Below are positions 1 through 64,000 of a DNA stretch of 64,000 nt, piece by piece (positions within the stretch are counted from its first letter, which is position 1; each line of letters begins with the position of its first letter). The notes under the pieces were generated by a model, which was not told the origin of the DNA, did no database searches, and saw only the letters and a program-made list of their open reading frames with translations. The stretch is taken from contig NZ_CP012600.1 in the NCBI RefSeq assembly GCF_001278705.1, positions 4,003,417 through 4,067,416 of the forward strand. The letters are read 5' to 3'. The stretch comes from Bacillus gobiensis (lineage in GTDB: Bacteria; Bacillota; Bacilli; Bacillales; Bacillaceae). The translations under genes were made by a program, and so were the position numbers.

Positions 1-83
1 ATGCGAATGGCAAAGATAGTGTTGATTTCTATACACGGAAGAAAGTCGTGACTGCACGCTATAAATCCCCGTCATTTGAATAA
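1..83 (+). CDS. iolA: Methylmalonate-semialdehyde dehydrogenase, C-terminal end (partial)
   Basis: The frame beginning at base 3 is open from the window edge to a TAA at 81-83. It encodes the tail NGKDSVDFYTRKKVVTARY followed by a few residues. That tail is the characteristic C-terminus of the IolA/MmsA aldehyde dehydrogenases, which convert malonate semialdehyde (or methylmalonate semialdehyde) to acetyl-CoA (or propionyl-CoA), the last step of inositol breakdown. Only 26 complete codons are present; the rest lies upstream of the window. The gene directly precedes iolB, as in the Bacillus subtilis iol operon. The match rests on a short tail plus context. Confidence 0.85.
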   Translation, partial: ANGKDSVDFYTRKKVVTARYKSPSFE

Positions 84-172
84 AACAACTTTTGCAGAGA
101 GAATTCCTAGTATTGTAATAATAGAATTCTCTTCTGTTGATCCAATCCACGAAAGAAATGGGAGGCAACCTA

Positions 173-991
173 ATGAGTAACTTGCTGCGAAAACCGATAA
201 CGAAAGAAATCAATCCAGGTGTTACTATCTGCCATGAGGTGACCACAGAAAATTCTTCTTTAAAATATGTCGACTTTAAAATTGTCGATTTGGTTCCCGG
301 TGCAACGTATTCAGAAGAACTGGGGAAGACGGAATGCTGCATCGTGGCAGTAACAGGGAAAATCAACGTAACTGATAAAGAAAAAACGTTTGAAAATTTA
401 GGAACGAGAGAAAGTGTTTTTGAAAAAATACCGACGGACAGTGTGTATGTGTCAAACGATCGCGGCTTCGAAGTGGAAGCGGTGACACAGGCGCGAGTTG
501 CCTTATGCTACTCACCATCCGAGAAGCAATTGCCTACCAAACTGATTCGAGCTGCTGATAATGGAGTTGAAAACAGAGGAGATGGCCAAAACAAACGGTT
601 AGTTCACAACATTTTGCCAGATTCAGATCCATCTGCGAACAGTTTGCTTGTCGTAGAAGTCATTACAGAAAGCGGAAACTGGTCCAGCTATCCGCCGCAT
701 AAGCATGATCGGGATAACCTGCCGGAGGAGTCATTTTTAGAAGAATCCTATTATCACGAAATGAATCCAAAGCAAGGATTTGTATTCCAGCGAGTATATA
801 CAGATGATCGATCGTTGGATGAAACGATGACAGTTGAGAACGGTGATGTCGTGATCGTGCCGGAAGGCTATCACCCGGTCGGCGTACCTGCAGGTTATAC
901 TTCCTATTATTTAAATGTAATGGCCGGACCGACGCGGACGTGGAAGTTTCACAATGATCCAGATCATGAATGGATACTGGCAAGCAACTAA
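173..991 (+). CDS. iolB: 5-deoxy-glucuronate isomerase
   Basis: IolB isomerises 5-deoxy-D-glucuronate to 2-deoxy-5-keto-D-gluconate in cytoplasmic myo-inositol catabolism. The 272-residue product has the family length (about 271). It carries the bicupin metal site: PPHKHD near residue 173, followed by EESYYHEM with the glutamate and third histidine. The C-terminal motif is EGYHPVGVPAGYTSYYLNVM. I chose the ATG at 173 because GGGAGG (160-165) lies 7 bases upstream. An in-frame ATG at 137 would add 12 residues but has no ribosome binding site. The gene lies 89 bp after iolA and 24 bp before iolC in one operon. Confidence 0.96.
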   Translation: MSNLLRKPITKEINPGVTICHEVTTENSSLKYVDFKIVDLVPGATYSEELGKTECCIVAVTGKINVTDKEKTFENLGTRESVFEKIPTDSVYVSNDRGFEVEAVTQARVALCYSPSEKQLPTKLIRAADNGVENRGDGQNKRLVHNILPDSDPSANSLLVVEVITESGNWSSYPPHKHDRDNLPEESFLEESYYHEMNPKQGFVFQRVYTDDRSLDETMTVENGDVVIVPEGYHPVGVPAGYTSYYLNVMAGPTRTWKFHNDPDHEWILASN

Positions 992-1015
992 TCAGGGAAG
1001 GAGCAGTGATCGGAG

Positions 1016-2011
1016 ATGAAATACGAATTTACTAGTCAAAAAGAATATGATCTTATCGCAATCGGACGCGCTTGCATCGATCTGAATGCAACAGAGTATA
1101 ACCGTCCAATGGAAGAAACGATGACATTTTCAAAATACGTGGGTGGTTCCCCGGCTAATATTGCTATAGGGAGCTCTAAATTGGGATTAAAAGCAGGTTT
1201 TATCGGAAAAATTTCAGATGATCAGCATGGACGATTTATTGAGAAATACATGCGTGATTGCGGAATTGATACATCAAATCTCGTCATAGATCAAGAGGGA
1301 CATAAAAGCGGCTTAACCTTTACAGAGATTAAAAGTCCGGAAGAATGCAGCATTTTAATGTATCGGGAAAATGTAGCCGATCTTTATTTAGATCCGTCAG
1401 AAGTAAACGAGGACTATATAAAAAAAGCAAAACTTCTCTTAGTGTCAGGTACTGCTTTATCGAAAAGCCCATCACGTGAAGCGGTATTTAAAGCGGTAAG
1501 TATAGCTAAGAAAAATGACATAAAAGTAGTATTTGAATTGGATTACCGCCCATATTCATGGGATTCTCCAGAGCAAACAGCCGTTTATTATTCATTCGTT
1601 GCAGAGCAGGCAAATGTTGTCATAGGTACCCGGGATGAATACGATGCGATGGAAAACAGAACAGGCGGCCAAAACGAGAGCACCACCGACTATTTGTTTG
1701 CCTATTCACCAGAGTTAATTGTAATTAAACATGGAGTGGAAGGATCATATGCTTATACAAAATCAGGCGAAACATATAAAAGTGAAGCCTATCCGACGAA
1801 GGTATTAAAAACGTTTGGAGCGGGCGATTCATATGCTTCCGCTTTTCTGTATGCTTTACTCAGCGGCAAAGACATTGAAACGGCTCTAAAGTATGGAAGC
1901 GCTTCAGCTTCGATTGTTGTCAGCAAGCATAGTTCCTCTGAAGCGATGCCATCGAAAGAAGAAATCGAGGACCTGCTGAATAAACACTCTGAAGCGAAAC
2001 AACTGAGATAA
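1016..2011 (+). CDS. iolC: 5-dehydro-2-deoxygluconokinase
   Basis: This is a PfkB/ribokinase-family kinase of 331 residues that phosphorylates 2-deoxy-5-keto-D-gluconate to its 6-phosphate. That product is the inducer of the iol regulon in B. subtilis, where it inactivates IolR. Visible motifs are the substrate-side GGSPANIAIG near residue 43, ELDYRPYSWDS in the middle, and the PfkB signature FGAGDSYASAF near residues 263-273 with the catalytic aspartate. The start is ATG at 1016, preceded by GGGAAGGAG. It sits between iolB and iolD in the same orientation. Confidence 0.95.
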   Translation: MKYEFTSQKEYDLIAIGRACIDLNATEYNRPMEETMTFSKYVGGSPANIAIGSSKLGLKAGFIGKISDDQHGRFIEKYMRDCGIDTSNLVIDQEGHKSGLTFTEIKSPEECSILMYRENVADLYLDPSEVNEDYIKKAKLLLVSGTALSKSPSREAVFKAVSIAKKNDIKVVFELDYRPYSWDSPEQTAVYYSFVAEQANVVIGTRDEYDAMENRTGGQNESTTDYLFAYSPELIVIKHGVEGSYAYTKSGETYKSEAYPTKVLKTFGAGDSYASAFLYALLSGKDIETALKYGSASASIVVSKHSSSEAMPSKEEIEDLLNKHSEAKQLR

Positions 2012-2027
2012 GGAGTGGGGGAAAATC

Positions 2028-3938
2028 GTGAAAACCATTAGACTAACAACAGCACAAGCATTAGTTAAGTTTTTAAACCAGCAATACATTCACGTAGATG
2101 GAAGGGAATTCCCCTTTGTTGAAGGCGTATTTAATATTTTTGGCCACGGCAATGTATTAGGGATCGGCCAGGCGCTTGAGCAGGAGGCCGGAAGATTGAA
2201 AATCATCCAAGGAAAAAACGAACAAGGAATGGCCCATGCGGCGATTGCGTATAGCAAACAAATGCTGCGGCAAAAAATTTATGCGGTGACCACGTCAGTC
2301 GGTCCAGGCGCTGCTAATTTAACAGCCGCGGCAGGAACGGCATTGGCGAATAATATTCCTGTCTTATTATTGCCAGGTGATACCTTCGCGACCAGACAGC
2401 CTGATCCAGTGTTGCAGCAAGTGGAGCAAGAGTATAGCGCCGCGGTGACGACAAATGATGCGCTAAAGCCAGTTTCAAGATATTGGGACCGAATTACCCG
2501 GCCGGAACAATTGATGTCTAGTTTACTGCGGGCTTTTGAAGTCATGACCGATCCGGCAAAAGCCGGCCCCGCAACGATTTGCATCTCGCAAGATGTTGAA
2601 GGGGAAGCGTATGATTTTGATGAAAGCTTCTTTATCAATCGTGTCCATTATCTTGATCGGAAATTGCCGACAGAACGTGAATTAAATGAGGCAGCTGAAT
2701 TAATAAAAGCAAGCAAAAAGCCGGTAATCCTAGTGGGCGGCGGTGCAAAATATTCAGAAGCACACGAAATATTGATAACGCTTTCGGAAAGGCATAATAT
2801 TCCGCTGGTCGAAACCCAAGCCGGCAAATCCACTGTAGAAAGTACATTTAAAAATAACCTTGGCGGCATGGGAATAACCGGAACACTGTCAGCCAATAAA
2901 GCTGCGCGCCAGGCCGACTTAATTATCGGAATCGGCACGAGATATACTGACTTTGCGACTTCTTCCAAAACGGCTTTTCAATTTGATCAAACGAAATTTC
3001 TGAATATTAATGTCAGCCGAATGCAGGCGTATAAGCTTGATGCGTTTCAAGTGGTCGCAGATGCGAAAACAACGTTAGAGCAGCTGGCACCGCTATTAGA
3101 AGACTATACGAGTGAGTTTGGCGGCACGATAACGGAATTAAAAGAAGAATGGGCAGCGGAGCGCGACCGTCTAGGCAAAGTAACATTTAGCAGAGAGGAT
3201 TTTGATCCTGAAGTAAAAAATCATTTCTCTCAAGAAGTACTCAATGAATATGCAGATACGTTAAATACAGAATTAGCACAAACGACCGCGCTGCTTACTA
3301 TTAATGACACCATTGCTCCTGACAGTATCATTATTGGTTCAGCGGGATCGCTTCCAGGTGACCTGCAGCGTATATGGAACCCGACGGTACGAAACACCTA
3401 TCATTTAGAATATGGCTACTCCTGTATGGGATATGAGGTATCTGGTACGTTAGGTCTGAAACTAGCTGATCCGACGAAAGAAGTGTACTCATTGGTGGGG
3501 GATGGCAGCTTCCTAATGCTGCATTCGGAATTCCTCACATCTATTCAATATAATCACAAAATCAATGTGCTGCTTTTTGATAATTCCGGATTCGGCTGTA
3601 TCAATAATTTGCAAATGGATCATGGAAGCGACAGCTATTATTGTGAATTTAGAACGCATGACAATCAAATCCTTAATGTGGATTACGCGAAAATAGCGGA
3701 AGGATACGGCGCAAAAGCTTACCGAGCGAACACAGTTGAGGAGTTAAAAGCGGCATTGGAGGATGCGAAAAATCAGAAGGTGTCCACATTGATTGAAATG
3801 AAAGTGCTTCCAAAGACGATGAGTGATGGATATGACAGCTGGTGGCATGTTGGGGTTGCCGAAGTGTCTAATAAAGAAAGCATTCAAAAAGCTTATGAAT
3901 TTAAGCAGGAGAAGCTTACACACGCAAAACAATATTAG
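2028..3938 (+). CDS. iolD: 3D-(3,5/4)-trihydroxycyclohexane-1,2-dione hydrolase
   Basis: This thiamine-diphosphate enzyme opens the ring of trihydroxycyclohexanedione to give 5-deoxy-D-glucuronate. The 636-residue product has the full length of the family. It shows the N-terminal TPP-activating glutamate in [11 protein letters not shown] (about residue 65), a central domain with [13 protein letters not shown], and the C-terminal TPP/Mg motif [14 protein letters not shown] near residue 490. Translation starts at GTG 2028, supported by AAGGAGTGGGGG at 2009-2020. It is 16 bp after iolC and 17 bp before iolE, consistent with one transcript. Confidence 0.96.
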
Positions 3939-3955
3939 GGGAAGAGGGCAAGAGG

Positions 3956-4849
3956 ATGGGAGATCGCGATATTTTATGGGGGATTGCTCCGATTGGCTGG
4001 CGCAATGACGATTTACCGGAAATCGGTGCAGAAAACACATTGCAGAACCTGTTAAGCGATATTGTGGTGGCCGGCTTCGAAGGAACTGAAGTTGGTGGTT
4101 TTTTTCCTGAAGCGAAGGTGTTGAACAAAGAGCTTCAGCTGCGAAATTTAAGAGTGGCGGGGAAATGGTTTAGCAGTTTTATCATTCGCGATGGGATTGA
4201 AGCGGCTTCGAAAGCTTTCCATCAACATTGTTCTTTTTTAAGGGATGTCCATGCAGACGTGGCAGTAGTATCTGAGCAAACTTACAGCATTCAGGGTACC
4301 CAAAAAAATGTCTTCACTGAAAAACCTCATTTTACTGATGGGGAATGGGAGATCGTGTGCGAAGGGCTGGATAAGCTGGGAAAAATCGCTGCGCAATATA
4401 ACTTAAAATTGGTGTACCACCATCATTTGGGAACGGGTATTCAAACTGCCGAGGAGATCGATAGTTTGATGAAACATACGAACTCTGATTATGTACATTT
4501 GCTATATGACACTGGTCATATCTACGTGTCTGACGGAGATTATTTGAGTGTACTAAATAAACATCACGATCGGATTAAACACGTCCATTTCAAGGATACG
4601 AGAAGAAAAGTAATGGATGAGTGCAAAGAATCGGGCCGTTCGTTTTTCCAATCTTTTTTAAGCGGAATGTTTACGGTACCGGGTGATGGAGGTATTGACT
4701 TTAAAGAAGTGTATAAGCGATTAACATCTTACAATTATCAGGGTTGGATTGTTATAGAAGCTGAGCAGGATCCTGCTATAGCTCATCCATTGGAATATGC
4801 GTTATTGGCTCGTAAGTATATCAATGAAAATCTGCTTGTACACACATAA
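3956..4849 (+). CDS. iolE: Inosose dehydratase
   Basis: IolE removes water from 2-keto-myo-inositol (scyllo-inosose) to form the trihydroxycyclohexanedione used by IolD. The 297-residue protein is a xylose-isomerase-like TIM barrel. Likely metal-site segments are [26 protein letters not shown] and VIEAEQDP. The N-terminus [14 protein letters not shown] is typical of the family. ATG 3956 follows a purine-rich AAGAGG. It is the fourth complete gene of the operon and ends 21 bp before the transporter start. Confidence 0.95.
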
Positions 4850-4870
4850 TTTTGTATGGAGGAGAACAAT

Positions 4871-6313
4871 TTGAAGCAGGAAAGCGAAATATCTCATGAG
4901 AAGCAGACATTGGCCGGAAAACCAAAGAATCCTAAAGCGTTTATGCGGACAATTACATTCGTCTCGACTTTTGGAGGACTTCTCTTTGGATACGATACTG
5001 GGGTAATTAATGGGGCTTTGCCTTACATGTCACAGCCGGATCAATTGAATCTTTCCCCAGTGACAGAAGGGATTGTTACGAGCTCGCTGCTTTTGGGAGC
5101 AGCCTTTGGTGCCATGTATGGCGGCCGATTCTCTGACCTGAAAGGGCGAAGAAACAGTCTTCTGTGGCTTGCGGTTGTGTTCTTTATTGCTACTTTGGGC
5201 TGTACATTTGCACCAAACGTTCAAGTGATGATCGTATTCCGCATTCTTCTTGGACTCGCAGTCGGCGGTGCATCTGTGACCGTTCCTGCCTATTTAGCCG
5301 AAATGTCACCTGCAGAACAGCGAGGAAGGATTGTTACTCAAAATGAGTTAATGATTGTTTCTGGACAGCTGTTAGCGTTTACCTTAAACGCGATTCTCGG
5401 GAATACAATTGGTGACAACGCGCATGTATGGCGGTATATGCTGGTCATCGCATCGCTGCCGGCGGTTTTTCTCTGGTTTGGGATGCTGGTTATGCCCGAA
5501 AGTCCGCGCTGGCTCGCCTCGAAAGGAAAAATCGGAAATGCCATGCGCGTTCTGCAGCAGGTTCGTGAAGAAAACAGAGCCCAGGCTGAATTGAAGGAAA
5601 TTGAAGCAGCGATTGCAGAAGATGCAAAGCTGAAAAAAGCTACGTTTAAAGACCTGACTGTTCCATGGGTGCGGCGGATTGTCTTTATCGGACTGGGAAT
5701 CGGTATCGTCCAGCAGATTACAGGTGTCAATTCCATTATGTATTACGGAACCGAAATTTTAAAAGATTCAGGCTTTGGGACCGAATCGGCATTAATCGGA
5801 AACATTGCAAACGGTGTGGTTTCCGTTTTGGCGACCTTTGTCGGAATCTGGCTTCTTGGCAAAGTCGGTCGCAGGCCGATGCTGATGACTGGTCTAGCCG
5901 GCACGACATCCGCTCTTCTCTTAATCGGGATCTTTTCACTTGTTTTAAAGGATACAGCAATATTGCCGTACATTATCCTTTCATTGACTGTAACGTTTCT
6001 TGCCTTCCAGCAAGGAGCTGTATCACCTGTCACCTGGCTGATGCTGTCTGAAATTTTCCCTCTTCGGCTGCGGGGTATTGGGATGGGGGTCACTGTGTTT
6101 TGTCTTTGGATGGCAAACTTTCTCGTTGGCCTGACATTTCCGATTTTGATGAGTGGGATTGGACTTTCGACTACATTTTTCGTCTTTGTGGCCTTAGGGC
6201 TTATTGCGATCGCCTTTGTAAAACATTTCTTGCCGGAAACAAAAGGCCGGTCACTTGAGGAATTGGAACATGATTTCCGAAATCATGTGGTGAGGAAGAA
6301 AGCGTCTTTTTAG
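4871..6313 (+). CDS. iolT: Major facilitator myo-inositol/H+ symporter
   Basis: This is a sugar-porter-family 12-helix transporter (480 residues), closest in my memory to B. subtilis IolT. Signatures are LLFGYDTGVINGALPYM, GGRFSDLKGRRNS between helices 2 and 3, PESPRWL after helix 6, and PETKGRSLEELE after helix 12. It should import inositol for the surrounding pathway. It occupies the position of iolF in the B. subtilis operon, where the resident carrier is a different one. I place the start at TTG 4871, because GGAGGAG (4858-4864) is 6 bases upstream. The ATG at 4856 overlaps that site and would have none of its own. Substrate choice within the inositol group is inferred. Confidence 0.88.
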   Translation: MKQESEISHEKQTLAGKPKNPKAFMRTITFVSTFGGLLFGYDTGVINGALPYMSQPDQLNLSPVTEGIVTSSLLLGAAFGAMYGGRFSDLKGRRNSLLWLAVVFFIATLGCTFAPNVQVMIVFRILLGLAVGGASVTVPAYLAEMSPAEQRGRIVTQNELMIVSGQLLAFTLNAILGNTIGDNAHVWRYMLVIASLPAVFLWFGMLVMPESPRWLASKGKIGNAMRVLQQVREENRAQAELKEIEAAIAEDAKLKKATFKDLTVPWVRRIVFIGLGIGIVQQITGVNSIMYYGTEILKDSGFGTESALIGNIANGVVSVLATFVGIWLLGKVGRRPMLMTGLAGTTSALLLIGIFSLVLKDTAILPYIILSLTVTFLAFQQGAVSPVTWLMLSEIFPLRLRGIGMGVTVFCLWMANFLVGLTFPILMSGIGLSTTFFVFVALGLIAIAFVKHFLPETKGRSLEELEHDFRNHVVRKKASF

Positions 6314-6332
6314 TAAAAATATGTTTTGATAA

Positions 6333-7385
<1,053 letters not shown>

Positions 7386-7456
7386 TCTACTATATAGAAG
7401 AGAATTTCTAATATTAAAATATATCAAGTGTGTACAAAAGAAAGGAGAAGTTTACA

Positions 7457-8332
7457 TTGCGTTTAGCATATGATCCGTCCCATTATCGTGATAATACCAA
7501 CTTAAAAGATACTATCGATGCAGTTGCCAGATTAGGGTATGAATATGTAGAGTTATCACCGCGTAAAGATTTTATTTGGTTTTATGAATATCCAAAGGTT
7601 GATAAACAGCTGATAAAAGATTTAAAAAGATATTGTTTAGATGCCGGCGTTAAAATCTCTTCTGTACTTCCTGTTCAACAATGGTCTTCACCAATTGAAG
7701 AAGAGCGTCAAGCTGCAGTGAGAAATTGGAAGCGTTGTATTGAAATCACTTCTGAATTAGGAGTAGATTTAATGAACAGTGAATTTAGCGGTGACAAAAG
7801 CCGTCCTGTCCAAAGTGAAGCTGCTTTTGTTAAATCAATGGAAGAGCTGATGCCGCTTTTTGAAAAAGAAAGTATAAAGCTTAATTTACAAGCTCACCCT
7901 AACGATTTTATTGAGTTGAATACAGAAGCAATTCGAATAATTCGTGCGCTGGATAAAGATTGGCTTAAGTTGGTATATTCTGTTCCACATGCTTTCTTTT
8001 ATGATGATGGTGTTGGCGATGTAGAGAAACACTTGGAAGAAGCAGGAGATTTACTTGATCATGTTCTAATTGCCGATACTCTTAATCATAAAGCGGCATT
8101 TGGATTACGATATATTATTAATCCCCCTGATGCAAACGTAACAATTCACCAGCATTTGAATCCTGGTGAAGGGGAAATAAACTTTGATGCATTATATCGC
8201 AAATTAAGAGAAATGAAATTTGATGGAATTGTAACAAATGCAGTATTTGCTTATCCTGATAAACCAGAGTGGTCGAACGAATTAACCCTGAAATCCATTA
8301 AAGATGGATTAAATATTTATCAGAAGATATAA
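7457..8332 (+). CDS. iolH: IolH-like sugar phosphate isomerase/epimerase
   Basis: This is a 291-residue TIM-barrel protein of the AP-endonuclease-2/xylose-isomerase-like group. The family motif YDPSHYRDN near the N-terminus, the block [13 protein letters not shown], and its position between iolG and iolI identify it as IolH. The exact reaction of IolH is not settled. TTG 7457 is chosen as start because AAAGGAG (7441-7446) lies just upstream; a GTG at 7430 has no such site. The C-terminus ([12 protein letters not shown]) differs from the IolH-like remnant immediately downstream, so two related genes once stood here. Confidence 0.8.
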
Positions 8333-8340
8333 CTTTTTAG

Positions 8341-8358
8341 AATGGTTTAAAAACCATT
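8341..8358. repeat. Short perfect palindrome after iolH
   Basis: AATGGTTT-AA-AAACCATT has 8-base arms and lies 8 bp after the iolH stop. It has no following T-run and almost no loop, so it is a poor terminator. It could mark an RNA processing point or a protein site. No function is evident. Confidence 0.4.
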
Positions 8359-8390
8359 AGAAGATCATACTCTACATTTTTAAGGTAGAA

Positions 8391-8511
8391 ATGAATTTTG
8401 ATGGCAAAACCATGAATGCAGTATTTGCCTGGACCTAAGAAAGCTGATGAGTCCAGCACATTTATGCTGCAAAAAATGAAGAAATTTTTATGCCATTTAA
8501 TTAATCAATAA
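8391..8511 (+). pseudogene. Remnant of a second iolH-like gene (3' end, frameshifted)
   Basis: The gap between iolH and iolI is not empty. From 8391 it reads MNFDGKTMNAVFAWT then a stop. This parallels the end of the intact iolH just upstream ([15 protein letters not shown]). A frame shift of +1 near 8433-8442 restores similarity to an isomerase C-terminus, ADESSTFMLQKMKKFL, which runs to a stop at 8509-8511. I read this as the decayed 3' end of a duplicated or replaced iolH gene. The identification rests on short stretches seen by eye. Confidence 0.6.
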
Positions 8512-8518
8512 CCCAAAA

Positions 8519-8533
8519 ATGGAAGCGTTTTAA
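8519..8533. promoter_or_regulatory. Candidate CcpA (cre) site upstream of iolI
   Basis: The 15-mer ATGGAAGCGTTTTAA matches the Bacillus cre consensus WTGNAANCGNWNNCW at all but one defined position (A instead of C near the end). It lies 27 bp upstream of iolI, inside the operon. A CcpA roadblock within iol would fit catabolite repression of inositol genes, which is known in B. subtilis. A single near-match could also be chance. Confidence 0.4.
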
Positions 8534-8559
8534 AAGTTGAGACGATGGAGTGGATGACG

Positions 8560-9408
8560 ATGAAACTGTGCTTTAATCAAGCGACAACTCTGGAAAATTC
8601 AACTCTCGCCAAGGATCTGGAGATTTGCAACAGACACGGTTATGACTATATTGAAATTCGTACGATGGATAAGTTGCCTGAGTATTTAAGAGAAAATACG
8701 ATCGAGGATTTAGCCAACTTCTTTCACACGCATCACATTAAACCGTTAGCATTGAATGCTCTAGTTTTCTTCAACAATCGAGATGACGATGGCTATCAGG
8801 AAATCATAAGTGAATTCAAAAAAATGGTGAAAACCGCCAATCAGCTAGGTGTGAAATATATCGTTGCTGTTCCGCTCGTAACGAAAGAAAAAATACGAAA
8901 AAGCGAGATTAAAGGCAGCTGTGTCGATGTATTAAAAGAGCTTTCAGATATAGCTGATCCATATGATATTAAAATTGCTCTTGAATTTGTCGGTCACCCG
9001 GAGTGTACCGTCAATACATTCGGTCAAGCTTATGACATTATACAGACAGTTGATAGAGAGAATGTGGGATTGGTACTTGATTGTTTTCACTTTCATGCAA
9101 TGGGCTCTGCCATTGAAGATTTGGAAAAAGCCGATGCGTCGAAAATCTTTATTTTGCACATCGATGACACAGAAGATTTCCCAATTGGCTTCTTAACAGA
9201 TGAAGATAGAGTCTGGCCGGGATTAGGAGTTATCGATTTGGACCGCATCTTATCAACATTAAAGGAGATCGGGTACTCAGGGGTTGTATCTGTCGAATTA
9301 TTCCGCCCAGAATATTATCAATTAGATGCTGAAGAAGTGATCAGCACAGCGAAAGAAACAACAATGAACGTCGTATCAAGGTATTATGATTTTAAAATTA
9401 TGACCTGA
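8560..9408 (+). CDS. iolI: Inosose isomerase
   Basis: IolI interconverts 2-keto-myo-inositol and 1-keto-D-chiro-inositol, feeding D-chiro-inositol into the pathway. The 282-residue TIM barrel begins MKLCFNQATTLENS and has the metal-binding segments ALEFVGHPECT, LVLDCFHFHAMGS, FILHIDDTEDFP and SVELFRPEYY, all as in B. subtilis IolI. ATG 8560 is preferred because the family starts MKLCFN and GGAG lies 9 bases upstream. The ATG at 8545 would add five residues and lacks a good site. It follows the iolH remnant and precedes iolJ by 32 bp. Confidence 0.95.
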   Translation: MKLCFNQATTLENSTLAKDLEICNRHGYDYIEIRTMDKLPEYLRENTIEDLANFFHTHHIKPLALNALVFFNNRDDDGYQEIISEFKKMVKTANQLGVKYIVAVPLVTKEKIRKSEIKGSCVDVLKELSDIADPYDIKIALEFVGHPECTVNTFGQAYDIIQTVDRENVGLVLDCFHFHAMGSAIEDLEKADASKIFILHIDDTEDFPIGFLTDEDRVWPGLGVIDLDRILSTLKEIGYSGVVSVELFRPEYYQLDAEEVISTAKETTMNVVSRYYDFKIMT

Positions 9409-9440
9409 TAAATAACTTCTAATGAGAGAAGTGATAATAA

Positions 9441-10319
9441 ATGACACTAGTATCTATGAAAGAAATGCTTTTACAAGCAAAAGAAGACAAATACGCTATT
9501 GGACAATTTAACATGAACAGCACACAGTGGGTACAATCAATTTTAGAAGCAGCAGAAGACGAACGTGCTCCAGTCATAGTAGCAGCCTCTGACAGACTCG
9601 TCGATTATTTGGGTGGTTTTAAAACGATTGCTGCAAGCGTCAAAGCCCTGATGGAGGAAATGTCCGTAACGGTTCCTGTGGCCTTGCACCTGGACCACGG
9701 GATGAGTGTGGAGAGATGTAAGGCGGCAATTGACGCAGGCTTTAGTTCGGTCATGTTTGATGGTTCTCATTACCCGATCGATGAAAATATAAGGATGACC
9801 AAAGAGGTTGTTGACTATGCAAAGCCTCATCATGTATCTGTTGAAGCAGAGGTTGGTACAGTCGGCGGTATGGAGGATGGCCTCGTTGGCGGGATTAAAT
9901 ACGCCGATCCTTTGGAATGTGTCCGTATTGTAGAAGAAACAGGCATAGATGCATTGGCAGCAGCTCTTGGTTCAGTTCATGGCCCGTATAAGGGTGAGCC
10001 TAATCTGGGATTCGATGAGATGAAACAAATTTCTGAGTTAACATGTATACCATTAGTCCTTCATGGCGGTTCAGGCATACCCAAATATCAAATTAGAAAA
10101 GCGATTGAATTGGGACACGCCAAGATCAATGTGAATACAGAATGTCTGCAAGCATGGGCAAAAGCTTTACGCCAGGTGCTGGCTAGTGACAGTCACGTTT
10201 ATGATCCGAGGTCAATTCTTACTCCGGGCAAAGAAGCAATCATTTCTACAGTAAAAGAGAAACTAAAGGAATTTGAATCAAGCGGGAAAGCAGAAAAAAT
10301 GGGGCACTTATTTTCATGA
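9441..10319 (+). CDS. iolJ: 6-phospho-5-dehydro-2-deoxy-D-gluconate aldolase
   Basis: This class II (zinc) aldolase of 292 residues splits the IolC product into dihydroxyacetone phosphate and malonate semialdehyde. The zinc and catalytic segments of the fructose-bisphosphate aldolase family are present: [37 protein letters not shown] and [12 protein letters not shown] 9441 follows GAGAGAAGTG. It is the last gene of the operon, and its final codons form part of the terminator stem at 10301-10326. Confidence 0.94.
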
Positions 10320-10335
10320 GTGCCCCGTTTTTATT
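10301..10335. terminator. Bidirectional terminator between iolJ and iolR
   Basis: GGGGCACT (10301-10308) pairs perfectly with AGTGCCCC (10319-10326). It is followed by GTTTTTA on the plus strand and preceded by an A-run, which is a T-run for the minus strand. The 5' arm lies within the iolJ coding sequence and the stop codon within the hairpin, so the operon and the convergent iolR share one compact terminator. Confidence 0.85.
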
Positions 10336-11089
10336 TATTCGCAATTAGAAGTTTTATATCATTGTTCTCTGTAAATTCTCGATAATTCTCGTTCGGTACA
10401 GTGTCAGTAATAAGATAGTCAATATCTTTCAAATCACAATAAGTCATCAACGCATATTTATCAAACTTGAAATGATCGACCAATAAAAATACTTTAGAAC
10501 TTCGTTCAACTACAATTTGTTTAATTTCACTTTCAAGCGGAGAAGAATTCGTAACACCGTTTGACAAGGAGACACCGGTTGAAGCCATGAATGCCTTGTT
10601 AATGTTGTATGCTTTTAGCAGTTCCATGTTTTTGAAGCTGACGAATGATTTTGTTTTCCGTTGAAAAACCCCGCCCATCGAAATGATATTCAAATTATCA
10701 TAAGGAAGAGAATGATTAATAAAATCCAGGTTGTTGGTAATAATCGTTACATTCTTTGTCTGTAAATAATCAGCCATTTCTAATGTAGTAGTCCCGGAAT
10801 CAATAAAAATAATGTCGTCATCTTCCACAAAGCTCGCGGCTAATTTTCCAATTAACTCCTTCTGTTTTTTATTGCGAATTTGCCTATCATGAAATGATTC
10901 TAGGGTTCTATGGTTGATCGAAACCCCGCCATAAACCTTTTTCAAATCACCTAGATCAACTAACTCTTGAACATCACGTCTTATTGTATTTTTGGATACG
11001 TTAAACACTTTCACAAGTTCGTCTAAGGATACGGTTTGATGTTCAATTACATAATCTTGAATTTGTTGAATACGTTTTGTTTTTAACAT
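10331..11089 (-). CDS. iolR: DeoR-family repressor of inositol genes
   Basis: This 252-residue regulator has an N-terminal DeoR helix-turn-helix (residues 1-57, SLDELVKVFNVSKNTIRRDVQEL) and a sugar-phosphate sensor domain with FIDSGTTTLEMADYL and NNLDFIN. The segment NINKAFMASTGVSLSNGVTNSS closely resembles B. subtilis IolR, which represses iol operons until the IolC product accumulates. The start is ATG 11089, with GGTGGAGAGG upstream on the minus strand. Unlike in B. subtilis, where iolR is divergent from iolA, it lies at the far end of the operon and converges on iolJ. Confidence 0.9.
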   Translation of the reverse strand: MLKTKRIQQIQDYVIEHQTVSLDELVKVFNVSKNTIRRDVQELVDLGDLKKVYGGVSINHRTLESFHDRQIRNKKQKELIGKLAASFVEDDDIIFIDSGTTTLEMADYLQTKNVTIITNNLDFINHSLPYDNLNIISMGGVFQRKTKSFVSFKNMELLKAYNINKAFMASTGVSLSNGVTNSSPLESEIKQIVVERSSKVFLLVDHFKFDKYALMTYCDLKDIDYLITDTVPNENYREFTENNDIKLLIANK

Positions 11090-11184
11090 GCCTCTCCACC
11101 TTGTTTTGTTTTTTAGTCATACGTGATTCGTACATGGAACAATTCTTATTAGTTATTATAAAAATACACGATGTTTTTATATAT

Positions 11185-11190
11185 ATTATA
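11185..11190 (-). promoter_or_regulatory. -10 element of the iolR promoter
   Basis: Read on the minus strand the sequence is TTGGTATAATATA. This is a consensus TATAAT with an extended TGG in front, about 95 bp upstream of iolR. No clear -35 hexamer is seen at the right distance, which an extended -10 would tolerate. Confidence 0.55.
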
Positions 11191-11270
11191 CCAACATTTA
11201 ACCAAAACATCACCTTTTTCTTTAGGGAATAGTGAGTGAAGGCATATATAGGATCGATCTAAACCAATAG

Positions 11271-11301
11271 AAAAAGCACTGCTCGAAAATCGAACAGTGC
11301 T
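11271..11301 (-). terminator. Terminator of the dedA-family gene
   Basis: On the minus strand, AGCACTGTTCGA and TCGAGCAGTGCT form a long stem with one mismatch and a small loop. It is followed by TTTTTC. It lies 24 bp beyond the stop of the gene at 11325-11936. Confidence 0.85.
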
Positions 11302-11324
11302 AAAACATAGATTGAAGAATAAAA

Positions 11325-11936
11325 CTATTTATTTTTGACTCTTTTTTTAATAAATAAGACTGCAATAACAATTACAAGAATGGCTAAAATTGCATAAACG
11401 ATATTTGAATAGATATCCATATACCCGACAATTGATTCCCACGAATCGCCTACCGCAGCTCCGACATACACCAGAATTACATTCCAAATTAATGATCCCG
11501 CTGCTGTAAAAAGGAGAAAGATCCAAAAGTTCATATGCGACATTCCGGCTGGAATGGAGATCAGGCTTCTTATCAGAGGGACAAGACGGCAGAAAAAGAC
11601 CGCCCAACCCCCGTATTTCGCAAACCAATCATTGGCTTTGTGGATATCCTCTTTTTTTAAGCGAAGGAAGCGGCCCCACTTGTCCACGATTTTTTCCATT
11701 CGTTTAATATCAACGACCCGGCCTATTCCGTAAAGAATCACAGCCCCCAGTACGGATCCAATCGTTGCGTAGATCACAACGCCGATCACAGTAAGTTCTG
11801 ACCTAGTCGTCATATATCCTCCAAACGTAAGAATCACTTCAGAAGGAATCGGAGGAAATACGTTTTCTAAAGCGATGAGCAGAAGAATGCCTATGTATCC
11901 AAATTGCTCCATAAAATGTTGAATCCAGTTTTCCAT
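11325..11936 (-). CDS. DedA-family membrane protein (YngC-like)
   Basis: This 203-residue protein has about five hydrophobic segments and the DedA (VTT/SNARE-associated) signatures ENVFPPIPSEVILTFGGYM near residue 24 and FFCRLVPLIRSLISIPAGMSHM near residue 115. DedA proteins are inner-membrane proteins, and several act as polyprenyl-phosphate or phospholipid flippases. Which lipid this one handles cannot be told. The start is ATG 11936 with GGGAGAGTG upstream. It stands alone with its own terminator and is not obviously linked to the iol genes. Confidence 0.88.
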   Translation of the reverse strand: MENWIQHFMEQFGYIGILLLIALENVFPPIPSEVILTFGGYMTTRSELTVIGVVIYATIGSVLGAVILYGIGRVVDIKRMEKIVDKWGRFLRLKKEDIHKANDWFAKYGGWAVFFCRLVPLIRSLISIPAGMSHMNFWIFLLFTAAGSLIWNVILVYVGAAVGDSWESIVGYMDIYSNIVYAILAILVIVIAVLFIKKRVKNK

Positions 11937-12487
11937 TTTTCACTCTCCCAGATATAACTAATGTATTAGAATTCATATTTATTAATTATTGCAAGATTCA
12001 TAGCTCCTACTATATGTAAACATAAAAAGGCATGAAAAATGAAATGGCGGCAACAGTCGCCACGATATTCCATATGTATTTACGATTAATAGGGGAATTT
12101 TCGGGTTTTTCATTTATATGACGTCAAAAGTTTCCTGCAGGTTTCCCTATTCCTTATTTTAATCAATACAAACGAAAGTCACCACCCTAATTTGACACAT
12201 TTCCTATCGTTATGTTCATGATAAGTTACATGCCAAAAAATTGCGAGGTAATTTCCTCACCAATGTCGAAAATAAGAAAATAGTCTGTTAGTTGGAGAAA
12301 TAAGAGTTCTGACACAACCATACTAGTAAATGGCTGTGTTCATTAAAAGATTTCAGGTGATTTTTGCATGATGGGGTACCTTATAGAAAGAGTCGAGCTC
12401 CTTTGACCTTGTATGAAACGAAGTAAATTTTTATCGAAAAGATTTTGAAGAATAGGAAATAGGACTGTTTTTTAGGTTTGAAAATGA
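11937..12487. other. Gap without genes before the MarR-GNAT gene
   Basis: About 550 bp of AT-rich DNA lie between the divergent dedA-type and MarR-GNAT genes. I see one imperfect hairpin (ACACAACCAT at 12312-12321 with ATGGCTGTGT at 12330-12339, one mismatch) without a T-run. There is no convincing reading frame in it. The promoter and operators of the next gene begin at its right edge. Confidence 0.5.
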
Positions 12488-12535
12488 TTGATAAAATCAA
12501 CTAATTTGCTTTAGAATTTGGTTGATTAAATCAAC
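12486..12535 (+). promoter_or_regulatory. Promoter flanked by two palindromic operators (MarR-type)
   Basis: TTGATA (12488-12493) and TAGAAT (12512-12517) are 18 bp apart and form a plausible sigma-A promoter. The -35 lies in the imperfect palindrome TTGAT-AAA-ATCAA. Just after the -10 stands the palindrome GTTGATT-A-AATCAAC (12521-12535). Both share the half-site TTGAT/ATCAA. MarR proteins often repress their own genes through such sites, so autorepression of the next gene is the likely meaning. Confidence 0.6.
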
Positions 12536-12561
12536 TGTTTTGTGAGAGGAGATCTTTTAAA

Positions 12562-13476
12562 ATGCCACTTGGTGAAAATTTTATTGGATTAAAATTCAGA
12601 AAGTTCAATCGTTTTTATACAAATGTGCTAGGGTTTCTTAATGAGCACATTTATGACAGCCCTTTTTCCTTAACTGAAACACGTATTTTGTTTGAAATTT
12701 ATAATACAAGAGATTGTACAGCAAAGGTGCTGCAGGATAATTTAGGACTTGATCGTGGTTACGTTAGCAGAATCATAAAACATTTTGAAAAAGAAAATTT
12801 AATTTATAAACAAAAAAGTGAGAAAGACGCACGAAACCATTATCTACATGTCACTTCATTTGGTCGAACCATTTATAAAAAATTAGAAGAGAAAGCGAAT
12901 CAGCAGGTCGAGTATATTTTGAATGATTTAGATAACGAAAGCCAAGAAAAGCTGGTAATCGCTATGGACACCGTTGAATCGATTTTGTCTCAATCCGTTC
13001 AAACTAATGAATCTACGGTTTCTATCAGGGATTATCATATCTCTGATGATATTAAGGTCATGATTGAGAAGCAGAGGACGTTTTATGCAGAGACATACGG
13101 CTGGGATCAATCGTTTTTAGAGTATTTGCATGAGACGTTTGATGGGGTAATCGAGAAAATTTGGATAGCAGAAAGCGGAGGAAGATTTGCCGGTTGTGTA
13201 GGTTTGGTAAAACAAAATGAAAAAACTGTGCAGCTTAGATGGTTCCTTGTAGATGAAGCTTTTCGTGGTAAAGGTATTGGTACTCAGCTCCTTCAAAAGC
13301 TAGTTACTTATTGTAAAGAAAAGGAATTTGAACGCGTATTCCTTTGGACAGTCAGCAGTATGAGTACGGCTCGTCCGCTATACAAGAAAATCGGTTTCGA
13401 AATTACCGAAGTCAAGGAAGAGCAATTGTTATGGGGAAAACATCTTGTAGAAGAGCGATGGGATCTAGAATTATAA
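12562..13476 (+). CDS. MarR regulator fused to a GNAT acetyltransferase
   Basis: Residues 1-140 form a MarR winged helix ([45 protein letters not shown]). Residues 150-304 form a GNAT domain with the acetyl-CoA loop [18 protein letters not shown] and the strand-helix [11 protein letters not shown]. Such MarR-GNAT fusions occur widely; the acetyl acceptor is generally unknown. The fusion could be a metabolite-modifying regulator. ATG 12562 is preceded by GAGAGGAGATC. An MFS carrier follows 64 bp downstream in the same direction and may be its partner. Confidence 0.9.
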
Positions 13477-13540
13477 AATGATTGAGAGAATTACAATTCA
13501 AGATACAGTGTGAGAAGGTTGCAAATTTCAGGAGGATTTT

Positions 13541-14827
13541 ATGAAGGGGAAACCGCATTATGCGTGGATTATCGTTTGTATTACATTTTTTACTCTATTA
13601 GCAGTACAGGGAATTCGGCTTTCATTCGGAGCTTTTATTGAACCGTGGGAGAAAGAATTTTCCATGGATAGAGGATCTATTTCATTGATTTCTATGGTAA
13701 GCTTTGTCGTTTATGGCATTTCGCAACCCGTGATAGGCAGACTTGTTGATCAGTTGGGATCTCGGCTGATTTTATCTTTTAGTACCTTGCTGGTTGGCAT
13801 TAGTATTTTCTTAACGTATTTTGTAACTTCATCGTGGCAGTTATTTTTACTTTATGGAATAGTTGTTTCTATTGGGGTAGGAGGGGTATCGAATGTCACG
13901 GCTACGGTTGTAGTGACAAATTGGTTTAACGAAAAACGCGGTATTGCTTTTGGGATTATGGAAGCTGGCTTTGGAGCTGGCCAAATGCTGCTTGTTCCCG
14001 GTTCGCTTATGTTAATCAATTGGTTAGATTGGAAGCTGACTGTAGTAATATTAGGTCTGTTCTTAATGGTAACTGTATTTCCAATTGTGCTCTTGTTCCT
14101 GCGGAATCACCCGGAAGAAAGAGGGTTGCAGCCGATTGGCGGCAGCAATAAGGAAAAGAACAGAGTAAAATTTTCTACTGAAGAGAAGGTGCCATATTGG
14201 CATTTATTTCGTATGAGAGAATTTTGGTTTCTTATCTTGCCATTCTTGGTATGCGGGTTTACGACTACCGGATTAATGGATACTCATCTGATTCCTTTTT
14301 CTCACGATCATGGGTTCTCCACAGGCGTAACAAGCGCCGCTATCAGTTTATTAGCTGCATTTAATATAGCGGGAATACTAGTTTCTGGTGTTGTTGCAGA
14401 CCGATGGAGCAGCAGAAAAATGCTGTATTTGTTATATGCCATACGAGCAGTATCACTGTTAGTTCTTATATACAGTCATGAGTCGTTTTTATTGCTTATT
14501 TTTGCAGTGCTATTCGGATTAGTTGATTTTGCAACTGTAGCACCAACTCAAATGTTAGCTACCAAGTATTTCAAGCAGTATTCTGTCGGATTAATTCTCG
14601 GATGGTTATTTCTCAGCCATCAAATAGGGTCTGCACTCGGTGCGTATTTACCGGGGCTGCTATATAATGAGACGGGTAATTATACGTTGTCCTTTTACAT
14701 ATCCATTTTTTTATTAACCGGAGCCAGTATTTGCAACGTCTTGCTTCCGGAAACGAGTAAATCGAAAAATGAAGAGGGAATTGAAGTAGCGGCGCTGGAT
14801 ATGCAGACCTATGATAATAAAGGGTGA
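13541..14827 (+). CDS. MFS transporter (OFA/monocarboxylate-like)
   Basis: This 428-residue protein has twelve hydrophobic segments. The N-terminal pattern is [27 protein letters not shown], followed by [11 protein letters not shown] between helices 2 and 3 and [13 protein letters not shown] in the central loop. These place it in the OFA/monocarboxylate-transporter-like branch (B. subtilis YbfB type), whose members carry organic anions. The substrate is not evident. It starts at ATG 13541 with TCAGGAGG upstream. It probably belongs with the MarR-GNAT gene in front, so export of, or resistance to, a small molecule is possible. Confidence 0.82.
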
Positions 14828-14852
14828 ATTATCTAAGAAAATATTCAATCAA

Positions 14853-14891
14853 CAAGAAATTCGGTGCTTATTATCAGCTCCGAATTTCTTG
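14853..14891. terminator. Strong hairpin after the MFS gene
   Basis: CAAGAAATTCGG (14853-14864) and CCGAATTTCTTG (14880-14891) pair perfectly over 12 bases around a 15-base loop. There is no T-run after it on the plus strand, so it may stop transcription weakly or protect the upstream mRNA end. Confidence 0.55.
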
Positions 14892-14911
14892 TGAAATAAG
14901 GAGGAATTAAA

Positions 14912-15331
14912 TTGGATATAAAAATACACAGTGATTTTTCGAATGTGAATCTTGATGAAATGAGGGGAATATATCGTTCTGTCGGTTGGACAAAGCATAC
15001 AAATGAAACAATTAAACAAGTTTTTGAAGCAAGTAATGTCATCACTTTGGTGACAACAAATGGCCGAATGATTGGGTTTGGAAGAGCGATATCAGACGGG
15101 GTTTTTAATGCAGCAATCTATGACGTTATCGTCCATCCAGATTTTCAAAAACAAGGGGTAGCTAAAAAAATAATGGAGTTTTTACTTGATAAACTAAGTA
15201 ATGTTTCCTGTGTTCATTTAATCTCGACTATTGGAAATGAAGAGTTTTATCAGAAGCTAGGCTTAAAAAAGGTGAAAACAGGAATGGCAAGGTATTTAAA
15301 TTCTGAGCTGGCTAATGAGTATTTAGAGTAG
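14912..15331 (+). CDS. GNAT-family N-acetyltransferase
   Basis: This is a 139-residue single-domain acetyltransferase. The acetyl-CoA binding strand and loop are in YDVIVHPDFQKQGVAKKIMEFLL (about residues 70-92), and the final strand region is EEFYQKLGLKKV. The acceptor is unknown. Translation begins at TTG 14912, which is supported by a near-perfect AAGGAGG (14898-14904) 7 bases upstream. It follows a strong hairpin, so it is probably transcribed partly apart from the MFS gene. Confidence 0.85.
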   Translation: MDIKIHSDFSNVNLDEMRGIYRSVGWTKHTNETIKQVFEASNVITLVTTNGRMIGFGRAISDGVFNAAIYDVIVHPDFQKQGVAKKIMEFLLDKLSNVSCVHLISTIGNEEFYQKLGLKKVKTGMARYLNSELANEYLE

Positions 15332-15451
15332 GATTCCTCCTTGTTCATATCAAATCTCTCAGAAAGATATCATTTATTTTAAATTGAAACATTTCTCCCT
15401 AAATTTCGTATATCAAGTAATTAAGAAATTTATAGAAAGAGGCGTAAGTGA

Positions 15452-15946
15452 ATGAATTATACAATTCCGGAGCCGCAGCAACGAATTTCAAAAAATGCGG
15501 TAAAGGTGTGGAGAATCTCTTCAGTGATTTCTCATATCATAACAATGCTCATTTTTGGAGCTCTATTATATTGTCAGGATCGATTTGGTTGGTACGATTG
15601 GATTGGCCACGTCACATGGGTAATTCTGATACTTGTCGGGCTTGATTTCGTATACGGTGTTCTTATTCGTCCGGTTTTTCTGCAGCGAACGTGGAGATAC
15701 GGGGTGGATGAGGAGCATATTCAGCTTAAGCACGGGGCTTTAGAGAAGACGCATATCATTGTACCGATGACCAAAGTACAGTATGTCAATACCTCTCAGG
15801 GACCGCTTCTCAGGAAATATGGGCTCTCAACGATTAAGATCGGAACGACAGCATCCTCTCATGAAATACCGGCGATTCCGGAAGAGGAAGCAGAATCGTT
15901 ACGGACACAAATCGCAGTATTGGCCAAGATAACCGAGAATGAATGA
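15452..15946 (+). CDS. ydbS: PH-domain (bPH2) membrane protein, YdbS-like
   Basis: This 164-residue protein has two N-terminal membrane segments and a bacterial PH domain (bPH2, DUF304). The domain contains the motif PMTKVQYVNTSQGPLLRKYGLSTIKIGTTASSHEIPAIP in its second half. It is the usual partner of the larger YdbT protein, which follows 18 bp downstream as in B. subtilis. The YdbS-YdbT pair has been linked to resistance to certain lantibiotics and bacteriocins in Bacillus. That role is recalled rather than seen here. Confidence 0.85.
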   Translation: MNYTIPEPQQRISKNAVKVWRISSVISHIITMLIFGALLYCQDRFGWYDWIGHVTWVILILVGLDFVYGVLIRPVFLQRTWRYGVDEEHIQLKHGALEKTHIIVPMTKVQYVNTSQGPLLRKYGLSTIKIGTTASSHEIPAIPEEEAESLRTQIAVLAKITENE

Positions 15947-15964
15947 CGGAAAGGATAGATGTGT

Positions 15965-17449
15965 ATGAGACGGGAAGAATTGAATACTATTGCCTCTAAA
16001 CCTCATCGTCTGCATCCGTTATGGATATTATTTTCGATTGGTGAGTTGATAAAAGAGTTAATTATTCCAATCGTCATTTATCTAATAAATCTAGGGTCGG
16101 AATCGTTATTAATGACAATTGGAAAAATCGGTGTCATTTTGTTTGTTGTCTTTCGTATGACTTCAATCTTATTTGAATGGTGGAATTTTCATTATTTTTT
16201 TTATAATAATGAGCTGAGGGTGCAAAACGGACGTTTTATGAAGAAGAAGCGTTTTATTCCGCTTGATCGCATTCAAGGTGTGCAGATCAATTCTAATTTT
16301 CTGCACCGTTTCTTCGGCTTAACATCCATTACAATTGATACAGCTGCAACAGAAGGAGATTCTTCGGTTAAGCTAGTCTTGATTAAACGCTCGGAGGCTC
16401 TCAGGATTCAGGAATATGTCGCACAAAAACCACCTGTTCCTAATCAACCTGCAGAGAAAGAGACACTTGTTGAAGCAGACAATCTCCAACCGTCGGATTG
16501 TAAAGAGATAAAGTATAGGGTAAGCGGAAAGGAAATCATTCATGCTTCACTCACGTCATTTAGCTTTGCTGCGGTTATCCCGATATTGGTAGGACTGCTT
16601 TTCAAAATTAATGAAATCTTATCGCTTGAAAAGTATTTTGATAACGCTTTGAAATTTGTTCAAAGCGCTTGGACGTGGATGATTGTATTCGGGATTGCTC
16701 TCTTTTTTGTGTCGGTTGTGTTCGGCATGGTACTCACGTATTTGCGTTTCGGCAGGTATATTGTTCAGACGGATGCAGAGAGAATTTATATTCAAAAAGG
16801 GGTCCTGAATCAATCCGAATGGATGATCGAAAAGAGAAGAGTCCAAGCGGTGAAATTCAAAAAATCGTTTATTCGCCGCTTGTTCGGCATTGTAGAGGTA
16901 GAGCTTGTTTGTGCAGGAGCATTTGGAGATGAGGCTGTTGAATCGAACCTGCTGTTTCCGTTCATTTCAGAAAAAAAGGCGCTGCAGCTGCTGCCTGATA
17001 TTGTTCCTGCATTTAAAGTAAGTGAGAATATGAACAAGCTGCCACAATCCGCTCTATGGGTAAAATGTTTACGACCGAGCTACTTCTGGATAGTGGTAAC
17101 AGCTGTCCTTGTCTATATTTGGCCGGATAAATGGTATTTCTCTATTTTATTGCTGGCGATTATTATGTGCTTGCGAATACTGAATTTTTATAACAGCCGC
17201 TTTTCTGTGGACGATCGATTTATTCAAATGAGCTCGGGTTCATTTTCCTCAGAAATGTTTGTAACAACGAAGCAAAAGATTGAACAATTGTCCGTTACTG
17301 AGTCATGGCTGCAACGAAAAGCAGGGCTTGCTACTCTTGATATCGCAACACGCGGAACACCGATTCATCACGCTGAGATCGCTGATATCCCGAAAGAAGC
17401 TGCTGTGCGCTATTATCTCTGGTATGGAAATCGAGCAAAGGCTAATTAA
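15965..17449 (+). CDS. ydbT: PH-domain membrane protein, YdbT-like
   Basis: This 494-residue membrane protein has several paired hydrophobic segments and three bPH2 (DUF304) repeats. Each repeat is recognisable by a basic motif: FIPLDRIQGVQINSNFLHRFFGL, MIEKRRVQAVKFKKSFIRRLFGI and KQKIEQLSVTESWLQRKAGL. It forms a pair with YdbS. I prefer ATG 15965 over ATG 15959, because AAGGA at 15951-15955 is 9 bases from the former and only 3 from the latter. Downstream lies repeat-rich DNA. Confidence 0.85.
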   Translation: MRREELNTIASKPHRLHPLWILFSIGELIKELIIPIVIYLINLGSESLLMTIGKIGVILFVVFRMTSILFEWWNFHYFFYNNELRVQNGRFMKKKRFIPLDRIQGVQINSNFLHRFFGLTSITIDTAATEGDSSVKLVLIKRSEALRIQEYVAQKPPVPNQPAEKETLVEADNLQPSDCKEIKYRVSGKEIIHASLTSFSFAAVIPILVGLLFKINEILSLEKYFDNALKFVQSAWTWMIVFGIALFFVSVVFGMVLTYLRFGRYIVQTDAERIYIQKGVLNQSEWMIEKRRVQAVKFKKSFIRRLFGIVEVELVCAGAFGDEAVESNLLFPFISEKKALQLLPDIVPAFKVSENMNKLPQSALWVKCLRPSYFWIVVTAVLVYIWPDKWYFSILLLAIIMCLRILNFYNSRFSVDDRFIQMSSGSFSSEMFVTTKQKIEQLSVTESWLQRKAGLATLDIATRGTPIHHAEIADIPKEAAVRYYLWYGNRAKAN

Positions 17450-17456
17450 ATAGAAC

Positions 17457-17570
17457 GGGGCTGTCTAATAAGTCGATTTTTCGACTTTTGGAAGCCCTTC
17501 TTCATATTCGAGTAAATTGATATATCAACATTCTTGAATTTTATCGCATTTGCCCTATTCGGACAGCCTC
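17457..17570. mobile_element. IS-end-like or MITE-like remnant
   Basis: This 114-bp segment begins GGGGCTGTC and ends GGACAGCCTC, which are near-perfect inverted ends (GRGGCTGTC on both). Just inside the left end is a perfect hairpin, AAGTCGA-TTTT-TCGACTT (17470-17487). Such ends resemble the termini of IS1182-type elements in Bacillaceae, but there is no transposase here. It may be a solo remnant or a small non-autonomous element. The hairpin could also serve ydbT as a terminator. The family assignment is from memory of such ends. Confidence 0.5.
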
Positions 17571-17608
17571 TATTTTTTAATAGGCAACCATGTTGAACAT
17601 AGAAAAAG

Positions 17609-17705
17609 CCTTCAGAATCCTTATGAAGGACTTTTCTCTGGATCTTTTCCTTCTTTTTGTCCTTCAGAACCACGATGAGGGACTTTTCTCTGGATTTTTT
17701 CCTTC
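17609..17705. repeat. Two 45-bp direct repeats at 52-bp spacing
   Basis: Copies at 17609-17653 and 17661-17705 agree at 39 of 45 positions. The shared core is GGACTTTTCTCTGGAT, and both copies begin CCTTCAGAA and end TTTTCCTTC. Copy 1 can fold (CCTTCA with TGAAGG). Small minus-strand reading frames run through the repeats but have no credible start. The pair lies between the IS-like segment and the truncated dehydrogenase. Confidence 0.7.
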
Positions 17706-17770
17706 CCAATAATTAAACAAATTTTCTCAAATAAATATCCAATTTGTAACAAAAACTTTTTCATAAAAAT

Positions 17771-18157
17771 GTAATTACTCTCCTTAACATTGCCGGCGAA
17801 AACTATAATCGTTCGCTTCAAACTTTAAATGAGAACGGACGGTGCATCGTCTATGGTTATACGTCAGTTCTTGAGAAGAGGAATTCAAGTGATTGGTCGA
17901 ATGAATGGAAACAAATAACGGAAAATGAGACAGCCCAGGGAGGAAATCCTCAAACCCTCTATTCCATAACAGGCTTAAAAAAAGAAAGACTCGATTGGTT
18001 TCGAGAGGATCTGCAAAAGGTATTTTCATTATTAAAGGAAGGAAAGATTAGACCAATTATTGCTGAGAAAGTGCCGTTAACGGAGGCTGCAAGAGCCCAA
18101 CAATCACTTGAAAATTCCAGAGCGGTAGGGAAAGTTATTCTTACGAATGAATCATAG
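17771..18157 (+). pseudogene. Truncated zinc-type alcohol dehydrogenase/quinone reductase (C-terminal part)
   Basis: One frame is open to a TAG at 18155-18157 and encodes about 125 residues. These include NYNRSLQTLNENGRCIVYGYTS, then WFREDLQKVFSLLKEGKIRP and EKVPLTEAARAQQSLENSR ending GKVILTNES. This is the C-terminal third of a medium-chain dehydrogenase/quinone oxidoreductase. The catalytic domain and most of the cofactor fold are missing, and there is no start codon with a ribosome binding site. The break lies near the repeats at 17609-17705, suggesting deletion there. A MerR gene follows directly, a common partner of such dehydrogenases. Confidence 0.8.
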
Positions 18158-18167
18158 GAGGTACATG

Positions 18168-18614
18168 ATGTATTCAATTGGAGAGATAGCCAAATTAACG
18201 GGCATCACTGCGTTTACATTGAGGTACTATGAAAAAATCGGCCTCCTGCCAAAGCCCCAGCGGCAGAATGGAAAGGAAGACGGGATTCGGCGTTATGATG
18301 ATCGTGACCTTCAGTTCATTCGTTTTATTCACGGACTGAAGGATACAGGCATGAAGCTTGAAGACATCGCGACGTATGTGGAAGAAGGCTGTCTTTTGGC
18401 CAGAAATGATTGGGAGACAGATGATTGGAAAGAAGACATCTATGAAACACTAAACAAACGAATTCAATTGTTAGAAACGCACGAAGATCATCTGGATCGG
18501 CAAATCAAAAAGCTGGAAGCGATGAAAACCGCTGCACGTGAAAAAAGAGTGTACTATTTAGCGAGGCTAAAAGAAAAAGGACAGGAGCCCGGCTCTAAAA
18601 AAACAGGTGGATAA
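18168..18614 (+). CDS. MerR-family transcriptional regulator (AdhR/YyaN-like)
   Basis: This 148-residue protein has the MerR N-terminal helix-turn-helix (MYSIGEIAKLTGITAFTLRYYEKIGLLPK), the wing RRYDDRDLQFIRFIHGLKDTGMKLEDIATY, and a C-terminal coiled coil (residues about 85-125). Members next to alcohol dehydrogenases (AdhR type) respond to aldehydes. Here the neighbouring dehydrogenase is broken. ATG 18168 is chosen because AGGAGG (18156-18161) is 6 bases upstream. The ribosome binding site overlaps the stop codon of the pseudogene, consistent with a former two-gene operon. Confidence 0.85.
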   Translation: MYSIGEIAKLTGITAFTLRYYEKIGLLPKPQRQNGKEDGIRRYDDRDLQFIRFIHGLKDTGMKLEDIATYVEEGCLLARNDWETDDWKEDIYETLNKRIQLLETHEDHLDRQIKKLEAMKTAAREKRVYYLARLKEKGQEPGSKKTGG

Positions 18615-18636
18615 TTAATTAGGAATTGTTGAACAG

Positions 18637-18668
18637 AAAACCAGAATCTACATGATTTTGGTTTTTTT
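18637..18668 (+). terminator. Terminator after the MerR gene
   Basis: AAACCAGAATC pairs with GATTTTGGTTT (one G-T pair) around a 5-base loop, followed by a run of T. It lies 23 bp past the merR stop. Confidence 0.85.
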
Positions 18669-18848
18669 ATTTGCGAAAGAATGCTGTTTAAGTAAGGTAA
18701 TTGTACTTTAAAAACTGAATAATGATATATACATTTCATTATTGTAAAGTTATTGTAAAGTTTTCGGTTTGGTTGTTTACAAAAATTTAAGGTTCTAAAC
18801 ATAATGGACGGAGTTTGCAGACTTTTATTGAATGTAGGGGTGAATCTT

Positions 18849-20480
18849 TTGGAAATAGATATACAAAAACTATTGTTCGAATTTATTGGCGGACTTGGAA
18901 TTTTCTTGATTGGAATTAAGTACATGGGAGACGGCCTCCAGAAATCTGCGGGAGATCGGTTGAGAGACATTTTGGATCGATTTACAACCAATCCTGTAAT
19001 GGGTGTTCTCGCTGGAATTATTGTTACCGTTTTAATCCAAAGCAGTTCCGGTACAACTGTGATTACGGTCGGGCTTGTAAGTGCGGGATTTATGACACTT
19101 CGCCAGGCGATAGGAGTCATTATGGGAGCAAATATCGGGACTACCATCACCGCATTTATTATCGGTTTTGATGTGGGTGAGTATGCTTTACCGATTATTG
19201 CAGTTGGATCTTTCCTTCTGTTTTTCTTTAAAAATAAAAAACTTCAAAATTGGGGACAGGTCTTTTTCGGATTTGGTGCCCTATTTTACGGATTGGAATT
19301 AATGAGCGGAGGAATGAAGCCCCTTCGTACAATGGAAGCATTTCATGATTTAACAGTAAACATGAGTTCGAATCCGCTTCTTGGAGTAATTGTAGGGACC
19401 ATTTTTACATTAATTGTGCAAAGCTCAAGTGCCACGATCGGAATTTTGCAAGGGCTTTTTGCCGATTCATTAATTGATATAAATAGTGCGCTGCCAGTAT
19501 TATTCGGAGATAACATTGGCACAACGATTACGGCAGTATTAGCATCAATTGGCGCTTCTGTTGCAGCAAAGAGAGCGGCTGCTACTCATGTGCTGTTTAA
19601 TCTTATTGGGACTGCCATATTTTTAGTTTTGCTTAAACCATTTACATCATTTATTGTCTTTCTCCAGTCAGCTTGGAGCCTTGATCCCAAAATGACGATT
19701 GCTTTTGCGCATGGGATATTTAATACAACGAATACTCTTATTCAGCTGCCTTTTGTTGCTGTATTAGCATTTCTTGTGACAAAAATTATTCCTGGAAAGG
19801 ATACGGTCATTGAGTACAAGGCAAAGCATCTTGATCCTATTTTTATTGAACAATCACCGTCGATTGCTCTTGGACAAGCAAAAGAAGAGGTTTTGCGTAT
19901 GGGTGAATTTGCTATAAAAGGACTTGAAGAAACCTATCAATTTTTGCTGACCAAACAACCGAAACATGCTAAAAATGCCTATCAAATAGAGGATGCAATC
20001 AATAACCTTGACCGGAAAATTACTAACTATCTCATCGAACTGTCATCTGCATCACTGTCTGATCAGGAGTCAGAAGAGCATAATATGTTAATGGATACAG
20101 TAAGAGACATTGAACGAGTCGGAGATCATTTTGAAAATCTTATCGAGCTTGTCGAATATAAAATGGCAACTCGAGTAGACATTACCGAATCGGCGATTGA
20201 CGATTTAAAATATATGATCGAATTGACTGTTTCAACTATTAAGGAATCCTTAGCTGCTCTTGATCAAAATGATAAAGACATAGCAGAAAAAGTCATTGAA
20301 AAAGAGGAGCAGATTGACAAGTTGGAACGAAAGCTTCGCAAGCAGCATATTCTTCGTTTGAACAAAGGATTATGCACTGGCCAGGCAGGAATTGTTTTCG
20401 TTGATATCATCAGCAATCTGGAACGAATCGGTGATCATGCAGTAAATATAGCTGAAGCCGTAGCCGGTGATCAAATATAA
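18849..20480 (+). CDS. Na+/phosphate cotransporter with PhoU-like domain
   Basis: This is an NPT-family (Na/Pi cotransport II) protein of 543 residues. Residues 1-330 are membrane-spanning with the paired signature segments LIQSSSGTTVITVGLVSAG and IVQSSSATIGILQGLFA, in which the QSSS repeats form the transport site. Residues 340-540 form a helical PhoU-like domain (DTVRDIERVGDHFENLIELVEYK and NLERIGDHAVNIAEAV). The start at TTG 18849 is supported by AGGGGTGA at 18836-18843. The ATG at 18804 lacks a site and would add a non-membrane extension. It probably takes up phosphate. Confidence 0.88.
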   Translation: MEIDIQKLLFEFIGGLGIFLIGIKYMGDGLQKSAGDRLRDILDRFTTNPVMGVLAGIIVTVLIQSSSGTTVITVGLVSAGFMTLRQAIGVIMGANIGTTITAFIIGFDVGEYALPIIAVGSFLLFFFKNKKLQNWGQVFFGFGALFYGLELMSGGMKPLRTMEAFHDLTVNMSSNPLLGVIVGTIFTLIVQSSSATIGILQGLFADSLIDINSALPVLFGDNIGTTITAVLASIGASVAAKRAAATHVLFNLIGTAIFLVLLKPFTSFIVFLQSAWSLDPKMTIAFAHGIFNTTNTLIQLPFVAVLAFLVTKIIPGKDTVIEYKAKHLDPIFIEQSPSIALGQAKEEVLRMGEFAIKGLEETYQFLLTKQPKHAKNAYQIEDAINNLDRKITNYLIELSSASLSDQESEEHNMLMDTVRDIERVGDHFENLIELVEYKMATRVDITESAIDDLKYMIELTVSTIKESLAALDQNDKDIAEKVIEKEEQIDKLERKLRKQHILRLNKGLCTGQAGIVFVDIISNLERIGDHAVNIAEAVAGDQI

Positions 20481-20541
20481 AGTGAATCTTCAATCAATGG
20501 GGCGTTTACTGCCCGTTAATACAGGATAAAGTCTTGGAATT

Positions 20542-20586
20542 GCCCGCACACCCGTAACTTCAGTCTAAGGTGTGCGGGCTTTTTTG
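20542..20586 (+). terminator. Terminator after the Na/Pi cotransporter gene
   Basis: GCCCGCACACC (20542-20552) pairs perfectly with GGTGTGCGGGC (20569-20579), followed by TTTTTTG. The remaining 197 bp up to the rap gene are AT-rich, with no further structure I can support. Confidence 0.92.
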
Positions 20587-20783
20587 TCAGACAGTTCTCG
20601 ATGAAGTATTATATTACGAGATTGCTGTATGGTCTGCACTTTCATCAATCTATTTATACTCCTTTCATAAAAATCTACTTAGGACTAATCATCCAATTAT
20701 AGGGATTTGTACTCTTTTTTGTAAAACACTTCTATGCTATTTTTTTAGTGTAAAGCAATAAAATTAAGGAGGGGATAAACTGG

Positions 20784-21914
20784 GTGGAAATTGTGTCCTC
20801 AGAAGTAGGGGTGAGAATCAACGATTGGTATAATGTAATTCGCAAGCATAATATTGATGAAGCTTTAATCATTAAATCAGAAATTGAGCAAAAGATGAAA
20901 AGCATGGATGACAAGGATTTATCAATTTATTACAATTTAATGAGCTTTCGACATCAAATGATGATTGATTATGTAGACCCTGCATTTTTAAAAGATGACA
21001 GGATAGAGTTACCAGAGGAGTTAAAGGACAGTGAAAGTAAAAAAGAGCAATTCAATGGATTGATAGAGTATTATTTTAACTTTTTTAGAGGGATGCATGA
21101 ATTTAATAAGGGTCTTTTTATAAAGGCAATATTGTTTTATAAGAGAGCAGAAAAAAAGTTAGATGCTGTATCAGACGAAATTGAAAGAGCTGAATTCAAC
21201 TACAAAGTCTCAGAGGTTTATTATCATATGAAACAAACTCAAGTATCGCTGCTCTATGCTATGCAGGCATTTCAAACCTATCAGGCCTATGAAATATACA
21301 CTGTCCGTCGAATGCATTGTGAATTTGTAATAGCGGGGAATTACGATGATTTGCATCGCCCTGACAAGGCCTTGCCGTATCTTGAAAGCGCTTTATATAT
21401 TGCGAAGCTTGAAAATAATCATCGTCTAATAGGAGCAGCATTATACAATCTTGGGAATTGCTTCTTGAAAATGGGTGATTTCGCCACTGCTACACAATAT
21501 TTTAGAGAATCTGTTAATCGGTATGTAGAAGGAAAATTAGAATTTCTTACTCATTCAGTTGAAGCTTGGTTTTCACTTACCCAAATTTTATTTAAGCAAA
21601 AGAATATTCACGAGGCGAAGAGAATTTATGAAGAGGGTTTAGCTCAAGCATATCAACTAAAGGAAGAAGGTTTAATTGCAGAGTTCCATTTTTTGAAGTC
21701 ATTATATCTTGAAGATGGGGATACCAAGGGTATATTAGACTCCTTTTCTGTTCTAGAATCGAAAGGAATGTATCCTGACATAGAGGAATTTGCATTGGAA
21801 GCAGCGAAATATTTCAGTGAAAATGGAAAATATAAGGATTCCTCTTTATTTTATGAAAAAATGATTGAAGCACAAAAACAAATTCGAAAGGAGGGGAGTG
21901 ACTATGAAATTTAG
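20784..21914 (+). CDS. Rap-family response regulator aspartate phosphatase
   Basis: This 376-residue protein has the Rap architecture: an N-terminal three-helix bundle (residues 1-70, VGVRINDWYNVIRKHN) and six to seven tetratricopeptide repeats (for example PDKALPYLESALYIAKLENNHRLIGAALYNLGNCFLKMGDF). Rap proteins dephosphorylate Spo0F or block response regulators such as ComA and are inhibited by a Phr pentapeptide. The target here cannot be told from sequence. The GTG start at 20784 follows AGGAGGGG with an 11-base spacer, somewhat long. The 3' end overlaps the phr gene by 11 bases, the usual cassette arrangement. Confidence 0.92.
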   Translation: MEIVSSEVGVRINDWYNVIRKHNIDEALIIKSEIEQKMKSMDDKDLSIYYNLMSFRHQMMIDYVDPAFLKDDRIELPEELKDSESKKEQFNGLIEYYFNFFRGMHEFNKGLFIKAILFYKRAEKKLDAVSDEIERAEFNYKVSEVYYHMKQTQVSLLYAMQAFQTYQAYEIYTVRRMHCEFVIAGNYDDLHRPDKALPYLESALYIAKLENNHRLIGAALYNLGNCFLKMGDFATATQYFRESVNRYVEGKLEFLTHSVEAWFSLTQILFKQKNIHEAKRIYEEGLAQAYQLKEEGLIAEFHFLKSLYLEDGDTKGILDSFSVLESKGMYPDIEEFALEAAKYFSENGKYKDSSLFYEKMIEAQKQIRKEGSDYEI

Positions 21915-22041
21915 AATATTCAGTATTGTCCTAGCTGTAGTAACATTGGTTGGGGTAAGTATTGTTGGACAAGTATCGAATGAAAAAGAAGAACTGATTT
22001 CTAAAAGAAATCAAACTACAAAGATCGACAAATTGGTTTAG
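21904..22041 (+). CDS. Phr pheromone precursor paired with Rap
   Basis: This 45-residue peptide has a basic start (MKFRIFSIV), a hydrophobic export signal to about residue 24, and a polar tail containing SKRNQTTKIDKLV. The stretch RNQT matches the B. subtilis PhrA pentapeptide ARNQT except for its first residue, and resembles PhrE SRNVT. The likely mature signal is KRNQT or a near variant, lying internally as in PhrE rather than at the end. AAGGAGGGG stands 7 bases before ATG 21904, inside rap. A terminator follows. Identification is strong from position and design; the exact mature peptide is inference. Confidence 0.88.
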   Translation: MKFRIFSIVLAVVTLVGVSIVGQVSNEKEELISKRNQTTKIDKLV

Positions 22042-22090
22042 AGCATAAAGGTTATCCTGAAAGAAATAAATTAATTAGAAAAAATAACTT

Positions 22091-22120
22091 CCTCTATATT
22101 TTATTGTATAGAGGGTTTTT
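22091..22120 (+). terminator. Terminator of the rap-phr unit
   Basis: CCTCTATA (22091-22098) pairs with TATAGAGG (22107-22114), followed by GTTTTTC. Confidence 0.88.
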
Positions 22121-22135
22121 CTATTGAAAAAGATG

Positions 22136-22183
22136 TAAAAAGGCCACATCTTAGATTCATTAGTAAGGATTCTAAGATGTGGC
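22136..22183 (-). terminator. Terminator of the tcy operon
   Basis: GCCACATCTTAGA (22143-22155) and TCTAAGATGTGGC (22171-22183) form a perfect 13-bp stem. On the minus strand it is followed by CTTTTTAC. It lies 35 bp past the tcyC stop. Confidence 0.88.
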
Positions 22184-22217
22184 AGATCTTCTTTTTCAGT
22201 AGTTTCCATTTTCCAGA

Positions 22218-22961
22218 TCAAAGAGGATTCAAAATCCTGTGCAGAAAGCGCTTGGTGCGCTCTTCCTTAGGGGAGATGAGCACCTCGCTCGGAGGACCTT
22301 GTTCGACGATTACCCCTCCATCGATAAAAATAATCTCGTCTGCAATCTCCTGGGCAAATTTGATTTCATGCGTGACGACAGCCATTGTCCAGCCTTCGTT
22401 AGCCAGGTTTTTCATGACCGTAAGAACCTCGCCAATAAGCTCTGGATCCAAAGCAGAAGTCGGTTCATCAAAAAGCATCAGTTCGGGCTTGATTGCGAGC
22501 GCCCGTGCAATGCCGACGCGTTGCTGCTGTCCGCCGGAAAGCTGAAACGGATATAAGTCCAATTTATCCTCTAAACCAACCTTTTCTAACAATTGGATAG
22601 CTTCTTTTTTGGCTTCCGCTTTGTTTTTTTTCTGAACCTGAACCGGACCTTCCATTACATTTTGCAATGCCGTCCGATGCGGAAACAAGTGATAGGCTTG
22701 AAAAACCATTCCGGATTTTTTTCTGAGACGAAGCAGGTCTGATTGCTTGTTCTTTTCAGAAAAATCGATGGAAAAATCATCAAAAGAGAGAATGCCTTGC
22801 TCGGGAGTCTCCAGGGCGTTTAAACATCGTAGCAATGTCGTTTTCCCTGATCCGGACGGTCCTAAAATGGCAATGACTTTTCCTTTTTTTATTTCAAAAT
22901 TAATGTTTTTTAATATGGTGTTATCGCCAAACGATTTTTGTAATCCACTTACGGATAACAT
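22218..22961 (-). CDS. tcyC: Cystine ABC transporter, ATP-binding protein
   Basis: This 247-residue ABC ATPase of the polar amino-acid type has Walker [10 protein letters not shown] (residues about 33-41), Q-loop [13 protein letters not shown], signature LSGGQQQR, Walker B LMLFDEP and the H-loop histidine in VVTHEIKFA. The sequence and gene order (binding protein, permease, ATPase) match B. subtilis tcyABC, an L-cystine importer. ATG 22961 follows AGGAGGGTCC. It lies 12 bp after the permease gene. Confidence 0.9.
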
Positions 22962-22973
22962 TTACGGACCCTC

Positions 22974-23675
22974 CTATCTTGCTGTAAATCGGTCAAGATA
23001 CCGTTCGATATGATGCTGGACAAGTGATAAAAGAAAGCAAATAATCCAGTATATAAATGCGGCTAACATGTAAATATAGACAATTTGATCGAGATGAGTC
23101 GCACCGATTTCCTGGGATTTTCTGAACAGTTCAGTCACCAAAATCTGTGATGCAAGTGACGTATCCTTGACCAAACTGATAAAGGTGTTGGATAAGGGCG
23201 GGATCGATACCCTCATGGCTTGCGGCAAAATAACGCGAAATAAGGTTTTTCTATAAGACATCCCTATCGTATAGCCTGCCTCCCATTGTCCTTTCGGTAC
23301 AGAAAGAATAGAGGCGCGAATAATTTCTGACGCATAGGCACCCACATTTAAAGAGAATGCGATAATCGCTGTTGGATACGGGTCAATGTAAATGTTAATT
23401 TCAGGAAGTAAGTAAAAAATGATAAACAATTGCACCAATAGAGGTGTTCCCCTAATCGCTGAAACATAAATACTAAAAATCCACCGGAGAATTTTCACCT
23501 TGGAAATCCGGGCAAAAGCTGTCAGGAGTGCAATAATCAATCCGACAATAAATGAAATAATAGTTAAGGGAATCGTATATCTGATTCCCTCTAGTAAAAT
23601 TGGCCAAAATGATTGCTGCATTAAATCCCATGGAATAGCAAATCCGAAAGTTTGGAGATCCTTAATTAGAAACAT
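22974..23675 (-). CDS. tcyB: Cystine ABC transporter, permease
   Basis: This 233-residue His/Glu/Gln/Arg-type permease has about five membrane helices. Its EAA-loop region is EIIRASILSVPKGQWEAGYTIGMSYRKTLFRVILPQAMR, the contact to TcyC. The exact start is uncertain. I use ATG 23675; TTG 23684 and GTG 23681 are in frame just upstream, and no option has a strong ribosome binding site. The gene overlaps the 3' end of tcyA by 14 bases, so translation is probably coupled. Confidence 0.87.
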   Translation of the reverse strand: MFLIKDLQTFGFAIPWDLMQQSFWPILLEGIRYTIPLTIISFIVGLIIALLTAFARISKVKILRWIFSIYVSAIRGTPLLVQLFIIFYLLPEINIYIDPYPTAIIAFSLNVGAYASEIIRASILSVPKGQWEAGYTIGMSYRKTLFRVILPQAMRVSIPPLSNTFISLVKDTSLASQILVTELFRKSQEIGATHLDQIVYIYMLAAFIYWIICFLLSLVQHHIERYLDRFTAR

Positions 23676-24465
23676 CTTCACCAAACCATTTCTCTGATAT
23701 TTTTGAAAGTGTTCCGTCTTCTTTCATTTCATCCAAAGCTTTATTCACTTGTTCAACTAACGTATCACTGCCTTTACGGAAGGCAAAATAGGTTTCTTGT
23801 GGTTCGCCGGTTTCAAAAGCTATTTTTACATTTTTATTTTTTGACGTTGTTAGATAATTAAGTACAGCTAGTTTATCATTAAACGTTACATCTGCTCTTC
23901 CTTGCTGAATGAGCTGTAAAGCCTGGGCAAGACCTTCCACGCCTTGTACATTGGCGCCTGCTTCTTTAGCGATATCGTTGTAGTTACTTGTCAATGATTG
24001 AGCTGATGTTTTTCCTTTGACATCTTCTTCAGATTTGATACTGTTGTTATCGGCTTTCGTAACGACGACAGCTTTAGAAGTTGTATATTTTTCAGAGAAA
24101 TCATATTGGTCTTCACGGCCGTTTTTACCGACTTGATTGGCAACCAAATCAAATCGCTTGCTGTTTAGCCCGGAAAACATACTGTCCCATTGAGTTTCTT
24201 TAAACTCGACCTCAAGATCAAGCCGTTTGCCGACCTCTTTGATAACTTCCACATCATAACCGGTCAATTGGTTTTTTTCATCGTGGAAGGTAAACGGTGC
24301 GTAGGTTCCTTCTGTTCCAACGGTTAACACACCTTTATCTTTAACTGCTGTCCATAAGTCTTCATTTTTATTACTGTCTTTCTCTGAAGAGTTATCAGCA
24401 TTTCCACATGCTGTTAATGCTGCAAAAAGCATAATGAACAGGATGGTAAATAGTCCTTTTTTCAT
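23662..24465 (-). CDS. tcyA: Cystine-binding lipoprotein
   Basis: This 267-residue solute-binding protein family 3 member has a lipoprotein signal (MKKGLFTILFIMLFAALTAC, cysteine 20 being lipidated) followed by a linker rich in S, N and D. The mature domain starts VLTVGTEGTYAPFTFHDEKNQLTGYDVEVIKEVG, the typical ligand-binding start. It captures cystine outside the membrane for TcyBC. ATG 24465 follows AAAAGAGGT. The substrate is inferred from similarity and operon order. Confidence 0.9.
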   Translation of the reverse strand: MKKGLFTILFIMLFAALTACGNADNSSEKDSNKNEDLWTAVKDKGVLTVGTEGTYAPFTFHDEKNQLTGYDVEVIKEVGKRLDLEVEFKETQWDSMFSGLNSKRFDLVANQVGKNGREDQYDFSEKYTTSKAVVVTKADNNSIKSEEDVKGKTSAQSLTSNYNDIAKEAGANVQGVEGLAQALQLIQQGRADVTFNDKLAVLNYLTTSKNKNVKIAFETGEPQETYFAFRKGSDTLVEQVNKALDEMKEDGTLSKISEKWFGEDVSN

Positions 24466-24520
24466 GATATACCTCTTTTCTTATTGGTTTAGACCGTTTA
24501 ATCTTTCTGACCAATTGTAA

Positions 24521-24554
24521 ATTATAAAACACCTTCCTACATTTTGCATAGGAA
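24521..24554 (-). promoter_or_regulatory. tcyA promoter -10 with overlapping palindrome
   Basis: On the minus strand a consensus TATAAT lies at 24526-24521. Just upstream of it, over the spacer/-35 zone, is the inverted repeat TTCCTA-N9-TAGGAA (24534-24554). No good -35 is seen, so the promoter may need an activator or be repressed at this site. Cysteine-repressor (CymR) control is known for such genes, but I cannot match its motif. Confidence 0.45.
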
Positions 24555-24683
24555 ATGCTTATTTTTTATTTTTAGCTGATTTTTTTCTTGTATAGTATGT
24601 GATAGATTCAATACTTTAAACGCTAGTTAATTTACAGGAATTGCTTTAAGAATATTTTTTAGAACGAAAATCTTTTTCACCGC

Positions 24684-24878
24684 ATGGATTCTGTACTAAA
24701 CGTATTTCTTTCTCACTTCAGGACAATGGATCTGACGGATTGGAGAAAGCCTCGTGTGCTTGCCGATTATGATGTCACGCCTGAGTGGGTCGTCTATCAT
24801 CTGATTGAACACGAATCATATCATAGGGGCCAGATTTTTCAGCTGCTGTCCCATATAGAAAAACAGGAATCTTTTTGA
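24684..24878 (+). pseudogene. C-terminal remnant of a DinB-family protein
   Basis: A 64-residue frame ends with DVTPEWVVYHLIEHESYHRGQIFQLLSHIE. This is the last helix of the DinB/YfiT four-helix metal proteins, with the conserved HxxxHRGQ histidines. Whole family members have about 150-170 residues. The N-terminal two thirds, including the first metal histidine, are missing, and no ribosome binding site precedes ATG 24684. I read it as a deletion remnant. Confidence 0.65.
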
Positions 24879-24900
24879 ATAAAGTTCCCTAAAAATAAGC

Positions 24901-24938
24901 AGAAAAAAAGATCGAATAATGAATGCTTCTTCGATCTT
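24901..24938 (-). terminator. Terminator of the tetR-MBL-DUF2568 operon
   Basis: AAGATCGAA (24908-24916) pairs with TTCGATCTT (24930-24938). On the minus strand the stem is followed by a run of seven T. Confidence 0.88.
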
Positions 24939-24957
24939 CTTATTTAAATCGCATGTA

Positions 24958-25296
24958 TCAAAACCCCAGCCAATAATCCAACCCAATCACAACGAGAACA
25001 ACGATGAAAAAAATGATAGCGAGTGTTTTCTGTCCGGCAAAGTATAAGGCGGCTGCTGCAGCACCGAAAATAACAAGCTTCAAGAGAATTCCTATTGGAA
25101 CAGAAACGGGAATTGTTGCTTTTGGAGATACGAACATTCCCCAAAAGATGGCGACAAGCAACGGCGTGCCGATTCCAACGATCAGTTTGACAGCTAATCC
25201 TTTATCGAGCTGAAAGCCCCAATAAACAAATGCTACTAAAGCCGAGAGTTCTAAAAGAAAAAGGATGGCTAACACGGTATATTCTATGATGATCAT
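24958..25296 (-). CDS. Small membrane protein, YrdB/DUF2568 family
   Basis: This 112-residue protein consists almost entirely of four hydrophobic helices (VLAILFLLELSALVAFVYWGF first, IIFFIVVLVVIGLDYWLGF last). The pattern fits DUF2568 (B. subtilis YrdB), a family of unknown function. Its ATG at 25296 overlaps the stop of the upstream hydrolase gene as ATGA, showing translational coupling in the three-gene tetR operon. Confidence 0.75.
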   Translation of the reverse strand: MIIIEYTVLAILFLLELSALVAFVYWGFQLDKGLAVKLIVGIGTPLLVAIFWGMFVSPKATIPVSVPIGILLKLVIFGAAAAALYFAGQKTLAIIFFIVVLVVIGLDYWLGF

Positions 25297-25982
25297 ATGG
25301 AGAGGCTGCTTATTTCTTTACCAAAGTTCTGAAGGTATTCGTCTAAGTGATCGGCGGGCTGAAATACTGAATTCCCGTGACAGACCTCCAATCGCTTCGG
25401 TTTCAATTTCCTGACGATCGTGCTGCTTTTGATCGCTTCATTCATATCGGCTGTAAACATTGGCATGGGCCGGTGAAGCTTCCCTTTTTTAGAGGTGAAG
25501 AGATCACCTGCGAGCATTACTTCATTCTTTTCGTGATAAAAAACGACATGCCCCGGTGAATGGCCAGGTGTAAGGTAAGGGGTGAGTTCTGCCATCCTAG
25601 TTAAGTTTCCGTGCTCATCTTCAGGAAGTGCTTTGGCTATCTCTTTTGAAACGGATTGGGCGGCTTTTTTTCGGCGTGGATAAGGCAGTTCTCCGTCCAT
25701 ATACGGGATTTCGATTCGATGCGCATAAACCGGGACATTTGCTGTTTTTAAAATAGAAGAAATCGCCCCTGTATGATCCGAATGGCCATGCGTTAACAGA
25801 ATTCTTTGAAGTGGTCCGGCCTGCAGCTCATCAATAAATGATAAAATGCTTTTAGCCATCGAAGGTATGCCTGCATCAATGAGTGTGACTCCATCGTCAT
25901 CAGTAACGATCCACACGTGAACCGGGATTATCATCCACGTTTTCAAGCTCCAAATATGCTCTGAAATTTGTTGTTTTTTCAT
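25293..25982 (-). CDS. MBL-fold metallo-hydrolase
   Basis: This 229-residue metallo-beta-lactamase-fold enzyme has the metal motif LLTHGHSDHTGAI (HxHxDH, about residues 64-71), the further histidine in LTPGHSPGHVVFYH, and the bridging aspartate in VMLAGDLFTS. The last metal ligand is in EVCHGNS. The substrate is unknown; relatives include glyoxalase II-like and lactonase-like hydrolases. The start overlaps the tetR stop (ATGA). Being cotranscribed with a TetR repressor, it may be induced by the compound it acts on. Confidence 0.88.
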   Translation of the reverse strand: MKKQQISEHIWSLKTWMIIPVHVWIVTDDDGVTLIDAGIPSMAKSILSFIDELQAGPLQRILLTHGHSDHTGAISSILKTANVPVYAHRIEIPYMDGELPYPRRKKAAQSVSKEIAKALPEDEHGNLTRMAELTPYLTPGHSPGHVVFYHEKNEVMLAGDLFTSKKGKLHRPMPMFTADMNEAIKSSTIVRKLKPKRLEVCHGNSVFQPADHLDEYLQNFGKEISSLSI

Positions 25983-26614
25983 TTTTCATCTGCTCCCTGA
26001 TTTATTTTTTCTTTAAAACCAAAAAGAATGACATCAACGGCTTCATCAAAGGTTGATGATAATCTATTCATCAATTCTTCGACTGATTCATTCGAATAAG
26101 TGTAAGTGCTCACGGTTCCATGGAGGTTATAGAAAAAAATACGCGTAAATGTTAATAGCTGTTCGTTTTTCGGTATAGAGAGACATTCCTGAATGACGCT
26201 CATCAATAAAGCAAACATATTGTTGCGAAGTTTATTAATTTCGAGCTTTGGATCTTTCTCATCGATCCTGGTAGATTGTGCGGCGATAATGATTGTGTAC
26301 ATGTTTTTGTTCTGTAAACAAAAATGGATAAATTTATGGCTGATTTGTTTCAATCTGTCTTCTGGGGTTAAAGCATCATGCTGTGCGATTTGTTCCATTT
26401 GCTTTTGCAATTTGAGCAATGAAGGCATTGAAAGCTGGTGGAGCAGAGCTTCCTTATCCTTAAAATAAATATAAATCGTCGTATGTGAGCAGCCTGCTTT
26501 TTTCGCGATTTGCCGCATCGTTACTGTGTCATACCCCCGGTCGGCAAACAGTTCCTTTGCAGCAGTAAGGATATTATTTTTTGTTTCATCTGAACGCTGG
26601 TCAATTTTAGTCAT
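25979..26614 (-). CDS. TetR-family transcriptional regulator
   Basis: This 211-residue protein has an N-terminal TetR DNA-binding domain (ILTAAKELFADRGYDTVTMRQIAKKAGCSHTTIYIYFKDKEALL, residues about 15-58) and an all-helical ligand domain. It is the first gene of an operon with the MBL hydrolase and the DUF2568 protein. Three identical-pattern palindromes stand 168-212 bp upstream (26782-26826), presumably its own operators. ATG 26614 follows AAAGGAG with a long spacer. The inducer is unknown. Confidence 0.9.
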   Translation of the reverse strand: MTKIDQRSDETKNNILTAAKELFADRGYDTVTMRQIAKKAGCSHTTIYIYFKDKEALLHQLSMPSLLKLQKQMEQIAQHDALTPEDRLKQISHKFIHFCLQNKNMYTIIIAAQSTRIDEKDPKLEINKLRNNMFALLMSVIQECLSIPKNEQLLTFTRIFFYNLHGTVSTYTYSNESVEELMNRLSSTFDEAVDVILFGFKEKINQGADEK

Positions 26615-26655
26615 TGATGAGAATTCTCCTTTTATCCCGCATTAATGGGCAGTAA

Positions 26656-26698
26656 GTCCCCCGCCACAAAGCTGTCGGCAGGTGAACAGGCGGGGGAC
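26656..26698. repeat. GC-rich 10-bp hairpin in the tetR leader
   Basis: GTCCCCCGCC (26656-26665) pairs perfectly with GGCGGGGGAC (26689-26698) around a 23-base loop. It is far more GC-rich than its surroundings and has no T-run on either strand. It lies in the 5' leader of the tetR transcript, 42 bp before the start codon. It could be a REP-like repeat or an RNA element. Confidence 0.7.
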
Positions 26699-26781
26699 GG
26701 CTGCCTGTAAAAGCCAATTGGTTCACCTAACATGTACGGAGGCTATTCTTCGAAACCCTTGCTGGTTGAAGGGGTACTTTA

Positions 26782-26826
26782 TAACCATTGGTTACTAACC
26801 TATGGTTATAATATAACCGACGGTTA
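26782..26826. promoter_or_regulatory. Three palindromic operators TAACC-N3-GGTTA
   Basis: TAACCATTGGTTA (26782-26794), TAACCTATGGTTA (26796-26808) and TAACCGACGGTTA (26814-26826) share the same 5-bp arms and 3-base centre, with start-to-start distances of 14 and 18 bp. A TATAAT (26807-26812) sits between the second and third. The length and symmetry suit a TetR dimer. The regulator encoded at 25979-26614 is the obvious candidate. Confidence 0.75.
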
Positions 26827-27199
26827 CCAGAGAAGTCAAATTATTAACTTAATACCAACTTGACTTATAGGAATAATATAATTAATATTGGTAACATATT
26901 CTAGTAAACACTTTTGTAAAGAATCTCGCATAACTGAACGGCTAATAATATAGAGGTGATGCTGTAAAGAAATAGATTTAATTTTTATAGGAATCAATAA
27001 AAGAAGATTTGATAATCGATATGTCTACATGAGTGATGTTACAAAATATTGAGGAATTAGATGATTATCCAAAACAATGTTTTTGTCCGCATGTCTGTTG
27101 GGGGAAAGTTGTGAAAATATTCGAATGATGTGTGGAATTAACGGGTATAGTTACAGCCCGCTTTCATGTTACATAATTTTAGTAAGGGATGGGAACTTC
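26827..27199 (+). promoter_or_regulatory. Leader region of the amidohydrolase-ABC operon
   Basis: TTGACT (26860-26865) and TAATAT (26883-26888) with a 17-bp spacer form a plausible sigma-A promoter pointing right, immediately next to the TetR operators. About 310 bp of AT-rich leader follow before the amidohydrolase start. I see no convincing gene in the leader: short frames exist but lack good starts or recognisable products. Confidence 0.4.
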
Positions 27200-28165
27200 A
27201 TGTTATTTAAGGCCCCTTTTAGAGTAGTTGATATTCATGGACATTTGCCATACTCTCTTTCTTTTATCACAAAAAACAAAGTGGTTAATGAGTACAACAA
27301 AGACCGTTCCGACCGAATGAAACTTACTTGGGATTTCCCGAACACAAAACAAGAAACCGAACAAAATGATCTTGAAGCTCCTCTCATTGAGCGTTGGGAA
27401 AAAGAACTTGACGCCTATCAAATTGATACTCTGAATTTTTTAACGGCAGAAAGTAATGACATAATGGCTAGTTATATTAGATTCAACCCCTCAAGATTTA
27501 CCGGCTTTGCTTACCATTCGATTGAAAGAGAGGATGCTCATCTTGAATTAAAGCGGGCAGTGGAGGAACTGGGATTGAAGGGATATAAGCTATTTGGCCC
27601 GCTTGTTAATAAGGATTTCCACGATCCGTCTCTTAAAAAAGTTTGGACATACTTAGCAGATAAGAGATTGCCAGTTTTAATCCATTTTGGTTTGTTGGGA
27701 AGAGCAGGGGGGATTGTCAATCATCAAAACATCAGTCCCCTTTCAATTTTTCAAGTAGCTAGAGAGTATCCTGAGATACCCATCATCATTCCGCACTTTG
27801 GTGCAGGTTATTTTCAAGAGCTGCTTCACCTTTGTTGGAGCTGCCCGAACATTTACATTGATACTTCGGGATCAAATCAATGGGTGAGATGGATGCCATA
27901 CCATCTTGATTTGGAAATTTTGTTTCGTAAAACCTTTGAATTGATTGGATCGAAACGGATCATTTTTGGAACAGATTCAAACGGATTTCCAAGAGGGTAC
28001 GTTTATAGATATCTCCAGGATCAGGTCCGAACGTGCAGAGAGATGAATATGCGCGAAGATGATCTTGAAAACATTTTTGGTAATAACGCCAGATATCTAT
28101 TGGGAATTGAGAAGAAAGACCGTAACAATTATAAAAGGGGGAAAGAAGTTGAAAATGAATTATAA
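27200..28165 (+). CDS. Amidohydrolase-family (TIM-barrel) metal hydrolase
   Basis: This 321-residue Amidohydrolase_2-type protein begins with the metal motif RVVDIHGHLPY (HxH). It continues with PVLIHFGLLGRAGG, IPIIIPHFGAGYFQE, IYIDTSG and the final metal aspartate in RIIFGTDSNGFPRG. All metal ligands expected for the family are therefore present. It could be a hydrolase or a decarboxylase-type lyase; the substrate is unknown. ATG 27200 is chosen because GGGATGGGAA precedes it and the family starts close to the HxH motif. Its 3' end overlaps the ABC binding-protein gene by 17 bases, so the enzyme probably acts on the imported compound. Confidence 0.85.
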   Translation: MLFKAPFRVVDIHGHLPYSLSFITKNKVVNEYNKDRSDRMKLTWDFPNTKQETEQNDLEAPLIERWEKELDAYQIDTLNFLTAESNDIMASYIRFNPSRFTGFAYHSIEREDAHLELKRAVEELGLKGYKLFGPLVNKDFHDPSLKKVWTYLADKRLPVLIHFGLLGRAGGIVNHQNISPLSIFQVAREYPEIPIIIPHFGAGYFQELLHLCWSCPNIYIDTSGSNQWVRWMPYHLDLEILFRKTFELIGSKRIIFGTDSNGFPRGYVYRYLQDQVRTCREMNMREDDLENIFGNNARYLLGIEKKDRNNYKRGKEVENEL

Positions 28166-29432
28166 ATTAATCCTGTTGTTAGCTTTTTCAATATTACTTT
28201 TTACAGGATGTTCAAGTAAAGACACAGCAAGTTCGGGTAGCGACACTGTTGAAATTGAATACTGGCAGTATTCTTTTGATTCAAAAGTTCATTTAATGGA
28301 TGATCTAATTAAACAATTTGAAGAAGAAAATCCGGGTATCAAGATTAAGCAGACAACGTTTCCGTATGAACAGTACAACCAAAAAATTGCAGCATTAGTC
28401 CCCGCTGGGAAAGGGCCGGATGTTATTAATCTGTATTATGGATGGTTGCCTAAATATGTGAAATCAGGCTTTTTACAGCCTTTGCCTAAGGACGATTTTC
28501 CACAGGAGCAAATTGAAAGTGAATATTTCCCATTTATTCAAACGTCAAAGCTGGATGGTGAATATTATTCGCTTCCTACTGCTGTTCGCACACTAGCTCT
28601 TTTTTATAACAAAGATTTATTCAAAAAAGCCGGTTTGGATCCTGAACATCCTCCGACAACATGGGATGAGCTAATCGATATAGGCAAAAAGCTAACGGTA
28701 AGGGACAAGAATGGAAAACTGATTACAGAAGGGCTTGCCTGGCAGCCTGAAGCCCAACTGCACACCTGGTTTAGAGACGGCCTTCTCTATCAGGCAGGCG
28801 GAAAAGACCAAAGTGATGATTACAAGAAAATTCTTTGGGACGACAATAACGCTGGTTTAGAAGCATTTAAATATTTAGTCGAACTATCAACCGTCCATAA
28901 AATAGGGGAGAAAGACTTTTATACCGATGACTCTACAGCTTTCAAAACAGGTAAAGCCGCTATGAATATTGATGGCTCCTTTCGCTTAGGAGATTTAAAG
29001 AAAGGGGCTCCCGATTTAAATTATGGTGTGGCACCTCTTCCTTCCTATAAAGAAAAAGCCACACCTGCAACTTACTGGGCAAATGGAATAACCGCAAATG
29101 TAGATGGGAAAAAACTAGAGGCATCCGTAAAGTTTTTGCAATTTTTAGCGAGTGACAAAGTCATGGAAAAATGGTCTGATGAAATTGGCGAGCTCCCGGC
29201 CAAGAAAGAAGTCGCACTGCAAGACAAGTATGTAAATGATCCGATTATTGGATCTTTTGTCAACCAGTTGCCTGATGGGAAATCTCACTTCTTTATTGAT
29301 GAAAATGTGGAAAGGCAGTATATCCTCGACGCAATAAATAAGGTTCTGCTAAAACAGACTAGTGTTGAAGGTGCATTTGCAGAATTAGAAGAAAAAACCC
29401 AAAGCTTGTTTGATGAATATTGGAATCAGTAG
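28149..29432 (+). CDS. Sugar-type ABC transporter binding lipoprotein
   Basis: This is a 427-residue solute-binding protein family 1 member. The signal peptide MKMNYKLILLLAFSILLFTGC ends in a lipobox (FTGC). The mature part shows IEYWQYSFDSKVHLMDDLIKQFEEENPGIKIKQ and DVINLYYGWLPKYVKSGFLQPL, typical of sugar or polyol binders. I prefer TTG 28149 because AAGGGGG (28135-28141) is 7 bases upstream; ATG 28155 is two codons later. It heads an importer with two permeases and no ATPase. In Bacillus a shared MsmX-type ATPase usually serves such systems. Confidence 0.88.
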   Translation: MKMNYKLILLLAFSILLFTGCSSKDTASSGSDTVEIEYWQYSFDSKVHLMDDLIKQFEEENPGIKIKQTTFPYEQYNQKIAALVPAGKGPDVINLYYGWLPKYVKSGFLQPLPKDDFPQEQIESEYFPFIQTSKLDGEYYSLPTAVRTLALFYNKDLFKKAGLDPEHPPTTWDELIDIGKKLTVRDKNGKLITEGLAWQPEAQLHTWFRDGLLYQAGGKDQSDDYKKILWDDNNAGLEAFKYLVELSTVHKIGEKDFYTDDSTAFKTGKAAMNIDGSFRLGDLKKGAPDLNYGVAPLPSYKEKATPATYWANGITANVDGKKLEASVKFLQFLASDKVMEKWSDEIGELPAKKEVALQDKYVNDPIIGSFVNQLPDGKSHFFIDENVERQYILDAINKVLLKQTSVEGAFAELEEKTQSLFDEYWNQ

Positions 29433-29438
29433 AAAAAC

Positions 29439-29469
29439 AAAGAGAGAACTTTTTTAATTTCTCTCTTTT
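29439..29469 (+). terminator. Hairpin between binding protein and permease genes
   Basis: AAGAGAGAA (29440-29448) pairs with TTTCTCTCTT (29458-29467), followed by a short T-run. In this position such stems act as partial terminators or mRNA stabilisers that give excess binding protein over permease. Confidence 0.6.
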
Positions 29470-29486
29470 AATAGGGGGGAAACAAA

Positions 29487-30410
29487 TTGGACTATGTCGG
29501 ACAAAAACGAGCCAAAAGCAAATCGAAAATCTATCGAATGACCCTTACCCAGCAAAAATACCTGTTTGTTTATGGTAGCTTGGCGATTCCATTGCTGTTT
29601 TTTATTTCCATCCGTTTTTTTCCCATGCTTTACACGTTTAATATCGGTTTTAGGGAATGGAATATTATGTCTCAGGATAAGCCGTTTGTTGGCTTAAATA
29701 ATTATGTTCAGTTATTTCAAGATCCTGTTTTTGGTAAGGCGTTGAGTAATACTTTGATTTACGTTGTCATAGGTGTATCTCTTCAATTGATAGTAGGACT
29801 GGCCATTGCTTTATTACTGCAAAAGATCAATAAGTTTCAAGGACTGTTTCGGGTGCTCTATTTTATTCCTTATATCACGAGTGCGGTAGCCATTAGCTGG
29901 GTGATTAAGTGGATTTTTATGAATAATGGAATCATTAATGATATTTTGTTGAGTATCGGTTTCGAAAAGCAATTGTTTCTTCAATCCCCTGATCAAGCTA
30001 TTTATATCGTAATTGCAACCATCATCTATCAAGGGCTTGGTTTTCAAATAATTATCTTTTTGGCCGGACTTGAAAACATCCCGACTATTTATTATGAAGC
30101 GGCAGATATTGACGGGGCTGGAGCATGGAAGAAGTTTTTGCATATAACCATTCCTCTGCTGAATCCAACGATTGTTTTTTCCGCTATAATAGCAACGATC
30201 AATTTTTTACAAAGTTTTACTCAGGTAGAAAATATGACAGGAGGAGGACCGCTTAACTCAACGATTACCATTGTTCAATACATTTATCAATTGGCTTTCA
30301 GTCAGTTTAAAATGGGATATGCTTCTGCGGCAACCGTTATTCTCTTTTTGATCATTTTTATGATCACTATCTTTCAAACAAAAGTGCTAACCAAAAAATT
30401 TGAATATTGA
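29487..30410 (+). CDS. Sugar-type ABC transporter permease 1
   Basis: This 307-residue MalF/UgpA-type permease has six helices and the EAA loop YYEAADIDGAGAWKKFLHITIPLLNP (about residues 205-230), the contact to the ATPase. Translation begins at TTG 29487, behind AGGGGGGAA. It overlaps the next permease's leader. Pairing with the following MalG-type protein is standard for CUT1 importers. Confidence 0.9.
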   Translation: MDYVGQKRAKSKSKIYRMTLTQQKYLFVYGSLAIPLLFFISIRFFPMLYTFNIGFREWNIMSQDKPFVGLNNYVQLFQDPVFGKALSNTLIYVVIGVSLQLIVGLAIALLLQKINKFQGLFRVLYFIPYITSAVAISWVIKWIFMNNGIINDILLSIGFEKQLFLQSPDQAIYIVIATIIYQGLGFQIIIFLAGLENIPTIYYEAADIDGAGAWKKFLHITIPLLNPTIVFSAIIATINFLQSFTQVENMTGGGPLNSTITIVQYIYQLAFSQFKMGYASAATVILFLIIFMITIFQTKVLTKKFEY

Positions 30411-30429
30411 AAAGAAAGAGGTGAGAAAC

Positions 30430-31248
30430 ATGGCAGCTAGCCAAAAGGCATTGCAAATTGTTTTCTATATTGTGTTAATGTTTGGCGCAATTCTTATGAT
30501 ATTTCCTTTTCTATGGATGATTTCTACCTCATTCAAAGTACCGGCAGAAATATTTTCATTTCAATTGATACCGGAAAATCCAACGATACAAAACTACATT
30601 AGAATTTTTACTGACACGTTATTTGGCAGATGGTTTCTAAATAGCCTGTTCATTGCTTCTTTAACTACACTTAGCGTGGCTTTTTTTGATACTTTAATAG
30701 GATATATTTTGGCTAAATTCTCCTTTGTTGGACAAAAGGTCATTTTTTTTGCAATTCTAAGTTCATTAATGGTTCCAACAGAAATGCTGATCATACCTTG
30801 GTATATCATGTCTTCCCAATTGGGGTGGGTAGATACGTACTGGGGTATCATGTTTCCTGGTGTTATTTCGGCATTCGGTATTTATCTAATGAAACAATTT
30901 ATCGAATCGATTCCCGATGATTTGTTGGATGCTGCACGAATTGATGGAATGAGCGAATTTGGCATTTTTATAAAAATTGTTATTCCACTTGTCAAACCAG
31001 CAATATCCGCATTATGTATTTTTACTTTCTTGGGAAACTGGAATGCGTTTCTGTGGCCTCTAATCATCAGCCAATCAGAAGATGTTAGGACGTTGCCAGT
31101 AGGGTTGGCTTTTTTTTCAAGTGAAAACGAATCAAATTGGGAAATGGTAATGACGGGTGCTGCTCTATCGGTCATTCCTTTAATACTTGTTTTCCTGTTT
31201 TTCCAAAAGCGAATTATTAAGGGAATCACTCTTACAGGGTTAAAATAA
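30430..31248 (+). CDS. Sugar-type ABC transporter permease 2
   Basis: This 272-residue MalG/UgpE-type permease has six helices and the EAA loop LLDAARIDGMSEFGIFIKIVIPLVKPA (about residues 168-194). ATG 30430 is preferred because AAAGAGGTGAG stands just upstream. An in-frame TTG at 30400 inside the previous gene lacks a site. It is the last gene of the amidohydrolase-importer operon. No clear terminator follows. Confidence 0.9.
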   Translation: MAASQKALQIVFYIVLMFGAILMIFPFLWMISTSFKVPAEIFSFQLIPENPTIQNYIRIFTDTLFGRWFLNSLFIASLTTLSVAFFDTLIGYILAKFSFVGQKVIFFAILSSLMVPTEMLIIPWYIMSSQLGWVDTYWGIMFPGVISAFGIYLMKQFIESIPDDLLDAARIDGMSEFGIFIKIVIPLVKPAISALCIFTFLGNWNAFLWPLIISQSEDVRTLPVGLAFFSSENESNWEMVMTGAALSVIPLILVFLFFQKRIIKGITLTGLK

Positions 31249-31323
31249 GGTTATGTTAAACTACACTGTTACAAATTTTCGTTCTGTAATAGGGTTAAAT
31301 TGTCGTTCGGAGATGATTTACCT

Positions 31324-31878
31324 GTGAACCTCAAGAACAACAGTAACTTTCCTGTTTGGGCAATAGAATCAGTAGAAATAAAAAATCCTGATCCTGTGTG
31401 GATCATAAAAGGTAATGAGGAAAGACAGAAACTATATAAACTGCTTTCTATTTTTGGTGTTACTGAGATTGAGCATATTGGGAGCACTTCCATACCTAAT
31501 TTGCCAGCTAAACCGATCATTGATTTAATGGCTTCAATTCCATCTATGGAGCAAATTAACGAAATGGCACAGAAATTAGTTTCCTATGGATGGCATTATG
31601 TGCCACCCGAATTAGATAATCGGCCATGGAGAAGATTTTTTGTTAAGGTGAAGAACGATAAGCGTGCCGCACATCTGCAGCTCATGTTGAAGGGAGAAGA
31701 GCGGTGGCGAAAACAACTTTTATTCCGAAACACTTTAAGAGCGAATTCTCATTTAGTGGAAGAATACGCAATCCTTAAAAGAAGATTGGCAAAAGAATTT
31801 GCCAATGATCGAGAAGCGTATACGGAAGCAAAGGCGGAATTTGTAAAACGTGTGCTTTTAATGGATCACAATAGTTAA
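31324..31878 (+). CDS. GrpB/nucleotidyltransferase-like protein
   Basis: This 184-residue protein of the GrpB (UPF0157) family has the signature EIEHIGSTSIPNLPAKPIIDLMASI (about residues 47-71), which resembles a nucleotidyltransferase GS...D motif, and HLQLMLKGEERWRKQLLFRNTLR. GrpB proteins occur alone or fused to CoaE. Their role is not established. GTG 31324 is preferred because GGAGATG (31309-31315) is 8 bases upstream; TTG 31300 is an alternative that adds eight residues. Confidence 0.82.
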   Translation: MNLKNNSNFPVWAIESVEIKNPDPVWIIKGNEERQKLYKLLSIFGVTEIEHIGSTSIPNLPAKPIIDLMASIPSMEQINEMAQKLVSYGWHYVPPELDNRPWRRFFVKVKNDKRAAHLQLMLKGEERWRKQLLFRNTLRANSHLVEEYAILKRRLAKEFANDREAYTEAKAEFVKRVLLMDHNS

Positions 31879-32142
31879 ATTTACCGCTTTTCAATGGTGG
31901 TTCTTTTGAGCCAAAATTAACACTCAGATATAATAAAGCCTAAAAAGAATTCTAAAAAGGACTTAGAACTTGATCCTTATTGAAAAAATGTATTTACTAA
32001 AATGGGGACAAATCAATATTTTAAAATGAAAAGTGGTCTGATATCTCTGTTTTTCCAGAAAAAATATTTTTCCTGTGTCAATTTTTGTTGTATGATAAAG
32101 GATAGTAGTTTTTTAAATTAAAATTGAACAGGGTGTTTAATT

Positions 32143-33105
32143 ATGGAATATAGAGTTTTACTTTATTATAAATATGTCCCAATCGAGGATCCTGAGCAAT
32201 TTGCCATCGATCATCTGGAATTTTGCAAAGAACTCGGTTTATTAGGACGAATTCTCGTTTCAGAAGAAGGTATTAACGGTACTGTCTCAGGAACGGTTGA
32301 GCAGACTGAAAAATATATGCAGGCTTTAAGGGAGGATCCGCGCTTTGCTGATACCGTGTTTAAAGTGGATGAAGCAAGCGGCCATGCCTTCAAGAAAATG
32401 CACGTTCGCCATAAAAAGGAACTTGTCAACCTTAGCTTAGAGGATGATGTGAATCCACTCGAAATTACGGGAAAGCATCTAAGCCCGAAGGAATTTTATG
32501 AAAATATGCAGCAAGAAGATACAGTTGTGATTGACGCGCGTAATGATTATGAATACGATCTTGGGCACTTTAGAGGAGCGATTAGACCTGATATTAAGAC
32601 CTTCCGTGAGTTGCCTGATTGGATTCGCGATAACAATGAAGTTCTTGAAGGAAAAAAGATTCTTACCTATTGTACAGGCGGGGTACGTTGTGAAAAATTC
32701 TCAGGATGGCTGTTAAAAGAAGGCCATCAGGATGTTTCTCAGCTGGATGGCGGTATTGTCACTTACGGCAAGGATCCCGAAGTGCAAGGTAAACTCTGGG
32801 ATGGGCAGTGCTACGTATTTGACGAACGAATTAGTGTTCCAGTCAACCGCGTAGAGCATGTCATCGTCGGTAAGGATTATTTCACCAGTGAACCGTGCGA
32901 ACGATATGTAAACTGTGCCAATCCTGAGTGCAACAAGCAAATCATCTGCTCAGAGGAGAACGAGTACAAATATATGCGCAGCTGCAGCCACGAATGCCGT
33001 GTGGATCCGCGCAACTTATATGTGAAAGAGCATGAAATGACAGAAGAAGAGATAAGCGCAAGACTTGCGGAAATCGACAGAGAAAATAAAGTAACGTCCA
33101 GGTAA
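32143..33105 (+). CDS. trhO: tRNA uridine(34) hydroxylase (rhodanese-type)
   Basis: This 320-residue UPF0176 protein has an N-terminal ferredoxin-like domain ([14 protein letters not shown]) and a rhodanese domain ([20 protein letters not shown]) with the active-site loop [13 protein letters not shown] carrying the catalytic cysteine. The C-terminus has many cysteines ([21 protein letters not shown]), as in the B. subtilis YbfQ type. TrhO proteins make 5-hydroxyuridine at tRNA position 34 using oxygen. ATG 32143 follows AGGGTG. It is transcribed alone and closed by the terminator at 33126. Confidence 0.92.
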
Positions 33106-33125
33106 AGCGGACTTTTTAAGATGCG

Positions 33126-33158
33126 GGATAAGAGATACCTTTCTTTTATCCTTTTTTA
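33126..33158 (+). terminator. Terminator after trhO
   Basis: GGATAAGAGA pairs imperfectly with TTCTTTTATCC (outer six pairs GGATAA/TTATCC perfect), followed by TTTTTTATTT. It lies 21 bp past the stop. Confidence 0.8.
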
Positions 33159-33283
33159 TTTGCCTCAAATTTTTAAAATCGTCTTGTTGAATCTTTTGTT
33201 ATTCTTTTTTACTATTAAAGGAAACAGGAACGTCTGTGACATAAGCTATACTGTAACGGAATTTGTGGAGGGGGATTTAAAAA

Positions 33284-34486
33284 ATGGATTCGATTAGAAA
33301 CGAAACGGATAAAATCATCCAACAAACCGAGGAATACGGAGCGAATAACTATCATCCTCTGCCGATCGTTATTTCTGAAGCAGAAGGGGTATGGGTGAAG
33401 GATCCTGAGAACAATCAGTATATGGATATGTTAAGTGCTTATTCTGCAGTCAACCAGGGGCATCGCCATCCTAAAATCATTCAAGCTTTAAAAGACCAGG
33501 CAGATCGCGTGACATTGACTTCACGGGCATTTCACAACGATCAGCTTGGTCCATGGTACGAAAAGATTTGCAAGTTAACGAATAAAACGATGGCTCTTCC
33601 TATGAATACAGGTGCTGAAGCAGTTGAGACAGCTGTGAAAACAGCCCGCCGCTGGGCATATGATGTCAAAGGGGTTGCCGAAAACAAGGCGGAAATCATC
33701 GCTTGCGCCGGAAATTTTCATGGCCGAACCATGACTGCCGTTTCTCTCTCCTCGGAGAATGAATATAAAAGAGGCTTTGGGCCGATGCTGCCGGGCATAA
33801 GAATCATCGATTACGGAGACATCGAAGTATTACAAGCAGCAATCACGCCAAATACTGCTGCTTTTCTTGTTGAACCGGTTCAAGGAGAAGCTGGAATTGT
33901 CCTTCCGCCTGAAGGATTTCTTCAAAAAGCAGCTGAAATTTGCAAAGATAATAACGTTTTATTTATAGCAGACGAAATTCAAGTCGGCTTGGCAAGAACG
34001 GGGAAAATGTTCGCCTATGAATGGGAAAACATTGATCCTGATATTTTGATCTTGGGAAAAGCTCTTGGCGGCGGTGTTTTCCCGATTTCTTGCGTAGTCG
34101 CTAACAAAGAGGTTTTAGGAGTTTTTAATGCCGGATCACACGGATCAACATTTGGAGGAAATCCCCTCGCTTGTGCTGTTTCGATCGCCTCACTTGAAGT
34201 GATCGAAGAGGAGGATCTCGTCAAACGGTCACTTGAGCTTGGCGGGTACTTTAAACAAAAATTAGCGGAAATCACTCATTCTCATATTAAAGAAATTAGA
34301 GGAAGAGGATTATTTATCGGCATGGAGCTTCATGAACCTGCCCGTCCGTATTGCGAAAAATTAAAGGAAGAAGGGCTGCTGTGCAAGGAGACGCACGATA
34401 CAGTCATCCGTTTTGCCCCGCCTCTTGTCATCTCTAAGGAAGAGTTGGATTGGGCGATTGCAAAAATTAAAAAGGTATTTGCTTAA
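33284..34486 (+). CDS. rocD: Ornithine aminotransferase
   Basis: RocD is a pyridoxal-phosphate class III aminotransferase that converts ornithine and 2-oxoglutarate to glutamate semialdehyde and glutamate in arginine catabolism. The 400-residue product has the family length. It shows [20 protein letters not shown], the aspartate in [18 protein letters not shown], and the PLP lysine in [15 protein letters not shown] 33284 follows GGAGGGGG. A TATACT at 33247-33252 may be the -10 of its promoter; I see no obvious -12/-24 elements. It converges on the SDR gene with a shared terminator. Confidence 0.94.
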
Positions 34487-34522
34487 GTAAAAAGCGTAAC
34501 CAACCCGGTTACGCTTTTTACT
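34486..34522. terminator. Bidirectional terminator between rocD and the SDR gene
   Basis: AGTAAAAAGCGTAACC and GGTTACGCTTTTTACT pair perfectly around a 5-base loop, with A-rich and T-rich outer halves, so it works for both convergent genes. Confidence 0.92.
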
Positions 34523-34523
34523 A

Positions 34524-35315
34524 CTACAAGGATCTGATAATCCCGCCTTCAACCCTTTGGGCGGATCCGTTTATTGCTGAGGCTTTTCCAGAAGCCAGAT
34601 ACACAATGGTGCTGGCAACCTCCTTAGCCGTGGCATAACGCTGCAGGAGCGATGTTGGCTCATTCACTTTAAAATAATCTTTGACAAAGGTGTCTAACTC
34701 TTCATTGGCAGCTTGTGCAGCACCCTTCATATAGTTTTCGACGCCTTCTGTCCAAGTAGGGCCGGGCAATACGGAATTAACGGTGACATTGGTGCCTTTC
34801 GTCATTTCCGCCAGTCCTCTTGATAAGCTGATTAACGCAGTTTTTGTCATCGAATAAGGAATCATTTGCGGCAGAGGCTTCACTCCCGCTTCACTTGCCA
34901 AGTTTAAAATACGTCCGGAATCCCTTTTAAGCATAAGCGGCAGAAAATGACGGCAAAGGCGTACCGCGCTCATGACGTTTACTTCGAAGTAACGGAGCCA
35001 TTCCTCATCCGACACTTCAGTAAAATCCTTCACCTCAAAAAAGCCCAGATTGTTTACAAGTACATCAACTTCACCAATGTCAGATGCTTTTTCGACAAAG
35101 GATTTGCTCTCGTCTTGATTAGCCAAGTCTGCTGCGATTCCGTGTACAGTACCGAAGGAAGAAAGCTCCTCTACTACTGCAGAAACTTTTTCTGAAGAGC
35201 GTCCATTAATAATCACCGTTGCTCCTTCCTCAAGAAAAGCCTTGGCTGCAGCCTTTCCAATCCCAGCAGTTGAGCCTGTTACGATGACGAGTTTATTTTT
35301 TAGTTGTAAATCCAA
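34524..35315 (-). CDS. Short-chain dehydrogenase/reductase
   Basis: This 263-residue classical SDR has the cofactor motif VTGSTAGIGKA (residues 13-19), NNLGFF in place of the usual NNAG, and the catalytic YSMTK (Tyr and Lys) with a serine at ILNLASEAG. The likely cofactor is NADP because of the NGRSSEK stretch after strand 2. The substrate is unknown. The start is TTG 35315, supported by AAAGGATGA upstream on the minus strand. It is a single gene. Confidence 0.9.
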   Translation of the reverse strand: MDLQLKNKLVIVTGSTAGIGKAAAKAFLEEGATVIINGRSSEKVSAVVEELSSFGTVHGIAADLANQDESKSFVEKASDIGEVDVLVNNLGFFEVKDFTEVSDEEWLRYFEVNVMSAVRLCRHFLPLMLKRDSGRILNLASEAGVKPLPQMIPYSMTKTALISLSRGLAEMTKGTNVTVNSVLPGPTWTEGVENYMKGAAQAANEELDTFVKDYFKVNEPTSLLQRYATAKEVASTIVYLASGKASAINGSAQRVEGGIIRSL

Positions 35316-35481
35316 TATGCATTCATCCTTTCTATAATTGGCTAGTTTAACGCAGGCTTAATGAGTTTCGCTATCATTTTGCTTTACGATAAGTTGGCAG
35401 GAGTAGCTAATAATATTCTTTTTACAAAGACTAAGCAAATATGTATTGATTGAAGAATGTTAATGATTTTATCTAACCAAA

Positions 35482-35521
35482 TAAAAAACCAGCTGGGTTC
35501 AATTCTTGAACCCAGCTGGTT
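35482..35521 (-). terminator. Terminator of the alpha-glucoside unit
   Basis: A perfect 16-bp stem, with AACCAGCTGGGTTCAA as its left arm (35487-35502), has a 3-base loop. It is followed on the minus strand by TTTTTTAT. It lies just past the GH13 stop. Confidence 0.93.
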
Positions 35522-35528
35522 ACGAATA

Positions 35529-37220
35529 CTAATTTTCCGATTTTAATTGAAATACCCTTGCTTCAAAAGGTCTTAATAGGTTGGTTTCCATCGGTTCATT
35601 ATTTTCAGCTGAATAATTACCAATAAGCAGTGGCGTTTCATTGATATTGATAGGAGATGGAAGGTGTAGCGGTACAGTTTTATCGGAAAAGTTAAGAATA
35701 ACAATGATTTTTTCATTCCCTAATGAACGTGTATAAGTCCAAAGGTCTTTATCATCAGGCATCAGGTTATCATATGAACCGTGTAACAAAACTTCATTGT
35801 TCTTTCTAAGTTGAATAAGCTGCCGATAATAATGAAACACAGAATTACTGTCGGTTAGATTGTTTTGAACGTTAATTGTTTGATAATTGGGATTGATACT
35901 CAGCCACGGTTCATGTTCCGAGAACCCGGCGTTATTGCCATTATCCCAATGCATTGGAGTACGTCCGTTGTCACGGCTGCGGCGCCAAATTGTTTTTAGT
36001 GCTTCTTCCTCCGAATACCCTTCTTCCACAGCCTGTTTGTATTGGCCGATCGATGCAATATCATTGTAATATTCGATTGAAGGGAAATTTACATTCGTCA
36101 TTCCCAGCTCTTGTCCTTGATAAATAAAAGGAGTTCCTTTTAAAAGCATATAAAACGTGGCCAATAATTTTGCTGGAATAGGTCCATCGACATGTTGTCC
36201 TAGAAAATGATTAATAGAGCGCGGCAAGTCGTGATTTTCAATATAAAGCGGACTCCATCCAATTTGATTAATAACTTCTTGGCTTTCAGAGATTACTTTC
36301 TTTAGCCCGGAGAGAGGACGGTCAAGCGGTTTGTACCATTTTCCGTCTTTATCTAAATCGATGTCCACATGTCCAAATTCAAAGAGCATGTCGAAAACGC
36401 CATTATCGCCGACATAGTCAGGTAAATCCCTTGCTAAAACACCGGGCGCTTCAGCAACAGTAAATATATCTTGATTAAAAGCTTTTTTCTTTAATTCATG
36501 TAAATGTTCGAGTAATCCTGGTTGATTTAATGTTCCGATATCAACAGGTGATAGGCCATCAGAAGAATCTGAAGGGAAATCATCCATCATATCACTTTTC
36601 TTAATAAAAGTAATCGCATCCAGCCTAAAGCCTGCAATACCCTTTTTTAGCCAAAAATGAATCATTTCATATAATGCTTCTCGAACCTCGGGATTATCCC
36701 AATTCAAATCCGGCTGTTTTTTAGAGAATACATGCAGATAGTACTGACCCGATCTTTCGTCATATTCCCATGCGGAGCCGCCAAATTTAGAACGCCAGTT
36801 ATTTGGAGCAGACCCATCGGTTTTAGGATCTCGCCATATATACCAATCGCGTTTTTTATTGTCTTTGCTTTTTCTCGACTCGATAAACCAAGGATGTTCA
36901 TCGGATGTATGGTTAAGGACCAAATCCATGATAATAGATATCTCTCGCTTTTTAGCTTCCGCAATTAAACGGTCCATATCATTCATTGTTCCGTACTCAG
37001 GCGCTATGTCCATGTAATCGGAAATATCATACCCATTGTCATCCATCGGAGAACAGAATACAGGGTTTAACCAAATAACATCGATCCCCAATTCTTTTAG
37101 ATAATCCAATTTTTCAATAACACCGTTAATATCTCCAATTCCATCATGATTTGTGTCTTTAAAGCTTTTCGGATAAATTTGATAAATCACGCTATTTTGC
37201 CACCATTTTTTACTTTGCAT
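35529..37220 (-). CDS. GH13 alpha-glucosidase/oligo-glucosidase
   Basis: This 563-residue GH13 (subfamily 31 type) enzyme has the usual length of cytoplasmic MalL-type glucosidases and no signal peptide. The conserved regions are MDLVLNHTSDEH, GFRLDAITF (nucleophile Asp), TVAEAPG (acid/base Glu) and IENHDLPRS (third Asp). The residue after the nucleophile is Ala. Strictly alpha-1,6-acting relatives carry Val there, so alpha-1,4 activity is favoured (family knowledge, not proof). GGAGG precedes ATG 37220. It follows the symporter gene by 72 bp and hydrolyses the imported sugar. Confidence 0.92.
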   Translation of the reverse strand: MQSKKWWQNSVIYQIYPKSFKDTNHDGIGDINGVIEKLDYLKELGIDVIWLNPVFCSPMDDNGYDISDYMDIAPEYGTMNDMDRLIAEAKKREISIIMDLVLNHTSDEHPWFIESRKSKDNKKRDWYIWRDPKTDGSAPNNWRSKFGGSAWEYDERSGQYYLHVFSKKQPDLNWDNPEVREALYEMIHFWLKKGIAGFRLDAITFIKKSDMMDDFPSDSSDGLSPVDIGTLNQPGLLEHLHELKKKAFNQDIFTVAEAPGVLARDLPDYVGDNGVFDMLFEFGHVDIDLDKDGKWYKPLDRPLSGLKKVISESQEVINQIGWSPLYIENHDLPRSINHFLGQHVDGPIPAKLLATFYMLLKGTPFIYQGQELGMTNVNFPSIEYYNDIASIGQYKQAVEEGYSEEEALKTIWRRSRDNGRTPMHWDNGNNAGFSEHEPWLSINPNYQTINVQNNLTDSNSVFHYYRQLIQLRKNNEVLLHGSYDNLMPDDKDLWTYTRSLGNEKIIVILNFSDKTVPLHLPSPININETPLLIGNYSAENNEPMETNLLRPFEARVFQLKSEN

Positions 37221-37292
37221 TGATTATATCCTCCATTTTCATTGTTAGGTTTGATTGTTAGAAATATTGCCGGTTTCAATTATCAGCAAAAC

Positions 37293-38525
37293 TTAAGCGC
37301 TTCCCTTGCTAATCGAACGAGACGGAACGATGTTTTTATGACTGCTTAATAACGTAAATGCTCCAAACAAAGTAAAAGCAAAAACGATTGCTCCCATATA
37401 CAGGTATGTTTGTCTAAAACCAATCTGATCATAAAGCGATCCGACAATAGGCGATAGAACCGCAGTTCCAATCTGTGTAGAAAACTGAAAGCCTATTAAA
37501 TAAAGTACTGAAGACAACCGAGTATCGAAATGTTCCGCAAGATATTTAAAAATGGCTACTAACATAGTTGCAAGCTCAAAGGCATGAATTAATTTAATAA
37601 ATGAAATGCTATAAGGGTCAAAAACCAAGCCTGATCCGATCATTCTGAATGTCATAATACACCCTGCAAGTATCAGGCTGTTTTTAGCTCCAATTTTATT
37701 AACCAAAAATGGTGCCAGAAACATCGTCCCTGCTTCTAGAAAAATCTGAAGAGAATTTAAATATCCAAAAACTTGATTTCCCAAATCTGATGTCGGGAAA
37801 AGTGAAGCATAATATAAAGGAAATTGCTGGTCAAAAACCGTATATACACACGCTGATCCTAGCATAAAAATCATAAATACCCAAAAGTCTTTCAGCTTGA
37901 AAAGGTTTCCCATATCCTTGAGCGTAACAGATTCCGCTTTTTCAATTTCAATTTCATTCATTTCTACTTTTGTAAAAAAGAGAATAAAGATTAATAGTAT
38001 GGCAGAGAAGGAAGCCATCCAAAAGTTAATATTTGGATCGAAATTAAAGATTCTCCCGGCAATGAAAGCAGCAGCAGCAGATCCCACTGAGCCCCACATC
38101 CGAGCGCGTCCAAATTCGAATTTGTATTTCCGGCTTACTTTTTCAATGTAAGATTCGATAGCTGCACAACCAGCAAGAAAAGTGAGCCCAAGGTAAAAAC
38201 CTCCGACTAGTACACCAAACCAAAAATTCCATTTTAAAAGGGGGCCGTATACATAAATAAAGAAAGGGCCTGCCAAAACAACCAATAAACTTATAGTGTA
38301 AAGCAACGTTTTTTTCAATCCAATGCGATCTGATACGTAACCGTATAAAGGTTGGAAAGCCATGGTAAAGACAGCGTTTGCAGAAAAGATTATGCCAGTT
38401 TGAACACCGCTTAGTTTGATGCTTTGGCCAAGCCAAATGGCAAAAAATGAATAACACAATGCGTAAGAAAAGAAAAAGAAAAAGAAATACATACTAAGCT
38501 TCCAATAAATGATTCTTTTATTCAT
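37293..38525 (-). CDS. Oligosaccharide/H+ symporter (MFS, LacY-like)
   Basis: This 410-residue transporter of the oligosaccharide:H+ symporter branch has twelve helices. It shows GYVSDRIGLKKTLLY between helices 2 and 3 and FGRARMWGSVGSAAAAFIAGRIF in helix 5. The N-terminus is unusually rich in Phe (YFFFFFFSYALCYSFFAIWLG). I start at ATG 38525 because AAAGGTGA stands before it; the frame extends upstream without a site. It sits between the LacI regulator and the GH13 gene, so it likely imports an alpha-glucoside such as maltose, sucrose or isomaltose. Confidence 0.88.
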   Translation of the reverse strand: MNKRIIYWKLSMYFFFFFFSYALCYSFFAIWLGQSIKLSGVQTGIIFSANAVFTMAFQPLYGYVSDRIGLKKTLLYTISLLVVLAGPFFIYVYGPLLKWNFWFGVLVGGFYLGLTFLAGCAAIESYIEKVSRKYKFEFGRARMWGSVGSAAAAFIAGRIFNFDPNINFWMASFSAILLIFILFFTKVEMNEIEIEKAESVTLKDMGNLFKLKDFWVFMIFMLGSACVYTVFDQQFPLYYASLFPTSDLGNQVFGYLNSLQIFLEAGTMFLAPFLVNKIGAKNSLILAGCIMTFRMIGSGLVFDPYSISFIKLIHAFELATMLVAIFKYLAEHFDTRLSSVLYLIGFQFSTQIGTAVLSPIVGSLYDQIGFRQTYLYMGAIVFAFTLFGAFTLLSSHKNIVPSRSISKGSA

Positions 38526-38575
38526 ATGTGTCACCTTTCCCGTCAGGTAGTCATGCATTACTACCCGATAAATGA

Positions 38576-38590
38576 TGGAAAACGCTTTCT
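38576..38590 (-). promoter_or_regulatory. Candidate CcpA (cre) site at the symporter promoter
   Basis: On the minus strand AGAAAGCGTTTTCC carries the strong cre core AAAGCGTTTT and differs from TGAAAGCGNTTNCA only at its outermost bases. It lies about 10 bp downstream of the -10, where CcpA would block transcription. Catabolite repression is expected for such an operon. Confidence 0.45.
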
Positions 38591-38599
38591 CTGATTTAG

Positions 38600-38628
38600 A
38601 TTTTACTGAAACCGATTTCATATGTCAA
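38600..38628 (-). promoter_or_regulatory. Symporter promoter with embedded LacI operator
   Basis: On the minus strand TTGACA is followed after exactly 17 bases by TAAAAT, a near-consensus sigma-A promoter. The spacer contains GAAATCGGTTTC (38608-38619), a LacI-type palindrome. A bound repressor would sit directly on RNA polymerase's site. Transcription runs into the symporter and GH13 genes. Confidence 0.8.
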
Positions 38629-38709
38629 TAATTTTTCCATGGATGATCAAGTCGTGATTATACTTGTTTTATTTTATTTCATGATCTATTTGTAGCTTAG
38701 GATTTATAT

Positions 38710-38835
38710 GATATCGATTTCATAATTAGAAAGGAATACCCTGAATATAAAAAGGAATTCCCTTGGATACTAATCAACATCAGGATATCGACTTATTAAG
38801 CTTTAGGATACAAATAGGAGGGTGAAATCGATTTC
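38710..38835. promoter_or_regulatory. Two further LacI-type operators
   Basis: GATATCGATTTC (38710-38721) and the perfect palindrome GAAATCGATTTC (38824-38835) repeat the operator found in the promoter at 38608-38619. The start-to-start distances are 102 and 114 bp. The last copy touches the 3' end of the lacI gene. Three sites allow looping or cooperative repression. Confidence 0.7.
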
Positions 38836-38840
38836 TTATT

Positions 38841-39833
38841 TCAAGTTGATTTACGAACTACGAGTTGGATCGGTAATTCATAGGTTTGCACCTTAAATTC
38901 TGGATTCTTTAAGAGGTCGATTATTATTTCGATCGATTTTTTTCCCATTTGTTCTACCGGTTGTTTAATTGTGGTTAATTTAGGGTTTAATAACTCTGCG
39001 AGAGGTTGATCATCAAATCCCATAACCGCGATGTCGTCTGGGATTCTTAAACCGCATTCAATTGCTTCCATCATGATTCCGCCGGCAATTTCATCACTTC
39101 CTGTAAATACTGCTGTCGGGCGATCGTCCATTTTTAGAATATTTTTCATGACCTGTTTTCCGTCTTCAACCGTATGTTTATTTACAAATATCAGCTCTGG
39201 CTCCACTTCAATCCCTGATTCTTTCAAAGCTGTTTGAAAGCCTTGATTCCGGTCTTTATCTTTTCCTTGCTCTGCAAAAAGACCGCCGGTACAATAAGCG
39301 ATCCTTTTATGGCCTTTTTCGATCAAATGTTTAATTCCAATGTATGCTCCTTTGTATTGGTTTAAATGAATCATTGGAACTTTAGAATTTTCGATATATT
39401 CGTTACAAAGCACGATAGGTCCGTATTCTATATAAGACTCTATTGCTTGCCATTCGTTTTCAATCGATGTCATGATGATCCCATCAACTTGTCTGTTTTT
39501 GAGTAAGTTTAAAAAAGCTATTTCTTTGTCCCTGTCTTCATGACTTTGACAAATAAGAACTTGATAACCTTTACTGTATGCGGCTTGTTCAATCGAATCT
39601 ACCAGGTAAGCGAAAAAAGGATTAACGATCCGAGGAACTATGACGCCAATTGTAGTTGTAACTTGGCCTCTTAATTTTCTTGCGGAAGGGTTTGGAGTAT
39701 AGCCAATCTCTTTCATTGTCTTCAGTACCAGATCTTTTTTTTCTTTTGAAACATAGGAATGGTTATTTATTACACGTGATACCGTTGCTTTCGACAATCC
39801 AGATAATTTTGCAACGTCGGATATTGTAGGCAT
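38841..39833 (-). CDS. LacI-family repressor of the alpha-glucoside unit
   Basis: This 330-residue LacI/GalR protein begins with the helix-turn-helix and hinge MPTISDVAKLSGLSKATVSRVINN and has a periplasmic-binding-like effector domain (TTIGVIVPRIVNPFFAYLVDS; AVMGFDDQPLAELLNPKLTTIKQP). It is the first gene of the unit, followed by its operators and then the symporter. ATG 39833 is chosen because AAAGGGGA precedes it and the family starts at this point; the frame extends 12 codons further without support. The effector is probably the transported sugar or its phosphate. Confidence 0.92.
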   Translation of the reverse strand: MPTISDVAKLSGLSKATVSRVINNHSYVSKEKKDLVLKTMKEIGYTPNPSARKLRGQVTTTIGVIVPRIVNPFFAYLVDSIEQAAYSKGYQVLICQSHEDRDKEIAFLNLLKNRQVDGIIMTSIENEWQAIESYIEYGPIVLCNEYIENSKVPMIHLNQYKGAYIGIKHLIEKGHKRIAYCTGGLFAEQGKDKDRNQGFQTALKESGIEVEPELIFVNKHTVEDGKQVMKNILKMDDRPTAVFTGSDEIAGGIMMEAIECGLRIPDDIAVMGFDDQPLAELLNPKLTTIKQPVEQMGKKSIEIIIDLLKNPEFKVQTYELPIQLVVRKST

Positions 39834-39882
39834 ATGTGCTTCCCCTTTCACCAGTAAGAACTTACACAATTTTATTTTATCA

Positions 39883-39894
39883 ATGACCGGTCAT
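39883..39894. promoter_or_regulatory. Palindrome in the lacI-yunE intergenic region
   Basis: ATGACCGGTCAT is a perfect 12-bp palindrome, 50 bp upstream of lacI and 160 bp upstream of the divergent yunE-like gene. It differs from the GAAATCGATTTC operators and so may bind another regulator. Confidence 0.35.
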
Positions 39895-40053
39895 AACCGC
39901 CACACCGGCATGTTATTACCTATTGAGAAAGTCGGTTAGTTTTGCGAATCGCTGGATTAATAAAGAAGATATTTATTTTATAAGAGTTTCAGGTTTATAA
40001 TAGAAAAATTAGAACTGTGTACAGCTGTATTCCATCTTTTGGAGGCAATATTT

Positions 40054-40791
40054 ATGCTAATTATTCTAACGATGTTCGCTTTAGGAATCTTGCTTGGATT
40101 TGTAGGCGCAGGCGGGGCAGGATTTATTATTGCGCTTTTAACGGTCGTATTTCATATCCCGATACATACAGCCCTTGGAACTTCACTCGCAGGAATGGCA
40201 TTTACAAGCTTTTCGGGAGCTTTCAGCCACTACAGAGAAGGAAACATAAACATAAAAACGGGGCTGATTGTTGGTGTGTTCGCAGCGGTTGGAGCTTTCA
40301 TCGGAGCTAAAATCGCTTTAGTGATACCTGAGCATATTTTACACTATTTTACTTCCGCTATGTTATTTTTATCAGCCATCCTCATGTTTGTTAAATTGTT
40401 TTTTAAAGACAGTAAGGAAGAAAAGAGGTTAAGCGAGCCGGATATGTGGATTAGAAGTATTTTCTTAGGAATCATTTCAGGAATCCTATCTGGAACGTTT
40501 GGTATAGGTTCTGCTCCCTTTATCCAAATCGGGTTGCTAATTCTGCTGCAACTGTCTATTCGCCAATCTGTCGGAACGACCATGCTTGTCATCCTACCTA
40601 TTGCAATTGGAGGAGGATTTGGCTATATCACGGAGGGTGCTGTGGACTTTATACTGCTTCTGCAAATATTAATTGGTACCATGTGCGGATCTTACATTGG
40701 AGCGAAATTCACAAATTTAGCGCCGAAGCCAATGCTGAAAACGGCCTTATTTCTCACACCTGCAATTGCTGGAGTTATCCTTTTGCTATAG
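40054..40791 (+). CDS. yunE: TauE/SafE-family anion exporter (YunE-like)
   Basis: This 245-residue protein has about eight helices and the duplicated TauE/SafE signatures: GFVGAGGAGFIIALLTVVF near the start and GILSGTFGIGSAPFIQIGLL in the second half. The family is linked to export of sulfite or organosulfur anions; the actual substrate is not known here. ATG 40054 is preferred because GGAGG (40041-40045) is 8 bases upstream. A yunG-like gene follows 14 bp later, the same neighbourhood as B. subtilis yunE-F-G but without yunF. Confidence 0.83.
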   Translation: MLIILTMFALGILLGFVGAGGAGFIIALLTVVFHIPIHTALGTSLAGMAFTSFSGAFSHYREGNINIKTGLIVGVFAAVGAFIGAKIALVIPEHILHYFTSAMLFLSAILMFVKLFFKDSKEEKRLSEPDMWIRSIFLGIISGILSGTFGIGSAPFIQIGLLILLQLSIRQSVGTTMLVILPIAIGGGFGYITEGAVDFILLLQILIGTMCGSYIGAKFTNLAPKPMLKTALFLTPAIAGVILLL

Positions 40792-40805
40792 GAGGAAGAG
40801 AACAA

Positions 40806-41147
40806 GTGGATAGAAAAATAAGAAACATATTATTTAAAGCGTGGTCTTTTGAATCGAGTTCACAATGGAGCAAAGGTAACCCGGCAAAGGGGCAATGCGG
40901 GGTTACAGCATTAGTTATTAATGATTTATTCGGGGGAGACATTTTTAAGACGAAAACTGAGGGAGGCTGGCATTTTTACAATCTGATAAATGGTGAACGC
41001 TGCGATTACACAGAATCACAATTTACAAAACCCATTCAGTATTTAGATGTTGTTTCCAGCCGACAAGAGGCATTTGCCGATACAAATGAAAATCAATACA
41101 TGTATTTAAAACAAAAAGTGAATCTGCTGCGATCAAGTTATAAATAA
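40806..41147 (+). CDS. yunG: YunG-family protein
   Basis: This 113-residue soluble protein matches B. subtilis YunG, whose function is unknown. Recognisable parts are AWSFESSSQWSKGNPAKGQCGVTALVINDLFGG and GWHFYNLINGERCDYTESQF. The pattern NPAKGQCGVTA followed by a histidine (GWHFYN) looks like a papain-like Cys/His arrangement, an inference only. The start is GTG 40806 with AGGAGGAAGAG in front; the longer frame to 40683 overlaps yunE and is not likely used. Confidence 0.8.
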   Translation: MDRKIRNILFKAWSFESSSQWSKGNPAKGQCGVTALVINDLFGGDIFKTKTEGGWHFYNLINGERCDYTESQFTKPIQYLDVVSSRQEAFADTNENQYMYLKQKVNLLRSSYK

Positions 41148-41182
41148 AAAAGCCGAATTGTCCGCAGTTGGACTTTCGGCCA
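41146..41182 (-). terminator. Terminator of the AhpD-like gene
   Basis: GCCGAA-TT-GTCC pairs with GGAC-TT-TCGGC as a two-part stem. On the minus strand it is followed by TTTTTT. It also closes yunG, although without a T-run on that side. Confidence 0.75.
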
Positions 41183-41842
41183 TTATTTCTCTTCTTCGTA
41201 GCTTTGAATCAAATTCACCATATGGGCGTAGGGACCTCCGGCAAGTACAGCCGATGTTACCAGGATCGCTTCGGAAAGCTCCTCTTTTGTCGCTCCAGTT
41301 TTTTCTGCTTTTTTCGTATGAGCATCAATGCAATACGGACATTCAGTAACATGGGCGGCACCGACGGCAATGATTTCTTTCAGTTTTGCGCTTAATTTGC
41401 CCTCTTTCATGGCTGCTGCACTGAAATCGGAATAGGCTTTATACCCATCAGGTGCCCATTCTTTTAAATTGTTAAGCTTTTTCACATTGGATTTGTCATA
41501 GAAAGCATCAGGGGCATTTGGATCCGAAGCATTTTGCATGTGAGAGCTATGCGCGACTGCACCGCCTGCTTCCAGTGCAGATGCAACAAATACCGCTTCC
41601 ACCAATTCTTCAAGAGAAACTTCCTCCGCTTTCGCCGTCCTCGTATGAATATAAATGGAATACGTGTCTTCCTTCGCATGAGCGATTGCAACCGCAATGA
41701 TTACTTTTTCTTTTCTCGATAAAGCGCCCTCTTGTAAGACCGTGCTGTTAAATTCCGAATAAGCATGCAATTGCTCAGGAGCTAGATGCTTCAATTGATT
41801 AAGCTTTGTTAGATTTTCTTGTTGATATAAGCTGTTTGACAT
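41183..41842 (-). CDS. Two-domain carboxymuconolactone decarboxylase/AhpD-like protein
   Basis: This 219-residue protein consists of two AhpD/CMD domains in tandem. The C-terminal domain keeps the redox motif ECPYCIDAHTKKA (CxxC plus His). In the N-terminal domain the aligned stretch EDTYSIYIHTRTA has lost both cysteines but keeps the histidine. Such proteins act as peroxidase-linked disulfide reductases or alkylhydroperoxidase-like enzymes. ATG 41842 is preferred over GTG 41851, because AGGGTGG stands at a suitable distance. It is a single gene; a 21-bp repeat array begins 68 bp upstream of its start. Confidence 0.85.
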   Translation of the reverse strand: MSNSLYQQENLTKLNQLKHLAPEQLHAYSEFNSTVLQEGALSRKEKVIIAVAIAHAKEDTYSIYIHTRTAKAEEVSLEELVEAVFVASALEAGGAVAHSSHMQNASDPNAPDAFYDKSNVKKLNNLKEWAPDGYKAYSDFSAAAMKEGKLSAKLKEIIAVGAAHVTECPYCIDAHTKKAEKTGATKEELSEAILVTSAVLAGGPYAHMVNLIQSYEEEK

Positions 41843-41909
41843 GGGACCCACCCTTTCCTTGTTATACTATTTGTGTTTCTTTGGCGAATTATTCCTGTGT
41901 TGGGGCGAT

Positions 41910-42077
41910 TGTATAATTAATTGAAGGAACTGTGCAAATTTGAAGTGTAATTGTTCAATTATTTAAAGAAACTGTTTAATTAATTAATGTACCTGTGCAA
42001 TTAGTTAGTTCAATTGTTCGATTAGTCAAAGGAACTGTGCAATTAAGGTACCCATCTGTGCAATTCGTTGAACTACG
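41910..42077. repeat. Array of eight 21-bp repeat units
   Basis: Motifs of the type TGTGCAATTA begin at 41910, 41931, 41952, 41973, 41994, 42015, 42036 and 42057, exactly 21 bp apart. Units 1 to 8 vary (for example TGTTCAATTA, TGTTTAATTA, TGTTCGATTA). The filler tends towards TTNAAGNAAC. The array lies between the AhpD-like gene and ulaA, in a short intergenic region. A second array with the same unit and period is at 49743-49889. Confidence 0.85.
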
Positions 42078-42134
42078 ATGAAAAAAATAGATGATTCGCA
42101 GCACGGGTTTAGCGGCTTTGAATCATCCATCTAC

Positions 42135-43499
42135 TTAAGCTGACTCAGTCTGTTCTTTTGTACTTTTTCTAGTTTTCCAACCAAGGGCAAACAGCAAGGC
42201 AAGGATTGCTAACACAACAATGATGAAAATCAGATTCGATTGAATAGTGTTTATCATCTGGCCAAGTATGATCCCGACCAAACCGAAGTCTGCGTCGCCA
42301 AACGTCGTGCTTTGGAAACCGAGTCCACCGAGTACGGGAAGCAATAACGCCGGCAAAAAGCTGATCAGAATCCCGTTAGCCATGGCACCAATAATCGCAC
42401 CACGTCTTCCTCCAGTTGCGTTTCCGAAGACTCCGGCTGCTGCTCCCGTAAAGAAATGGGGAACGAGACCGGGTACAATGACAGCTAAACCAAAGACCGG
42501 CAATAACAGCATACAAATGAGTCCGGAAATAAAGCTGAACATAAATCCTAAAATGCTCGCATTGTTGGCGAACGGAAAGACAGCGGGAGCATCCAGGGCC
42601 GGCTTGGCATTTGGCACCATTTTATCTGCAATCCCTTTAAACGCAGGGACGATTTCTCCGAGCAGCATCCGCACACCGGCTAAAATGATGTACACGCCAG
42701 CAGCGAAAGTAAGCCCTTGCATTAATGAGAAAATCAAGTAGTTTTGCCCGTCGCTAAGCTCTGACTCGATAAACTGTCCTCCGGCAAATAAGCTGACGAC
42801 GAAGAATAAGATAACCATCGTTAACGAAACTGCAACCGTTGTGTCACGAAGAAAGCCGAGTGATTTTGGAACTTTAATTTCTTCGGTTGATTTTGAGTTG
42901 CCGCCAACTCGTTTGCCCAGGAATCCGGCAACGAAATAACCGATTGAACCAAAATGGCCGATTGCGATATCATCCGATTTTGTAATTTCTCTCGTATAAG
43001 GCTGTAATAAAGCAGGAAACAAAACCATTAATGAACCTAAAATAATTGCTCCGAGGATAATCAACGGAATCCCTGTAATGCCGCCAGTTGTGAGGATAAC
43101 TGCAATTAAGCAAGCCATAAACATAATATGGTGACCGGTTAGAAAAATGTATTTAAACGGCGTGATTCGGGCTAAAATGATATTCACAATCATCCCAAAC
43201 AGCATAATCATTGCCGTTTCCGCGCCGAAGCTTTCTTGCGCGACAGCGACGATTGCTTCATTGTTAGGAATGATGCCGTCTACATGAAAAGCATGGTTGA
43301 ACATGCTGCTGAACTTATCAAGCGAGCCAATAATGACGGTTGCGCCGGCACCTAAGATGACAAAGCCAAGAACGGTTTTGAGTGTGCCGGAGACTACGTC
43401 GGCTGCCGATTTTCGCTGAGCTAACAGCCCAACTAATGCAAACAGCCCGACTAATATTTCCGGTGTGCCGAGAATATCGTTCATAATGAGGTCAATCAT
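42135..43499 (-). CDS. ulaA: PTS ascorbate-type transporter, EIIC component
   Basis: This 454-residue integral membrane protein of the UlaA (SgaT) family shows the conserved block GHHIMFMACLIAVIL, the loop REITKSDDIAIGHFGSIGYFVAGFLGKRVGG, and the GNATGGRRGAIIGAMANGILISFLPALLLPVLG region. It moves L-ascorbate or a related acid sugar while it is phosphorylated by EIIB. ATG 43499 is preferred since AGGAGG is 8 bases upstream; TTG 43502 is one codon earlier. It is the third gene of the regulator-IIB-IIC operon. Confidence 0.92.
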   Translation of the reverse strand: MIDLIMNDILGTPEILVGLFALVGLLAQRKSAADVVSGTLKTVLGFVILGAGATVIIGSLDKFSSMFNHAFHVDGIIPNNEAIVAVAQESFGAETAMIMLFGMIVNIILARITPFKYIFLTGHHIMFMACLIAVILTTGGITGIPLIILGAIILGSLMVLFPALLQPYTREITKSDDIAIGHFGSIGYFVAGFLGKRVGGNSKSTEEIKVPKSLGFLRDTTVAVSLTMVILFFVVSLFAGGQFIESELSDGQNYLIFSLMQGLTFAAGVYIILAGVRMLLGEIVPAFKGIADKMVPNAKPALDAPAVFPFANNASILGFMFSFISGLICMLLLPVFGLAVIVPGLVPHFFTGAAAGVFGNATGGRRGAIIGAMANGILISFLPALLLPVLGGLGFQSTTFGDADFGLVGIILGQMINTIQSNLIFIIVVLAILALLFALGWKTRKSTKEQTESA

Positions 43500-43533
43500 C
43501 AACGTTTCCTCCTTTTCCTTATCTTGCTGTTAC

Positions 43534-43800
43534 TTAAAGATTGTTTTCCAAGGCATGCCGGAGCTCATTTTTATCCAATAAGTTTTTTAATAAAGCAACA
43601 TTACGAGAGCCATCTGCGATATTGCCGAGAATATCCTCAGATCCGATGTACAGATCAGCCGGTTCCGTTTTTGCAGTAGTTAGATCGGTATGGGAGACGT
43701 CAGCTTCAACATTCATTTCTTTTAATATCGCCTTGACGTTCATCTCTACGATCATTGAGCTTCCTAATCCATTTCCACATACAACTAATATTTTTTTCAT
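43534..43800 (-). CDS. ulaB: PTS ascorbate-type EIIB component
   Basis: This 88-residue EIIB domain has the phospho-accepting cysteine in ILVVCGNGLGSSMIVEMNV (Cys 8). It passes phosphate from an EIIA to the sugar carried by UlaA. ATG 43800 follows GGAGGG. The gene sits 18 bp after the regulator and 34 bp before ulaA. No free-standing EIIA gene accompanies it. Confidence 0.92.
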   Translation of the reverse strand: MKKILVVCGNGLGSSMIVEMNVKAILKEMNVEADVSHTDLTTAKTEPADLYIGSEDILGNIADGSRNVALLKNLLDKNELRHALENNL

Positions 43801-43818
43801 CTTAAATCCCTCCGTAAG

Positions 43819-45918
43819 TTATTTTAATGAGTATTTTTTAACAAGTGATAAAACATCTTCAGCAGTTTCTGCCTGGATAAGTTTTTCGGTATTGCCTGGT
43901 TCTGATAGCAATTCTGTCAGCTGTGATAATGCTTTCAAATGGGTTTCATTATCAATAGCTGCGAGAACAATGATCAATGATGCTTTGTGTTTCTCTTGAT
44001 TCGAAAAGCTGACTGGGCTTTTTACACGAAGAAAACTCATCCCCAGTTTGTCGACTCCATACTCAGGCCTCGCATGAGGAATGGCGATGTTTGGAGCGAT
44101 GACGACATAAGGGCCAAGCTCTTGAACATTTTTCACCATCGCTTCCACGTAACTCGGTTTAATGCTTTCGTTTGCAAGCAGTGGAGCGGAAGCGAGCTGA
44201 ATCGCTTCTTCCCAATTGGAAAGTTCCTTACGAAATTGAATCGTTTCTTCGGTAAGCAATTCATCTAACATCGGCTTATGGGCCTCCTTTTTTAATGAAT
44301 GATGGGAAGAAATAAAGTGCTGCAGCTTCTCTTTCAGAGGTTCCCGCTGCTTGATGATTGCGTGCTCTTCAATCATGGCCATCAGCAAATCGATTTCTAT
44401 TGCTGGTTCAGCATCATTGAAAAGATTCCTTACCTGCTGGACGACGTTTTCCCGGTCCTTTTCATCCAAAAGGGCGGGAACGTAAATCACGGGTGCCCAT
44501 TTTTGTTTGATAAAGGATGTCGAAAAAACGATATCAGCATCAAAAGGGTTCCGATTGTATTCCCGCACTGAAACCGTGTGGGTCACCATCATCTCGGGCA
44601 GCAGGGTTTCAAGCTGGGAACGAAGCATGCCGGAAGCGGCGATCCCATTTTCGCAAACGACGATGGCTTTATAGTTTTTTGAAACATATTGGTTTTTACG
44701 GCTTAGCCAACCGCCAAAATGCATCGCTACGTAGGCTATTTCCTCATCCGGAATGGTTTTTCCGACAAAGGATTCTAAGTGAGACAAGGATCGCTTTGTT
44801 AAATAAAATACTTCCGGATACTGCTTTTGAATGTCTTTTAAATAAGAGTTAGTAATTGGGATACTGTACTTTAACCGGTAATAAGCAGGCTTCAAATGCG
44901 TTAGCAAATTTTCTTCAAGCTGCTTCCGGTCATCAAAAATTAAGCACCCAATCAGCTGAAAGTCATCAATGATTTTTTTGATGACCATCTGGAGCTGCTT
45001 GATTTCTTTAGTGCCGGCAGATGCGATATGTTCGCGATGGACACGTGACCCAAGCAGCTGCATCGTCAGTAAGAGCCTTTCATGGAAGGGAAGCGTGTGA
45101 AAGCCGTTTTTCTTAAGCTCGTCATTCAGTTCTTCAACCGCTTGATAAGCGTTCGTTTTTTGCAAAATGTTCATTTCCTCTTCGTCGATAGAAACGGTTG
45201 AGTTATCTGATTTTCGTTTTACGACGATCAGAAGCTGCAGAATTAAAAATTGGACAACCTCTTCGGTGAAAGAAACATTCAGTTTCTTTTCGATTGAGGC
45301 TACTTCGTTTTCTAAAAAGATGAGCAGTCGGTCGTCTGTATTACCTGAAGACGGATTCAGCATTTCATAGAGCTTCTCATGCAAATGCCGGGAATCTTTT
45401 GATGAAAGTACGTCACTGATCAAAGTCGTTAAAAGCTGACGCTTCGCCTGTTCAGATCCGATAAGCTCGTAGCCTGATCCTTTCTCATAAGAGAGGGTAA
45501 TTCCCAAAGGATTTATCGAATCGGCTGCTTTTTTTATATCGCGAAAAATGGTTCCTCTGCTTACTTGTGTTCTTTCCATTAGGTCATGCAGTGAGGAAGT
45601 TTCGCTCTGAGTCAACAGGGAAATCAAAATAATGCAGATTCGTTCCTGCCGGGATAACCGATATTCCCATTCATCCGTGAGTTTCAAGCGGGAAGCGAGA
45701 TGATCGCGAGTACGTTCTGATAAATAAAATCCCTTGCCGTACGCTTTTTCTACCGGAGATAATCCTTCCCGTTCAAGCCATCCATTAATTTGGTCAATAT
45801 CGTAATAAATGGTTCGCTGTGAGACCCCTAGTCTTTCCTTTAGAAGATCGATGCTGACCGCTCCATTGGATTGATAAATCAAGTTCAATATGGAGGTTCT
45901 TCTTTGATCAAGGACCAT
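43819..45918 (-). CDS. BglG/MtlR-type PRD activator with EIIB and EIIA domains
   Basis: This is a 699-residue regulator. In order: an HTH_11 domain (residues 1-60, GAVSIDLLKERLGVSQRTIYYDI); a second Mga-like HTH (about 90-160, SSLHDLMERTQVSRGTIFRDI); two PRD domains (about 190-400, with AMHFGGWL in the second); an EIIB-like domain (about 405-490, AIVVCENGIAASGM with its cysteine); and a C-terminal EIIA domain (about 555-699, with NIAIPHARPEYGVDKLG bearing the phospho-histidine). Phosphorylation by the PTS sets its activity. ATG 45918 has AGGGGG 9 bases upstream. It leads the ulaB-ulaA operon. Confidence 0.9.
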   Translation of the reverse strand: MVLDQRRTSILNLIYQSNGAVSIDLLKERLGVSQRTIYYDIDQINGWLEREGLSPVEKAYGKGFYLSERTRDHLASRLKLTDEWEYRLSRQERICIILISLLTQSETSSLHDLMERTQVSRGTIFRDIKKAADSINPLGITLSYEKGSGYELIGSEQAKRQLLTTLISDVLSSKDSRHLHEKLYEMLNPSSGNTDDRLLIFLENEVASIEKKLNVSFTEEVVQFLILQLLIVVKRKSDNSTVSIDEEEMNILQKTNAYQAVEELNDELKKNGFHTLPFHERLLLTMQLLGSRVHREHIASAGTKEIKQLQMVIKKIIDDFQLIGCLIFDDRKQLEENLLTHLKPAYYRLKYSIPITNSYLKDIQKQYPEVFYLTKRSLSHLESFVGKTIPDEEIAYVAMHFGGWLSRKNQYVSKNYKAIVVCENGIAASGMLRSQLETLLPEMMVTHTVSVREYNRNPFDADIVFSTSFIKQKWAPVIYVPALLDEKDRENVVQQVRNLFNDAEPAIEIDLLMAMIEEHAIIKQREPLKEKLQHFISSHHSLKKEAHKPMLDELLTEETIQFRKELSNWEEAIQLASAPLLANESIKPSYVEAMVKNVQELGPYVVIAPNIAIPHARPEYGVDKLGMSFLRVKSPVSFSNQEKHKASLIIVLAAIDNETHLKALSQLTELLSEPGNTEKLIQAETAEDVLSLVKKYSLK

Positions 45919-46161
45919 ATGCAAAAGCCCCCTTACTTGATGCCATAATTTGCAAAAATAGACGCTTCGTTTTCTTCTTCTCTCTACACTTGTTAGTATA
46001 CTCCTTTTACAAACTGTATGTAAGGGTTTTCGAAGTATAATAGTTGAGTAGCTTCATTTTGCAAAATGATACTTTTGTCGTTCGGGACGTTTCCAGTATT
46101 GAAACCTGGCAAGAAAATGGTTTAATTAAACTAATATTGAAAAGCTGGAGGCTTAAGGTTC

Positions 46162-46611
46162 ATGATTAAAAAACTAAATGCCACAGATAAGGAAACAGCC
46201 AAGAAAATGATCGATGTCCAGCTGCCTTCCTATAAAGCAGAAGCAGAATTAATCGGCTTTTACGGGATTCCCCAGTTAAACGATACGGTTGAATCGATCA
46301 TGGAAAACGATGAGATATTCATTGGATATTTTTTCGACGAAGAATTGGCAGCTTTCATTTCATATACCGAAGAACAAAATGAATTTGATATTTGCAGGCT
46401 GGTTGTCCATCCGAACCATTTTCGCAAAGGAATTGCGAAAAAGCTGTTGGAGCATGTACTTAAGAATAGAACGAATGGCAAAAAAGTGATTGTCAGCACG
46501 GGAGCAAAAAACGTTCCAGCCAAAAATCTTTATGCTTTTTTTGGTTTTGAAGAAGTGAAGAATATTGAAGTTGCACCGGGGATTTTTCTTACTTTTATGG
46601 AGTTAATGTAG
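46162..46611 (+). CDS. GNAT-family N-acetyltransferase
   Basis: This 149-residue single-domain enzyme has the acetyl-CoA site in ICRLVVHPNHFRKGIAKKLLEHVL (about residues 76-99), then STGAKNVPAKNLYAFFGFEEVK. The acceptor is unknown. AAGCTGGAGGC lies before ATG 46162. It stands alone between the PTS regulator and a small lipoprotein gene. Confidence 0.87.
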   Translation: MIKKLNATDKETAKKMIDVQLPSYKAEAELIGFYGIPQLNDTVESIMENDEIFIGYFFDEELAAFISYTEEQNEFDICRLVVHPNHFRKGIAKKLLEHVLKNRTNGKKVIVSTGAKNVPAKNLYAFFGFEEVKNIEVAPGIFLTFMELM

Positions 46612-46739
46612 AGAAACAGTTAATTTCAATTAATCTCAAATTTATATGTTAAAGAGTACTAATAAATAGTGGTTTTCCCTCTTTTTTCAAGCGGAAGTTA
46701 GATATAATTTAACCAATAAATCAAAAAGAGGTGCAGCAT

Positions 46740-46958
46740 TTGAAAAAAGTCCTAATGTTTTTTCTATGCCTTGCTGTTGTTTTGACAACATCTGCTTGTC
46801 AAAAAAAATATACTGGTGAGTATAAACAATGGGGAATGACGGCCAAATTGGTTGATACTGATAAACTAGAAAAGCATAACATTCCATATAAAATTGAAGA
46901 TGGTCAAGTTTATATTCCTGAAGATGCCTATGAGGATGCTCTATTCTGCTGCTCATAA
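46740..46958 (+). CDS. Small lipoprotein of unknown function
   Basis: This 72-residue product begins MKKVLMFFLCLAVVLTTSAC, a clear lipoprotein signal with lipobox TSAC. A 50-residue polar domain follows (YTGEYKQWGMTAKLVDTDKLEKHNIPYKIEDG) with no family I recognise. TTG 46740 is chosen because AGAGGTG is 6 bases upstream. It has its own terminator. Confidence 0.7.
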   Translation: MKKVLMFFLCLAVVLTTSACQKKYTGEYKQWGMTAKLVDTDKLEKHNIPYKIEDGQVYIPEDAYEDALFCCS

Positions 46959-46993
46959 CAAAAAACAGGAGACACAAAAGCTCCTGTTTTTTT
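46959..46993 (+). terminator. Terminator after the small lipoprotein gene
   Basis: AACAGGAG pairs with CTCCTGTT around a 9-base loop, followed by a run of T. It begins right after the stop codon. Confidence 0.9.
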
Positions 46994-47072
46994 GTTATTT
47001 TCCTGTAGTGTCGCTTGTTGTTCGATGTGAACTACCTTATTAGGGCAGGCTTCAAGGAATCGATCGTTTATT

Positions 47073-48827
47073 TTAAAAGGCACCAGATCCGCCTCCTCCT
47101 CCACCAACTCCGCCTCCTCCTCCACCAACTCCGCCTCCTCCGCTAAACCCGCCACCTGTATTGGATGAACCGGCTGCAGTGCTTGAGGCAGCTAATCCTG
47201 CTGAATGAAAGCTAGGAGATATTGAGGCTGTGAGAATCATAAGGGTGGTTATGTCAATCGAGTAAAAGCTTGGCTGAATGTCATTTGAACTGGCTCTATT
47301 ACTGGATCGATGAAAGGCGTTCTCAAGCTCTTCATGTTTTTTGTATAAGCTATTGTCTTTTATACCCATTCCGTAGATGAAAGAACGCAATCGCTCATCT
47401 TCCGTCCAAGTGCTCCACTCATTTTCAGTAAGATATGGGAAGTTATTTTTGAATCGATTCCACTTATAAAACGTTGCCGCTCCTTTTTCGCTTTTTGGTC
47501 GGTAAAAAATCGCATACCCGATCAAAAAGAGGAAAGTTGGCAATGAGAGAAAGAACAAGCCAAAAAGGTCATACAACGGAAATAAAAAGAGAAATGGCAA
47601 TAAGATTAAGCTCGATAAGCCGACAGTTGAACGATATATTGTATTTTTCTCGTAAAAAGCTTGGTCTTTGATTTCGTTCTTAACGGCATACTGCCATTTT
47701 GTCTGGTTGGAAAGGTATTTATTGTGATTTTTCTTCTGTTTTGTATACCTAGCCAGGTCATCTAAACTGAAAGTGCCGTTTTTCCCGATTTTGTCAAACA
47801 GCCATTCCATCAAAATTTCTTCGTGGCGTAAAGCGCCTTTTCGAGTAATAATTCGAAATTGATCGTCAGAAATGTTTTCAATATAGCCTTTGTGTAGCAA
47901 ATCCATCAATCCCGCTGCAACTGTATCTGAAGAAAATGCTCCTTTATTTGTATAAAAAATCGTTGCCGGTATGCTCATACTTTCTTCCGGAATCTTGTTT
48001 GATGTTGCCGCTTCTTCCTTCTCAAGCATTAGCTTTAAGTCTCTGCTTCGTTTCCAGGAATAAAGGAGGATTGCAAGTATAACGAGACCAAAAGCTGGGA
48101 TAAGTACTTCGCCGATAGTAGAAAGCTGCTTCTTCATCCTCGCATCTTCAGCAGCTTGATCTATCCCCTCCTGCTCAGCCGCCAGGATTTTCTCCTTCAT
48201 CGGCTTATTCGACATATTGGAAGCGGCAGAAAATAGCTTGTTGTCATAGGCGACTCGAATATCACCTTTTGTACCATCGGGAACCTCTTCAAAGGAAAAT
48301 TTGACGGATCCGTCCGGTTGAATCGCTTCTTTATTAAAAGCTTCATCATAGCCAAAAGCTATCACATCTTCTGTTGTTTTTTCGGGTGGATGAACTGTGA
48401 CCGTAAGATTTTCATAGGTTGATTCATTGTTATTATCGAAGAAAGGCCAATAAAACTCTGCTGCATCTGAATATACACTTACTCCATTCTTTATAGAGTA
48501 ATGAAGGTCGACAGAAATCGTTTCATAGCTGCCTGCTCGGTGAATTTTATAGGTATTTTCATCTTTTTCTGTTTTTAATGGTTTTCCGTTTTCATATGCT
48601 TTAAAATTTGAGATTTCCGTGCCTTTTTTGGCGATCAATTCTCTGGTGATCCCATTGAAATCATCGTCGAACTTATAAGTATGTGTCTCTTTAACATTAA
48701 CATCGCCATTTTTTTGCAAATCAGCTTGTATTTGAGTATTAGTAATGGAATAATCAATGGCAAAGGTAAGAACAGGAAAAAGTACTAGTGCAGCCGACAT
48801 GACAAGAATAGAAATCAATCGTTTCAT
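47073..48827 (-). CDS. DUF2207-family membrane protein with Gly-rich tail
   Basis: This 584-residue protein has a Sec signal (residues 1-23, ending LTFA), an extracellular DUF2207 beta domain (DYSITNTQIQADLQKNGDVNVKETHTYKF), one membrane helix near 240-260, a cytoplasmic part, and two more helices near 405-450. The C-terminus is a run of Gly and Ser (GGGFSGGGG, then repeated GGGGGV units), encoded by an imperfect 18-bp DNA repeat. This is the YciQ-type architecture; the function is unknown. ATG 48827 follows AGGTGATT. Confidence 0.87.
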   Translation of the reverse strand: MKRLISILVMSAALVLFPVLTFAIDYSITNTQIQADLQKNGDVNVKETHTYKFDDDFNGITRELIAKKGTEISNFKAYENGKPLKTEKDENTYKIHRAGSYETISVDLHYSIKNGVSVYSDAAEFYWPFFDNNNESTYENLTVTVHPPEKTTEDVIAFGYDEAFNKEAIQPDGSVKFSFEEVPDGTKGDIRVAYDNKLFSAASNMSNKPMKEKILAAEQEGIDQAAEDARMKKQLSTIGEVLIPAFGLVILAILLYSWKRSRDLKLMLEKEEAATSNKIPEESMSIPATIFYTNKGAFSSDTVAAGLMDLLHKGYIENISDDQFRIITRKGALRHEEILMEWLFDKIGKNGTFSLDDLARYTKQKKNHNKYLSNQTKWQYAVKNEIKDQAFYEKNTIYRSTVGLSSLILLPFLFLFPLYDLFGLFFLSLPTFLFLIGYAIFYRPKSEKGAATFYKWNRFKNNFPYLTENEWSTWTEDERLRSFIYGMGIKDNSLYKKHEELENAFHRSSNRASSNDIQPSFYSIDITTLMILTASISPSFHSAGLAASSTAAGSSNTGGGFSGGGGVGGGGGGVGGGGGGSGAF

Positions 48828-48953
48828 TATTTAATCACCTGCCTTTAGTATGTTATACGAAGAAACAGAGAAAAGGTTTTAAAAAAAGAGAGTGTATATG
48901 GATCATCTGTTTTAAATATATACTAATAAAAAAGTAGGCTAGGAGAGAAGAAG

Positions 48954-49727
48954 ATGGGGGACAACAATGCAACAAAGGATTATTGGGACGCAAGCTTATA
49001 TGATGGAAAACACGCCTTTGTTTCTAACTTTGGAAATGATGTAATCAAACTTTTAGACGCAAAAAAAGGTGAACGTATCCTTGACCTGGGATGCGGCACA
49101 GGGGATTTAGCACACTCGTTAACTGAGATGGGTGTGACAGTTGTCGGGTTTGATAAGTCGAAAAATATGATTGATCAAGCAAAGGCTAAGTATCCGAATA
49201 TTGTTTTTGGTGTTAGTGATGCAACAGAATTAGACTATCAAAATGAATTTGATGCGGTGTTTTCAAATGCTGTCCTTCATTGGGTTAAGCCTCCAAAGCA
49301 GGCGCTGCAATCAATCTATCAAACACTGAAGCCAAAAGGCAGATTTGTCGCTGAATTCGGCGGAAAAGGAAATGTTAAAATCATTACAGATGAAATTCTG
49401 AATCAATTTAAGAGCTATGAAATTAACTTTTCTGATGAGCAGTTCCCATGGTATTTTCCGAGTATTGGCCAATATTCAACATTGATGGAGGAAGTCGGGT
49501 TTAGAGTCATGCATGCACAGCACTTTGATCGTCCGACGCCGTTAGATGGGGAACACGGCTTAAGAAACTGGTTGGAAATGTTCAGCGGCGGGATGTTTGA
49601 AGGAATCTCAAACGAATTAAAAAATGAAATCTTCAACAAAATCGAAACCAACGTAAGAGAAACATTATATCTAGATGGCTGTTGGTTTGCTGATTATAAA
49701 AGGATCCGTGTCATTGGAGTGAAATAG
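48954..49727 (+). CDS. Class I SAM-dependent methyltransferase
   Basis: This 257-residue protein has the SAM motif ILDLGCGTGDLAHSL (about residues 42-56), the acidic residue after strand 2 in VVGFDKSKNMI, and the post-motif block FDAVFSNAVLHWVKPPKQAL. It is similar to trans-aconitate/malonyl-type small-molecule methyltransferases; the substrate is unknown. GGAGAG precedes ATG 48954. The second 21-bp repeat array starts 16 bp after its stop. Confidence 0.88.
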   Translation: MGDNNATKDYWDASLYDGKHAFVSNFGNDVIKLLDAKKGERILDLGCGTGDLAHSLTEMGVTVVGFDKSKNMIDQAKAKYPNIVFGVSDATELDYQNEFDAVFSNAVLHWVKPPKQALQSIYQTLKPKGRFVAEFGGKGNVKIITDEILNQFKSYEINFSDEQFPWYFPSIGQYSTLMEEVGFRVMHAQHFDRPTPLDGEHGLRNWLEMFSGGMFEGISNELKNEIFNKIETNVRETLYLDGCWFADYKRIRVIGVK

Positions 49728-49742
49728 AACGATGGGAGGAAT

Positions 49743-49889
49743 TGTGCAATTAATTAAGTCTTCTGTGCAATTATTAGCTATTACTGTGCAAAAATAGCGA
49801 CTACCTGTGCAATTATTGCAACAGTTTGTGCAAATAATCAATTGAACTGTGCAATTCCCACGCTTCATTGTGCAATTCCTATACGTTTT
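49743..49889. repeat. Second array of seven 21-bp repeat units
   Basis: TGTGCAATT or TGTGCAAAT-like motifs begin at 49743, 49764, 49785, 49806, 49827, 49848 and 49869, again exactly 21 bp apart. The seven-base start TGTGCAA is invariant here, and the 12-base filler varies freely. The array sits between two convergent genes (methyltransferase and dehydrogenase). On the minus strand the period of seven codons gives a repeated N-C-T-x4 pattern, but there is no credible start. Confidence 0.9.
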
Positions 49890-49892
49890 TCG

Positions 49893-49926
49893 CAAAAAAG
49901 GGCGACCCACACAACTCGTGAGCCGC
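49893..49926 (-). terminator. Terminator of the dehydrogenase gene
   Basis: On the minus strand GGCGGCTCAC pairs with GTGGGTCGCC (two G-T pairs), followed by CTTTTTTG. It lies just past the stop of the gene at 49940. Confidence 0.75.
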
Positions 49927-49939
49927 CATCACCATCTTC

Positions 49940-50812
49940 TCAGCTATTTTGTTCTTTCAATTCTAAAAAGATTGCTGATAAATCCAACTCGCCTTTTCCG
50001 TGTTCTTTAGCCGATCCGTAGGTTTGATCTGCAGCTTTAGTCAGCGGCAGGGAGGCGCCGTTTTTGTCTGCTTCTTTTAAGGCAAGACCCAAATCCTTCG
50101 ACATCAGCTTCAGCATGAACGCAGCAGGGAATTCTTCTTTCTCAAACAACTGTTTTTTGCCGGTAACGAGCGGGGTTCCTACCGCAGAGGCAAGGATCAT
50201 TTCTAGGGTGTTTTCTTTTTCAAGACCTAATTTTTCGGCAAGCAGCAAGGCTTCAGATGCTCCCTGCATCGTAATTCCCAGCAGCAAATTAATGACAAGC
50301 TTGGCTGAGGCGCCTTTTCCGTTTTCGCCGAAATGTACGGTCTTTTTGCCCAGTATATCAAAGATCGGCTGTACCTTCTGGATATCTTCTGCGTTTCCTC
50401 CCGGTAATATTACCAGTGTACCGTCTTCTGCAGGCTTCACAGATCCTGATACGGGTGCATCGATGAAAGCCGCCTCTTTTGTACGGACAAGCTCTGAAAA
50501 AAGTACCGAATCCTCAGGGCTGACTGTACTCATGTCGATAACGATTTTGCTGTGATCTAATCCAGCCAGGATTCCTTCTTCCTGTTCCATCACATCCTTA
50601 ACCGCAGCACCGTCCGTCAGCATTGTAATTATGACATCTGATTTTTCCGTCAGTTCCTGTGGTGTCTCGCATAGGATCGCGCCTTCGTCGGCCAAGCCTT
50701 GTGCTTTTTCTTTCGTCCGGTTGTACACATGCAAAGTGTAGCCGGCTTTGAGAACGTTTTTTGCCATCGGGGTTCCCATATATCCTAGTCCAATCCAACC
50801 GATTTTCAACAA
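49940..50812 (-). CDS. 3-hydroxyisobutyrate dehydrogenase-family oxidoreductase (YkwC-like)
   Basis: This 290-residue NAD(P)-dependent beta-hydroxyacid dehydrogenase has the Rossmann motif IGWIGLGYMGTPMAKNVL, the substrate motif FIDAPVSGSVKPAEDGTL (SGS region), and the catalytic lysine block GKGASAKLVINLLLG. The substrate (hydroxyisobutyrate, tartronate semialdehyde or other) cannot be told. I prefer TTG 50812 because AAAGGA lies 9 bases upstream; ATG 50821 overlaps the ribosome binding site. Confidence 0.88.
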   Translation of the reverse strand: MLKIGWIGLGYMGTPMAKNVLKAGYTLHVYNRTKEKAQGLADEGAILCETPQELTEKSDVIITMLTDGAAVKDVMEQEEGILAGLDHSKIVIDMSTVSPEDSVLFSELVRTKEAAFIDAPVSGSVKPAEDGTLVILPGGNAEDIQKVQPIFDILGKKTVHFGENGKGASAKLVINLLLGITMQGASEALLLAEKLGLEKENTLEMILASAVGTPLVTGKKQLFEKEEFPAAFMLKLMSKDLGLALKEADKNGASLPLTKAADQTYGSAKEHGKGELDLSAIFLELKEQNS

Positions 50813-50951
50813 TGCAATCATCCTTTCCGTAGTTATCTCTCTTTATTTTAACAAATACGTCTTTGCCAATGATACTTTGGTGATTTCATAGGAAACATCT
50901 CCTACTCTTATAAAATTCAATTTGTATATTCAGAGAAAATATGATATTTTT

Positions 50952-50983
50952 TATGTTAACCAAAAATAAAATAGGTTAACATA
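50952..50983. promoter_or_regulatory. BirA (biotin repressor) operator
   Basis: TATGTTAACC (50952-50961) and GGTTAACATA (50974-50983) are perfect inverted arms separated by 12 AT bases, 27 bp before bioB. This is the hallmark of the Gram-positive BirA site. A weak promoter (TTGTAT, 17 bp, TATTTT) lies directly upstream. Biotin-bound BirA should shut off bioB and the genes behind it. Confidence 0.92.
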
Positions 50984-51010
50984 AAAATGCTATATGGAGG
51001 GGTTGACCGT

Positions 51011-51994
51011 ATGACCACGGATTGGCGATTGCTAGCACAGCAAGTTATGGAAGGGTACGAAGTCACAGAGGAAGAGGCTTTGTCAATTATACAAGCTCCT
51101 GACGAAGAAATGCTTGATATCTTACAGGCAGCTTTTCTTATCCGCCAAAAGTATTATGGGAAAAAAGTAAAGCTCAATATGATTATTAATACGAAATCAG
51201 GGCTTTGTCCGGAGGATTGCGGATATTGCTCGCAATCGATAGTGTCCGAAGCTCCGATTGATAAATATGCATGGCTGACCAAGGAGAAAATTGTTGAAGG
51301 AGCCCGGGAATCTGTTCAAAGAAAAGCAGGTACATATTGTATCGTTGCTTCAGGAAGAAGGCCAACCAGTAAAGAAATTGATCATGTTATCAGTGCGGTA
51401 GAAGAGATTCGCGAGACGACGGATTTGAAAATTTGCTGCTGTCTCGGATTTTTAAATGAAGAGCATGCAAAAAAACTGGCGGATGCGGGTGTTCATCGCT
51501 ACAATCATAATCTGAATACGAGTGAACAAAACTATGAAAATATTTGTTCTACCCATACATATGATGATCGGGTTGATACGGTCGTGAATGCGAAAAACTC
51601 CGGCATGTCACCTTGTTCAGGGGCAATTTTTGGCATGGGAGAATCCGATCTGGAGGCGGTTCATATCGCAAAGTCTCTGCGCGAATTAGACGCTGACTCC
51701 ATTCCATGCAATTTTCTGATCCCAATTGACGGGACGCCACTTGAAGGACGCACCGACCTGAATCCGCGAAAATGTTTAAAGCTTCTCGCGATGATGCGTT
51801 TTGTGAACCCTTCGAAGGAAATTCGGATATCAGGAGGAAGAGAAGTCAATCTTCGTTCTTTGCAAGTAATGGGCCTTTATGCGGCAAATTCGATTTTTGT
51901 CGGGGACTATTTAACGACGATCGGACAAGAGCCAACAGCCGATTGGGGAATGATCGAGGATCTTGGGTTTGAAATTGAAGAATGTGCCTTATGA
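51011..51994 (+). CDS. bioB: Biotin synthase
   Basis: BioB is a radical-SAM enzyme that inserts sulfur into dethiobiotin. The 327-residue product has the radical-SAM cluster motif GLCPEDCGYCSQS (CxxxCxxC), YNHNLNTSEQNYENI, and the second-cluster region with ISGGREVNLRSLQ. ATG 51011 has GGAGGGG 8 bases upstream; a longer frame begins at 50987 without support. It is the only core biotin-ring gene in the window. It leads an operon with bioY, an acyl-CoA ligase and a thiolase under a BirA operator. Confidence 0.96.
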   Translation: MTTDWRLLAQQVMEGYEVTEEEALSIIQAPDEEMLDILQAAFLIRQKYYGKKVKLNMIINTKSGLCPEDCGYCSQSIVSEAPIDKYAWLTKEKIVEGARESVQRKAGTYCIVASGRRPTSKEIDHVISAVEEIRETTDLKICCCLGFLNEEHAKKLADAGVHRYNHNLNTSEQNYENICSTHTYDDRVDTVVNAKNSGMSPCSGAIFGMGESDLEAVHIAKSLRELDADSIPCNFLIPIDGTPLEGRTDLNPRKCLKLLAMMRFVNPSKEIRISGGREVNLRSLQVMGLYAANSIFVGDYLTTIGQEPTADWGMIEDLGFEIEECAL

Positions 51995-52031
51995 TAAATA
52001 GAAAAGCAAAAAATTTTAGGAGGAGTCTTCT

Positions 52032-52583
52032 TTGAAAGTACGAGACATTACGTTTATTTCATTATTTGCTGCAGTTATGGGGGTGCTGGGGCTTGTTCCT
52101 CCTATAGTACTGACCTTTAGCCCAGTGCCAATTGTTCTTCAAAATTTTGGTGTGATGCTTGCCGGCGGACTGCTTGGTGCAAGACTTGGCGCCTGGAGCC
52201 AGGCGATATTCTTAATGGTAGTGGCGGCCGGAATGCCGCTTTTGAGTGGAGGACGAGGCGGCCTCAGTGTTTTTGTCGGACCGAGTGCTGGATACTTATT
52301 CGGTTATATCATCGTTGCCTTTACCATCGGGTATATTCTTTCCCGATTTCGTGTGGTAACCTTTATAAAGATATTGATCACTAATGTGTTAGCGGGAGTA
52401 TTCTTGCTGTATGTATTTGGAGTCCCCGTTCAAGCTTTTGTCATGAATACTTCATTAGCAGGAGCATTAATATCAAGCTGGGTTTATCTTCCTGGAGATT
52501 TGTTAAAAGCGGTACTTGCTGCTTATCTAGTGAACAGGTTAAGAAAATCCCCGGTATTTCAGAAAAAGGCGGCTAGTATTTAG
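52032..52583 (+). CDS. bioY: Biotin transporter, S component
   Basis: This 183-residue BioY membrane protein has about six helices and the signature GVMLAGGLLGARLGAWSQAIFLMVVAAGMPLLSGGRGG, with GPSAGYLFGYI after it. It imports biotin or a precursor, alone or with an ECF energy module. The start is TTG 52032 behind AGGAGGAG. It corresponds in position to yhfU in the B. subtilis yhfU-yhfT-yhfS set. Confidence 0.94.
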   Translation: MKVRDITFISLFAAVMGVLGLVPPIVLTFSPVPIVLQNFGVMLAGGLLGARLGAWSQAIFLMVVAAGMPLLSGGRGGLSVFVGPSAGYLFGYIIVAFTIGYILSRFRVVTFIKILITNVLAGVFLLYVFGVPVQAFVMNTSLAGALISSWVYLPGDLLKAVLAAYLVNRLRKSPVFQKKAASI

Positions 52584-52599
52584 GAAAAGGAGATAAAGA

Positions 52600-54066
52600 A
52601 TGGCAGCGATAACCCAGACCTACGACAAGCATCGTCAAAATCAACCTGAGCGCATCGCTGTTCAGATGGGCCATGAATCGATTACTTATCGAGAGTGGCA
52701 GGAGTTGGTTGCAAAAACAGCAAACTGGCTGACATCTCTGGATAAAGTGAATCGGACGATAGGAATTCTATTACCTAATGGAATTCCCTTTCTGCAGCTC
52801 TTCGCAGGGGCGTCTTCGGCAGGATTGACAATAGTCCCTCTCGATCCAAAATGGAAAAAAGAAGAGTTAGAAAAAAGATTACAGCTCTGCTCTCCTTCCT
52901 TCGTGATTACGACAAAGAAAATGAGCAGCGCGTTAGATACCATTGGATGTAATAGATTACTTTGGGAAAATTGCAAAGCTGATATTCAATGTGCACCACA
53001 GGATGAACCTGATGAAGTAAGCGGGGACCTTCCGTTTTTCATGGGGTTTACTTCGGGTTCAACGGGAGCACCTAAAGCCTTTGTCCGCTCGCATGATTCC
53101 TGGATTGAAAGCTTTGCCTGCAATCGGGTGGATTTTAACATGCATGGCGATGAACACGTCGTTATTCCGGGAGCACTTATTCATTCCCATTTTTTATATG
53201 GCGCTATAAGCACGTTGTATCTCGGAGGAACGGTGTATTTGCTAGAGAAATTTTCCCCATCTCAAACAATCTCTTTCATTGAAGCACATTCGATTACGAC
53301 CGTTTTTATGGTCCCAACAATGATAGAAGCGCTTATGAGAGAAAAACGCATAATAAACAAGCCTCTAACGATCATTTCCTCTGGAGCGAAATGGGAAGCC
53401 GATTCAAAACGGCGGATACGGGACACCTTTTTCAATTTGACGATGTATGAATTTTACGGAGCCGGTGAACTAAGCTTCATTACTGTTCTTTCCGATCAAA
53501 ACAATAGGCAGAAGCCTAGGTCAGTAGGCAAAGCGTGCCACAATGTCGAAATCAAAATAGTAAAGTCAAACCAAGAAGCCGCGCTCCCGAATGAAGTCGG
53601 AAAGATTTATGTACGAAGCAAGATGATTAGTATGGGATATGTACATGAAGGCTCAGAAGAGATTCATTCACTTCAGGATGAGTGTGGCTGGAGTTCTGTG
53701 GATGACATGGGATATTTGGATGAGGATGGATTCTTGTACATAGCTGGACGAGAAAAAAATATGATTCTCTATGGCGGCATGAACATTTTTCCCGAAGAAA
53801 TTGAAGCCGTGCTCACACTACATCCTGAAGTTGAGGAAGCTGCCGTAGTGGGAATTTCAGATCCATACTGGGGACAGGTTGTGACTGCGGTTATCAAAGG
53901 GAGTGCTTCGAAACCCGAATTAAGAAGGCTTTGCCAGAGCAAGCTAGCCTCATATAAAGTTCCCCGAAAATGGCACTTTTTCGATGAAATTCCTCATACA
54001 ACAAGCGGAAAACTCGCAAGGCAGCAAATGAAGGAAATGTTGGAAAGCAAGGTGAGCAGACATTAA
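52600..54066 (+). CDS. yhfT: Acyl-CoA synthetase (AMP-forming), YhfT-like
   Basis: This 488-residue ANL-superfamily ligase has the AMP-binding P-loop FTSGSTGAPKAFVRSH (about residues 150-165), YEFYGAGELSF in the middle, DDMGYLDEDGFLYIAGREKNMI (the Asp/Arg region) and the catalytic lysine near the C-terminus in PHTTSGKLARQQM. It should activate a carboxylic acid to its CoA ester. In B. subtilis the yhfU-T-S operon is BirA-controlled, which points to a fatty or dicarboxylic precursor of biotin. AAAAGGAG precedes ATG 52600; the gene overlaps the next. Confidence 0.9.
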   Translation: MAAITQTYDKHRQNQPERIAVQMGHESITYREWQELVAKTANWLTSLDKVNRTIGILLPNGIPFLQLFAGASSAGLTIVPLDPKWKKEELEKRLQLCSPSFVITTKKMSSALDTIGCNRLLWENCKADIQCAPQDEPDEVSGDLPFFMGFTSGSTGAPKAFVRSHDSWIESFACNRVDFNMHGDEHVVIPGALIHSHFLYGAISTLYLGGTVYLLEKFSPSQTISFIEAHSITTVFMVPTMIEALMREKRIINKPLTIISSGAKWEADSKRRIRDTFFNLTMYEFYGAGELSFITVLSDQNNRQKPRSVGKACHNVEIKIVKSNQEAALPNEVGKIYVRSKMISMGYVHEGSEEIHSLQDECGWSSVDDMGYLDEDGFLYIAGREKNMILYGGMNIFPEEIEAVLTLHPEVEEAAVVGISDPYWGQVVTAVIKGSASKPELRRLCQSKLASYKVPRKWHFFDEIPHTTSGKLARQQMKEMLESKVSRH

Positions 54067-55156
54067 GAGAGCGGTTATTGTCCAAGCAAAACGAACGCCG
54101 ATAGGAAAAGAAAACGGCATGTTAAAACACTTGCAGCCCCACGAATTGGCTGCTCCTCTTCTTAAACAATTAAGCAAGGGGATCGAAGAGGAAGTTGACG
54201 ATGTCATTCTTGGAAACGTTGTTGGGCCGGGCGGAAATGTTGCAAGACTGTCTGCTTTAGAGACAGGTCTTCCTTATGATGTTCCGGGAATGACGATAGA
54301 CAGGCAATGCAGTGCCGGGCTGGAGGCTGTTCGAATCGCCTGCTACTCCATTCAAGGAGGGGCAGGCCGTTGTTATATTGCTGGAGGAGTGGAAAGCGCG
54401 AGTACTTCTGCTTTTGAAAAACGTGCACGGTTTTCACCTGAGTATATCGGAGATCCAGATATGCCATTGGCCGCAGAATATGTCGCTAAAAAATATGGTA
54501 TATCAAGAGAAAAGCAGGATAAGTATGCATTAAGAAGCTATGAACGGAGCCGGGAAGCTTTTCAAACTGGAGTATACAATCAGGAAATACTAGCGATAAA
54601 TAACATAGATACAGACGAGGAGCTGTTGCGTGACCGCAATATGGAAAGGCTCATAAATCGGGCAAGACCTATAATTGCTAATGAGCACGGCACCGTTACG
54701 GCGGCAAACAGCTGCGGTATTCATGACGGGGCATGCGCTGTTTTAGTCATGGAAGAAACGATGGCAAAACAACAAGGGTATCAGCCGGTATTACGGTTCA
54801 TTGACAGCCAGGTGTCCGGTGTTCACCCGCACATTCCGGGAATTGCGCCTGTTCCCGCAATTTTGCAGCTGTTAAAGAGGAACGAGTTAACAATGGAGGA
54901 CATAAGCTTTGTTGAATTAAACGAAGCGTTTGCCTCAAAGGTTGTCGCTTGTGCGGAAGAACTGTCCATCCCTTACGAAAAATTAAATGTTAGCGGCGGC
55001 GCCCTTACATTAGGTCATCCTTACGGAGCATCCGGCGCCGTTTTGATCACACGTTTATTTTATGAGGTACAAAAAAGCAGGCAGGCAAAGTATGTCCTTG
55101 CGGCTATTGGAAGCGGCGGGGGAGTTGGGGTTGCCATGTTGTTTGAGAAGGTGTAA
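54062..55156 (+). CDS. yhfS: Thiolase-family protein (YhfS-like) with apparent ATT start
   Basis: This 364-residue thiolase begins (I/M)KRAVIVQAKRTPIGKENG, the conserved N-terminus of the family. It can only be reached from codon ATT 54062. AAGGTGA (54049-54055) stands 6 bases before it, a TGA in frame at 54053 blocks any earlier start, and the first ATG (54119) would remove this conserved strand. The nucleophile cysteine is in DRQCSAGLEAV, and His residues are in LNEAFASK (NEAF) and GHPYGASG. The second catalytic cysteine near the C-terminus is replaced (AAIGSGGGVGVA instead of CxGGGxG). It overlaps the yhfT stop. Confidence 0.82.
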   Translation: MKRAVIVQAKRTPIGKENGMLKHLQPHELAAPLLKQLSKGIEEEVDDVILGNVVGPGGNVARLSALETGLPYDVPGMTIDRQCSAGLEAVRIACYSIQGGAGRCYIAGGVESASTSAFEKRARFSPEYIGDPDMPLAAEYVAKKYGISREKQDKYALRSYERSREAFQTGVYNQEILAINNIDTDEELLRDRNMERLINRARPIIANEHGTVTAANSCGIHDGACAVLVMEETMAKQQGYQPVLRFIDSQVSGVHPHIPGIAPVPAILQLLKRNELTMEDISFVELNEAFASKVVACAEELSIPYEKLNVSGGALTLGHPYGASGAVLITRLFYEVQKSRQAKYVLAAIGSGGGVGVAMLFEKV

Positions 55157-55274
55157 GAGTCAAATAGTTTTTTAAATAAAAATATAATAAATTTCTCACC
55201 TTATATTCATACCATTAAATTTTTCTGCCGTATCATGTATACTTATCGGACAGTACAGATAAAGGTGGAGCCTC

Positions 55275-57110
55275 ATGATTCGAACTTTCCTGTTTTCCAA
55301 CCGCTTTGTGTTTAAGATTATACTAGTTTTTCTATTTGTTATCTTATTGCCTACCTTTATTCTAAGTTGGGCTTTTAATATGCAATCTGAATCTGTTGTA
55401 AAGACAAACGTACGTGAAAATACGATTCAAACCACTAAACAAACGGCGGATTCTCTTTCTTTTATTTTTAACTCGGGCAGCGACACATCGGATTTTATTT
55501 TCAGCAATACAGACATTCAAAAAGCGATAATGAACATGAATAGAAGCTCGGCTGAAGAGCAGCGTCGGATTTTTCAATACATGAATAACACGTTGAATCA
55601 AATTGTTTACTCAAACTCCTTCGTCAAAAATGTCTATGTTTGGAAAGAAGAGGGCAGCGGCTGGGGCGGCAGTACATTTTCTCCTTATATGTATCATCCA
55701 TCCATGTACAAGCTAATGCGGATTCGTGTGTCTAATCAGGAATGGATAAAGGAAGCCAAACAGAAGGATGGCGAACTGGCTTGGCGGGGGTTGCAGTTTG
55801 ACCGTTTGATCGGAGGGGGTGCCAATACAGACCTGATTCTTCCTATCGGGAGAGTTGTTAAAAACTTCAACGATATGAATCACATAGGGTTTATGCAGGT
55901 GAATTTAAATGGGCATTCTATCTTAAACATCCTCGAGCAGCTAAAGCTTGGGAAGACAGGAAGATTTTTTGTTGTAGATCAGCAAGGTAAAATCATGATC
56001 CATCCTGATCTTAATCTGATTAACAAGAGTGTGGAAACTCCGGATTTACTCAAAAAAATTGTGGACAAAGATGTTGTAGAATTCGAATATACCTTAAATG
56101 GAAATCCGCATTATGGGGTCAAGCAGCCCTTGAGTAACGGATGGATGATCGTGGGAACTGTGCCGGTTTATGAAATTACCGGACAATTGGATCGGTTGCA
56201 GACCTTTATTTTGATTTCTTCCGGAGTTCTCATCATGCTTTCTATTGGTATCGGTCTATTAATGGTAAGCAGAATAACAAAACCGATCAAGCAGCTTACT
56301 CTGGATATGAGGAAGGTAAAGAATGGGGATTTAAAGGTAAGGACAAATGTAAGGTCCAACGATGAAATCGGTCTAATGAGTCAGCAGTTTAACAGCATGC
56401 TTCAAGAAATCGAAAAGCTTATGCATAAGGTAAATGAAGAGCAGGATCAAAAACTACAAGCGGAGCTAAGAGCCGTCATGCACCGGATTCATCCCCATTT
56501 TCTTTTAAATACATTAAATATGCTATGGTGGTCGATTAAATCAAATCAGAATGATCGAGCTGCTCTAAGTTTGAAGTCATTAATCCGCCTTTTGGAAGCA
56601 CATATGGGTAAAAGCGGAAGTATGATTACATTGGAAGAGGAAATAGATTTTCTGCGGAAATATATTACCATTTTAGAGCTTCGATATGAAAAGACCTTTA
56701 AACTGGATTTGGAAGTGGAGCCAGAAGCGGAGAAGCTTGTTATTCCTCGTATGCTGCTCCAGCCACTGGTAGAAAATGCAATTTTCCATGGGATTATTCC
56801 CAAGGAAACGGACGGACGTATCTTAATCCAAGTTCATACAAGAGATAATTATACAGAATTTCTAGTCACTGACGACGGTATAGGTATCCGTGAGGAGAAG
56901 CTGAAAATATTAAATGAACCGGAGAAGGCTAAGGCCAAGGGTGAAATGGGTATTGGTCTGCTGCACGTTTACGATATGCTTCGCTTTTATTATTCTGATT
57001 GCTCTGAGTGGACGGTCACAAGTAAACTGGGAGAAGGGACAACCGTCTGTATCTTACTCGGAAATCCTGCGATACCTAATTCCTTAGATAATAAAAGGAG
57101 AAACGTTTAA
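55275..57110 (+). CDS. YesM-type sensor histidine kinase
   Basis: This 611-residue kinase has a membrane helix at 12-34, an extracellular sensing domain, and a second helix near 312-335 (TFILISSGVLIMLSIGIGLLMV). It continues with HAMP (RITKPIKQLTLDMRKVKNGDLKVRTNV), the phospho-acceptor block HRIHPHFLLNTLNMLWW (His near 407), and an ATPase domain with LVENAIFHGI, DDGIGIREE and GIGLLHVYDML. GGTGGAG precedes ATG 55275. A solute-binding lipoprotein gene follows with a 1-base overlap. The matching AraC-type response regulator is probably the gene at 61645, about 4.5 kb further on. Confidence 0.93.
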   Translation: MIRTFLFSNRFVFKIILVFLFVILLPTFILSWAFNMQSESVVKTNVRENTIQTTKQTADSLSFIFNSGSDTSDFIFSNTDIQKAIMNMNRSSAEEQRRIFQYMNNTLNQIVYSNSFVKNVYVWKEEGSGWGGSTFSPYMYHPSMYKLMRIRVSNQEWIKEAKQKDGELAWRGLQFDRLIGGGANTDLILPIGRVVKNFNDMNHIGFMQVNLNGHSILNILEQLKLGKTGRFFVVDQQGKIMIHPDLNLINKSVETPDLLKKIVDKDVVEFEYTLNGNPHYGVKQPLSNGWMIVGTVPVYEITGQLDRLQTFILISSGVLIMLSIGIGLLMVSRITKPIKQLTLDMRKVKNGDLKVRTNVRSNDEIGLMSQQFNSMLQEIEKLMHKVNEEQDQKLQAELRAVMHRIHPHFLLNTLNMLWWSIKSNQNDRAALSLKSLIRLLEAHMGKSGSMITLEEEIDFLRKYITILELRYEKTFKLDLEVEPEAEKLVIPRMLLQPLVENAIFHGIIPKETDGRILIQVHTRDNYTEFLVTDDGIGIREEKLKILNEPEKAKAKGEMGIGLLHVYDMLRFYYSDCSEWTVTSKLGEGTTVCILLGNPAIPNSLDNKRRNV

Positions 57111-58363
57111 TGGCACGGTGGATATCAATTTTGTTGATCCTTGTTATTGCTACCGGATGTGAAAGATCGAAAATCATCACTTCGGATGAGCCACAAACGC
57201 ATCATGAGAATAAAGAGAATGTAATCGAGTTTTGGCATACATACAGCGACACAGAAAGCAGGATTTTGGAACGGGAGATGATTCCTGCTTTTGAACGCCA
57301 ATTTCCTAATATAAAAGTAATAGCTGTAAGGAAACCTTATAACACGGGACTGAAAAACACATTGATTGCTCGGGCTTCATCCAACCGCGGTCCTGATGTG
57401 GTCAGAATGAAATTGGACTGGATTCCTGATTTTTATCAAAACAGGCTGATTATGCCTTTAAATACTTTTCCTGATTTCCAAAAAGTCCGTCATACGCTTA
57501 ATCATAAGACGATGTCAGCGGGCTTCTACCAGAATCAATATTATTCTCTTCCCATGGATTTTCTCGTACAGGTGGCTATCTTTAACCGGGAGCTTTTGAA
57601 TAAAGCGGGGTATTCGGAACCTCCTAAAACAATGAAGGAAATTTTGGAACTTGCCAGTCAACAGCATCATACTATTGGACTTGGAGGCTTGGATACATGG
57701 AGAACGCTTCCATATATATTCGGCCTTGGGGGTTCGCTGACCGATGCTAAGTTTACTAAGGCAACCGGGTATTTAAATGGAGAAGCAACAGTACAGGCGG
57801 TGGAGAAGCTTCTGTATCTTTATAATAAAGGGCTGATTGATCACATGGTAGGAGAAGAAGGGGGAGACAATTGGGAAGGTGTAAAAAGCGGTAATGTGCT
57901 TATAACGGGCGAGGGGCCATGGTTTTACAACATATGGACCGATAAGGAATTGGACAGGTCTTTAAAAAATACTCTACCTATTCCTTTCCCCCATAATAAA
58001 GGGCCATCTTCAATCCTGGACGGCGATCATTTGGTTATTATGAAAGGGAGCAAACATCCTGATGCTTCTTGGACATTTCTGAAATGGATGTCCAGTAAAG
58101 AGGCTCAGTTGATGATGTCGAAAGTAGGGATTTTTCCAACGAATTTAGAAGCAGCAAAATCGATAAATTCTAATCGGGATTCTTACACTATTCCGTATAA
58201 AGAGGCTCTGGATCATGCTTACCATAGGCAATCGGTAAAAAATTGGAGTGAAATCGATGAGGTTTACACTCGCTATATGCGTAAAATATTCCTAGGGGAA
58301 ATCTCTGTAAAAGAGGGACTGACCCGTGCGGCAAAAGAGATTGACCGTTTATTGGCCGTATAA
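57110..58363 (+). CDS. Extracellular solute-binding lipoprotein (family 1)
   Basis: This 417-residue product has a short lipoprotein signal (MARWISILLILVIATGC) and an SBP_bac_1 domain (VIEFWHTYSDTESRILEREMIPAFERQFPNIKVIAV; DVVRMKLDWIPDFY). It should bind a sugar. No permease or ATPase gene accompanies it; instead it directly follows the kinase gene (overlapping TAATG). It may serve as an accessory sensor subunit handing ligand to the kinase, as in three-component systems, or work with a remote permease. AAAAGGAG precedes ATG 57110. Confidence 0.88.
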   Translation: MARWISILLILVIATGCERSKIITSDEPQTHHENKENVIEFWHTYSDTESRILEREMIPAFERQFPNIKVIAVRKPYNTGLKNTLIARASSNRGPDVVRMKLDWIPDFYQNRLIMPLNTFPDFQKVRHTLNHKTMSAGFYQNQYYSLPMDFLVQVAIFNRELLNKAGYSEPPKTMKEILELASQQHHTIGLGGLDTWRTLPYIFGLGGSLTDAKFTKATGYLNGEATVQAVEKLLYLYNKGLIDHMVGEEGGDNWEGVKSGNVLITGEGPWFYNIWTDKELDRSLKNTLPIPFPHNKGPSSILDGDHLVIMKGSKHPDASWTFLKWMSSKEAQLMMSKVGIFPTNLEAAKSINSNRDSYTIPYKEALDHAYHRQSVKNWSEIDEVYTRYMRKIFLGEISVKEGLTRAAKEIDRLLAV

Positions 58364-58402
58364 CGTTCAGAATGAAAGCGATCTGGGCATATCACGAGAA
58401 GA

Positions 58403-58434
58403 GAAAAAAAGAGGCCGTCAAATGACAGCCTCTT
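58403..58434 (-). terminator. Terminator of the GH97 gene
   Basis: AGAGGC (58410-58415) pairs with GCCTCT (58428-58433), with inner pairs TGTC/GAC-type extending the stem. The A-run at 58404-58410 becomes a T-run on the minus strand. It also lies 46 bp past the lipoprotein stop. Confidence 0.85.
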
Positions 58435-58449
58435 CGTCAATTTTATCGT

Positions 58450-60828
58450 CTATTCTTCGACGATTATTTTCGTTTGCTTGGATGTTCCATCAATCGAAAG
58501 GTTATATTCTCCAGCTTTATCAAAATGAACAGTAAATGTCTGTTGTTTTTTCTCTCCAGGGGCAAGACGGATATAGTGTTGTTTTATTATTGTGTCATCA
58601 ACTTTTAATTTCAGTTCATCGCCTAATGGCGTTTGACTGTTGTTCTCAGCATCTAAGCGGACTGAAACTGTTTGGCCGGCTTTTACTTTCTTAGGGGCTT
58701 TTAATTTCCCGTAGCCAAGGGTTTTTGATTTGTAGTCAGGATAATTCTTCAAATCTTTTTTTGATGCTGGCTCCAAACTAATGGCATGTCCTCCGCTGCC
58801 AACCATGGAAGCCGTAATCTTATCCTTTGAATCTACGATAACTTTATCGATGGATACTTCGGTTGGGTTATTTTCCATGTCCGCTTCAGAACCGTCACTA
58901 TAAATCGTTGCGACATATTTTTGATCTTTTTCAAGGAATTTAAGTGGTACTTGAATATTTTTCGGATCTCTATCGGTTAATGTTCCGACAAACCATTTAT
59001 CCCCTTTTTTGCGGGCAATCGATAGATATTCATCGATTTCTGCATCAAGTACTTTCGTATCGTCCCAGCTTGCCGGTACATCTTCGATAAACTTAAATTC
59101 AGGCTGGTTGCGATAATGTTCTGGAAGGTCGGGAGCCATCTGCAAACCGCTGAAAATGACAGGGTAATAGGCAAGCTGACGGGCTCTTGTCGTCCATACA
59201 CGTGTATCTTGATCATTTGGATCATATTTAAGATTGAAGATACCTCCGTTATAATCCATCGGTCCACCTAATCCAGCAGTAAACGGAAGTGTCACCGTGT
59301 GTTCAGCTGGATTTCCTGTATCTCCACCGTTGTATTCCATACCACGGAAAGTCTCACGACTCATCATATTCGGATAGGTCCGACGTTCACCGGTATCTTT
59401 AATTGTTTCATGAGCATCTACCATCAGGTCATACTTAGCAGCTGTCGTAAGAACCTTACGGAAATGGTTGACCATGAATTGGTCACGGTGATGATGGCCT
59501 TCAGGCTCAACAATTTTCGGAGTGCCGACGTATCCTGTCTTAATGGAATGAATCCCTAATTCTTTGTAATAAGCGAAAGTCTTCTCTAGTTGATTTTCAT
59601 AATTTGTAATGTTTCCGCCTGTTTCATTATGAGCAACGAAATCAACGCCTTTTTTCTTGCCGTATTTAACTACTTCCTCTAAGTTGAAGCGCGGGTTTGA
59701 CTTGATATAGTTTTGGTCGCTCCAGCCTTCAGGGATTGGACCGTCCCAGCCGTCATTCCATCCTTCAGCCAAAACGGAAGTAATATTGTGTTCGCTCGCA
59801 AAGTCAATATATTTTTTCGCGTTTTCGGTCGTGGCTCCAACTTTGTCACCCGGTGCCCAAGTGGATTGCATTTTGTGCATTTCCCACCAGATACCCATGT
59901 ATTTTTGAGGTTTGATCCAAGAGGTATCTTTAATTTTATTTGGTTCGTTTAAGTTTAACATCATATCGGACTCAATTAGGTCACCGGCCTTATCACCGAT
60001 CATAATGGTCCGCCATGGTGTTTTATGAGGAGCTTCGACTTTTGCTTTTACACCATCTGGCAAAGGAACGATTGCACTTTTAAAGCCGTATTTTACATCC
60101 TTGATTGGTTCAATTGTCATTTCGCCATAGTCAACCAAATCTGCTTCATTGAGAGCTAGATAAGCATTTTTATCGGCCTTCATCGTAATAGGAGTATTTG
60201 CCGCTTTCATTTTATCTAACGTGGTTTCCTTATAAAGATGTTCATATAGTTCAAAGTCTTGCGGTGTCCACCATGATTTGAAATTGCCGGCAAAGCGGAA
60301 TTCCGTATCTTCATTCATAATGTCAAACTTTTTGAGGTTTTCTTGTTCAGGAAAGACATAACGAAAGCCTACTCCGTCATTAAACACACGGAACTCTACA
60401 TGTAAATCTCGATGGGGAGCAGCTTTTTCCTTAAGTTTCACTCTCAGTTCATTGTAGTGGTTTGTTATTTCTTCTTTTTCATCCCAAACCGGCTTCCATT
60501 TTCCATTTTCTGTTTTTACTTCAGTACCGACGATTTCGAAGTTTTCTTTAAGATCCGGTACATCTTTTAAATCAAACCCTAATTGGGAACGATCGATTAA
60601 ATTTTTATTATTGAATTTAACCTGATAAAATGGTCTTCCCTTTTCTCCTAAGCCAACTTGAACATTAATCTTACTGTCTGGTGATTTAACCACAAGCGAG
60701 TTTTTTTGTTCGTCTGCAAATGTATTGTTTGCACTTAATGTCATTAGAACAAGTAAAAGTAAGAGCAGCGTTACGCTTACAATCAGTTTTTGATACCTGT
60801 TGGTACGAAAATCAAAAATTTTCATCAT
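58450..60828 (-). CDS. Secreted GH97-family glycoside hydrolase
   Basis: This 792-residue enzyme has a Sec signal (hydrophobic core LLLLLLVLMTLSA, cleavage after TFA). It then has the GH97 N-terminal beta domain (DLHVEFRVFNDGVGFRYVFPEQ), the catalytic barrel with VLAEGWNDGW, HNETGG, VDAHETIKDTGERRTYPN and SRETFRGMEYN, and a C-terminal CARDB-like domain (residues about 700-792). Three glutamates at the positions used by inverting SusB-type enzymes (HNE, AHE, and the RE/ME pair) appear kept, suggesting an inverting alpha-glucosidase. GGAGGA precedes the ATG. GH97 is best known from Bacteroidetes. Confidence 0.9.
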   Translation of the reverse strand: MMKIFDFRTNRYQKLIVSVTLLLLLLVLMTLSANNTFADEQKNSLVVKSPDSKINVQVGLGEKGRPFYQVKFNNKNLIDRSQLGFDLKDVPDLKENFEIVGTEVKTENGKWKPVWDEKEEITNHYNELRVKLKEKAAPHRDLHVEFRVFNDGVGFRYVFPEQENLKKFDIMNEDTEFRFAGNFKSWWTPQDFELYEHLYKETTLDKMKAANTPITMKADKNAYLALNEADLVDYGEMTIEPIKDVKYGFKSAIVPLPDGVKAKVEAPHKTPWRTIMIGDKAGDLIESDMMLNLNEPNKIKDTSWIKPQKYMGIWWEMHKMQSTWAPGDKVGATTENAKKYIDFASEHNITSVLAEGWNDGWDGPIPEGWSDQNYIKSNPRFNLEEVVKYGKKKGVDFVAHNETGGNITNYENQLEKTFAYYKELGIHSIKTGYVGTPKIVEPEGHHHRDQFMVNHFRKVLTTAAKYDLMVDAHETIKDTGERRTYPNMMSRETFRGMEYNGGDTGNPAEHTVTLPFTAGLGGPMDYNGGIFNLKYDPNDQDTRVWTTRARQLAYYPVIFSGLQMAPDLPEHYRNQPEFKFIEDVPASWDDTKVLDAEIDEYLSIARKKGDKWFVGTLTDRDPKNIQVPLKFLEKDQKYVATIYSDGSEADMENNPTEVSIDKVIVDSKDKITASMVGSGGHAISLEPASKKDLKNYPDYKSKTLGYGKLKAPKKVKAGQTVSVRLDAENNSQTPLGDELKLKVDDTIIKQHYIRLAPGEKKQQTFTVHFDKAGEYNLSIDGTSKQTKIIVEE

Positions 60829-61644
60829 TACCGATCTTCCTCCATCATTTAATTAGTCGTCAACTGACGCTACAAACCGGCCACGATAGATAGCCTGTGG
60901 CTATAAGTCCGAATTAGTTAGAATTTGCTTGAATTTTTTTGTGTTTCTCTTTTAGCGGGATTTAAACACTTGTTCTTTCTTCGGTTTAACGCTGTTATGT
61001 AGCTCCAGCGAGCAAGGCTAGATGTAGTTGTTCTGAACTTTTAATTCTTGTAAACCTCTCTCCTTTCTGAAAACGGAAATTGACATAAAAGCTACTTTAA
61101 TATAATTAATTGGTGAGGTAGCACTCCCCTTTCTTTTTAAATTCCCTCTTAAAAAGGGGTTACCTATAAAATAAATATTAAAGACAACTGATTCAATGGA
61201 GAGTTTGTACCGAAAAAGCGTATAAGCCAGAAATATAGAAAAGAAAGCGTTTTATTGTTTGTGGATAGATAGGTGTTAAGGGAATTAAATACTGACATGA
61301 TGAGGATTTTAACACTATACACTAAAAAGCAAAAAAATATTTTTATGCGAGTTTCATTGGGAAAATATACAATTACATAGTGCGTAGGTATATGTTAAAT
61401 GAAGTAATAAAAACCATTAATTTACTTAGATTCTACTATGTTAATATTATTTAAGTAATATAGGGGATTGAATTGCTAAAACCATCTTAATATAGTGATT
61501 CAATATTATGTAATATGAATATCTCAATGGATAAACCAAAATTTGTAATAGTGAAAATTGCATTGTATTATGAACCTCAACATGTAAACATTAAGATAGA
61601 TATTATTGCTGAATTCAGATTTTGCTGATAATGGAGGAGTTACC
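60829..61644. other. 0.8-kb intergenic region between GH97 and the response regulator
   Basis: No gene is seen. Structures present are: GTCA-AC-TGAC (60859-60868) and ATAGCC-TGT-GGCTAT (60890-60904) close to the GH97 start; a folded element in which CCCCTTT (61126-61132) pairs with AAAGGGG (61153-61159), flanked by GGTA/TACC; TTGACA at 61080-61085 with a TATAAT 15 bp later on the plus strand; and a cre-like AAGAAAGCGTTTTAT (61241-61255, two mismatches). Both divergent genes are likely controlled here. Confidence 0.5.
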
Positions 61645-63222
61645 ATGTATCGAGTTGTTATCGTTGATGACGAACCGATCAGTCGCAATGGAATTGAAGC
61701 CTATATCGATTGGGAAAAGGAAGGTATGTCGGTAGAAGCTATTTGTGCCAGTGGGGAAGCGGCCTTGAATACAATAAAAAATCGTTCCGTTGATATTCTC
61801 ATTACAGATATCCTCATGCCTGTAATGAACGGAATTGAACTGATGAAGCAAGCGTTCGAGCTTGAACCTAATCTCAAAGTTATTATGCTTAGTAGCTACA
61901 GTGATTTTGAATATGTAAGAGAGGGTCTCAAGCTAGGCGCTGTCGATTACATGCTAAAGTCTGCATTAGAACCGGAAGATCTTCTAGCCGTCCTGCATCG
62001 TTGTATTTATATGCTGGAGGAAGAACGAAGAAAAGAAGCGGAATTTTATCATTATCAACATGAGGCAATTTACAAGGAACGGAAATATATCGAGCAGGAA
62101 ATCAAAAGGCTGATGGTTCAAGAACAATTTTCACATTCATCAATGGATTGGGCTCCTGCATGGTTAAAACAACATCGATATGCTTGTATCTACCTTACGT
62201 TGGACCGGGTGAATGAATTAAGGGAAAATCAAGGATATCTGCACGTTCAATTATTATTGGAAGAATTGCAGGAAATGTTTTATGAGCAGGTAGATGAAGG
62301 CTGCGCGATGTTGTCAGGTGAAAGAAGTTTATTTATATTAATTCCAGAAAGCGTACGTAATTGGGGTCTCAGGCTTCTCCGATTGAAACGATTCGTTGAA
62401 ACTGAATTAGACATTTCCATTTCTGCCGGCTATAAGATTGAGCAGGGAATATCCCGAGTTCTAAAGGGATTATTCGATAGCCGCACTGCTTGCCAAAGAA
62501 AATTTTTCGAAGGCTTAGGTCGCATATATCGATGGAAGGGACCATCCTTAAACGAGGAAACAAAAAAGCCTGAAACAGAGCCGCCTGATTGGGACCCCTT
62601 TTTCGAAATTATTCGTAACGGGGATCCGGTTCACACTGCGGTTGAATTTGCGAGTAATCATTGGGAAAATAAACGATTGGAACCGGAACAAATAAAACAA
62701 GAGGCTTACGAGCTTTTTAACGACATGAATAAACTGCAAGGAGAGTCAGGGCAGCTTCTTTCTGAACAGCTTGTTTTGCTTGAAAGGTCAGAAACATTAG
62801 AGGAAATAACATTGCTTCTGAAATGTGGATTGGAAGAAATCGGAAGGACCTTTATCCCTAGACTTCCCGATAATGGAAACGGGGGGCAGCTGATTACAAA
62901 GGCGTTGGATTATATTGCCGATCATTATAAAGAGAACGTAACACTGCAGAGCGTAGCGGATACAGTGCATGTCAGTAAAAATTATTTCAGCATTCTTTTT
63001 AAAAAACAAACAGGCTATAACTTTATCGATTATCTGATGGAAATGAGAATAAGGGAAGCTAAGCGGCTCTTGATTGAAGAGAACAGCCGTATTTATGATG
63101 TTGCTGAAACCGCCGGATTCAATAGTGTGAAATATTTCAACAAGCTGTTTAAAAAAATGACCGGACTTACCCCGTTAGAATATAGGGAAAAGCACAAGGA
63201 AGCAGGTTCGTATATAGTTTAA
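61645..63222 (+). CDS. YesN-type response regulator with AraC helix-turn-helix
   Basis: This 525-residue protein has an N-terminal receiver domain (VVIVDDEPISRNGIEAYIDW; phospho-acceptor Asp 55 in LITDILMPVMNG; Lys 105 in DYMLKSALEPEDL), a middle region, and a C-terminal AraC DNA-binding domain (residues about 420-525: NVTLQSVADTVHVSKNYFSILFKKQTGYNFIDYLMEMRIREAKRLL). This is the standard partner of YesM-type kinases such as the one at 55275. ATG 61645 is chosen because GGAGGAG (61633-61639) is 5 bases upstream. Likely targets are the GH97 gene and a sugar importer. Confidence 0.93.
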   Translation: MYRVVIVDDEPISRNGIEAYIDWEKEGMSVEAICASGEAALNTIKNRSVDILITDILMPVMNGIELMKQAFELEPNLKVIMLSSYSDFEYVREGLKLGAVDYMLKSALEPEDLLAVLHRCIYMLEEERRKEAEFYHYQHEAIYKERKYIEQEIKRLMVQEQFSHSSMDWAPAWLKQHRYACIYLTLDRVNELRENQGYLHVQLLLEELQEMFYEQVDEGCAMLSGERSLFILIPESVRNWGLRLLRLKRFVETELDISISAGYKIEQGISRVLKGLFDSRTACQRKFFEGLGRIYRWKGPSLNEETKKPETEPPDWDPFFEIIRNGDPVHTAVEFASNHWENKRLEPEQIKQEAYELFNDMNKLQGESGQLLSEQLVLLERSETLEEITLLLKCGLEEIGRTFIPRLPDNGNGGQLITKALDYIADHYKENVTLQSVADTVHVSKNYFSILFKKQTGYNFIDYLMEMRIREAKRLLIEENSRIYDVAETAGFNSVKYFNKLFKKMTGLTPLEYREKHKEAGSYIV

Positions 63223-63260
63223 CAAGTTGGCGTTTAAAATTAGAATTAGCTCAGATACGG

Positions 63261-63294
63261 AAAAAGGACGTGAATCCCATTGATTCATGTCCTT
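63261..63294. terminator. Terminator between the response regulator and lactate permease genes
   Basis: AAGGAC-G-TGAATC pairs with GATTCA-T-GTCCTT around a 5-base loop. An A-run lies to the left (a T-run on the minus strand) and a short T-rich stretch to the right. It serves the two convergent genes. Confidence 0.8.
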
Positions 63295-63308
63295 CTTGTG
63301 TAATTACT

Positions 63309-64000
63309 TTATATCCCGAATAATGATAACAAATAAGTCCAGGCAGCAATGATCACAAGCAATAAAAGACTGTACTTAATCGTCATGCGCAAAAGCGTAG
63401 ATTCCTGCCCTGTTTCGTTAACAGAAGCCGTGGCAATTGCAATGGATTGCGGTGAAATTAGCTTTGCCATGACACCTCCGCTCGTATTGGCAGCAAGTAG
63501 CAGAGAAGAACTTGTGCCGATTTGTACTCCTGTTACCACTTGGAGGTTGCCGAACAGAGCGTTGCTGCTGACGACAGAGCCGGTGATAAATACGCCGATC
63601 CAGCCAAGAACAGGTGATAACAGCGGGAACATATCTCCTGTTTTTGCGAGGGCAAGACCAATTGAAGAGGAAAGCCCTGCATAATTGGCAAGGTTCGCAA
63701 ATCCCATAATAAGACAGATGGTTATGATCGGAACCTTAAGCTCTTTCAGAGTATCCCCTAAACCTTTAAAGCCTTGTTTGACATTCATATTCCTGCTTAG
63801 TACAACTGTTATCAAGCAAGCAATAAGGATTGCTGTCCCTGTGGCAGAAATGAAATCAAGCTTAAAGATGGCTGCCAATGGCGCTTCTGCTCCGGCGATC
63901 GGGGGGACTTTGACCACTTGGCCGTCCAGTCCGGGAATAGGCAAGAGCATGGTTGTTTTTTGCAAAATGCCGCCTTCAGTGAATAGATCTTTAAACGCAG
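63309..64000 (-). CDS. L-lactate permease, C-terminal part (partial)
   Basis: The frame is open from the window edge to a stop at 63309 and encodes the last 230 or so residues of an LctP/LldP-family permease. Visible parts are [84 protein letters not shown] and [21 protein letters not shown], all strongly conserved in lactate/glycolate permeases. It imports L-lactate with protons. The N-terminal half lies beyond base 64000. Confidence 0.93.

Follow-up and report, generated by a model that had tools for sequence, protein, structure and literature searches.

Intergenic arrays of a GTGCAA core repeated every 21 bp in Bacillus gobiensis and other Bacillales as possible docking platforms for a DNA-binding protein

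The chromosome of Bacillus gobiensis carries about 26 arrays in which a conserved asymmetric core, GTGCAATTA, and a stretch of free filler form a unit that typically recurs every 21 bp, and arrays of this kind are present in many relatives. The best reading of these arrays, to which we assign a probability of roughly 0.4, is that each is a docking platform for several copies of a putative sequence-specific protein that binds double-stranded DNA, most likely in the service of chromosome organization. In descending order of likelihood, the arrays could also be selfishly spreading repeats, transcription insulators or RNA elements.

The window analyzed here is a stretch of 64,000 nucleotides of the B. 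gobiensis chromosome (contig NZ_CP012600.1, positions 4,003,417 to 4,067,416). On its plus strand, seven 21-bp units, each consisting of the word TGTGCAA and 14 nt of free sequence, fill the 147 bp from 49743 to 49889. All seven words, reported already in the initial annotation, are exact, 21 bp apart, and start at 49743, 49764, 49785, 49806, 49827, 49848 and 49869; the core GTGCAA is followed mostly by TTA, TTC or ATA. With independent bases of the window composition, the chance expectation for seven in-register copies of TGTGCAA on either strand is about 1e-24. Counted alone, the word shows no clear enrichment: the window has 15 copies compared with 9.84 +/- 3.28 in shuffled sequences, 8 of 100 shuffles reaching 15, so that the signal lies in the regular spacing. 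The array is recovered by our sequence-only model as the match G000:C1:4053159-4053228 (E 1.1e-12). A sister array at 41931..42077, also on the plus strand, includes model matches within G000:C1:4045331-4045479. The initial annotation assigned the same unit and period to both arrays, which holds for the seven units and the 21-bp register and has to be amended for the cores, three of which are changed in the sister array (TGTTCAA, TGTTTAA and TGTTCGA). Tandem Repeats Finder detects each of the two arrays in part only.

The window array lies between convergent genes, as originally described. Upstream, on the motif strand, is a 257-aa ORF (48954..49727, plus strand; methyltransferase-like by eye), the stop codon of which is followed after 15 nt by the array, with no terminator predicted in between by the scan. 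Downstream is a 293-aa ORF on the minus strand (49940..50821), which by eye resembles NAD-binding 3-hydroxyacid dehydrogenases, and between this gene and the array (locus L223) lies its predicted intrinsic terminator (49894..49927, minus strand), a hairpin followed by a T run, with ends placed by eye. The window contains another 21-bp tandem repeat, CACCAACTCCGCCTCCTCCTC, at 47081-47141, which falls within the glycine-rich end of a 584-aa ORF (47073-48827, minus strand) and shows no tie to the arrays.

Exact TGTGCAA-N14-TGTGCAA pairs occur 30 times in the B. gobiensis genome (a single contig of 4.6 Mb), compared with 0 for a reversed-pattern control; with two mismatches allowed, the numbers are 154 and 27. 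The model, for which 36 of 46 stretches with four cores were used (half of them, 18, from B. gobiensis itself), yields 67 matches in this genome at E<=0.1, which group into about 26 arrays, a count that omits four isolated matches with E of 0.01-0.07. Within the genus, exact pairs are found in 1 of 44 genomes, the other 43 having none, and within the family in 6 of 80, the five genomes besides B. gobiensis carrying one pair each. A DNA search with the window locus matches 13 of the remaining 43 congeneric genomes, over at most about 130 bp of one gene. At this locus B. gobiensis seems to stand far from the rest of its genus, and the lack of exact pairs in those 43 genomes therefore says little in favour of a recent gain. 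At the level of the order, the model matches 20 of 397 genomes and 10 of 135 genera (E<=1e-6, with stricter filters), and in a phylum sample, triple cores occur in 2 of 398 genomes. In the genus here denoted g9, 16 of 21 genomes have matches (E<=1e-5), and one of the genomes without matches is only 66% complete. A pattern scan of named genomes returned at least 120 loci; among those listed, 30 were taken as Bacillales, including Siminovitchia fortis, Bacillus pinisoli, Mesobacillus selenatarsenatis and Cytobacillus oceanisediminis as well as Terrilactibacillus, Rummeliibacillus, Ureibacillus and Filobacillus. The other 90 listed loci are not counted as the same family because 39 of them lie under ORFs of at least 150 aa and many are near-perfect tandem repeats. 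Two further loci, L381 and L382, in contigs classed as viral, have a triple core with 21-bp spacing. In the open-licence PMC literature, the titles and abstract openings among the matches listed for TGTGCAA, GTGCAA, GTGCAATTA, TAATTGCAC, 21-bp Bacillus repeats and intergenic repeats contain no description of this family. The proposal that the window array belongs to an interspersed family of a recognized site, and is not a tandem duplication, is supported: the genome-wide scan returned about 26 arrays, not just the two in the window, and relatives carry them as well.

The architecture of the arrays is tightly constrained in some respects and free in others. Sequence logos from four lineages have GTGCAA in common, in most cases with TT behind it, and differ between lineages at the edges. 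The core spans 6-9 bp and the filler 12-15 nt. Across 82 arrays from six genomes, successive cores are spaced by 21 bp in 449 cases, 20 bp in 27, 22 bp in none, 42 bp in 13 and 41 bp in one, with 20-bp and 22-bp steps penalised equally by the chain finder; loci with too low a best-chain score were dropped from this set (7 of 26 in B. gobiensis, 0 of 13 in G582, 0 of 8 in G746, 4 of 17 in G705, 5 of 19 in G520 and 2 of 13 in G712). One 22-bp step occurs in an array outside this count (L228). Multiples of the 20-21 bp spacing appear where a core is lost. A distance of 21 bp corresponds to two turns of B-DNA, and asymmetric cores placed at two helix turns and separated by free filler point to a protein that reads double-stranded DNA on one face.

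In three of the four lineages studied, the number of units has a peak characteristic of the lineage: 10 of 20 B. gobiensis arrays have seven units (range 4-15), 11 of 14 G520 arrays have five, and 31 of 36 arrays from three g9 genomes have five or six. The fourth lineage, G712, is variable, with 6 to 27 units in homogenised arrays. A lineage-typical copy number suggests a complex of defined size. The 36 g9 arrays are preceded by a leader with a logo of about TTTTTCCAnAATTAGGATGA, and many of the five-unit arrays in this genus end in a trailer like GTAAGAGAATAATTTTTCCAG. Exact copies of a trailer pattern number 12 in G582, G705 and G746, every one of them next to an array, and 7 in G471, where 5 adjoin an array; in B. 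gobiensis and G520, it is represented by one-mismatch matches only, at the control level. A constant total of 147 bp for leader, units and trailer in all lineages was considered and rejected: it fits many B. gobiensis and g9 arrays, and no such end units are seen in G520.

Several arrays depart from the common form. Those at L318-L330 (G712), L062, L063, L112 and L163 (Rummeliibacillus), L075 (Filobacillus) and L096 (Ureibacillus) have the 21-bp period and the GTGCAA core with fillers that are more alike, and some of these are long, the G712 arrays reaching 27 units. In L218 and L212 of B. gobiensis, two filler types alternate in a 41-42 bp super-repeat, as if the arrays had grown by two units at a time.

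Comparison of orthologous arrays shows which part of the unit is retained. In 12 g9 pairs from 11 loci (66 unit pairs), with orthology assigned from neighbours and sequence and with equal numbers of units, mismatches amount to 4.8% in the core, 10.6% in the adjoining TTA and 38.4% in the filler; the core figure is partly ascertained, given that the cores served to find the arrays and the comparison is confined to pairs of equal length. One locus (L289), followed through eight g9 genomes, gives a less biased view: four retain the array (one with 4 units), in two it has decayed, and the remaining two have none, with 20-30 nt in place of about 220-270. Single arrays may, then, be dispensable. In one decayed ortholog of L289 (L383, in G823), GGGCAA replaces GTGCAA in three of five cores.

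The arrays are located behind genes. A simple ORF rule assigned both neighbours for 80 arrays, of which 35 lie between codirectional genes in the sense orientation, 15 between codirectional genes in the antisense orientation, 27 between convergent genes and 3 between divergent genes; with one g9 genome only, the respective counts are 23, 11, 22 and 2. The sense lean is significant (35 vs 15, p 0.007), and the scarcity of divergent compared with convergent settings agrees with the initial judgement that a promoter role is unlikely. Where an array follows a gene on the same strand, the median distance from the stop codon is 68 nt, and 44 of 62 arrays start within 100 nt. In 53 arrays located within 250 nt of a stop codon and scanned on the strand of the gene, a terminator is predicted before the array in 23, only after it in 7, and in neither position in 23, the window array being among the latter; the scan misses some terminators, such as the hairpin and T run seen by eye behind the L289 array. 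A position behind gene ends, and past many predicted terminators, argues against a general role in mRNA. The neighbouring genes themselves provide no clue to a binding protein: the 52 ORFs flanking the 26 B. gobiensis arrays, inspected by eye over their first 60 residues, look unrelated to one another, and none looks like a Cas, replication or partition gene.

The arrays also lean towards the origin of replication. In B. gobiensis, with an origin at about 3.45 Mb and a terminus at about 1.3 Mb by GC skew (20 samples), the half of the chromosome around the origin contains 19 of 26 arrays (binomial p 0.029; Kolmogorov-Smirnov p 0.02-0.09, depending on the assumed origin). Stronger leans are seen in G705 (16 of 18) and G746 (8 of 9), where both contigs begin with a DnaA-like gene, in G582 (11 of 13), with a DnaA-like gene near 4.46 Mb, and, among the matches listed and with rounded genome lengths, in G855 (13 of 14) and G858 (7 of 8). 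G863 was omitted: with base 1 as origin it would give 13 of 15, and its contig does not start at a DnaA-like gene. For g9, DnaA-like genes were recognised by eye and the terminus was assumed to lie opposite the origin, the skew of G705 and G746 suggesting a terminus somewhat past the midpoint. These are raw counts, with gene content not controlled, the lean is weakest, and modest, in B. gobiensis, and g9 counts are not independent because loci are common to several species. Enrichment of sites towards the origin is a mark of anchoring sites of the ram and RBM type and is found in the arrays. This lean favours chromosome organization and does not favour a role in replication termination.

Taken as docking platforms, the arrays would work as follows. 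The cores would be read by a protein, not by RNA, each core seating one protein molecule, and copies of the putative protein would line up next to each other along the same helix face. The bound molecules would jointly form a stiff or wrapped nucleoprotein patch. With less confidence, we infer that such patches organise the chromosome through anchoring, compaction or positioning of its origin-side half; by analogy, they may act like the dispersed RacA and RefZ sites of Bacillus subtilis, with a different site design.

Two alternatives accept that the cores bind a protein and differ in what it would do. The arrays could be a selfish or near-neutral repeat, a non-autonomous element copied between gene ends, where it is least harmful, with the cores binding the enzyme that moves or expands it. 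We regard this as unlikely. In its favour are the common leader of g9 arrays and the trailer of many of them, TTTTTCCA-like sequence near both ends, the presence, decay and absence of an array at one locus, and the few arrays between divergent genes. Two pairs of arrays also have fillers of comparatively high raw identity, namely L214 and L225 of B. gobiensis (2.696 and 4.166 Mb), with 60% filler identity over 60 in-register positions compared with 30% between arrays generally, which may be an old copy, and L299 and L302 of G520, with 73-74%. Yet cores and spacing persist in equal-length orthologs while the filler drifts by 38%, a pattern that a dead element would not show, and BLAST with one g9 array as query finds no match in plasmid and phage collections, the pattern scan of viral contigs giving 2. 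Alternatively, tandem-bound protein could act as a transcription insulator or roadblock that halts RNA polymerase reading through past gene ends, above all between convergent genes. The 27 convergent against 3 divergent settings, the short distances behind same-strand stop codons and the 23 of 53 arrays with no predicted terminator on either side, that of the window included, fit such a function. However, for an equal number, 23 of 53, a terminator is already predicted ahead of the array, 15 of the 50 codirectional arrays face against both genes, and the origin lean is left unexplained. We consider this role quite unlikely.

The other two alternatives place the function in RNA or protein. It is improbable that the array acts once transcribed, as part of 3' untranslated regions in which its several UGUGCAAUUA words would be recognised by a small RNA or an RNA-binding protein: the sense lean, the 7 of 53 arrays with a predicted terminator only behind them, and the hairpin with a T run behind L289 would suit it, but 23 of 53 arrays lie past a predicted terminator, and it is hard to see why sites in single-stranded RNA should be spaced by 21 nt. 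Nor do the RNA-level searches lend it support. In 550 distinct units, no stacked complementary positions surround the core (best z overall 2.4), the best single complementary pair occurring in g9 only (z 3.9 among 225 tested); the fold of the window array is ordinary on both strands (z -1.07 and +0.64), and no Rfam family matches the window at gathering scores. The same 550 units led us to discard an RNA hairpin around the core, an idea prompted by GAATTGTGCAATTC-like palindromes and by one array, L210 of B. gobiensis (1.900 Mb), in which neighbouring fillers are complementary (AACTGTGG/CCACAGTT). Finally, it is very improbable that the arrays encode a heptad protein in the minus-strand reading, N-C-T-x4, that the initial annotation had pointed out. 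An open 79-aa ORF does span the window array, the base before the core, silent in this frame, varies, and the frame is open more often than expected from shuffled filler in all four groups (6 of 14 vs 3.7 in B. gobiensis, 17 of 32 vs 12.8 in g9, 12 of 14 vs 4.2 in G520 and 4 of 8 vs 1.7 in G712). The other two silent sites, core positions 3 and 6, are nevertheless 94-100% constant, and column shuffles, which retain unit composition, remove the excess in g9 (15 of 29 vs 16.6), render it not significant in B. gobiensis (5 of 11 vs 3.5, p 0.21) and leave it borderline in G520 (11 of 13 vs 8.1, p 0.05) and G712 (4 of 6 vs 2.0, p 0.06). Under column shuffles, a second frame in G520 is likewise borderline (8 of 13 open vs 5.0, p 0.047), and another G712 frame is open in 5 of 6 arrays vs 2.0, a value reached in 0 of 300 shuffles.

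The docking reading can be set against known repeat systems, none of which matches the arrays in full. Plasmid iteron and centromere arrays consist of direct repeats of about 20 bp that place sites on one helix face and allow cooperative binding. The arrays share the repeat length, cooperative binding being a feature of the plasmid systems, and differ in occupying many chromosomal loci per genome, with none of the 52 neighbouring ORFs replication- or partition-like by eye. The REP/BIME elements of enterobacteria are likewise present in many intergenic copies behind gene ends, but their palindromic units form hairpins, a pattern not seen in the 550 units or in the folds of the window array. CRISPR repeats exceed 20 bp and have longer spacers, unlike a core of 6-9 bp with 12-15 nt of filler. 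The STAR elements of Staphylococcus are comparable in that they are dispersed through intergenic regions as direct repeats of a short conserved motif, with locus-distinct spacers, local expansion and contraction, and no described function (PMC3532100). Their motif, however, is 14 bp long and GC-rich, T(G/A/T)TGTTG(G/T)GGCCC(C/A), with at least 40 bp between copies (PMC3532100), in contrast to a 6-9 bp GTGCAA core every 20-21 bp, and it is the arrays that combine a lineage-typical copy number with an origin-side lean. TAACTGA repeats, described for Beggiatoaceae, cyanobacteria and Bacteroidetes, are also intergenic heptamers in direct repetition, two to six copies forming a set in the main genome studied, with a patchy distribution over distant lineages; in that genome, most are found just upstream of start codons and are interpreted as possible translational control, and a binding factor is proposed (PMC4679880). 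The heptamer is a different one, and the arrays lie behind gene ends. In B. subtilis, the ram sites of RacA are densest near the origin, and the RBM sites of RefZ are five nearly palindromic motifs that keep their position relative to oriC (PMC6593407, PMC6657595). Like the arrays, these are dispersed short sites, with protein binding known for ram and RBM and putative here; unlike RBM, the arrays are phased, asymmetric direct repeats.

A more specific version of the docking reading is tentative and, on balance, doubtful: the arrays could represent a new kind of dispersed anchoring site in Bacillales, in which asymmetric sites are repeated five, six or seven times, once every two helix turns, and a putative reader builds a patch of defined size at gene ends of the origin-side half, by a centromere-like code that lineages rewrite. 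Interspersed repeats such as STAR have long been known, with no function described. The present family comes with firm constraints: the core is asymmetric, the units are helically phased, the copy number is typical of the lineage, sister species carry orthologous arrays, and one genus includes species with detected arrays and species without them. Together, these features make the idea of a role in chromosome organization directly testable.
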